Source of the DNA: a virus
Direction: 5' to 3' (one strand)
IMG/VR virus record: IMGVR_UViG_3300047200_000148
Coordinates: 1 to 33,673 of that record
Length of the DNA: 33,673 bases
Program-made: the position numbers and the translations under genes
Shown: piece by piece, positions 1 through 33,673 of the stretch
How positions within the stretch are numbered: position 1 is the stretch's first letter
How the letters are laid out: each line of letters begins with the position of its first letter
Notes under the pieces: model-generated
Databases searched by the model: none
What the model was told of the DNA's origin: nothing
What the model saw: only the letters and a program-made list of their open reading frames with translations

Positions 1-647
1 GTACCAACCTTACCTGAACCGGAGCCGTTCGTGTTAGCGTTACCACCAGCACCACCTGCACCACCACCTCTTCCATCATCAGCACCACCAGCACCACCTG
101 CGGCAGCTGGAGTAGGTGTCGAAGCACCATTTGAACCAGCACCACCAGAACCAGCACCACCACCGCCGCCACCTGGGTTTACAGTGTTAGGAGGTGACTG
201 ACCACCAGCATACTTTGTAGTACCAACTGAGTTAGCAACGTCACCACCAAGACCAGCAACAGCAGAAGCAGTAGATCTCTTACCAGCAACAGCTTTAACA
301 CCATTTGCCGTAGTTGTTGGTTCGTTGTTTGCAGAAACATTTACCCAACTGTTCGCTCCGTTTGCACCAGTCGAAGAACCAAGACCGCCAGCACCAACAA
401 CAATAAACAAGTTGGCTCCTGGAGTAACTGTTAGATTTGTAGTGATCGCATAAGCACCACCACCACCACCAACACCAGCGTTGTCGTTGTCGCCAGCACC
501 AGCTCCCCAAGCTTCTACGTTAACAGAAGTGATACCTGCTGGAACAGTCCACTGGAATGGACCAGTAGAAGCAGGTCCCCATGTATTAGAACCTCCTGCA
601 GTTGCAGGAACAGAATAGAAAAATTCACCTAGAAAAAACGAAACCAT
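1..647 (-). CDS. Glycine-rich structural/fibre protein, C-terminus cut by window edge
   Basis: An open frame starts at the ATG at 647 and runs off the left edge without a stop (215 full codons). The N-terminal 50 residues contain GPFQWTVPAGITSVNVEAWG, the typical opening of phage glycine-rich domains (a beta-sandwich followed by Gly-rich loops, as in fibre tips and adhesins). From about residue 60 there are long Gly runs (GVGGGGGAY, GGGGGGAGSGGAGS, GGGAGGAGG) with Ala, Asn and Ser. It begins 1 nt after the stop of the upstream fibre gene, with AAGGA about 11 nt before the ATG, so it is translated as the next gene of the fibre operon. Receptor-binding tip or fibre accessory is an inference from family and position. 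The missing C-terminus could carry another domain. Confidence 0.75.
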   Translation of the reverse strand, partial: MVSFFLGEFFYSVPATAGGSNTWGPASTGPFQWTVPAGITSVNVEAWGAGAGDNDNAGVGGGGGAYAITTNLTVTPGANLFIVVGAGGLGSSTGANGANSWVNVSANNEPTTTANGVKAVAGKRSTASAVAGLGGDVANSVGTTKYAGGQSPPNTVNPGGGGGGAGSGGAGSNGASTPTPAAAGGAGGADDGRGGGAGGAGGNANTNGSGSGKVG

Positions 648-648
648 A

Positions 649-2694
649 TTATCGAGAGTCCTTCATAGATTGATTGCCTCTCCAAGTAGTACCGGAGTCA
701 TCTGTCAAGAACACGAAGATGTCTGTGTTTGTTGACAAAGTTGGCGCAGTAGCACTTGGCCACTTTGGAGTATTAGCCCACGACATTGTATTTGTTCCGC
801 CATTCGCAATCTTAATCAAGCACGCATATGCGTTAGCTGGAGTAGATGTGAAATAGATGTTGCATGGCGAACCATTTGCAGTTATTGTGAAGTAGTTACC
901 AGAAGCGCAGTTGATATTGAAGTTGTTACCAGATCCCAGAGCAACAATTTTTACAGCATATGGGCTTGCAAATACTACGTTACCAGAGAACGTGTGTGTG
1001 TTTGTCCAAGCATATGTTGAAGCTTGGTTGACAGATGCAGCACCTGGAGATGCCCAATACAGAGCTGTACCATTTGTCGATAGAATCTGTGTTGCAGTTC
1101 CAACAGCACCATTCGCTAGAATAGTAACTGTGTTAGAAATGATAAGTGTTGTTGAGTTTGCTGTAATTCCTGGTCCTGCCAAGAACGTCGCAGAGTTAGC
1201 TGCAAGCGTCGCAACGTTAGATGCTAATCCTGCAGTTGTTTGGAATCCTGCTGCAGCCGTACCACCAAGGTTAGTTGCGTTGTTCGCTGTCAGAGCAGTT
1301 CCAGAGAAGATCGTCGAGTTAACTGTAGCATTGACAGTAGAGTTACCAAGAGAGATCGTATTCGATGTCTTAATGAATGTGAATCCAGCAGTACCGTTAG
1401 AAACTGCCGAATCGTTGAAAATAACCTGCGTATTCGCACCACCAAGAGATGCAGTAGACGTTGCCCAATAAGTCGCTGTACCATTCGAAGTCAGAAGCTG
1501 TCCAGCAGTTCCGTATGAACCGTTAGCCTGAATACCTACTACAACAGTAGAGTTTCCGAACAGAACGTTTCCTTGATGGAATGTTGTTCCGTTAATAGAA
1601 ACTTTATCGGCAGGAGCATTGTTACCAAATCCTACGTTTCCGTTAGCTACGTGGAATACTGCTGTACCGAATGTGAATACGTTAGATACTGATGTGTTAG
1701 CATAAGTAGCAGCATTCGCAGTAAGAACGGCTACGTTAGCAGCAAGACCAGTTGTAGTCTGATATCCAGAAGCAGCGGTACCACCTAGATTGGTAGCATT
1801 GTTTGCAGTCATCGTAGCAACGTTAGCTGCTAGTCCTGCAGTTGTCTGATATCCAGATGCAATAGTTCCACCCAAGTAAGATGCGTTATTAGCAGTTCCT
1901 GAATATACAGTAGAGTTAATCGTAGCATTTACGGTTGTATTACCAAGTGCAATCGTATTCGAAGATTTGTTGAATGTGAATCCTGCAGTTGCGTTAGAAA
2001 CCGTAGAATCATTGAAAGGAACTTGTGTGTTTGAACCTGGAGCTGTAGAACCGGCAATTGTCGACCAATATGTAGCAGTTCCGTTCGATGTTAGAAGCTG
2101 TCCAGCAGTTCCGAACGAACCGTTTGCAGCCAATCCAACAGAAATTGTTGAGTTGCCAATTAATACGTTGCCTTGGAAGAACGTCGTCCCGTTAACAGAT
2201 AACTTATCTACAGGAGCATTGTTTCCAATACCGAAGTTACCGTTTGCAACGTGATAAGCAGCAGTTCCTACTGTAAATACGTTTGCAAATGAACCGTTTG
2301 AATAGTTAGCTGTGTTTGCATCGATAGTAGCAATGTATGCAGCATTGACGAATACACCAGTTGTATTAGCAACAATACCTGTATTTGGAAGAAGCGAAAC
2401 TGTTCCAGTAACGTTGATAGGACCACCAGTCATGCCTACGCCAGTGTTGACCTGCGTCAATGTACCACCAGAAACACCAGCAACAGCTGTCCAGTATGTT
2501 GTGTTGCCATTTGTAGTTAGAATCTGACCTGCAGTTCCTAGAGATCCATTCGCGAACCAACCACCATTAGTAGAAAGATGTCCAGTCATGTAAATAGTAT
2601 TAGCGTAAATGCCAATATTATTCGTTCCCTGATACTGTATTCTAGTATTGGAAGTAGGTTCAAATGTTACTACTGATGTTTGTAATACCGACAT
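649..2694 (-). CDS. Large repetitive tail-fibre-type structural protein
   Basis: 681 residues, very rich in Asn, Thr, Ser, Gly and Ala. Two stretches of about 200 residues starting near residues 138 and 338 are copies of each other (see the repeat entry). Each has GNNAPxDKxSxNGTTFxQGNV, then a GTAGQLLTSNGTATYW module, then NTQVxFNDS..AGFTF, then GNxTVNAT, then ATNLGGTAAxGxQTT. The last 100 residues differ and end with a WP...AP.LSTNTDIFVFLTDDSGTTW segment found at the C-terminus of many phage fibre proteins. These modules are familiar from T4-like phage virion proteins, so a trimeric fibre or decoration protein is likely. AAAGGAT lies about 7 nt before the ATG. The receptor is unknown. Confidence 0.8.
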   Translation of the reverse strand: MSVLQTSVVTFEPTSNTRIQYQGTNNIGIYANTIYMTGHLSTNGGWFANGSLGTAGQILTTNGNTTYWTAVAGVSGGTLTQVNTGVGMTGGPINVTGTVSLLPNTGIVANTTGVFVNAAYIATIDANTANYSNGSFANVFTVGTAAYHVANGNFGIGNNAPVDKLSVNGTTFFQGNVLIGNSTISVGLAANGSFGTAGQLLTSNGTATYWSTIAGSTAPGSNTQVPFNDSTVSNATAGFTFNKSSNTIALGNTTVNATINSTVYSGTANNASYLGGTIASGYQTTAGLAANVATMTANNATNLGGTAASGYQTTTGLAANVAVLTANAATYANTSVSNVFTFGTAVFHVANGNVGFGNNAPADKVSINGTTFHQGNVLFGNSTVVVGIQANGSYGTAGQLLTSNGTATYWATSTASLGGANTQVIFNDSAVSNGTAGFTFIKTSNTISLGNSTVNATVNSTIFSGTALTANNATNLGGTAAAGFQTTAGLASNVATLAANSATFLAGPGITANSTTLIISNTVTILANGAVGTATQILSTNGTALYWASPGAASVNQASTYAWTNTHTFSGNVVFASPYAVKIVALGSGNNFNINCASGNYFTITANGSPCNIYFTSTPANAYACLIKIANGGTNTMSWANTPKWPSATAPTLSTNTDIFVFLTDDSGTTWRGNQSMKDSR
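1084..2283 (-). repeat. Two-copy direct duplication, about 600 bp per unit
   Basis: Within the fibre gene the coding unit beginning NVFTxGTAxxHVANG starts at 2283 and again at 1683, exactly 600 bp (200 codons) apart. The two copies align almost throughout, with one small length change near the ATYW junction and divergence at the end of copy two, so the right-hand boundary is approximate. The copies have drifted in sequence, so the duplication is old or under selection for variety. Confidence 0.7.
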
Positions 2695-2732
2695 CGGAAT
2701 CCTTTAAATCGTTTGTGAAGCAGCTATAAACA

Positions 2733-3221
2733 TCATAAGATTACCAATCGCGCACCATTTGCCACTGCGAGTGTTTTGCCTGTTGTAATAGTTATAGGAC
2801 CTGCAAGTATAGCAGAGTATCCTGTTGGAATTGTGTAGTCATTAGCAATTGTCTGATAGTTCATTGCAACAACACCAGGAAGTACTGCAGAACTGTTTAT
2901 CGAAGTATTGCCAACAGACATAGTATTGGAAGACTTATTATACGTGAATGTTGCCGATCCATTAGAAGTTCCAGAATCATTAAACTGGACTTCTGTATTA
3001 GATCCACCAGTAGAGATACTGGAGTTAGCAATAATCAAGCTTCCATTAACAACTACTGATCCATTCGCATATACAATGAACCTAGAGACGTTGTCAGTCT
3101 TTAGATGCATCAGCTTAGAATCTGCAGCAGATGCAAAGTTATTTACATTAAATCCAATACCATCATACGAATACGCTGCATTGGAATATGTTCCAGTAAT
3201 ATTTGATATCCTGATTGCCAT
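2733..3221 (-). CDS. Small fibre-family structural protein
   Basis: 162 residues. The N-terminus is MAIRISNITGTYSNAAYSYD. The middle (about residues 75-110) carries the NTEVQFNDS...FTYNKSSNTMSVGN module also present in the 681- and 304-residue neighbours. The C-terminus (IPTGYSAILAGPITITTGKT, ending ARLVIL) is a short beta-roll terminus common in phage structural proteins. The start ATG shares one base with the stop of the upstream gene (TAATG), implying translational coupling. It is probably a truncated or compact member of the fibre family that attaches to a larger partner. No enzyme motif is seen. Confidence 0.75.
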   Translation of the reverse strand: MAIRISNITGTYSNAAYSYDGIGFNVNNFASAADSKLMHLKTDNVSRFIVYANGSVVVNGSLIIANSSISTGGSNTEVQFNDSGTSNGSATFTYNKSSNTMSVGNTSINSSAVLPGVVAMNYQTIANDYTIPTGYSAILAGPITITTGKTLAVANGARLVIL

Positions 3222-3502
3222 TAATCGAATTTCACTTCTATAATGTTATCAGTATAATAGTCTTGTTCATTTGTTCCTGTGAAGTGTTCTTCCAAAGCAA
3301 TCCATCCGAATGGGAACGGAAGTCCCCAATCATCATCACATTCTAGAAACAAAGAGGAATCGATAGTAGTTGGTCCATCAGCCTTAAAGAAAGTATTCGC
3401 AGTTAGTTCCAGCTCAGAATTGCGTCCTTCGATCGCAGTCTTTGCGTCATCGATATTCTGATTGACAAGTTCGATATACTGATCTCTAGTTAATACGGTC
3501 AT
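3221..3502 (-). CDS. Small acidic protein of unknown function in fibre operon
   Basis: 93 residues, strongly acidic, with aromatic residues in the second half (ECDDDWGLPFPFGW, NEQDYYTDNIIEVKFD). The N-terminus (LTRDQYIELVNQNIDDAKTA) should be helical. I do not recognise a family. It is locked between the PAAR protein and a small fibre protein by TAATG overlaps on both sides, so its amount is probably tied to theirs. A chaperone or an adaptor for the tip complex is possible, but only by position. No transmembrane segment or signal peptide is visible. Confidence 0.7.
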   Translation of the reverse strand: MTVLTRDQYIELVNQNIDDAKTAIEGRNSELELTANTFFKADGPTTIDSSLFLECDDDWGLPFPFGWIALEEHFTGTNEQDYYTDNIIEVKFD

Positions 3503-3795
3503 TAGTCTCCATAAGCGAATACATTATCGCTTCCTGTCGATGGGTTGGTTGGACCTGTTGTGTGTCCCTCTTCTAAGTCAGGAGCACCTTCATCACCAAG
3601 CGCAACAATTACTCTCTTTCCTTCAATATAAACGTTGCGAGCACCAGTCTTTGCAATCAAATCGCCTCGAACGTGATCATCTTGATCGCCTTCTACTGCC
3701 CACAATTTGCCATTAACTTCTACTGAGCTTTGATTGATAACTACTGTAGAAGAACCGCAGAATCTTGAATCTGTTTGTCTGTGTGCTTTAGGCAT
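3502..3795 (-). CDS. PAAR-type baseplate spike-tip protein (gp5.4-like)
   Basis: 97 residues. The opening MPKAHRQTDSRFCGSSTVVI, followed by NQSSVEVNGKLWAVEGDQDDH, matches the PAAR fold of phage tips. In this family a small cone of beta-strands binds one metal ion through His and Cys and caps the central needle (T4 gp5.4, type VI secretion PAAR). Candidate ligands here are H5, C13, H41 and H78. NGKLWAV and NVYIEGKRVIV are the paired family strands, and the C-terminal GSDNVFAYGD is also typical. It lies far from the needle gene, inside the fibre block, and overlaps the next gene by one base (TAATG). Metal binding is inferred from the family. Confidence 0.85.
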   Translation of the reverse strand: MPKAHRQTDSRFCGSSTVVINQSSVEVNGKLWAVEGDQDDHVRGDLIAKTGARNVYIEGKRVIVALGDEGAPDLEEGHTTGPTNPSTGSDNVFAYGD

Positions 3796-3801
3796 TTATC
3801 C

Positions 3802-4716
3802 TCACGGTAAGTTATATCCGAGTGCAGTTGTATATGATGATCCAATAGGCGAAATCCAATAAACTGCTGAACCATTTGACGATAATACTTCACCAACAGT
3901 ACCAACATCATTATTCACAGATAGTGCTACACCATTCGCAATCGTAATTGCAGTAGCATTGATTGTCATCTTTCTGTTAGCAGACGTTGTACCATTCGCG
4001 TGGAAAATAATTTCTTTGGCGGAAGCAGTACCAATTGTTAGGTGGGAATTAGATGTGTAAATGTAACCATCTTTAGCTCCACCAATTGAAAAGGTAGCAT
4101 TTGAATATGTAGACGAATTGATACCGATATCAAGGAAATCAATTTCGTTGTTTCCTGAATCAGCTGTTAGAACGAAGTCTGAAGAAGCATTAGAACCCGT
4201 GTTCGCATTCTGTACAATTACCTGCACGAATGTGTTGGCCGTTCCTTTGAATTCGCCAACAGATGTCGTTCCGAATGCAAATCCAGATCCAACATTGACA
4301 CCTACTTTGTTTCCAACTGATAGAGTATCTGTAGTCTTGTCGTATGTTAATCCAGCATCACCACCAAATGCCGTAGAATCATTGAACTGAATCTGAGTAT
4401 TAGAACCACCTGGAGATCCGCCAGGGCCTCCAGATACTGTTGACCAGTACACTTTAGATGCACCGTCAGTAGTCAACACTTGCCCAGGAGCGGCTCCGAT
4501 AGAGCCGTTCGCTGAAATAATTCCTGAGATTGTCAGATTGACTTGATTGGCGCCAACAGTGATAAGAGTCGAGCCATTAGATGTATAGAGAATCTGATCA
4601 GGCATGTTCAACGCAAACTCACCCGCAGCAATGTACTGCGTGTTAGAAGAGTTAGTTGTATTAGGCGTACGACCGGCTGTCGATGTACGCTTTACCTGAA
4701 TAACATTATTTGCCAT
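3802..4716 (-). CDS. Fibre-type structural protein with Mtd-like N-terminal domain
   Basis: 304 residues. The N-terminus MANNVIQVKRTSTAGRTPNT, followed by AAGEFALNMPDQILYTSNGS, resembles the N-terminal domain of phage tropism and fibre proteins (Mtd_N-like), which attaches fibres to the baseplate. Then come a GQVLTTDGASKVYW module, NTQIQFNDS..GDAGLTYDK, a beta-rich middle, and a second GEVLSSNGSAVYWISPIG module at the C-terminus. The N-terminal domain is shared with the 751-residue gene at 4978-7233, so the two are paralogues or alternative fibres. AGGGA lies 8 nt before the ATG. Fibre assignment is likely; the receptor is unknown. Confidence 0.8.
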   Translation of the reverse strand: MANNVIQVKRTSTAGRTPNTTNSSNTQYIAAGEFALNMPDQILYTSNGSTLITVGANQVNLTISGIISANGSIGAAPGQVLTTDGASKVYWSTVSGGPGGSPGGSNTQIQFNDSTAFGGDAGLTYDKTTDTLSVGNKVGVNVGSGFAFGTTSVGEFKGTANTFVQVIVQNANTGSNASSDFVLTADSGNNEIDFLDIGINSSTYSNATFSIGGAKDGYIYTSNSHLTIGTASAKEIIFHANGTTSANRKMTINATAITIANGVALSVNNDVGTVGEVLSSNGSAVYWISPIGSSYTTALGYNLP

Positions 4717-4732
4717 ATGGCATCCCTATAAA

Positions 4733-4748
4733 TCTGATATCTATCAGA
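4733..4748 (-). other. Small inverted repeat between two fibre genes
   Basis: TCTGATA and TATCAGA form 7-bp arms around 2 nt in the 42-nt gap downstream of the coiled-coil gene. There is no clear U-run after it, so a terminator is doubtful. It could be an mRNA end-protecting hairpin or chance. Confidence 0.3.
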
Positions 4749-4758
4749 GGTAGAAAAG

Positions 4759-4962
4759 TTATTTAACTTTTTCAGCTTTCTTAGTAACAGCAGCTTGCAA
4801 TCTTGCAACTTCTTCTGTCAATTGATTCACTTGAGTAGTTAAACTATTTATCGTCTCTTGAGCAATTTGCAGATGAGTATTCAAAACTAATTCAGACTTC
4901 ATCAAGTCAGTGATCTTCTGCACAGACTTTTCAATGTACATGTTAATGAATTGTTGATCCAT
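4759..4962 (-). CDS. Short coiled-coil protein between fibre genes
   Basis: 67 residues, almost entirely helical. The N-terminus MDQQFINMYIEKSVQKITDL is followed by heptads (ETINSLTTQVNQLTEEVARL) and a basic tail (KKAEKVK). Small proteins with this opening occur beside fibre genes in T4-like phages; the function is unknown to me. It sits between the two genes with Mtd-like N-termini, with AAGGAT 7-8 nt before the ATG. A trimerising partner or fibre-assembly chaperone would fit. There is no cysteine and no membrane segment. Confidence 0.75.
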   Translation of the reverse strand: MDQQFINMYIEKSVQKITDLMKSELVLNTHLQIAQETINSLTTQVNQLTEEVARLQAAVTKKAEKVK

Positions 4963-4977
4963 AATATATCCTTCAAA

Positions 4978-7233
4978 TTAAAAAGTTCCTCCATCCAGTG
5001 TGCCATACGCTGGAAGGTTGTTTGTGATCTGTAGTACCTGTCCGTTTGCGACCGAACCAGGAACTGACAACTTAGACAATGCAGTGGTTGTAGATGCGTA
5101 AAGAACATCACCAACTGCATATGTATTTGTTCCCGTACCACCTGCTGTAGCTGCTAGTGGTGTTGACAGAGCCAACGAGTTAGCAGTGAATGTAGCTGAT
5201 ACTGTGGAGTTTGCAGTAATATTTATTGCAGACGAATTGACGACAAATGCTCCACCTGCTCCCCATGGAATCAAGTATGATTGTAGAGAACCGGTTGCAG
5301 TATTGGTAGACGTATCAATTGTCGTACCAGTATTTGGATTTGTGTTCGAGACAAACACACGATATACTGGATTCGAGTTAGAAGACGAAGCAGCAACACG
5401 AACGATACCAGAATACCAAGTAACTGTAGAGTTACCACCTGGCGAATAGAATCCTGTATCAACAGCATCTGCAGTAGTATTGTTTCTACCAAGCTCGATG
5501 ATGTTGTCATTAACAACCAACGTTCCAACGTCAATCGTTGTTACTGTTCCCGAAACGATTAGGTTTCCAGATACTGTAACGTCGCGAATACGCAGAAGTG
5601 CCGAAGTCGCATCTACGTTAGCAGATGTGATTGTTAGATTCGATGTGATATTCGTGTTCGTACCAGCAATTACTAGGTTACCAGAAAGTGTTCTAGAATC
5701 TGTATTCTGAACGTACGAAGCAGCAGCAGTACCACCAAGGTTGAATGCATTGTTAGCACCAGTCGAGTTAGCAACTGCAGAACCGTTAAATGCAAGAATT
5801 GTGCTGTTTGCTGTAGCGTTGACTGTAGAGTTACCTACCATCAAGCCAGTCAACGATACGTTAGCGAACGATGCTAGAGTGTTTCCAACAATCAATCCTG
5901 TCTGAGACAATACTGAGTTTGTCGTAGTATTTGACTGAATCACCAACGCTGTTGAAGTGTGCGTAGAGTTAATCGTTGAGTTACCAACCATGAACCCAGC
6001 AACCGCAACGTTAGCAAATGACGAAAGTGTATTACCTACGACCAATCCAGTTTGGAGGATTGTTGTGTTTGTAGTTGTGTTCGACTGAATTACTAGAGCA
6101 GTAGACGTGTGCGTAGAATTGATAGTTGAGTTTCCAACCATCATTCCTGTGATAGACAAGTTAGCGAACGATGCTAGAGTGTTTCCAACTACTAAACCAG
6201 TCTGCGTCAATACAGCGTTGGTTGTCGAGTTTGATTGAACAAGTAGCGTTGTCGATGTGTGTGTAGAGTTAATAGTTGAGTTACCTACAAACACGCCTGC
6301 AGTTGAAAGATTAGCAAACGAGTTAAGCGTATTACCAATTACTAAGCTGCCTGATGTTATTACGGAGTTAGTAGTTGTGTTTGCTTGAACTGTCAGCGTC
6401 GTCGACGTATATGTAGCATTGATTGTAGAGTTACCTACCATCATTCCCGCAAGAGATACGTTAGCGAACGATGCTACTGTGTTTCCAACAACTAGACCAG
6501 TTGACGATAGAGTCGAGTTAGTAGTCGTATTCGATTGAACAATTAAAGCTGTCTGAGTTGCAGTAGCATTGACAAGCGTATTACCAATTGACAAGCTGTT
6601 ATTCGAAGCAAGCAGACCAACAGAAGTCGAGTTGATTGTACCAACTGCAGCCTGTGTTGAAGTAACTGTTACAGAGCTGACAGAGTTAGCAATCGTCAAA
6701 GAAGGAGCTGCAGTCGTAGTTGTATTGCCAGATGCAATTGCACCTGTGTTTGCGATCGAAACTGAAGGAGAAGTAGTTGTGTTACCAACCCATGTGATTG
6801 CAGTTGTGTTAACTACAAGGTTAGCACCGAACGTAACTGTGTTCTGGAAGATGTGAGTGTTAGTCCAAGTGTACGTAGCAGCAACGTTAGTACCAGCAGC
6901 GGAAGCGGCACCCCAATATGTATTCGTTGTACCACCACCTGAATATAGAATCCATCCAGATGTACCAGGTATACCGTTAGCATTTAGAACTGAGACGTCT
7001 ACGTTGGCTGCAAAAACACGATCAATACCAGATGTGGAATTCGCTACTAATGCTTGGTTTGCAGTTAATGTTCCTGGGATTCTCTTACCACCAATAGGAA
7101 TAACTGCGCCACCTGCTGGATCACCGATGAATAGGTGCTGAGATACTGTTGAGTATGCCAATTCACCATTCGCCAACGATGCTGGCGTTGCAGTCCCTGT
7201 AGAACGTTTAATCTGAATTAAGTTATTAGCCAC
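4978..7233 (-). CDS. Major tail-fibre protein with five tandem 50-residue repeats
   Basis: 751 residues, GTG start at 7233 with AAGGA about 10 nt upstream. Residues 1-60 (IQIKRSTGTATPASLANGEL, then HLFIGDPAGG) form an Mtd-like attachment domain. Residues 222-471 are five tandem 50-residue repeats (TSTALVIQSNTTTN, then QTGLIVGNTLASFAN, then VGNSTIN). After these come GTAAASYVQNTDSRTLSGNL, an RIRDVTVSGNLIVSGTVTTI strand pattern, NDNIIELGRNNTTADAVDTG and an AATAGGTGTNTYAVGDVLYA segment, all recurrent in phage fibre and virion proteins, ending LDGGTF. It is the first gene after a T4-type late promoter at 7280-7287, so it probably heads the fibre transcript. A long side or tail fibre is the likely role. 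Confidence 0.85.
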   Translation of the reverse strand: MANNLIQIKRSTGTATPASLANGELAYSTVSQHLFIGDPAGGAVIPIGGKRIPGTLTANQALVANSTSGIDRVFAANVDVSVLNANGIPGTSGWILYSGGGTTNTYWGAASAAGTNVAATYTWTNTHIFQNTVTFGANLVVNTTAITWVGNTTTSPSVSIANTGAIASGNTTTTAAPSLTIANSVSSVTVTSTQAAVGTINSTSVGLLASNNSLSIGNTLVNATATQTALIVQSNTTTNSTLSSTGLVVGNTVASFANVSLAGMMVGNSTINATYTSTTLTVQANTTTNSVITSGSLVIGNTLNSFANLSTAGVFVGNSTINSTHTSTTLLVQSNSTTNAVLTQTGLVVGNTLASFANLSITGMMVGNSTINSTHTSTALVIQSNTTTNTTILQTGLVVGNTLSSFANVAVAGFMVGNSTINSTHTSTALVIQSNTTTNSVLSQTGLIVGNTLASFANVSLTGLMVGNSTVNATANSTILAFNGSAVANSTGANNAFNLGGTAAASYVQNTDSRTLSGNLVIAGTNTNITSNLTITSANVDATSALLRIRDVTVSGNLIVSGTVTTIDVGTLVVNDNIIELGRNNTTADAVDTGFYSPGGNSTVTWYSGIVRVAASSSNSNPVYRVFVSNTNPNTGTTIDTSTNTATGSLQSYLIPWGAGGAFVVNSSAINITANSTVSATFTANSLALSTPLAATAGGTGTNTYAVGDVLYASTTTALSKLSVPGSVANGQVLQITNNLPAYGTLDGGTF
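5821..6570 (-). repeat. Five tandem 150-bp coding repeats
   Basis: Five consecutive units of exactly 150 bp encode the pattern N[AS]T.T.T.L.VQSNTTTN...TGLVVGNT..SFAN....G..VGNST[IV]. Units start near 6570, 6420, 6270, 6120 and 5970. The third, fourth and fifth are closest, sharing NSTHTST. A degenerate sixth start (NATANSTILAF) begins at 5820 and then departs from the pattern. Confidence 0.85.
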
Positions 7234-7279
7234 GATCCGCTATCCTTTTTTTATTTTATTTTTGTACAGCTTGTCGCGA

Positions 7280-7287
7280 TATTTATA
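7280..7287 (-). promoter_or_regulatory. T4-type late promoter for the fibre operon
   Basis: The minus strand reads TATAAATA, the exact T4 late promoter -10 element read by the phage sigma factor gp55. It lies in the 58-nt gap before the 751-residue fibre gene. A start about 6 nt downstream would give a leader of about 40 nt with an A-rich stretch and an AAGGA ribosome site. By eye it is the only exact match on this strand apart from the divergent junction near 26460. Confidence 0.7.
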
Positions 7288-7291
7288 TCAA

Positions 7292-7564
7292 TTAAAAACT
7301 TCCTGCATCTATTGGATTCAAGATGTTGTTTGCTGAAAGATGTTCTACAGTATAGTTTTCTGTACTTGGATGATAAACAAGAGGATCTCCGTCTACACCA
7401 CCTGCAACAACTACGTCTGCCATACTTCCGAGCTTATTTACTACAGAAGATGAAGTAACTGTAAGTGGAGTTGCTAGAGAAAGAGATCCATTTGCATTGC
7501 GAATAGTTGCTACAACTGCCGCAGTTGGACGTCTTACTTTACCAATTGTTATGTTTATTGCCAT
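7292..7564 (-). CDS. Small virion protein, fibre cluster
   Basis: 90 residues. It opens MAINITIGKVRRPTAAVVAT, has a Ser/Val/Thr-rich middle, then GDPLVYHPSTENYTVEHLSA, and ends NPIDAGSF. The C-terminal PxDxGSF resembles the LDGGTF end of the 751-residue fibre, a terminus seen in many virion proteins of T4-like phages. Its start lies inside the upstream gene (10-nt overlap), which supports translational coupling. Function is unknown; a small baseplate or fibre accessory is the best guess. It is the last gene before the fibre late promoter. Confidence 0.7.
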   Translation of the reverse strand: MAINITIGKVRRPTAAVVATIRNANGSLSLATPLTVTSSSVVNKLGSMADVVVAGGVDGDPLVYHPSTENYTVEHLSANNILNPIDAGSF

Positions 7565-7884
7565 TTAGTTACCGCTGGATTAATAGTCAGAATTCCTTCC
7601 ATTAATCGAATAATGTTATTTGAACCATCCGCAAGTTCTACGTCATATACGTATCTTCCGGATTCTACGTTTACTGTTGCGTTTGCGCTCAATGATAGAA
7701 TCAATTGTCCATTAGAAAGCGAAGTAGTAAAGGAAACCGAGTTGTCAGACATATAATGCTTTCTGAACTTCGATTTTACTGAATATCCAGTTACGTCAAG
7801 AGCATTGCCAGATTGATCATTTAGCTCGACAGTCAAGTTGAATGTCGTAGCCTGATCCGCAGTAAGATTTACCTTATTTGTCAT
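7555..7884 (-). CDS. Small beta-sandwich virion protein
   Basis: 109 residues: TADQATTFNLTVELNDQSGN, then DVTGYSVKSKFRKHYMSD, then ESGRYVYDVELADGSNN, then EGILTINPAVTKW. This order (QGTTFNLTV.L.D..G...DLTGY, then GRYVYDLEL.DGSG...RL.EG...V.P.VTR) is a widespread phage family of about 100 residues, probably an immunoglobulin-like or BppU-N-like sandwich placed on the baseplate or fibres. No catalytic residues are seen. It overlaps the following 90-residue gene. I am confident it is a real virion gene, less so about its place. Confidence 0.75.
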   Translation of the reverse strand: MTNKVNLTADQATTFNLTVELNDQSGNALDVTGYSVKSKFRKHYMSDNSVSFTTSLSNGQLILSLSANATVNVESGRYVYDVELADGSNNIIRLMEGILTINPAVTKWQ

Positions 7885-7954
7885 CTGATTTCTGTTGACC
7901 TTTTAATTTATTCGAGGATAATCACTATGTGGTTTAAAGAGATACTATAGAAGC

Positions 7955-8626
7955 TTAGATAACTACAGTGATCTTAGTACCTTTGACTTGTAGGTTGTTG
8001 ATAGTAGGTGTTCCTAGAAGCCTACAATGAGATGCATTAGCGTCCGAAGAGAATACTACTAGTTCAGTGTTGGAATAGATCAATCCGTAGTCATTCAGCA
8101 ATGAACCAGATCCATCAAAAATCATTAGTACCTTGGATAGTTGGTGACCATTGCCTGCATTGTTCTTTACTGTGATTACGTATTCTGCTGCTCTTGTTTC
8201 TGAAATTGGGAATGCATCTAATACCTGAGATGTAAGTCCTGATGTTGCGACGTTAATTGTCTGCATGAATGACATTGGTGCAGCATTAACGGAGATCGAT
8301 GTAGAATTGATTACTACGTTAACTGATGAGTTACCAATGTATAGCGCAGAAGCATTGACAGATACGTTAGATCCGACTGTAAGTAGTGTCGCATTAACTG
8401 CTACGTTAGAATTGACTACTACTGTACCATTTGAACTTGTGATTGCATTTGCTGTTAATGTATTAGCTTGAAATGTACCTGTTATCGAAGCATTACCAGT
8501 TGCGGTATTGGAATTTGTCGTCACCACATAGTTAGTCATTGCATCCGCTACCTCATTCAGGCGGGATTTCATATAATCTACTGTGTGGCCAGAAGCCAGA
8601 ACCGTATTTGCAACTGTAATCGTCAT
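7955..8626 (-). CDS. Short fibre-type structural protein
   Basis: 223 residues. The N-terminus (TVLASGHTVDYMKSRLNEVA) is helical. The middle is a chain of short beta repeats (TLTANAITSSNGTVVVNSNV, then IGNSSVNVVINSTSISVN) like those of the other fibre paralogues. The C-terminal 105 residues form a distinct domain (FPISETRAAEYVITVKNNAG, then LIYSNTELVVFSSDAN, then LLGTPTINNLQVKGTKITVV) of a type common at fibre ends in T4-like marine phages, a beta-sandwich that could bind receptor. The start overlaps the upstream stop as ATGA. Role inferred from domains and context. Confidence 0.75.
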   Translation of the reverse strand: MTITVANTVLASGHTVDYMKSRLNEVADAMTNYVVTTNSNTATGNASITGTFQANTLTANAITSSNGTVVVNSNVAVNATLLTVGSNVSVNASALYIGNSSVNVVINSTSISVNAAPMSFMQTINVATSGLTSQVLDAFPISETRAAEYVITVKNNAGNGHQLSKVLMIFDGSGSLLNDYGLIYSNTELVVFSSDANASHCRLLGTPTINNLQVKGTKITVVI

Positions 8627-8829
8627 TTATTTAATTTCTCTGCTATACTGGTTAACAACGACTTGATTTGATGCATTTCAGAGGATAAAGATGCAACCTG
8701 TTGTTTGATTACATCTATATCCTGCGAAGATCTCTTCTTAGCTTTGTATGCTTGAAGTGCTGCGTTATCTGTATTTATCACAGCACCATTATTGTTTTTT
8801 GCACGGACGAATCCATCTGATGATTTCAA
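8623..8829 (-). CDS. Short helical protein downstream of the DUF4815 giant gene
   Basis: 68 residues with a TTG start at 8829; AAAGGTG lies about 5 nt before it, and no ATG in frame gives a comparable protein. The first part is GFVRAKNNNGAVINTDNAAL followed by QAYKAKKR; the second half is a coiled coil (IDVIKQQVASLSSEMHQIKS). The pattern of a short polar head, TD.AAL.AYK, and a coiled coil occurs in small proteins beside baseplate genes of T4-like phages. Its stop overlaps the next start (ATGA). Function unknown. Confidence 0.75.
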   Translation of the reverse strand: MKSSDGFVRAKNNNGAVINTDNAALQAYKAKKRSSQDIDVIKQQVASLSSEMHQIKSLLTSIAEKLNK

Positions 8830-8844
8830 TTTTCACCTTTAAAA

Positions 8845-11800
8845 TTAAATCTGCAAGGCAATTCCGCGTACGTCATTCAACTTAGGAACAACTACTGGGT
8901 TAGATGACAGAAGAACCAACTTGATAGCAAACTGCTTGAATCCAATGAATCTCGATCCAAGTGTGTTTGTATATTCAACGATTCCCTGATTTCCAGCAGT
9001 ACGCAGAACGAAGCTGATAGAAGCAGCATTAGTTGCAGCAAGACCATTGTCAACTGTCAGAGATGTTGTATTTGCGATGTTGGTTACTGTTCTGATAGCG
9101 AAGTAGCTTCCAGCCTGCACCTTGATCACGTCTCCGACTGTTAGTTCTGTAGTAAATGCTGTTCCAGTTCCTGTTAGAACATTTGAATTATTTGCAATTG
9201 CAACTGTTCCAGAGATTGGATTGTATGCATCAGACACTACGTTTGCAAATGCTCCCGTACTTACTGCGTTAATCGAAGGCATTGTAAACTTGTATTCGAT
9301 GTAGTCCTTCGAGTTAGTTGGTGACGAGTATGTCGAATCTGATCCATTATCATACTGCATCAACGACCATACTTTATCAGAGAACTGGTCAGGATCCTGA
9401 GCATTCCATACTTTCGCATATACCTTAACGTCTGTCTGATAAGGACGATGTGCTGTCAAAAAGATGTTCAAGTCTTCTGCATCTTGTCCATCTGCCAGAA
9501 CAATTGTCTTAGAAACGTACTTAGAGATCGCATTACCGTAACGCGTGTGTTCATTTGTTACGTCATTGTTGATCAGATTCTCAATAAAGAATCCTGCTTT
9601 TCTAGACAAGTTGATTACTGGCGAAACGAAGTCAGATTCAGAGAAGATGTCAATCTTGAACTTAGAAGACTTGACAGAGCTCAATGATACGATTTCGTTT
9701 GACTTAGACATCAAATGACGTTCAAAGTCTGGGAACTCATATTCCAACTCATTAGTAACGACTGAATAAGATGGATCAACTAGGTTAGATGTATTTGTAC
9801 CTCTGAATGATGTCTTGATTGCTGTTCTAGAAGGCTGTAGAAGACCAAACTTAGGAACAACAGCATGATATTTCAAATTGTCTACAGAAATTACGTTTGC
9901 ATAAGCAATTAGCGTATTTGCAGTTAGAAGTGAAGTATTTGTCTTATCTGCTGTTCTGTAGATCGCAATCGTTGGATTTGTTGTAGAACTGAATCCGCCA
10001 TTGTTAGATCCGTATAGCCATACCTTTCCAGTTGCCTCATCGAAGTAATCAATTGTTGCTACTGGATTTGAATTCGCCTTTAGAGTAAAGCTTACTAAGT
10101 TTGCAACGTTCGCAGTATTAGCTGACGAGTTAACAGAATATACAAGGTCGCCTACATTGATTGAATATCCTGTATTTGCCTTTACGAATCCATCGATCGT
10201 TAAGTATTCATCATCGTCATTGTCGAACATTGCTGTTCCGACTGATGCAGTAAAGCGAGCACGATACAAGTTAAACTTGATGTCTTCCTTCTGAATCGCT
10301 GTCCATGTGTTCTGATTTGCAGAAATGAACATTGTTCCAGAGTACGGATTAGAGAATACTTGTTCGTTTGTTTTAATGTCTCTTTCACCAGTCTTACCAA
10401 CCCAAACGATATATTCAGGTGAGTTAGCATCTGGCTGCACAGTAAATGCATACTGTTTGTTCGAAAGAAGATAGATTGGTTGATTCAACGAGAAGATTGT
10501 TTCAGTTGCACCATCAGCCGACACGCTGATCGAGCTAGATGCAAGATATCCTCTTCCGATAATCTTTGTTGCATCTGGGAACCCGTCCTTCATTTCAGAA
10601 ATAAGAACAGAGCATCCTAGAGTAGAATCCTTCGCTTTGAAATACACACCAACACGAGTCAAGAAAATGCCTGAAACGTCTGAAGGTACATTTTCGATCG
10701 AGAACGACTGAGTGATTGGATCATCTCCACCGCCACCACCGTCACCAGAGCTAGAAGATCCAGCGTCTGTTCCACCAGAAACAACTGGTGGAGGTGGAAC
10801 GAACGGAGGAACGAATGGAATAATCGTTACTGTATTTGTATATGCAGTCTGCGTAGTAGATGTAGCAGAGATCGTGTGACCAATAACTGGCTGAGTAACT
10901 GTTAGAGTCGAAGACCCTCTTGTTACTGACAAGTCATCAGCAGTGAATCTAGCCTTGCCCGAAGTGATCTGAGCATCCGCTCCAACCTGCAAGCTATCAA
11001 CGTTAGTAATCTGGAATACTCTGTCACCAGTTCTGAATTGACCAGCTGGAATTCTGAATAGACCATAAACGTTACCAGTCGAATCTGATACTAGACCAGA
11101 TCCATAAGCTGCAGACTGAGAAACGATCTGATTCTGCTGAGCACCATATAGAGTTGAAACATTAACTCCTGATAAAGTACCTTGAGCACAATATGCGTCT
11201 ATATTGACGTCATCGAAGAATGCATGCAATGTAGTATTTGGCTTTAGACCAGAAACTGTGAATGCAATAATCTGTTCACGAATATATGGTTGAATCGATA
11301 CGTCTGTGATGTATGATCCGAGATTATATTGTGTTGTTGTAGTATTGACTGCTAGAGATGAGATTGTCTGAGACTGAGTAGTAGTAGTTGCTACCGAAGT
11401 AGAAACAATCTGATTACCAGCTCCATCCACAACCGTTCCTGACGAAACAGAAGTAGACGATGCAACAGTTCTCCAGTCACCGTAAATTGTACCAAATGGT
11501 GATGAAGCAAATTGCTGCCAAGGTGTAGACAAGTCTACGTTTACGTTGATATTTGGAGCAAGCGTTTCATCCCTGTGAATATCGTACGAAGGGAACAACT
11601 GAACAGTTGCTCTCCATTCCCAATTGCTTTCGCAAGCAACTCGGTAGTTTGTAGCATATCTCTGAGAAATATACATTTCAGAATTATAAGGAAGTGTCAG
11701 GATCGCATTTGACTGCTGAATATTCGCTGAGTTTGACGAATTATACTTTACATCAATATCATGCTTGTCGTAGATAGGACGAGCAACTGTCAAATCAGGA

Positions 11801-14800
11801 TCGATCGCAATTCTATATTCGAAGTCAGAAACGTTACCAATATTATGCGAATTGAATGGATCTGCGAAGATACCGTTCTTGAATCTGTCTAGCCCGTTTG
11901 TATCAGGGATAGTCATGTCCTTAGCTTGCTGTTCTAACGCATTTAGAACGGTGTAGTACTCGATTCTTTGAATCTTAGCATCCAACACCCCAATATCACG
12001 CATAGTATAGCGTTTATTGGTCTTTAATGTTGTAGTAACAGGCTTGACGAACTTGTATCCTTCGATCTCACGGGTTGTTGGAGAAGGATACGCAGGAACG
12101 AATGCTTCTGCAATCGCACTTTGATCATTCTCAACAAATGGAGGACGAGGAAGAACATTTGGTTCACCTCTATTAACACCGAAGCGGCCTGAGCTGTTTA
12201 GAGTGATCAAGTCGATTCGTGGCAAGTAGTATTCGAAGTCAGCTTCAATGTTATTGTCTGGAGTTACTAGATACTGACCACCTGCTGCTACTGAGAACGT
12301 ATTAGAGTTCGCAGCAGAAGGGTTTACTGTTGCAGTTGCTAGAACTGTTGTATCACCAGCTGTGTTTGCCTTACGAGGACGGAAGTCGATGAAGTTTCTC
12401 AGATCGAGGTTGTTGTAGTAAGGAATATCGATTGTCTGAATAGCATTTGTGTTTGCTGTGTTTGCATCATCAATTGGATACGATTCTACAGAGAAGAATC
12501 CTACTGACGAAGCAGTATTAGCTACAAAGAAGTCGAATTCAATTGCAAAACGAGATGCAGAAGAGATCTGATTTGCATATTGAGGCTTGACAACAAGCGA
12601 AGCTAATTCATAACTAGAATCTCTTTGTCCATTGTCTAGCGTGAACCAAGAAGTTCTGTTAGGATTTGTGTTTGCGAAAGTAGTTCCTACGTATACGTTT
12701 CTGATTTTATGAACGTCTGGGAATCCAAGATTCCAAGGTCCAGTAGAGTTAGAAGACGCACAGTTAATAGTAACCCAACGGCTCTTCTTGATAACCTTAG
12801 GAATCTTCTGAGCTTGAGTTCTAAGTACTGGATAAGCTGCATATGCTGTCTGGTTAGCAGACGACAGAGTCATACCAATGTTAGCAGTAAACTGCGTATT
12901 AGAGTTAATCGTTACGTTCGCAATTGGGAGAGGCGAACCACCAACGAAGAACTTCTGATAGTTACATGTAGTATTTGTCATTGGAAGAGTATCAGATAGC
13001 GTCATCACAGTGTTATTTGTGATACCAACAACTCTTCGTACATATTGCTGTGTCGAGTTCGCATGAATACGAATCAACGATCCTACCGCGAATGATGTTG
13101 TGAACGTAGTAGATGTTCCATTAACAACCGCATTCGATGTCTGAATTGCTAGCGTACCTGTTAGATTCGCTGTGTATGCATTAGCAGATAGGAATAGGTT
13201 ATAGTTCTCTGCAGAAACTCCAGATAGAACAGATCCAGTAGAGCTGTTCAACTTTTCAACACCACCCGAACCAGCAAGATCGATAGTTACCTGAATCACG
13301 CCAGTTGTATCAAGAGTACCAGCTGACTTCGTCTGAGTATAGACGAAGCTAGTATCACCAATACCAGTGTTGTTTGTTAGAGACTTTGTAGCAGATAGAC
13401 CATTATAGAATAGAAGCGAATTTTTGCTTGCTTCCTTCAGAACGGCGAGACTATTTTCTAGAACAAGGTCACCCTTTACTGTTCCATATGTGCCTGATGT
13501 AGCATAGAAGCTCTTAACATCAGTCGAGAAACTCTTTCCAGAGTTCATTCTGATGTTTGTCAGGTATACCAGATAAGTTGCAGTAGGCAGCCCCTTCGTT
13601 CCGGAATTATATACCATAGAACGAATATTGCAGTATCCTACAACCGAACCAGATGCAGCTGCTGAAATGCTTTCGATGTCTGATACAGATGCTTGTGCAG
13701 TATCATATAGTGCAACTTCTTTGATCTGATTGAAGTCTGGAATACCAAGTACTTCTTGACAGATAACGTAGTTGCCGTAGTTAGCAGTTACGACCTGATT
13801 AACAGCGAATTCTGTATTTGTAGCTCTAGGAACTTCGATCTTTGTTGGACCGATCTTTTCAATACGATTGCCACGCACGAAAGCAACGCCAGGTGAAACT
13901 TCGTAGTAGAAATTTTGAGAATTGGATGAGTTAATGCGTGATTCGATTCTGAAAGGTTCTACAACATAGTCACCAGATTCTTCATATGTACGAGTAGAAA
14001 GAGTCTGTTGAAGCTTGTTATATTCAGGATCGTCCTTCTGCTGAGTAGGAATTTGATTATCAAATTCGATGATCGAGAAGAAGTTGACATTGTTTGTAGT
14101 ATCTGTTCTTAGCTTAGCTACCAATGTAGGAGAAAGCTTTAGACGATGCGCTCCAGGAGCATTTACGTTTGGATATCCAAGTGCGTTATCATATAGAGAA
14201 TCATCAGTATTTTCATCGACAATTGATTCTGTCGTTTCGAAACCAACTACGTATCCTGATACATTTGTAGAGAAATCAGATACGGTGATTACATGAGGAT
14301 CAACTTTAGTGAAGAATCCCTTTTGGAAGATAATACCGTCAGATGCAGATACGCAGTATGCAAATCCATTAGAACTGAACGATGCATTCGAAGCAAGAGT
14401 GTTGATCGAGTCAACTAGATTGTTTGCGTAAAGAGTACCGAATTTATTCTGGTTTGCAGAGTAAACATATAGAGTATCGCCAGGAACAAACAGATTAACG
14501 TCATTATTCGCTTGGTCAGAACCAGTAGCAACATAATCGAAATACATTCTGTTAGTTTCAGGAGGATTAGCTTTAACACCATCCTTCGCGATCTTAATAA
14601 CAGCACGAACAGCAGTATTTGAATCTGTTGAGTTGGTAATTAGGTATGTCTCATCCAATGACGATGGAAACAGAGCAGTATTAGAATTGAATCTGTCTTC
14701 CAACGAAATGTAGTGAGTATTTGGGTAATAGATAAGCGCAACACCGTCTACAATCGATCCGTCCTTAAAGACGTGATTGCCGAAACGTTCAATCTGATTC

Positions 14801-14937
14801 TGCAAAATTGACTGGGCTTGAGTTAGTTCTCTCGCCTGAATTGGGGTAGATGGACGATGCAGAATTCTGTGAAATTGTTTAGTTTCGTCGTAATCGTCGA
14901 AATATGGTGGTACGTTGAAATCTTTTTCTGTAGCCAT
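8845..14937 (-). CDS. Giant DUF4815-type virion protein (baseplate/fibre connector)
   Basis: 2030 residues. Residues 6-65 (FNVPPYFDDYDETKQFHRIL, then STPIQARELTQAQSILQNQI, then FGNHVFKDGSIVDG) are the hallmark of DUF4815 proteins, large structural proteins of T4-like phages placed next to the baseplate wedge genes. The middle is beta-rich. Two GT-rich small-barrel modules lie near residues 590-650 and 1905-1965. A flexible linker of Pro, then Gly/Ser/Asp, spans about 1375-1407 (VPPFVPPPPVV, then DGGGGGDD) and precedes a sandwich domain. It sits where T4 has gp9-gp12 after gp8, so it probably joins fibres to the wedge; that role is inference. It is the largest gene in the window, and I see no frameshift. 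Confidence 0.8.
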   Translation of the reverse strand: MATEKDFNVPPYFDDYDETKQFHRILHRPSTPIQARELTQAQSILQNQIERFGNHVFKDGSIVDGVALIYYPNTHYISLEDRFNSNTALFPSSLDETYLITNSTDSNTAVRAVIKIAKDGVKANPPETNRMYFDYVATGSDQANNDVNLFVPGDTLYVYSANQNKFGTLYANNLVDSINTLASNASFSSNGFAYCVSASDGIIFQKGFFTKVDPHVITVSDFSTNVSGYVVGFETTESIVDENTDDSLYDNALGYPNVNAPGAHRLKLSPTLVAKLRTDTTNNVNFFSIIEFDNQIPTQQKDDPEYNKLQQTLSTRTYEESGDYVVEPFRIESRINSSNSQNFYYEVSPGVAFVRGNRIEKIGPTKIEVPRATNTEFAVNQVVTANYGNYVICQEVLGIPDFNQIKEVALYDTAQASVSDIESISAAASGSVVGYCNIRSMVYNSGTKGLPTATYLVYLTNIRMNSGKSFSTDVKSFYATSGTYGTVKGDLVLENSLAVLKEASKNSLLFYNGLSATKSLTNNTGIGDTSFVYTQTKSAGTLDTTGVIQVTIDLAGSGGVEKLNSSTGSVLSGVSAENYNLFLSANAYTANLTGTLAIQTSNAVVNGTSTTFTTSFAVGSLIRIHANSTQQYVRRVVGITNNTVMTLSDTLPMTNTTCNYQKFFVGGSPLPIANVTINSNTQFTANIGMTLSSANQTAYAAYPVLRTQAQKIPKVIKKSRWVTINCASSNSTGPWNLGFPDVHKIRNVYVGTTFANTNPNRTSWFTLDNGQRDSSYELASLVVKPQYANQISSASRFAIEFDFFVANTASSVGFFSVESYPIDDANTANTNAIQTIDIPYYNNLDLRNFIDFRPRKANTAGDTTVLATATVNPSAANSNTFSVAAGGQYLVTPDNNIEADFEYYLPRIDLITLNSSGRFGVNRGEPNVLPRPPFVENDQSAIAEAFVPAYPSPTTREIEGYKFVKPVTTTLKTNKRYTMRDIGVLDAKIQRIEYYTVLNALEQQAKDMTIPDTNGLDRFKNGIFADPFNSHNIGNVSDFEYRIAIDPDLTVARPIYDKHDIDVKYNSSNSANIQQSNAILTLPYNSEMYISQRYATNYRVACESNWEWRATVQLFPSYDIHRDETLAPNINVNVDLSTPWQQFASSPFGTIYGDWRTVASSTSVSSGTVVDGAGNQIVSTSVATTTTQSQTISSLAVNTTTTQYNLGSYITDVSIQPYIREQIIAFTVSGLKPNTTLHAFFDDVNIDAYCAQGTLSGVNVSTLYGAQQNQIVSQSAAYGSGLVSDSTGNVYGLFRIPAGQFRTGDRVFQITNVDSLQVGADAQITSGKARFTADDLSVTRGSSTLTVTQPVIGHTISATSTTQTAYTNTVTIIPFVPPFVPPPPVVSGGTDAGSSSSGDGGGGGDDPITQSFSIENVPSDVSGIFLTRVGVYFKAKDSTLGCSVLISEMKDGFPDATKIIGRGYLASSSISVSADGATETIFSLNQPIYLLSNKQYAFTVQPDANSPEYIVWVGKTGERDIKTNEQVFSNPYSGTMFISANQNTWTAIQKEDIKFNLYRARFTASVGTAMFDNDDDEYLTIDGFVKANTGYSINVGDLVYSVNSSANTANVANLVSFTLKANSNPVATIDYFDEATGKVWLYGSNNGGFSSTTNPTIAIYRTADKTNTSLLTANTLIAYANVISVDNLKYHAVVPKFGLLQPSRTAIKTSFRGTNTSNLVDPSYSVVTNELEYEFPDFERHLMSKSNEIVSLSSVKSSKFKIDIFSESDFVSPVINLSRKAGFFIENLINNDVTNEHTRYGNAISKYVSKTIVLADGQDAEDLNIFLTAHRPYQTDVKVYAKVWNAQDPDQFSDKVWSLMQYDNGSDSTYSSPTNSKDYIEYKFTMPSINAVSTGAFANVVSDAYNPISGTVAIANNSNVLTGTGTAFTTELTVGDVIKVQAGSYFAIRTVTNIANTTSLTVDNGLAATNAASISFVLRTAGNQGIVEYTNTLGSRFIGFKQFAIKLVLLSSNPVVVPKLNDVRGIALQI

Positions 14938-14964
14938 CTATTAAAAACCTATATAGTTGTTATA

Positions 14965-14976
14965 AAGTATATACTT
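14965..14976. other. 12-bp perfect palindrome in intergenic gap
   Basis: AAGTATATACTT lies in the 38-nt gap between gp8 and the DUF4815 gene, touching the gp8 stop. It is AT-rich and not followed by a U-run on the coding strand, so it is no convincing terminator. It could be a regulator site or chance. Confidence 0.25.
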
Positions 14977-16487
14977 CATATTTGAATTACGATTTTGAAT
15001 GTTTCGGTGTGACTATTTGATCTGGCAATATCAGCAATGTTCTGAATGTAAAGCGGAAGCAGATCTTTAGTATATATATCACCCAAAGTATTTATTGTGA
15101 TCTGAGTCTGGTTGTTTGAACTATCGTAAACATATTCTCCATTAGAGAATGTTTTGTCTCCTACCAAGTAAAGTGTAGAAGAGTTAGAAAATGCAACTGT
15201 TCCTTTTGCACCAGAAGTATTTCCAACAACTGTAGTACCAACAGTATATGTCATAGAAGGAAATACAGAGAAATCTGACATTGCATTGAATGTATTACTT
15301 GTGAATGCAGATCCCTTTGATCCATTAGAATTCAATGTGCTTGGTGATCTGATGATTCCAACCTTATTGTATAATACGTCTACTGGCAGATTACCGCTTT
15401 CTGACTTATTAAATGATCCAGAGATGCCGAGCGCATCGTAGCGCAATTCGACTGCAGGATTAGCGCCATGGCCACCTGGAGGATTAACAATACAATATAC
15501 AGAAGCACCAGATCCGTAAGAACTGTTCGAAACAATCGTAGCAGTTGCTCTAGAGATTCCATATCCTGTATCCACAATAACGACGTTGGCAATTGAATTA
15601 GAGAATGTATTGATCGTTGAATAAGCTTTTGGTTGCGCTTCTCCGTCAGTATCGAATACTACTTGAGGGAAAATCTTATATTCAGTTGCCGAAGCTTCGA
15701 TTGAAGTCGTATTGATTACTGCATTTGTGTAAACGTAACGGCCAGTAGAAGCTGTAATAGAGAACAACTGACCAGTAGCTGAGTTCGAATTAAAGATGTA
15801 TAGTCCGCTATCCTTGTAATAGTTCAGTGAAGCAAGGCCAGCTTCATCAATCTGAATAGCAGAAGAGTTGGCAAAACGAACTGTTCCGTCATTATAGACA
15901 TTGTATCCAGATCCTGGATTATTAATAACAACAACGTCTAGACCAGAATAGTTATACGCTTGTGTAGCAATTTGAGTATTAGCATAAACAGGAATGTAGT
16001 CTTCAGTTGCCATCTTCTTGTAATTAGAAGAAGAGATCGAATACATATACTTCCATGTGTATCCATCTGCTTTAGTGAATGGAGCAAGTTGTTGCAAATC
16101 AGGAGCAATAGTAGACGTTGCACCATTCGCATTATCGATACACTTGTAGATGTGATAGTATCCACCAACTGTTGCAGGTTCTACACAAGCAAAGTATTGT
16201 GAATTAGATAAGTCTTTGGTGTTATCGTAACGAGCATAAGCAGTATTAGTTGTCCAGACGATATTATCAATCATCGGAACGAAATCTGTAGTAGTTAGCT
16301 TCTTACCAAATAACATATTCCAGTTATTAACGTATGCTGCAGAATAATCATCAATCGTTGTGTTCGTAACAACAGGATTGCTTACAGGATTAGCTGCAAA
16401 CATGTAATAATGCGATGAATTCGCACCAACTGAACTTAGTATCTCTTGAAGGACACTATATCTGAAATTTGGTAATATGCTGCTCAT
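14976..16487 (-). CDS. 8: Baseplate wedge protein gp8
   Basis: 503 residues; T4 gp8 is 334. The region YFACVEPATVGGYYHIYKCI, then TSTIAPDLQQLAPFTKADGY, then TWKYMYSISSSNYKKMATED matches the T4 gp8 core, where a description of the cargo (YRCLD) is followed by DGYVWEYLFEIP. The N-terminus (FRYSVLQEILSSVGANSSHYYMF) also fits the gp8 opening. The extra length lies in the second half, which has Gly/Asn-rich beta repeats (PGSGYNVYNDGTVRF, VVDTGYGISRATATI). gp8 dimers bind the upper wedge next to gp7 and gp10. The start overlaps the previous stop (TAATG), placing it in the wedge operon. Confidence 0.8.
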   Translation of the reverse strand: MSSILPNFRYSVLQEILSSVGANSSHYYMFAANPVSNPVVTNTTIDDYSAAYVNNWNMLFGKKLTTTDFVPMIDNIVWTTNTAYARYDNTKDLSNSQYFACVEPATVGGYYHIYKCIDNANGATSTIAPDLQQLAPFTKADGYTWKYMYSISSSNYKKMATEDYIPVYANTQIATQAYNYSGLDVVVINNPGSGYNVYNDGTVRFANSSAIQIDEAGLASLNYYKDSGLYIFNSNSATGQLFSITASTGRYVYTNAVINTTSIEASATEYKIFPQVVFDTDGEAQPKAYSTINTFSNSIANVVIVDTGYGISRATATIVSNSSYGSGASVYCIVNPPGGHGANPAVELRYDALGISGSFNKSESGNLPVDVLYNKVGIIRSPSTLNSNGSKGSAFTSNTFNAMSDFSVFPSMTYTVGTTVVGNTSGAKGTVAFSNSSTLYLVGDKTFSNGEYVYDSSNNQTQITINTLGDIYTKDLLPLYIQNIADIARSNSHTETFKIVIQI

Positions 16488-17083
16488 TAGATTCCAATAG
16501 CCATGTAGTTAACAGTGATTGCTGTTACGTTAGCAGTTCTGACGTTTGCAGTTGTCGTATTAGCAGCAATAACCTGTGTATTAAACGTCGCATCATATGC
16601 AGACGGTCTTGCAGAAGTTGTTACTGAATACAGAGTAGAGAATGCTGCTGGAAATGTGATGTTTCCAACTGTAGTATTTGAAGAAACCGCTCCCCACTGA
16701 TACAGAATACCATTTGGAAGTCTTGAGTAACCATTTGCTGCTACTGATGATGTTCCAAGAGTCAGAGTATTCGAAGTAACGTTTGCAGCTGCAGCAGTTA
16801 CCGCAGTTGTGTTAATCGAAGTCGTTCCAACTACCAATCCAGTAGCTGCTAAGTTAGCAGTTGCAGATGCATTCTTCAGAGTAACGATTGTTGAATTTGA
16901 AATAGCATTTACCGTTGTGTTACCATACAGAACGTTATTTGCTACAGTTGCGTTATTAGAAGAGAATGACCAAGCTGAATAGATTTCATCAAAGTTTTGA
17001 TTAGTCTTGTCGAATGCAGAACGGAGTGGATCTCCTGTTCCGTCGTTCGACACTGTGCCGATCCCAATTGTTTGTTTTGCCAT
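16487..17083 (-). CDS. Short fibre with baseplate-anchor N-terminus and receptor-tip C-terminus
   Basis: 198 residues. Residues 1-36 (MAKQTIGIGTVSNDGTGDPL, then RSAFDKTNQNFDEIY) form a motif widespread at the N-termini of phage structural and fibre proteins. The middle carries GNTTVNAISNSTIV, the repeat type of the large fibres. Residues 118-198 (GYSRLPNGILYQWGAVSSN, then ITFPAAFSTLYSVTTSARP, ending VNYMAIGI) look like the fibre-tip domain with GY.KLP.G...QWG...ITFP.AF and a final Y.AIG (Gp53-like C-terminal type), a receptor-binding fold. It sits between gp7 and gp8 with a TAATG coupling, where T4 has no gene. A short tail fibre is inferred. Confidence 0.75.
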   Translation of the reverse strand: MAKQTIGIGTVSNDGTGDPLRSAFDKTNQNFDEIYSAWSFSSNNATVANNVLYGNTTVNAISNSTIVTLKNASATANLAATGLVVGTTSINTTAVTAAAANVTSNTLTLGTSSVAANGYSRLPNGILYQWGAVSSNTTVGNITFPAAFSTLYSVTTSARPSAYDATFNTQVIAANTTTANVRTANVTAITVNYMAIGI

Positions 17084-17096
17084 TTATTAACTTGCC

Positions 17097-19427
17097 TTAT
17101 GCTAATACTATACCTGATTCGTCTGCAGTCTTTGAACTGATGTCTGCAGTTATAGTGGAGATGTCTGATGTTGTTCTAAACGAAGCACCATACAACATCG
17201 TAGAATCGATTGTTAAATATGCGAAGTCTGCAGTAAGAACCTGAGTAGAATCTGCAACCATGAAAGCAGAAATGTCGATTATAGAAGCGTTTGTTTGTCC
17301 AGTTTGAGCTAGCTCAATGCGGTCTGTTACATTTTCCAACTTCAAGTATTCGCCGAACATTTCTGTTCCAGAAGTATGGAATGTGTCGTACAGAATGTTT
17401 CTATATTTATCAGAGGTCAAAGCAGCTCTGATTTGATATGAGAAATCCTGATAGAAATAGCTATCGTGAATATATTTATCCGAGTTCAAGAACCCGCGAG
17501 TTGTCGTCCAATATCCTGGCTGTCTTCCGATTCCTGCCTTCTTGACTAGTCCGCTTACTTCGTATACAGTATTGAATTCAGATACTGTAGCATTGATTAC
17601 AGCACCATTACCTGTATTTGTACGAATTGTAATTGTAGGAGGATCAGTATAACCAGAACCTGCATATGTAAGCGATGTAGATGTAACCATTCCATTGGAG
17701 TCTGTTGATACGTATCCATTTGCAAGACGATTAGCATTTCCACCGGAAAAGATTAGAACGTCGCCATTTGTATATCCAAGTCCGCCATTTGCAATTGTCA
17801 GAGTATCAAGAGCACCATATAGGTACATCTTGATTTCTTCGTTCTGCACATAACCCTTTCCAGAGTTAATAGCAGTAACTGTTTTAATGATCGAATTACC
17901 GAAAGCAGGAATGCCCGATACATTAGAATTCAAACCTGCAATTGTTCCGTCCAACTGATTTACTGTTGGGTCATATGGAGGAAAGTTTGCTGGCAGAATT
18001 GTAGGTGCCATTCTATGTGTTGCAGAAGCTGTAGAATTGTTTACAGGACTTCCGTACAGAGCCATAGACGTTGTATTAGTTACTTCTTTGATAACGTGAT
18101 GTTCTGCAGTATCACTCAAAGAACTATTTGCCTGAATAATGATCATGTCATTATTTGCAAAGAATCTAGAGAAGTTAGTACCAGTACCTGTGATTACGTT
18201 GGTAGCTGAGTTATACGAAATCGTTCCTGCTCTCGCATTTGAAACAAGAGTAGAACGAATGTGAATATTCAGCGGATCAGTATAGTTCTGTCCAGTTCTA
18301 AAGTTAGTAATAGAAGCTAGCGATCCAAATACAGAATTGGTAAATGTTAGCAGAGACGATAGAGGAGTAGATACGTTACCAGCTGGATTACCTGGGAATC
18401 CAAATGTCAACGAATTCAGAGCAACGTCTGCATAATCAGCAATGATGTCTGTGTTATATCGAATCGATCTCAAGTCCGCAAGAGATCCAATATTGAATGA
18501 TGCTCCATTTCCAGAAGTATCTGCAAGTGCATTATAGATGTTTACGTTTGCAGTATCAGTAATACCGAATCCTTCGTGAGAGATCGCAAACTGAATTGTT
18601 CCTCTTCCGTTAACTGTTTCAACAACACGGACAATTCCATCAACACCTCTTGAGATCTCATCTCCAGTAATTAGGTCGCGATGAACGATCTTCAACAAGT
18701 CTCCTGCAACGAACTGTCTGCCACCATTCTGAATCTCAATCGAATCGAGAGATCCAACGACAACAGGAGCAGCAGAAACGATCTCTGGCGTCTTAGTAGC
18801 GAGTTGTGATTTTCTGATAAGCTTTTCGCCGATTGTGAAATCGCCTGAGCGAGGAGTAATGTTGCTCAAATACAATACAGAGATTAAGTTTGTATTGATT
18901 GGCTGTAGTGCGAAGCTCTCAACAACAGCAACTGTGCCAGAAGACAATCCGATGATTGTATCTCCGACATATGATTGTAGGTCGATGCTTTGATTGTTGA
19001 TTTCAATATATCGAACGTCTTTCCATGTACCATCAGACGAACGAATGACATCACGTCCTGGCAAATAGATATCAACGTCTTCATTATAGATAAGTCTGAA
19101 TAGAAGCTTATAACACTGAATAGATCCCTTCGATCTATAAACGTCTAGAACGTGCTTAAGCAAGAATCTCTTATTGATAATAACGTCGAACGGAATACCA
19201 TACAAATACTTCTTTTGGAAGTGTACTAGAAACTCTTCTAGAGTCTTGTCGATGTCCAGATACGAGATCATGTTTCTCGAGCGATCTAGCACATTACCAG
19301 ATTCTTCCATCCATTCGTAGTATGCCTTTACGAATTGGACGAATACAGGTCCCTCATCCCTAAAAATCGCTGGAAATTGATAAGGTATTAGTGGCGATAT
19401 TTTGGAAATGATTTCCTGTTCGTTCAT
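17097..19427 (-). CDS. Baseplate wedge protein, gp7-like
   Basis: 776 residues. The N-terminus (SPLIPYQFPAIFRDEGPVFV, then QFVKAYYEWMEESGNVLDRS, then LEEFLVHFQKKYLYGIPFDV, then VYRSKGSIQCYKLLFRLIYN) is typical of the large virion protein that follows gp6 in T4-like marine and rhizobial phages. Order 25-6-this-8 matches T4 gp7, the wedge organiser. T4 gp7 is longer (1032 residues), and I base equivalence on order more than similarity. A GTGT small-barrel module lies near residues 395-455. GxGY repeats follow near 545-610 (NSGKGYVQNEEIKMY, GGLGYTNGDVLIFSGG, YAGSGYTDPPTI). The start overlaps the gp6 stop as ATGA. Confidence 0.75.
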   Translation of the reverse strand: MNEQEIISKISPLIPYQFPAIFRDEGPVFVQFVKAYYEWMEESGNVLDRSRNMISYLDIDKTLEEFLVHFQKKYLYGIPFDVIINKRFLLKHVLDVYRSKGSIQCYKLLFRLIYNEDVDIYLPGRDVIRSSDGTWKDVRYIEINNQSIDLQSYVGDTIIGLSSGTVAVVESFALQPINTNLISVLYLSNITPRSGDFTIGEKLIRKSQLATKTPEIVSAAPVVVGSLDSIEIQNGGRQFVAGDLLKIVHRDLITGDEISRGVDGIVRVVETVNGRGTIQFAISHEGFGITDTANVNIYNALADTSGNGASFNIGSLADLRSIRYNTDIIADYADVALNSLTFGFPGNPAGNVSTPLSSLLTFTNSVFGSLASITNFRTGQNYTDPLNIHIRSTLVSNARAGTISYNSATNVITGTGTNFSRFFANNDMIIIQANSSLSDTAEHHVIKEVTNTTSMALYGSPVNNSTASATHRMAPTILPANFPPYDPTVNQLDGTIAGLNSNVSGIPAFGNSIIKTVTAINSGKGYVQNEEIKMYLYGALDTLTIANGGLGYTNGDVLIFSGGNANRLANGYVSTDSNGMVTSTSLTYAGSGYTDPPTITIRTNTGNGAVINATVSEFNTVYEVSGLVKKAGIGRQPGYWTTTRGFLNSDKYIHDSYFYQDFSYQIRAALTSDKYRNILYDTFHTSGTEMFGEYLKLENVTDRIELAQTGQTNASIIDISAFMVADSTQVLTADFAYLTIDSTMLYGASFRTTSDISTITADISSKTADESGIVLA

Positions 19428-21220
19428 CTATTTGTTCCGATAGCAGAAACGTCGATGTCTTCTAGATCAATTGTTAGGATCGATGACTTATTGATAACAA
19501 CATCCTTTGCACTCAATTCTAGATATACATTCAGAGATGTTCCGTAGAATCCAACCATCATCTTATTGATAACAGCTTTTCCTGTCGAAGAATCTAGAGT
19601 TCCGATATTAGAATTCAGTACTGTCTTTACGTTATTGATATACGTATAAACAGAAAGCTTGCCAGTCGTATCATTCTCGATGTATGATAGAGCGTATTCA
19701 GTACTTTCATCATTAGGATCGACATATGTGAATGCAGATGTAGTTAGAACTGGTCTATTAGCCAAGAACTCATGAGGCGTATTACCGAATTCGATTTCAA
19801 ATGTATTGAATGTGAAAGTAGCTGGCTGCAGCTTCTTAATCATCCACACATTAGTATCATTTGATGTAATTGAACCATCTGCATCATCGATTTGTTTAAC
19901 AAACTTAGAATATCTGAAGTCACCATTAAACTTTTCTAGGTTATCAGAAGAATACTGCAGAATTGTGTTTAGAACTGCATTCTCAATTTCTGATTGCGTC
20001 TTTGTAGCGAGAGCAGTATCATACTGAACCGTTGAATTGATTTTGCAATAGAAGTTCTCTGGATCAGAGATAATAACGCGAGTAGGAAGCGATACGTACT
20101 TCAATAGGTATTCTTCTACTTGCTGCTTGACGATGTCTGGTGCAATTGATCCTGTTACTGGCTTAAGAGCGATAACAACACGACCATATTGCTTTGGCTC
20201 TAGTGTTTCGCCACCATAGATTGCACAGTCAGAGATTGTTGTAGAGAAATTGCTTAGAACCAATGAGCTGTAATCATCATTCGCAACAGCTCTTTGCTGA
20301 GATGCGAAGTATCTAGGAGCATATAGCTTAATAGAATCTACTGTTTGATTCTCACCACCATTTGCAGCAATATCGATTGTTGTTACAGAAGATATAGATG
20401 TTAACTCGCCAGATCCAGTAGGATCGAAGTTGATTGCGAATGACTTAGCACCATTCGATGCAGATCCTGCGCTGATTCTATAATCCAGAACCAATTGTGA
20501 ATATGCTTTAGGTTTTCTTCCGAAGATATTGTCACCGAATACGATTTCGTAATATCCATTACCAGTTGGCTGCAAGAAGAACACTTCTGATTGATCAGTT
20601 AGACCTAGCAGAGTATCTGCTCTCTTAAAGATCGTAGGAACAACAGAATCATCTTCATAAACAGCAACTGTTAGCGATGAAGTATCAACTGTTCTGTTTG
20701 TGATCTTGAATGTCTGCACATCTTCTGTTTCTAGATAGATGTACGTATCTTTGACATAGTATCCTTCGTAGATATCTGTTTCAAATGTGAATGTTGTGTT
20801 AGAAGAACCAACAGTAACTGTTTCTGGAATAGAGAATGTGTATGTCTGGCTCTTAACAATCGTAGAGAACGAAGAACCTTTTTCGATGATATAAGGCTGC
20901 GAAAGACCAGAAGCAGTAAATGTAGTGCTGACTCTTGCTTTTGATGATCTGAATGATACCGGAAGGTAGTTAAGATCCTTTGCGTGAGATGCAATAGAAC
21001 TACGTGTCTGAGCAGAATCTAGGAATGCTTCTGACAGAGCCATGTTCGTGTAGAACGCATTCTTGTGAGTGTTAAACGCTAGCAAATCCAGCAAGATGTT
21101 AAGGTTCGATCCTTCAAAGTCATAATCCTTGAAGATTGCGTTTCCCTTAAGGAATTGCTTAAGACTTGCTTTTGCTGTATCGAAATCTAGATCGACGTAT
21201 GTTGCTGATGTATTTGCCAT
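19424..21220 (-). CDS. 6: Baseplate wedge protein gp6
   Basis: 598 residues; T4 gp6 is 660. The N-terminus (AKASLKQFLKGNAIFKDYDF, then EGSNLNILLDLLAFNTHKNA, then NMALSEAFLDSAQTRSSIAS, then HAKDLNYLPVSFRSSKARV) matches T4 gp6 (FLDYDFEGSRLNVLCDLLAYNT... DNGYLPTS), the dimeric protein that closes the inner wedge ring with gp25 and gp53 and drives baseplate opening (J-like, as in P2). The middle has the family pattern EVFFLQPTGNGYYEIVFGDN, then IFGRKP. It starts 3 nt after the gp25 stop and overlaps the gp7-like start, giving fixed stoichiometric expression of the wedge core. Confidence 0.92.
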   Translation of the reverse strand: MANTSATYVDLDFDTAKASLKQFLKGNAIFKDYDFEGSNLNILLDLLAFNTHKNAFYTNMALSEAFLDSAQTRSSIASHAKDLNYLPVSFRSSKARVSTTFTASGLSQPYIIEKGSSFSTIVKSQTYTFSIPETVTVGSSNTTFTFETDIYEGYYVKDTYIYLETEDVQTFKITNRTVDTSSLTVAVYEDDSVVPTIFKRADTLLGLTDQSEVFFLQPTGNGYYEIVFGDNIFGRKPKAYSQLVLDYRISAGSASNGAKSFAINFDPTGSGELTSISSVTTIDIAANGGENQTVDSIKLYAPRYFASQQRAVANDDYSSLVLSNFSTTISDCAIYGGETLEPKQYGRVVIALKPVTGSIAPDIVKQQVEEYLLKYVSLPTRVIISDPENFYCKINSTVQYDTALATKTQSEIENAVLNTILQYSSDNLEKFNGDFRYSKFVKQIDDADGSITSNDTNVWMIKKLQPATFTFNTFEIEFGNTPHEFLANRPVLTTSAFTYVDPNDESTEYALSYIENDTTGKLSVYTYINNVKTVLNSNIGTLDSSTGKAVINKMMVGFYGTSLNVYLELSAKDVVINKSSILTIDLEDIDVSAIGTNR

Positions 21221-21223
21221 GTA

Positions 21224-21643
21224 TTATCTGATTCTCTTGACTACAGTTAATTCGAAGTTTCGGTCCGGTATATTTATGATAGAAAAAACAACTGTAATGT
21301 CGTACGAGTTTTTATCTAATCCTTCGCGCAGGACGACATCTAGAATCTTAGCTCTCGGTTCATATGCAACGCACGCTTCATTAATCTGAACGCGAATCAT
21401 TTCTAGGTTAGTAGGATCGACAATTTCAAACAAAGAAGTACGAATACGAGATCCCTTATAGAAGTAATAGAACCTTTCTCCGATTGCAATCAGAATCAAG
21501 TTCTTCAATGATTGCTTCACAGATTCTTCGTTGGTTACTTTTGCCAAAGAACCTGTGATTGGATTCATATCGAAATTGATTAGAAAGTCAGAGTAAAGCT
21601 CTACCTTCTTCTTTTCTAATGTTTGAAAGTCTGCAATTGCCAT
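21224..21643 (-). CDS. 25: Baseplate wedge protein gp25
   Basis: 139 residues, close to T4 gp25 (132). It has the full family signature: DFLINFDMNPITGSLAKVTN, then ESVKQSLKNLILIAIGERFY, then KGSRIRTSLFE, and Y94-E95-P96-R97 (the EPR motif of gp25 and TssE proteins that contacts the sheath). gp25 is the nucleus for sheath assembly at the inner baseplate ring. Older names call the family lysozyme-like, but no muramidase activity is implied. One nt separates it from the preceding gene. Confidence 0.95.
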   Translation of the reverse strand: MAIADFQTLEKKKVELYSDFLINFDMNPITGSLAKVTNEESVKQSLKNLILIAIGERFYYFYKGSRIRTSLFEIVDPTNLEMIRVQINEACVAYEPRAKILDVVLREGLDKNSYDITVVFSIINIPDRNFELTVVKRIR

Positions 21644-21644
21644 T

Positions 21645-22256
21645 TTACGACGTTAATCCTCCGCCACCTGTATATCCTGAAGAACCTCCAGCAGGATTTA
21701 AATCGATCTTAGTAGCTTGTTGTGTAATTGGGCTTGCTGAAGCAATCTTCATTTCCCCTTGCGATTCAAATGTAGTAGTTCCCTTCGTAGAAATCTTAGT
21801 ATCACCTTCAACATTAACATTGAAGTTACCACGTGCACCCAAGTATAGATTCTCGAACGATGCAGCCATATTCTTCATACCACCCATCATAACGTCTCCT
21901 GCAACAACGATTCCAGCATCACCAGCGACTTCGATGTGTGATCCTCCGGAAACCTGTAGCTTATTGTGACCTGTTACCTTCAAGTCGTTATTCTCGTCAA
22001 TTGATAGAGTCATTCCACCCTTGACGAAGTTAACTGCTTCTGCATTTGTATGCGAAGTAACAGTTCCGTCTGCATGATACTCAGTGTGAGATCCAGAAGG
22101 ATGAGAGATGATTAAATGCTCTTTGCCTTCCTCATTACCAATTAACAGAGTCATTCCTCCAGCAGTCTTAATAATAGTCTGTCGTGGATATTGTGAACGT
22201 TCTGTTGATTGCTTAGGATTTCTGTTCTTATCAGTAAATTCTTCTACTTCTGCCAT
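21645..22256 (-). CDS. Baseplate needle protein, gp5 C-terminal beta-helix type
   Basis: 203 residues. Residues 94-125 are four consecutive octads of the form VxGxxxxx (VTGHNKLQ, VSGGSHIE, VAGDAGIV, VAGDVMMG), the signature of the three-stranded beta-helix of the T4 gp5 needle. Further beta-helix strands follow (LYLGARGNFNVNVEGDTKI). The N-terminus before residue 80 (KTAGGMTLLIGNEEGKEHLI, HPSGSHTEYHADGTVTSH) is of the same kind. It is encoded apart from the OB-fold gene just upstream (TAATG overlap), so the T4 single protein gp5 is here two genes. The C-terminal 25 residues are Gly/Ser-rich. Confidence 0.85.
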   Translation of the reverse strand: MAEVEEFTDKNRNPKQSTERSQYPRQTIIKTAGGMTLLIGNEEGKEHLIISHPSGSHTEYHADGTVTSHTNAEAVNFVKGGMTLSIDENNDLKVTGHNKLQVSGGSHIEVAGDAGIVVAGDVMMGGMKNMAASFENLYLGARGNFNVNVEGDTKISTKGTTTFESQGEMKIASASPITQQATKIDLNPAGGSSGYTGGGGLTS

Positions 22257-23233
22257 TATGCTATTCCTGTTGCTAGGTACTGGACCTTCCAGTCACGATA
22301 ATCTTTAGTCTCATTTCCATTAGCATCTAACGGTTCTTTGTTCTTAGTCTTTCTGTAAAGAGCTTGTAGAAACTCTTCTACAGGATCTTTTGTGTTGTTC
22401 TCATTCTGCTTCTGCACCTTAGAAACAGCTGCAGATGCAGCAGATAGAGCTGACATAACATTTCCAAGTCCGCCAACAGATAGATTTGCCATAATGTTCT
22501 GACCAGATTGTGCAGTCTGCTTCAAGCTATCCAGGATTCCAAATGTAGATTCTAGAATAGGAGGAGATTGAACTCCCTGCATGAACTTAGTAGCAGACGT
22601 CATATCTCCATTACCAAATAGGAAGTTACCAATTGAATTCTGCACATCTCCATTGCGCGTTTCCATTCTTTTTAGGAAACGCTGTGGCATTTGTTGTTTC
22701 TCAGCAGATTCTTTCAATTTTCCTTTGAAGTGCTGACCCATGTGTTCTAGGCGAAATCCACGAGCCCATTCGAATGAAGCCTGATCTTTGTCGTGATCTG
22801 GGAACACAGAACCGACTTCATAAGTCTTGTTCTTGTTATCCTTAGCCATTCCAGACTTCTCGGAATGTTTGTGTTCTTCGCCTTTAGCTTCTGGATGAGT
22901 ATCTTGTAATCCCTCTTCTGTTCTGGTATTTGGAATAGCTGCAGCCGCAACCCATCCTTGCTGGCCGGTATTATGAGCCATAATAAGAGAGCCCTTCTCG
23001 TATGTATGAGGAGGGAACATACCAATACCACGAAGCTGAGCAAATCCAGGTGTAGATGCAGGAATCCATTGACACTCAGACGGATCAGCAAATCCTTCTG
23101 CGTCTCCTACAGGACGAACTAGAATTCGACCAGTTTTATCTGGATCGACAATATCAACTACTTCAAACGTGGAGGTTCCTATTGGAGAACCTGCAGAATG
23201 ATCGCTTACATTATGAGAATCTCTTTTTGACAT
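22256..23233 (-). CDS. 5: Baseplate hub protein with gp5-type OB-fold, no lysozyme domain
   Basis: 325 residues. Residues 20-100 (TFEVVDIVDPDKTGRILVRP, then CQWIPASTPGFAQLRGIGMF, then KGSLIMAHNTGQQGWVAAAA) are the OB-fold of gp5 and VgrG-like hub proteins that plugs the gp27 cylinder. The rest is charged and helical (KGKLKESAEKQQMPQRFLKR), with a small Ala/Ser/Gly region near 250-275. I find no muramidase signature, whereas T4 gp5 has a T4-lysozyme domain after the OB-fold. The needle is in the next gene. The ATG at 23233 has only a weak purine stretch upstream, so coupling to the upstream stop 5 nt away probably matters. Confidence 0.8.
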   Translation of the reverse strand: MSKRDSHNVSDHSAGSPIGTSTFEVVDIVDPDKTGRILVRPVGDAEGFADPSECQWIPASTPGFAQLRGIGMFPPHTYEKGSLIMAHNTGQQGWVAAAAIPNTRTEEGLQDTHPEAKGEEHKHSEKSGMAKDNKNKTYEVGSVFPDHDKDQASFEWARGFRLEHMGQHFKGKLKESAEKQQMPQRFLKRMETRNGDVQNSIGNFLFGNGDMTSATKFMQGVQSPPILESTFGILDSLKQTAQSGQNIMANLSVGGLGNVMSALSAASAAVSKVQKQNENNTKDPVEEFLQALYRKTKNKEPLDANGNETKDYRDWKVQYLATGIA

Positions 23234-23238
23234 TTATA

Positions 23239-24534
23239 TTACCATTGAACACAATAAAGATCTGTTGTACCATTAACGGTTACTGCTTCTCTCTTAGCAC
23301 CTTCTGTAAACATGATCTGGTGAATAAGACGAGGAACGAATAGCTTCTTGTAAATTTGTTTGACTCTTCCACCTTCAACTACTGGATATACGATATCGAT
23401 TCTTCCACCACACGTACAATTTAATCCGGATTGAAGAGGAATAGATGTCCAGTACTTCTGGCTATATGTTAGAGCAGTTAGAAGTGCTTCCTGAGCCTGA
23501 TTGTATCCGCCAGGACCATTCTTCATTGTCGAAAGAGGTTGTTGAAGCTGATCAACAATGAACATCATATTTCTTCCGCCGAATGTTCCTCTAGAAGCTT
23601 CTGCTAACATTTCTGTTACACGAGCTTTCAAATTAGGAACTTTGGAAATGAACGGAAGTCCAAGAATACCAGCTGCTGCAGCAGGAATGTTTATAGTTGA
23701 ACCGTCTTTCATATCTAGAAACTGAGCGGCATTACCAATTCCCATTGCCATTGTAGAACTGTCTGCGTTTGCTTCTCCAGGAGGCGCAAGAGGCTTGAAA
23801 TCTTTTACTAGTTCATATCCCTCCATCACTTCTTTAGTTTCATTACCAGCACCTAGCTTCTGATACAGATATCTGCCCATAGTTGGCGATGCTTCTAGCA
23901 GCCATTGCATAGGAGCAATCACATATCCATTGACATCTCTGAAATACGTGGGAGCACACGTCTTATACGCAGCAAACACACATCTATCGAGGATGTCATG
24001 AATAGCTTTGACCGGCTTAACATTTCGTGCCTGCTGAGGAACCTTTTCAGATGCAATCAGACCAGTAGAAGGAATAGGAATACGTAGGCCACCATTGACT
24101 GCAATATATTGTCCATGAATCTCAGCTGCTGCAGCAGTTCCAGGAACGTTAGAGAATCCCTTCATAACAGTGTTGTGTCTGTCATTGTAGAACTCTTGAC
24201 TGATCAACTGAATCGTGTGCTGCATACGAGCATCTGTTCCACCTGATAGTGGCTTAGACTCGTATGAATGAATTCTGAAACGAGATCTGTATGCGCGAGT
24301 AGGTCCTCCATCTGTACGAGGAGAATCAAAGTCAACAGTAACAGGAACAGTAGGTCCAATTAAGAACTCATGCGCATTCTGTTCTGTTTCAATTACTAGC
24401 TGTCCAGTAAAATAAAACTTACAGATGTCTTCGTATATACGCAGTTCCTTAACATGGAAATTATTAGGAAGATAATTAATTCCATTAATAGTGCAGGAGT
24501 TTAAACTAGCTTTTGAAGGTTGAATAGCTGTCAA
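23239..24534 (-). CDS. Baseplate central hub protein, gp27-like
   Basis: 431 residues; TTG start at 24534, sharing three bases with the gp53 stop (TTGA), and no useful ATG nearby. The N-terminus (ELRIYEDICKFYFTGQLVIE, EFLIGPTVPVTVDFDSP, RSRFRIHSYESKPLSGGTD, then HTIQLISQEFYNDRH) has the hub barrel pattern of gp27-type proteins, whose trimer forms the end of the tail tube above gp5. Position between gp53 and the gp5 OB protein supports this. A Cys pair (LNCTCGGRIDIVYPVV, near residue 375) is unusual. I did not match it to T4 gp27 residue by residue, so the family call is moderate. HHpred to gp27 would decide. Confidence 0.7.
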   Translation of the reverse strand: MTAIQPSKASLNSCTINGINYLPNNFHVKELRIYEDICKFYFTGQLVIETEQNAHEFLIGPTVPVTVDFDSPRTDGGPTRAYRSRFRIHSYESKPLSGGTDARMQHTIQLISQEFYNDRHNTVMKGFSNVPGTAAAAEIHGQYIAVNGGLRIPIPSTGLIASEKVPQQARNVKPVKAIHDILDRCVFAAYKTCAPTYFRDVNGYVIAPMQWLLEASPTMGRYLYQKLGAGNETKEVMEGYELVKDFKPLAPPGEANADSSTMAMGIGNAAQFLDMKDGSTINIPAAAAGILGLPFISKVPNLKARVTEMLAEASRGTFGGRNMMFIVDQLQQPLSTMKNGPGGYNQAQEALLTALTYSQKYWTSIPLQSGLNCTCGGRIDIVYPVVEGGRVKQIYKKLFVPRLIHQIMFTEGAKREAVTVNGTTDLYCVQW

Positions 24535-25457
24535 GTTGTGTTCGCCAATCTAGTAATCGGGTCCATATCCAATTGTATCTGCTGCTGGAACTGTTGTAGA
24601 AGCAAGTCTTTCACTTCTGTTCCAACCAGCTTGATATTCTTCTTTTGTTCATTCAGATACTGCTCATAGTCAAAATACTTAACAGGATACCAGAATACTT
24701 CTTCTGTCTCTGTCACATTCTCTTTAAGTACGTTAGTATCGTTAACAGAAACTTCTGCTCCAGAATCTCTTCCAGTAATGTGTTTGCGAGCAGAGTTGTT
24801 TGCAGACGTTTGTCCTGAACAATGCTGAACGACAATTGCAGTGGAGTTTGCAGTAATCATTTCAGCAGTACCAACTGTAGTATTGTCTCCACCAGATACT
24901 GTGAAATCTACGATCTCTCCTGCAGTCATTGTCAAAGGATTGTTGTTAGAAGAGATCGAGAACGAGATGATTCTATTTGTATTAATAGAAATGTCTTCTT
25001 GTCTGCGAGTGTATCCTTCAATCTTTAGTCCAATACCCCAAATAGGAGTATAGTACTTTTTCCATTGATTCGGAAGATTATTGTCGTAGTATTCTACTGA
25101 CAGATTGTTATCGTCAAGACTCCAGTTGTTCATATACAACATCGTCTTTTCCATTGCATTCTCGACAGAACCATACTTCATGATTAACATCTGTTCGAAT
25201 TGAAAATCGTTCAGATACCACTGATAGTATGGATCAATAATGTCATTTGACATATAGATCAGCCAATCAAGCTGAGAATCGTCATAATAGAATTCTGAGA
25301 TTACGTCAGATCTTAACTGGTTCTTGATCTCATATGGATAGAATACGTAAGGAGATGCTCTTGGATTATCTACAAGCTTAGCTCTACGAGAAATGTCTCG
25401 TATGATCTTATTGTTGTAGATAATGTTCGGTAGATTCTCGAAATATTTTTGTGACAT
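24531..25457 (-). CDS. 53: Baseplate wedge protein gp53 with inserted domain
   Basis: 308 residues, much longer than T4 gp53 (196). The LysM-like N-terminus is clear: DVISEFYYDDSQLDWLIYMS, then NDIIDPYYQWYLNDFQFEQM, corresponding to the T4 segment of the same shape (PQLYWVLLMCNDNYDPYY). The end (YPVKYFDYEQYLNEQKKNIK, then LVGTEVKDLLLQQF) is the family C-terminus. Between them, about residues 160-240, lies a beta-rich insert (TAGEIVDFTVSGGD, then ITANSTAIVVQHCSGQ, then HITGRDSGAEVSVND) absent from T4 gp53. gp53 clamps neighbouring wedges together. Start directly follows the gp48 stop. Confidence 0.85.
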   Translation of the reverse strand: MSQKYFENLPNIIYNNKIIRDISRRAKLVDNPRASPYVFYPYEIKNQLRSDVISEFYYDDSQLDWLIYMSNDIIDPYYQWYLNDFQFEQMLIMKYGSVENAMEKTMLYMNNWSLDDNNLSVEYYDNNLPNQWKKYYTPIWGIGLKIEGYTRRQEDISINTNRIISFSISSNNNPLTMTAGEIVDFTVSGGDNTTVGTAEMITANSTAIVVQHCSGQTSANNSARKHITGRDSGAEVSVNDTNVLKENVTETEEVFWYPVKYFDYEQYLNEQKKNIKLVGTEVKDLLLQQFQQQIQLDMDPITRLANTT

Positions 25458-26429
25458 TTACGAAACCCTGAATCGAGAATTTGCATTTCCATTAGTTCCT
25501 AATGGATCAGCTGCTGGATCTGTAGGTGCAGGAGTAACACCAGTTGAATAGTTGTACCAGTTCCATGCATCGAATGGATCGTTTGTTGGCAATCCGTTGA
25601 CTTCTTTGTAGTCTGTACCAGCCTGACTTTCTCTGTCGTCTAACCAGTATTCTAATTCTAACCAGCTTGTAGAAATAACAACCGATTCTACTGGCGATTC
25701 TTGTGGTTCTCCACCAGTTGACTTGTAGAATGCTGGATTAGGGTTGCCACCTTCATAGGAAACAGCAAATGTTGTTAGCACTGATGGTTTAAACTTATAC
25801 AAGTATTTGGTATTAGGAACGAAGAACATTGTGTAGATGTATGGGAACGAAAGAATCATCTTACCAGCAGGTGTTCTCTTAGGTGTCATTCCTCTACGAA
25901 GAGCTTGAATGATTCTTCTGATTGTCTGAGCTTCTGCAAAGTTCTTTGGAGAAAGCTTCCATGTGAACTGGAACATTCTGTTCTTAGGAGCAGACATTGT
26001 AACGATCTTTGAAACGTTTAGTGTCAATCCTGCAGCTGCGCCAACAACAGAACCAACTGCTGCTGTTCCACCTGCAACAGCTGCACCCATTCCACCTAGT
26101 ACAGCACCAAGTAGATTGAAATTTGTTTCGTAGTCGACTTCATATGTGTCTGTCAGAGGATGAGGAAGCGGAAGCTTAAACACTTTACGCAGTCTGAGAG
26201 TTCCTGAAAGGTTGTTTGACCAATCATTTTCATAGATTACGAAGTGGTATTTTGGAAGATCTGTAGGAAATTTTTCAATTTGAGTTGCCGATGCAGCTCC
26301 AACAGCATAGTCAATTTCAACTGGATTGTTTCCAACAATTGGATATCCCGATGTGAAATTCGCTAGCGTGTTCGTTGTTGGGACTGATGCATTGGATAGT
26401 CCTGCTGCAATGTGTGGCGGAAGTGGCAT
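25458..26429 (-). CDS. 48: Baseplate tail-tube cap protein, gp48-like
   Basis: 323 residues. Core: FQFTWKLSPKNFAEAQTIRR, then IIQALRRGMTPKRTPAGKMI, then LSFPYIYTMFFVPNTKYLYK, the tube-fold pattern of gp48 in T4-like phages, where a long helix is followed by paired strands. A hydrophobic Gly/Ala stretch near residues 105-140 (LLGAVLGGMGAAVAGGTAAV) is present, as in other gp48-like proteins. gp48 crowns the baseplate hub and starts the tube with gp54. AGAGG lies 4-5 nt before the ATG. It is the first gene of the leftward baseplate transcript, fed by the divergent late promoter. Confidence 0.75.
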   Translation of the reverse strand: MPLPPHIAAGLSNASVPTTNTLANFTSGYPIVGNNPVEIDYAVGAASATQIEKFPTDLPKYHFVIYENDWSNNLSGTLRLRKVFKLPLPHPLTDTYEVDYETNFNLLGAVLGGMGAAVAGGTAAVGSVVGAAAGLTLNVSKIVTMSAPKNRMFQFTWKLSPKNFAEAQTIRRIIQALRRGMTPKRTPAGKMILSFPYIYTMFFVPNTKYLYKFKPSVLTTFAVSYEGGNPNPAFYKSTGGEPQESPVESVVISTSWLELEYWLDDRESQAGTDYKEVNGLPTNDPFDAWNWYNYSTGVTPAPTDPAADPLGTNGNANSRFRVS

Positions 26430-26456
26430 ACTACCTCTTAAAACGGAGTTGTCTTT

Positions 26457-26470
26457 TATTTATATAAATA
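26457..26470. promoter_or_regulatory. Palindromic back-to-back T4-type late promoters
   Basis: TATTTATATAAATA is a perfect 14-bp palindrome in the only divergent gap. It contains TATAAATA on the plus strand (26463-26470) and TATAAATA on the minus strand (26464-26457), each an exact T4 late -10 element, overlapping by two bases. Leftward, a start near 26451 gives a leader of about 20 nt with AGAGG before gp48. Rightward, a start 5-7 nt on falls at the ATG of gp4 (26476). Confidence 0.75.
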
Positions 26471-26475
26471 TATTG

Positions 26476-26919
26476 ATGAAAGCTTATAAAGGAATATTCT
26501 CGCCAGAAAATCCACAGAAGTACAAGGGAAATCCGACAAACATTATTTATCGTTCCCTTTGGGAAAAGAAAATGATGATTTATCTGGATAAGCACCCGTC
26601 TGTGATCTATTGGCAGAGTGAAGAACTGATTATACCTTATCGATCGCCAGTTGACGGAAGAGTACACAGATACTTTCCTGATTTCGTCGTGAAGGCTAAG
26701 AATAAGAAGGGAGTGATAGAAACTCTGGTAATAGAAATAAAGCCAAAGTCTCAAATGTCTCCTCCTAAATCAAAGAACAAAAAAGTATTGACGGAACAAA
26801 CAATAACGTATATGATCAATCAGGCGAAATGGGAAGCAGCACGCAAGTATTGCGCAGATAGAAAGTATCAATTCATAGTCATGAACGAGGATCACCTAGG
26901 AATCGAATATGGAAAATGA
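26476..26919 (+). CDS. 4: Head completion nuclease gp4
   Basis: 147 residues. It matches T4 gp4 (about 150): GNPTNIIYRSLWEKKMMIYL, then SEELIIPYRSPVDGRVHRYF, then PDFVVK, then VIEIKPKSQMSPPK. This is a PD-(D/E)xK nuclease fold with E30, D69, E87 and K89 as likely catalytic residues. gp4 completes the DNA-filled head before tail joining. A longer frame could begin at 26326, but family similarity starts at MKAYKG, and the longer version overlaps gp48. There is no Shine-Dalgarno site before the ATG at 26476; its mRNA may be leaderless. It overlaps the next gene by 11 nt. Confidence 0.93.
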   Translation: MKAYKGIFSPENPQKYKGNPTNIIYRSLWEKKMMIYLDKHPSVIYWQSEELIIPYRSPVDGRVHRYFPDFVVKAKNKKGVIETLVIEIKPKSQMSPPKSKNKKVLTEQTITYMINQAKWEAARKYCADRKYQFIVMNEDHLGIEYGK

Positions 26920-27544
26920 TACGCCTAATCCACTAAACTCTAAATCATTCTTCGATAAACTGAAGTTTAGAGTAACTACGTTCGCTGATATGTCGAAGAC
27001 TGCTCTTCAGAAGTATAAGCAGTATGCAACAAAGCTTCTGAAAAGAAACGTCTCTGGCAATGATGTAATGAATGACTCGTCCCGTCTTATCACGTCAATT
27101 CGTCCTCAGGACATTGGCAAGATGATTATGTATTACTATGATCCAAAGTTGAAGGACAAACTTCCATACTACGATAGATTCCCTCTGGTTATTCCACTTG
27201 AAATATATAAGGATGGCTTTCTAGGTCTGAACCTGCATTACTTGCCTCCAGAATATAGAGCAAGACTGATGGATTCGCTTTATGCTTCTGTTTATCCAAA
27301 GAAGAATACAATTACAGATTCAAAGAAGATTGCGATCACATACAGATTGCTTGCTCAGGTGTCTAGAAACAGACTGTTCGAACCATGCGTAAAGAGATAC
27401 TTGTATACACATCTTCGCTCTAGATTATTCGTCGTGCCACCAGAAGATTGGGATGTCGCTATATTTCTACCAACTCAAAGATTTAATAAGGCAAATGATG
27501 CAACCGTATGGGCTAGCTCATTGCAAAAGACGAGAGGAAGATAA
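26909..27544 (+). CDS. Conserved-type phage structural protein, function not recognised
   Basis: 211 residues, basic. The core PQDIGKMIMYYYDPKLKDKL, then PYYDRFPLVIPLEIYKDGFL, then GLNLHYLPPEYRARLMDSLY is the kind of motif found in proteins of T4-like phages near the head-completion and tail genes. I do not know a firm role. The N-terminal 45 residues are helical and Lys-rich; aromatic-rich strands follow and end with basic residues (LQKTRGR). It overlaps gp4 by 11 nt with AGGA 8 nt before its ATG, and TAATG couples it to the tube-fold gene. DNA-end or neck protein are possibilities, not shown. Confidence 0.7.
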   Translation: MENDTPNPLNSKSFFDKLKFRVTTFADMSKTALQKYKQYATKLLKRNVSGNDVMNDSSRLITSIRPQDIGKMIMYYYDPKLKDKLPYYDRFPLVIPLEIYKDGFLGLNLHYLPPEYRARLMDSLYASVYPKKNTITDSKKIAITYRLLAQVSRNRLFEPCVKRYLYTHLRSRLFVVPPEDWDVAIFLPTQRFNKANDATVWASSLQKTRGR

Positions 27545-28143
27545 TGTCATTCAGCGTTAATGATTTTATGTCGGAACTGAATAGACGTGGCGGTCCTATG
27601 AGGACCAATAGATTCAAAGTTGTATTTCCAGCTCCATTTGCTATGATAGGAACAGATTCGGGACAAGTAGGACGCACAATGGAATATTGGTGCGATTCTA
27701 TCAATTTTCCTGCGTACGGACTTGCAACACATGATGTCAAGAGATGGAGTTACGGTCCAACTGAAAAGAGACCGTTTGCTCCTCTATTCTCACAAATCCA
27801 ATGCACATTCGTCAATGATTCTAATAACTTGACGTGGGATTACTTCAATCGTTGGATTCAAAACATTATTCCACACGAAGCTGATCATGGAATTAATACT
27901 TCTCAAAACGGAGGAGTAGTATATGAACTTGCATACAAACAACAATACGCAACCGATGTTAACTTGATCGTCTATGATACAACTGGATTTCAAACAGTTA
28001 ATATCGTGATCAAAGAAGCTTTCCCTACAATGATTCCAGACATCCCGCTCGCGTGGGGTGACATGAATCGCATTTTCAGATTCTCAGTGATATTTGATTT
28101 TGTCGATTGGTACATTCAACCTAACGTATTACAAGCAGACTGA
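27544..28143 (+). CDS. Tail-tube-fold protein (gp54 or gp19 type)
   Basis: 199 residues. MSELNRRGGPMRTNRFKVVF, then CDSINFPAYGLATHDVKRWS, and FDFVDWYIQPNVLQ near the end follow the layout of T4-like tube proteins, in which an N-terminal strand RxNRFxVxF leads to a beta-barrel subunit that stacks into hexamers. Next to the tape measure and gp26-type chaperone, and with gp48 just across the divergent junction, the baseplate tube initiator gp54 is the better guess; a gp19 major tube protein, usually beside the sheath gene, is the alternative. Start ATG overlaps the previous stop (TAATG). Confidence 0.7.
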   Translation: MSFSVNDFMSELNRRGGPMRTNRFKVVFPAPFAMIGTDSGQVGRTMEYWCDSINFPAYGLATHDVKRWSYGPTEKRPFAPLFSQIQCTFVNDSNNLTWDYFNRWIQNIIPHEADHGINTSQNGGVVYELAYKQQYATDVNLIVYDTTGFQTVNIVIKEAFPTMIPDIPLAWGDMNRIFRFSVIFDFVDWYIQPNVLQAD

Positions 28144-28159
28144 CAGGAGATTATAGATT

Positions 28160-28879
28160 ATGGCACTACCAAAGATTCAACTACCATTTTTTGATGTTGT
28201 TATTCCCTCTACAGCAAAGAAGACGAAGATTCGTCCGATGACTGTTAAGGAAGAAAAGATTCTACTAATTGCTAAGCAAGCGAATACTCGTTCTGACCAA
28301 TTGAATGCGATCGCACAAGTAGTTCATAATTGTTTAGTAGATACTGCACTAAAAACGGAACTAATGCCTCTATTCGATATTGAGTATCTGTTCTTGAAGA
28401 TCAGACAGTTCTCTGTATCCAATATCGCTAAGGTGTCATACAAAGACAACGAAGATGAAAAGGTATATGACTTCTCAATCGATCTTGAAAAGGTAGAAGT
28501 AGATAAGTCTAAGCAAGTACCAGCTACATTCAATCTAACAGATGGCAAAGACGGAATCGTAATTGTTCTGAAGTATCCTTCTCTGACAGACTATAAGACG
28601 TACGATTCAATTGAAGATCCTTCTCAGCTAATTGAGACTATGTTGACTTGCTGCATTGAAAAGGTGTTTGAAGGTTCGTCTGCATTCAAGTTTGCTGATG
28701 CTACTCCAGATGAAAAGAAGGAATTCGTTCAGTCTATTCCATCTAAGTGTTATGCAGACATTCAGAAGTTCTTTGATGGAGAACCTCGCCTTTACTATAA
28801 GATCGAATATAAAAACTCTGCAGGAACGGCTCGAGAAATCGAACTGACTTCGTTAGAGGATTTTTTTACGTTTGCATGA
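28160..28879 (+). CDS. 26: Tail assembly chaperone, gp26-type (T4 baseplate family)
   Basis: 239 residues. KKTKIRPMTVKEEKILLIAK, then AIAQVVHNCLVDTALKTELM, then PLFDIEYLFLKIRQFSVSNI matches the family of T4 gp26 (T4_baseplate), a helical protein needed for hub and tape-measure assembly. It is followed by Lys/Asp-rich strands and EPRLYYKIEYKNSAGTAREI. The gene ends GAT TTT TTT ACG TTT GCA TGA. That contains T_TTT_TTT in the right register for a -1 shift into the next gene (see the slippery-site entry), as in lambda-type G/GT chaperones. Position just before the tape measure supports the chaperone role. Confidence 0.8.
   Translation: MALPKIQLPFFDVVIPSTAKKTKIRPMTVKEEKILLIAKQANTRSDQLNAIAQVVHNCLVDTALKTELMPLFDIEYLFLKIRQFSVSNIAKVSYKDNEDEKVYDFSIDLEKVEVDKSKQVPATFNLTDGKDGIVIVLKYPSLTDYKTYDSIEDPSQLIETMLTCCIEKVFEGSSAFKFADATPDEKKEFVQSIPSKCYADIQKFFDGEPRLYYKIEYKNSAGTAREIELTSLEDFFTFA
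28861..28867 (+). promoter_or_regulatory. T7 slippery heptamer, candidate -1 programmed frameshift
   Basis: Seven Ts lie in register T_TTT_TTT with the gp26-type frame, 10 nt before its stop codon at 28877-28879. A -1 slip continues TAC GTT TGC ATG AGT, which is the frame of the next gene with no stop between. AGAGGA lies immediately 5'. A short GAGT/ACTC hairpin (28877-28891 region) is the only downstream structure I see, so a strong stimulator is not evident. Confidence 0.6.
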
Positions 28880-29085
28880 GTCATAATACTCTACCAAACT
28901 ATTATAAGACGTCATTCTCTCTAACATATGATCATAAGCTAATTTCTATAACAGAATTAGAGAGAATGATTCCTTTCGAACGCGACTTATATGTTGATAT
29001 GCTCAAAGATGATATGGAACAAAAAGAAGAGCGCAGAAGACAGCAACAAGCAATCGACGACGTTCGAAACAGTAGGAGAAAGTAA
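28876..29085 (+). CDS. Small tail chaperone partner (gp51-like position), possible frameshift extension
   Basis: 69 residues from its own ATG, overlapping the previous stop as ATGA. Sequence YKTSFSLTYDHKLISITELE, then MIPFERDLYVDMLKDDMEQK, then a charged helical tail ERRRQQQAIDDVRNSRRK. The IPFERDLYV..L motif is of the kind found in the second chaperone frame (lambda T-like, T4 gp51-like) before tape measures. It reads as -1 relative to the upstream gene and can be fused to it at the T7 site, giving a protein of about 308 residues. Both products may be made. Function inferred from position and motif. Confidence 0.7.
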   Translation: MSHNTLPNYYKTSFSLTYDHKLISITELERMIPFERDLYVDMLKDDMEQKEERRRQQQAIDDVRNSRRK

Positions 29086-29087
29086 CG

Positions 29088-32000
29088 TTGGCTAAAATAC
29101 CAAGCGGTGCAAAATTCGGCAATCTAATTGGACAGGGATTGAAAAATGCTGCAGAGAACCTGCGCGCATCTGGTGTCAACTCTCTGTACAATGGACCGGC
29201 ACCTTCTCGTCCCGACACTTCTGTTACCGATAGGCAGCCAACTACTCCCCAAACTACTGACAATACTCCTGTATCATTCAAAGAAATGGTTACAGTTTCG
29301 GCTGTACAAGCTTTGTCAAGACAAGGTTTGTTGGGATCTTATCTTGCATCTAAGACTCGTACTGGAATCAAGTATCAGCAAGATGCAAAGAAAGACTTCG
29401 AAACTGTCAAAGAAGCTTTCGGAGCTGTTTCCAAAGACTTCTTAAAAACAAATGAAGAATTGAAGAAAGTAAGAACGGACATCTCTGCAACTCGTGATCG
29501 TGTGCAGAAGGTGGTTACTTCTGTCAATTCTGTTTTGAAGGGATATTCTAATCGACTTTCTGCAGTAGAAAGACGTTTGACTTCTCTTGAGTCTCGTCAG
29601 AAGACTGAGATGATGCGTAATCCATATACGCCTCCTCCTTCACTGATTCAGCCTAGAACTACACCACCTCCTCTTCCTGCTATGTCAACGACTGCAGCAG
29701 TAGCATCTGCTGTCGGTTCTGTTGCTTCGGCAGCAGGTAATATAGCTGCAGGGGCAGGTGGGATGGCAGCAATGTCTCGCTTCGGTAATCTATTGAAGAA
29801 GCCTCTTGTTGGTGCTCTCGGTATGACGGCTGGTAAGTTGGGGGCTCGATTGATTCCTGGAGTTGGTGCAGGATTAGCGCTTTATGGTGCATACTCTGGA
29901 TATCAGAAGTATGGACTGAAAGGTGCTGTAACTGGTGCTATTGGAATTGACGATCTAGTTCATGGAGGAGCACAAGCTTCTCCACAACGTCCTGCACACA
30001 TTAATCCTGGATTGAACTACAGATCTCCTCAGATATCTCCTGAAATTATATACGAAAGAATGCAGTTAGAACAACAGAAGTCTAGATTCCTGCAGTATGG
30101 TCAATTACCTCAAGGATTTGAATTTGCACCTGGATATAATGGAACACTAGGAAATCCTTCTAATGTTCGTGCTGGTGGAGCAATGCCTCTGTCAGGAACA
30201 GGAAGCTTTGGTGCTACTGGATTTAGTTCTGGTGGCAGATCTTCTATGCCACCTCCTTCTTATCTAGGAGGACCAAGATCATCAGCAGGTGGCGTTTCTT
30301 CGGCTGGATCGGCAAGAACGTCATATGCTCCATCTTCTTATACCCCTCCAGCAGCTTCGGCTGGGCCGCCTGCTGCTGCTTCATCTTCCCGTGGATGGAA
30401 TTCTAATGTAGGAAAATCTACTGTAGATATGCTGTCTTCTGGTTCAATTGATCGTTCTAGTTTTGACGATCAATTGAAAGATCCAAAAGTACGAAATGCA
30501 CTTGTTGCCCGAGTAAACATTGAAGTTGGTTCACAAGGCGCTCGCTCACAGCAAATGATGATCGAGTCTATTCTGAATAGAGCATCATCTCGTAAATTGT
30601 CAATTATGCAAGCTGTCAATAATCATGACGGCTATTATCCACAGAAAGACAATGACAAGTGGAAACAGCAAGCGCAAACGGCGCAGAGAAATGATCTGCA
30701 TGGATTGGTAGATGTTGTTCACAAGCAAGGTTCTGATATTTCAAAAGGAGCAACAGGAAACGCTTCGGGATCTGTAGGAGTAGGAAGACCAACTGCAGAA
30801 GCAGGAGGAGAACGCTACGGCAGAGAGCGCAGCGATGCGAAATGGAATCCTACATACAGAAATAGTGATACTGCAAGTCTTCCAGATCTTAAACTTGTTC
30901 CAAAAGAACTTTTAAATTCTGATGTGGCGAGCAGCAGACTACAAGGTATTTCAGGATCAGCTTCAAATGCAAAGGTCGCAGCAACTGGTCCCGGAGCTGG
31001 ACCTCCAGAGATTCACGATGCATCAAAGGAAGCTGGATTTGGCTTCTCTAAGGGTCGTTTGAATAAGGTGGAAGGTCTTGTTGTTCATCATACAGCAGGT
31101 GGTGGAAGCGAGAATTATAAAGGAACGATCAACACCTTTAAACAAAGAGGATATCCAGCTCACTATGTTATGGAGAGAGACGGACGCATTGTTCGTACGC
31201 TAGAACCTGGTGCTATGGGATGGCATACACAGAAGGGTGGATCTGGAACTGCTGGAGAAAGGGGTCTGGGATACTCCAATCGTAATACAGAAGGCATCGA
31301 AGTAATCGCGAAAGACAATAAGGATTGGACTCCTGCTCAGGTCGAAGCGATGAAGAGATTCCAAGTTTATCATGCTGATCAACACGGATACGATCCGCTA
31401 AGATCTACATTTGGACATGGCGAACTTAACAAAGGCAAGCAGGCTGACGAAGGAATGGCGTTTGTTTCGCAACTTCGTGAACCTGGTGCATATGATAAGT
31501 GGAAGTCGCAATATTCTGGAAGCAATGTTGATCTTCCTAAGATGGAACAACCCGGCGTTCTTCCAATGCCTCCACAACCTCCTTCTGCAAAACAAGTTGA
31601 GCAGAACGGAAAGGCAAGCTTTGGCAACGTCGTTGAAAGTCAAAACCAAGCAGGTGTGCGAAAGCTCCCTCTAAAGGACGAGTTAAAGGCATATCTAGAT
31701 TACGCAGCAAAGAAGTCTGGTGTTCAATATGAAGTTACTTCTGGTGGACAATCGCGCCGAACAGGAAGACCAGATAGAGCATCAAACCGTCATTCAGTTG
31801 ATACTCCTGGAATATATGGAGCTGCTGATGGTAAGATGTTTGTTATGGAGAATGGACAAAAGAGATATTTGTCTGTTAACAACAAAGAAGACCTTCCATT
31901 AATCCAAAACTTTACTAAGCATTTTGCATCTGTAGCTCCTTCTGCAGGTGTCGGTATGAATTATATGAGTAGAGGAACTGCTTCACAAGGTCAGCTGTTC

Positions 32001-33494
32001 CACTTTGGAGGACCGAATAAAGCAGGTGACCCTGCAGTTATGTACGAGGGTCGAGATCGAGCAGGTACTGCGTTCGACCACGGGCGCAAGATGTTTGGAT
32101 CTGATGAAACTAAGGCAGAATTCAACAAGTATCTTGCATCGCTAGAACCAAACAAAGCTGAATTCAAAGGATCGGCTGGATCTCAGCAAGATGGCAAGCC
32201 AGTTCAAGGTGGTGTAGCAACATCTCTTGAAAAGCCATATTCGCCAGCAGAAGTTGAAGGACTTGCAGCAAAGGGCAAGAAGTATGCTGAATATGATCCT
32301 TCACAGGCAGGTGCAGATGCTACTCGCATCGCACTTGAAAAGAAGGGAATCTCTGCAGTAGCATACAACAGAGGTATGGGAAATCCTGAGTGGGGAGAAT
32401 CACAGAAGTCTGCCAAGCAAGTTGTTTCTGAGATTGGACAATTGAAAGAAAAATATGTCCATCTAGATAACGCTGAGATGTTTAAAGGTGGCTCTGGAAT
32501 GAAGTATGAAGACTTCAAGTACATTGTCGACGAATCTCAGAAGATGGGTAAGACTGTTATTCCAAAGAACCCACACTTGAATGACTATCTAGAACGCTAT
32601 ATGAAAGAGCGTCCAGACTTTAAGCCTCCTTATGTTAACGTAGAAGACGTTGGAAAGCTTTCTAAACAGCAGTTCGATTCTCTTGCTAAGTTGAAGCAGC
32701 AGGGAGTCGATATCAATGGTCTTGATTGGAAGGGCAATGTAGGTTCAAAGACTGCGAAGGATAACCTAGACAGATTCTCCAAAGAACTAGGATCTGTCAC
32801 TGTTATGCAGGGTGGTGGAAGCCAGCCTCGATATGATGATAGAGGTGCAGAAACAATTGCAGGACCTGGCGCAACACAAGTTCAGCCAGCAGTTGCTTCT
32901 ATGCCAGCTGCTCCAACAACTTCTGACGTTGTTGGCAATATGCAGCAAGAACCTCCATCTCGTCTAGGTCAATTCTCACAGACTGTTCAGACGTTTGAGA
33001 ATCAAGCAAAGGCTGCGGATGCTTCTGTTGGACCTGCTGTTGCAGGAGTAGATAGATTAGGAACAATGGCTGCGACTGCTTCTAAAGTAGAACCAGCGCA
33101 ACAAGCTCCAGCATCATTTGTAGTTGCTGATCAAGATAATGCTAAGAAGATGTTTGATGGCGAAGCAATTCAGCCACCAGTTGCGGGTGCTCCAGCTCCT
33201 GCGATTGAACAACAAGCTGCATCTCCTTCATTGTCACCAGATCGTCCTGCTATTGCTGGTGGAGGAGCAAGTGAGCAGCAAGTAGAAACAAAGGCAGCAG
33301 AAGCTGGTGCACAAGCAGGTAAAGAATCTGCACAAAGCTCAGCAGACGTTCCTTCTTCATCTGGTGGTGGTCAATCTTCACAAGAATCTTCGGAAGAAGG
33401 TGGATCTGCTCCAAACTTCGGCAATCATCCTGAATCACAGGCACCTGAACAAGGATCTGGTGGTTATGGATCACACGGACGTTGTTACGTATAA
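29088..33494 (+). CDS. Tape-measure-position protein with peptidoglycan hydrolase domains
   Basis: 1468 residues; TTG start with AGGAG 9 nt upstream. Order: coiled coil (about 95-175); Ala/Gly-rich hydrophobic region 196-292, likely membrane-active, as in tape measures; Ser/Pro linker; a possible SleB-like segment about 465-545 (NIEVGSQGARSQQMMIESIL); an Amidase_2 domain about 650-805 (VVHHTAGGG, NTEGIEV, GHGELNKGKQADEG) with likely zinc ligands H667, H777 and D787 and catalytic E738; an M15-like peptidase about 860-1005 (RHSVDTPGIYGAAD, H902, D914, H972 in LFHFGG); an unassigned domain about 1050-1245; and a Ser/Gln/Gly tail. It directly follows the chaperone pair. It may measure tail length and cut cell wall during infection. 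Confidence 0.8.
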   Translation: MAKIPSGAKFGNLIGQGLKNAAENLRASGVNSLYNGPAPSRPDTSVTDRQPTTPQTTDNTPVSFKEMVTVSAVQALSRQGLLGSYLASKTRTGIKYQQDAKKDFETVKEAFGAVSKDFLKTNEELKKVRTDISATRDRVQKVVTSVNSVLKGYSNRLSAVERRLTSLESRQKTEMMRNPYTPPPSLIQPRTTPPPLPAMSTTAAVASAVGSVASAAGNIAAGAGGMAAMSRFGNLLKKPLVGALGMTAGKLGARLIPGVGAGLALYGAYSGYQKYGLKGAVTGAIGIDDLVHGGAQASPQRPAHINPGLNYRSPQISPEIIYERMQLEQQKSRFLQYGQLPQGFEFAPGYNGTLGNPSNVRAGGAMPLSGTGSFGATGFSSGGRSSMPPPSYLGGPRSSAGGVSSAGSARTSYAPSSYTPPAASAGPPAAASSSRGWNSNVGKSTVDMLSSGSIDRSSFDDQLKDPKVRNALVARVNIEVGSQGARSQQMMIESILNRASSRKLSIMQAVNNHDGYYPQKDNDKWKQQAQTAQRNDLHGLVDVVHKQGSDISKGATGNASGSVGVGRPTAEAGGERYGRERSDAKWNPTYRNSDTASLPDLKLVPKELLNSDVASSRLQGISGSASNAKVAATGPGAGPPEIHDASKEAGFGFSKGRLNKVEGLVVHHTAGGGSENYKGTINTFKQRGYPAHYVMERDGRIVRTLEPGAMGWHTQKGGSGTAGERGLGYSNRNTEGIEVIAKDNKDWTPAQVEAMKRFQVYHADQHGYDPLRSTFGHGELNKGKQADEGMAFVSQLREPGAYDKWKSQYSGSNVDLPKMEQPGVLPMPPQPPSAKQVEQNGKASFGNVVESQNQAGVRKLPLKDELKAYLDYAAKKSGVQYEVTSGGQSRRTGRPDRASNRHSVDTPGIYGAADGKMFVMENGQKRYLSVNNKEDLPLIQNFTKHFASVAPSAGVGMNYMSRGTASQGQLFHFGGPNKAGDPAVMYEGRDRAGTAFDHGRKMFGSDETKAEFNKYLASLEPNKAEFKGSAGSQQDGKPVQGGVATSLEKPYSPAEVEGLAAKGKKYAEYDPSQAGADATRIALEKKGISAVAYNRGMGNPEWGESQKSAKQVVSEIGQLKEKYVHLDNAEMFKGGSGMKYEDFKYIVDESQKMGKTVIPKNPHLNDYLERYMKERPDFKPPYVNVEDVGKLSKQQFDSLAKLKQQGVDINGLDWKGNVGSKTAKDNLDRFSKELGSVTVMQGGGSQPRYDDRGAETIAGPGATQVQPAVASMPAAPTTSDVVGNMQQEPPSRLGQFSQTVQTFENQAKAADASVGPAVAGVDRLGTMAATASKVEPAQQAPASFVVADQDNAKKMFDGEAIQPPVAGAPAPAIEQQAASPSLSPDRPAIAGGGASEQQVETKAAEAGAQAGKESAQSSADVPSSSGGGQSSQESSEEGGSAPNFGNHPESQAPEQGSGGYGSHGRCYV

Positions 33495-33499
33495 AAAAA

Positions 33500-33517
33500 G
33501 GGGGGCCGAAGCCCCCC
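33500..33517 (-). terminator. Rho-independent terminator with UUCG loop
   Basis: On the minus strand GGGGGGC-TTCG-GCCCCCC is followed by seven Ts (33499-33493): a 7-bp GC stem, a stable C(UUCG)G tetraloop and a U-run. It ends the minus-strand gene that enters from the right. On the plus strand no U-run follows, so it is not a classic terminator for the tape-measure transcript. Confidence 0.9.
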
Positions 33518-33525
33518 AGAGTTAA

Positions 33526-33541
33526 ACCGCTTGATGGCGGT
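33526..33541 (-). other. Short inverted repeat upstream of terminator
   Basis: ACCGC and GCGGT flank TTGATG, a 5-bp stem between the gp32-like stop and the main terminator. Weak alone; possibly a helper hairpin or mRNA end. Confidence 0.3.
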
Positions 33542-33555
33542 GTCTAGTAACAACA

Positions 33556-33673
33556 TCAGTCGTCTTGAAGGTCTTTCAAGATCGAATCAATATCATCATC
33601 GTCTGCAGACTCATCTACTTTAGAAGTAGGCGCTTGGCGTGTTCTTCCAGCAGGAGCTGGAGTGGTTGCAGGT
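33556..33673 (-). CDS. C-terminus of probable single-strand DNA-binding protein (gp32-like)
   Basis: The last 38 residues of a minus-strand gene whose body lies beyond the right edge; stop TGA at 33558-33556. A flexible Pro/Ala/Thr linker (PATTPAPAGRTRQAPTSK) is followed by the acidic tail DESADDDDIDSILKDLQDD. T4 gp32 and relatives end with just this layout: a disordered linker and an acidic tail with Asp runs and hydrophobic residues that recruits replication partners. The match is to composition and pattern, so another protein with an acidic tail remains possible. It converges on the tape-measure gene, and the UUCG terminator follows 38 nt downstream. Confidence 0.55.
   Translation of the reverse strand, partial: PATTPAPAGRTRQAPTSKVDESADDDDIDSILKDLQDD

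Follow-up and report, generated by a model that had tools for sequence, protein, structure and literature searches.

In the window, by which we mean the whole stretch of DNA analysed here, a 33,673-base metagenomic virus fragment from IMG/VR, a gp26-type tail chaperone gene very probably directs the synthesis of two proteins, a short chaperone (G) and a long fusion chaperone (G-T), through a programmed −1 ribosomal frameshift. We infer the occurrence of the slip, its rate and the role of the products in tail assembly, the last of these from homology and gene position. Under the proposed mechanism, most ribosomes would reach the stop codon of the gp26-type gene and release a 239-aa short chaperone (G), and a minority would slip back by one base on the heptamer T_TTT_TTT, where both Phe-tRNAs are able to re-pair. 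The slipped ribosomes would then read 72 further codons to give a 308-aa G-T fusion. On the model of lambda G/GT, G would serve as a coat for the tape-measure protein, and the T part of G-T would recruit tail tube subunits.

The core of this finding was already proposed by Vladimirov, Gautam and Davidson in 2022 (Virology 566:9-15), as far as that work is represented in two later papers, which describe it as identifying the tail assembly chaperones of T4-like phages. The PRFect paper (PMC10885494) refers to it for the pairing of a short gene with a fused long one, and PMC12846349 names it as the source for poly-T slippery sequences in T4-like TAC-N genes. The additions made here are how widely the signal is kept, the loss of start codons, a covarying RNA stem, an alignment of T4 gp51 with the predicted fusion, and a weak structural match to an HK97 protein. 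The cited work on T4-like chaperones may leave the RNA element undescribed.

The junction and its conservation in relatives

The gp26-type zero-frame gene (28160..28879, plus strand) encodes the 239-aa short form (G, or TAC-N), which matches PF12322 (E 1.9e-47) and phrog_150 (E 3.8e-51) and which is matched to T4 gp26 by profile comparison (hhalign E 3.6e-12). The gene ends in GAT TTT TTT ACG TTT GCA TGA. The slippery heptamer T_TTT_TTT thus lies in zero-frame register at 28861..28867 (+), and three sense codons, ACG TTT GCA, separate it from the zero-frame stop TGA at 28877..28879 (+), which overlaps an ATG at 28876 as ATGA. Runs of seven Ts are scarce in the window, with 3 on both strands vs. 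10.6 expected in shuffles. The −1 frame runs without a stop codon from 64 nt before the gp26 stop to 206 nt beyond it. After a slip, it would supply an extension of 72 aa plus a stop codon (28867..29085, +), i.e., the T part, named gp51 in the annotation of relatives, which is recognised by its match to phrog_634 ("baseplate hub assembly catalyst", E 1.3e-19), by a sequence motif and by its first Tyr. The predicted fusion of 308 aa consists of 236 gp26-type residues and the 72-residue extension, joined as ...LEDFF-YVCMSHN.... Read from its own ATG, the same −1 frame gives a gp51-like ORF of 69 aa at 28876-29085 (+; stop codon 29083-29085).

A first-pass annotation of this DNA had pointed to the heptamer three codons before the gp26-type stop, to a following gene in the −1 frame that is open from the heptamer through its ATG, and to a candidate programmed −1 frameshift there, and the sequence bears out the first two of these. 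The register alone is weak evidence, because an ATGA overlap automatically forces the next gene into the −1 frame, and it was dropped as an argument. The decisive evidence, itself drawn from sequence comparison, is conservation in relatives.

Two sets of relatives were collected. The first, of 80 loci, came from querying IMG/VR with the gp26-type protein; 78 of these have a readable junction. The second set of 80 loci was found with an alignment probed solely by an N-terminal motif, and was thus blind to the junction; 72 of its loci are less than 80% identical to one another and to the representatives of the first set. T_TTT_TTT or T_TTT_TTC stands in register, 0-24 nt before the stop, in 78/78 loci of the first set, and T_TTT_TT(T/C/A) stands in register ahead of the same extension in 80/80 loci of the second. 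In neither set is there a scorable locus without the heptamer or with the second frame in another register, the outcome that would have spoken against the first-pass annotation, and the in-register heptamer and the −1 extension are found together in all 158 scorable relatives. The extension is 53-73 codons long in the first set, except in L033 and L060, where it ends early, and carries the motif L(S/N)HNxLxxYYxxxFxLxQHHKYSxxEIENxIPFERDxYV. Across the 20 members of this clade that were aligned with the window's, the Tyr directly after the slip is invariant.

Cultured phages show the same arrangement in 11 of the 14 examined, namely S-PM2, S-SM2, P-SSM2, Cr30, phiM12, DLP6, Vibrio R10Z, Aeromonas CC2, Menderavirus Bhz51, Rhizobium IC12 and phiM9, the last with the variant T_TTT_TTG. 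The remaining three, Ackermannviridae CBA120, D3 (Dickeya) and Pseudomonas phage Cygsa01, keep the −1 extension but have no heptamer, suggesting that some relatives use another route. In these three (L089 3250-3460, L096 3250-3450 and L094 3200-3415), ATTTTC...TAA(TG) replaces the slippery heptamer, and CBA120 has ATT at the position where D3 and Cygsa01 have ATG, with no annotated gene there.

The chaperone locus is flanked upstream by a tail tube-like gene (27544..28143, +; PF23849 E 3e-10, phrog_45 E 1.5e-29) and downstream by a putative tape-measure gene (29088..33494, +), which starts with TTG and encodes a 1468-aa protein. The position and the composition of this protein (long, coiled-coil/amidase) suggest the tape-measure role; a BLASTP comparison with the Cr30 tape measure gave no match. 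Its N-acetylmuramoyl-L-alanine amidase domain (PF01510, E 9.5e-17) lies mid-protein, at residues 659-785.

RNA structure downstream of the heptamer

The first-pass annotation did not mention any downstream RNA structure, and the following is an addition to it. Folding was scored in sliding windows against dinucleotide shuffles. Over 48 loci, the mean folding z-score has a single peak, of −1.83 ± 0.27, in the 0-70 nt that follow the heptamer; values elsewhere lie between −0.7 and +0.3. The same interval gave −2.64 ± 0.19 in 72 new loci. In the window's clade, the structure takes the form of a stem of about 9 bp that begins 7 nt downstream of the heptamer and pairs positions +7 to +15 with +54 to +62, corresponding in the window to 28875..28883 (5′ arm) and 28922..28930 (3′ arm), both on the plus strand. 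This stem encloses the stop codon and a loop of about 38 nt, which often holds a second, inner stem. Such a stem, which contains the stop codon and lies about 7 nt past the heptamer, would most likely pause the ribosome and raise the rate of slipping.

Pair counting and covariation both support the stem. In 23 sequences, 85% of the cells are paired, vs. 37-40% when the arms are slid, and the outer and inner stems together contain 25 double-change cells vs. 9.8 in shuffles, with none of 500 shuffles as high. For 20 loci not used for discovery, the outer stem is 94% paired vs. 19-51% when slid, and the inner stem is less clear (66%). RNAalifold found no consensus structure in the 23-sequence alignment, despite the stem seen in pair counting and per-sequence folding, because several members break the stem. 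An Rfam search at the junction returned no family.

The window itself is a divergent member of its clade, in which the consensus stem is weak: judged by eye, seven of the nine outer pairs form, two of them via changes on both sides. Its preferred local hairpin in RNA folding is a different one (28870..28899, +), which pairs 28870-28874 with 28895-28899 and 28878-28881 with 28888-28891 and is weaker than the clade stem, and the structure of the window over 0-70 nt is weak as a whole (z −1.4). The group with T_TTT_TTC is also less structured: some of its phages (S-PM2, P-SSM2) have a hairpin at comparable spacing, and others have little structure. A long-range pairing in the window between AGAGGA, before the heptamer, and 28916-28923 was considered and dropped (z −0.8). 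Within the gp51-like frame, there is a 13-bp perfect inverted repeat, TCATTCTCTCTAA / TTAGAGAGAATGA, at 28912-28924 and 28957-28969; it lies about 45 nt after the heptamer and dominates the folding of the 100-110 nt downstream.

Codon choice, start codons and alternative readings

Codon and start-codon usage was examined in 48 representative loci, less than 80% identical. Ahead of the two Phe codons stands a codon for Asp, Asn, Ser (AGT or TCT) or Gly, whose third base is T in every locus. The first Phe codon is likewise TTT in all 48, even where TTT makes up 7-17% of Phe codons. The joint chance of this pattern, calculated from the codon use of each locus, is about 10^-24.6, a value that overstates the significance because the phages share ancestry. 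Upstream of the heptamer, no consistent Shine-Dalgarno-like stimulator was found (mean rank 0.46 vs. synonymous codon choice); a Shine-Dalgarno-like GGAGGG is strong in a few cyanophage-type loci.

Thirty-three of the 48 representatives have no ATG among the first seven extension codons, and in two, L028 and L039, the extension is without any ATG, GTG or TTG. In relatives whose extension lacks a start codon, it can be reached solely by frameshifting. The first-pass annotation had the slip joining two genes. The slip signal is kept throughout the IMG/VR relatives, but the ATG of the window is missing in most of them, and the sequences favour a view of the locus as a single gene whose C-terminal domain is encoded through a frameshift.

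The phage of the window might make both products, i.e., the fusion by slipping and a little free gp51-like protein from the ATG at 28876. An ATG at extension codon 4 occurs in 8 of the 48 representatives, as would suit such internal initiation. However, most loci encode Leu (CTN) here, which leaves the free form unconserved, and no strong ribosome-binding site lies at a suitable distance; we consider this possibility unlikely.

An alternative without any frameshift is that the 69-aa gp51-like protein is a separate gene, translated from the ATG at 28876 by stop-start coupling, and that the run of seven Ts is a coincidence of encoding Asp-Phe-Phe. The window does have the ATGA overlap that such coupling would use, and the public records lean the same way: a joined CDS across both frames is absent from those of the 14 cultured relatives examined, and 11 of them annotate a separate ORF after gp26, those of CBA120, CC2 and IC12 being incomplete or different. 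(The record of Aeromonas CC2 leaves the extension, at L091 3205-3373, without annotation, in the space separating gp26 from the following gene.) Five observations make this alternative very improbable. Most relatives have no ATG, and two have no start codon at all, in the extension; the T in third position persists although the amino acid varies; the RNA structure peaks directly after the heptamer; T4 gp51 is a covalent fusion; and the purine-rich AGAGGA of the window lies 15 nt from the ATG, too distant for good initiation. If the locus is read as one frameshifted gene, the public records of the examined cultured T4-like phages misread it, giving a separate gene or nothing in place of an encoded fused domain.

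A homopolymer of seven Ts can provoke some slippage by RNA polymerase, and the window has one, on which the addition or loss of a U would produce mRNAs in both frames. However, the run is only six Ts long in many relatives, with C, G or A next, and the exact T_TTT_TTN codon register and the RNA structure about 7 nt downstream fit a ribosome, whereas a polymerase needs neither; transcriptional slippage is hardly credible here. An assembly error, with a base missing from or added to what is truly a single ORF, might be suspected in a metagenomic IMG/VR record, but is refuted by the same arrangement in 158 other contigs and in independently sequenced cultured phages.

The programmed ribosomal frameshift is retained as the best explanation of the locus, which offers a clean, widely conserved slip signal with an RNA stem, suited to reporter testing.

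T4 genes 26 and 51 and other tail chaperones

The G-T frameshift was described in 2016 as widespread "except T4" (PMC5009743). The T4 genome carries 26 and 51 as two separate, divergent genes, one on each strand. The product of gene 26 consists of PF12322 alone and ends in ...GLKEFFELL; the matching FF is encoded as GAG TTC TTT, with no slippery heptamer. (A further, weak match of T4 gp26 is to phrog_1140, which represents the distal subunit of the baseplate hub, E 9e-4.) The product of gene 51 consists of PF12322 (residues 1-201, E 3.9e-52) followed in frame by a phrog_634 segment (E 1.2e-23); in our T4 record (L081 2803-4229), it appears as a paralogue of gp26 that carries an additional domain at its C terminus. 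In a joint alignment, T4 gp51 runs straight across the predicted slip-join point of both frames. For the extension alone, direct profile comparison gave a weak result (hhalign probability 7.6, E 0.0046).

The sequences thus indicate that T4 encodes as two genes what window-type phages encode as one. The first-pass annotation had linked gp26 and gp51 to the G/GT design. The architecture of T4 gp51, a gp26-type domain plus the extension, upholds this link, but the link is not new, having been proposed in 2022 according to the papers that cite that work. T4 gp51 has been reported as essential and absent from the particle, and was long listed as an essential hub protein with no assigned function (PMC3004832). 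The present comparison would partly explain gene 51, as encoding a gp26 relative with an extra domain, i.e., a fixed version of the frameshift product.

In a phylogenetic tree, which is unrooted and has several long branches, T4-type gp26 and gp51 form one group, separate from the frameshift type (95/92). The frameshift form is present in Vibrio R10Z (Schizotequatrovirus) and Aeromonas CC2, both placed in the family to which T4 belongs. The simplest reading of these sequences is that one lineage duplicated the gene, fixing both products as two genes. We only infer the direction of change, from slip to duplication, because the tree is unrooted. A fuller account, in which the slip of T4-like tail chaperones is driven by the conserved RNA stem and T4 later swapped the slip for duplication into 26 and 51, is put forward tentatively, as plausible yet somewhat short of probable. 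The same account holds the stem to be conserved so strongly that its paired changes reach sites where they alter residues of the extension (Asn/Ser with Val/Ala).

A relation to other tail chaperones is also suggested by structure. An AlphaFold2 model of the short form of the window (pLDDT 89.6) has as its best-probability PDB match the HK97 tail assembly chaperone 2ob9 (Foldseek probability 0.96, E 0.32; TM 0.53 by target; 13% identity). A profile search of PDB sequences gave nothing relevant. The resemblance of the modelled short form to the HK97 chaperone fold is suggestive only.

We note how this locus compares with four known systems. First, T4 gp26/gp51 and the window have the PF12322 and phrog_634 domains in common, in a short and a long form, but T4 has the short gp26 and the fused gp51 as two genes, whereas the window and its relatives have one gene with a predicted slip. 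Second, the HK97 chaperone 2ob9 is the sole plausible solved-structure match of the modelled short form, at the E-value and low identity given above. Third, lambda gpG/gpGT comprises two proteins, one short and one long, made from a single gene by a −1 slip near the gene end, as is predicted for the window, and lies between the tail tube and tape-measure genes, where the window has a tail tube-like and a putative tape-measure gene; the likeness noted here is one of arrangement. Unlike lambda, the window has a T_TTT_TTN heptamer, and its clade has a covarying downstream RNA stem. Fourth, the myophage P2 makes E and E+E′ by a −1 frameshift, its T-rich slippery site preceding the tape measure; the window resembles it in having a T-rich slippery site ahead of a putative tape measure, again a likeness of arrangement.
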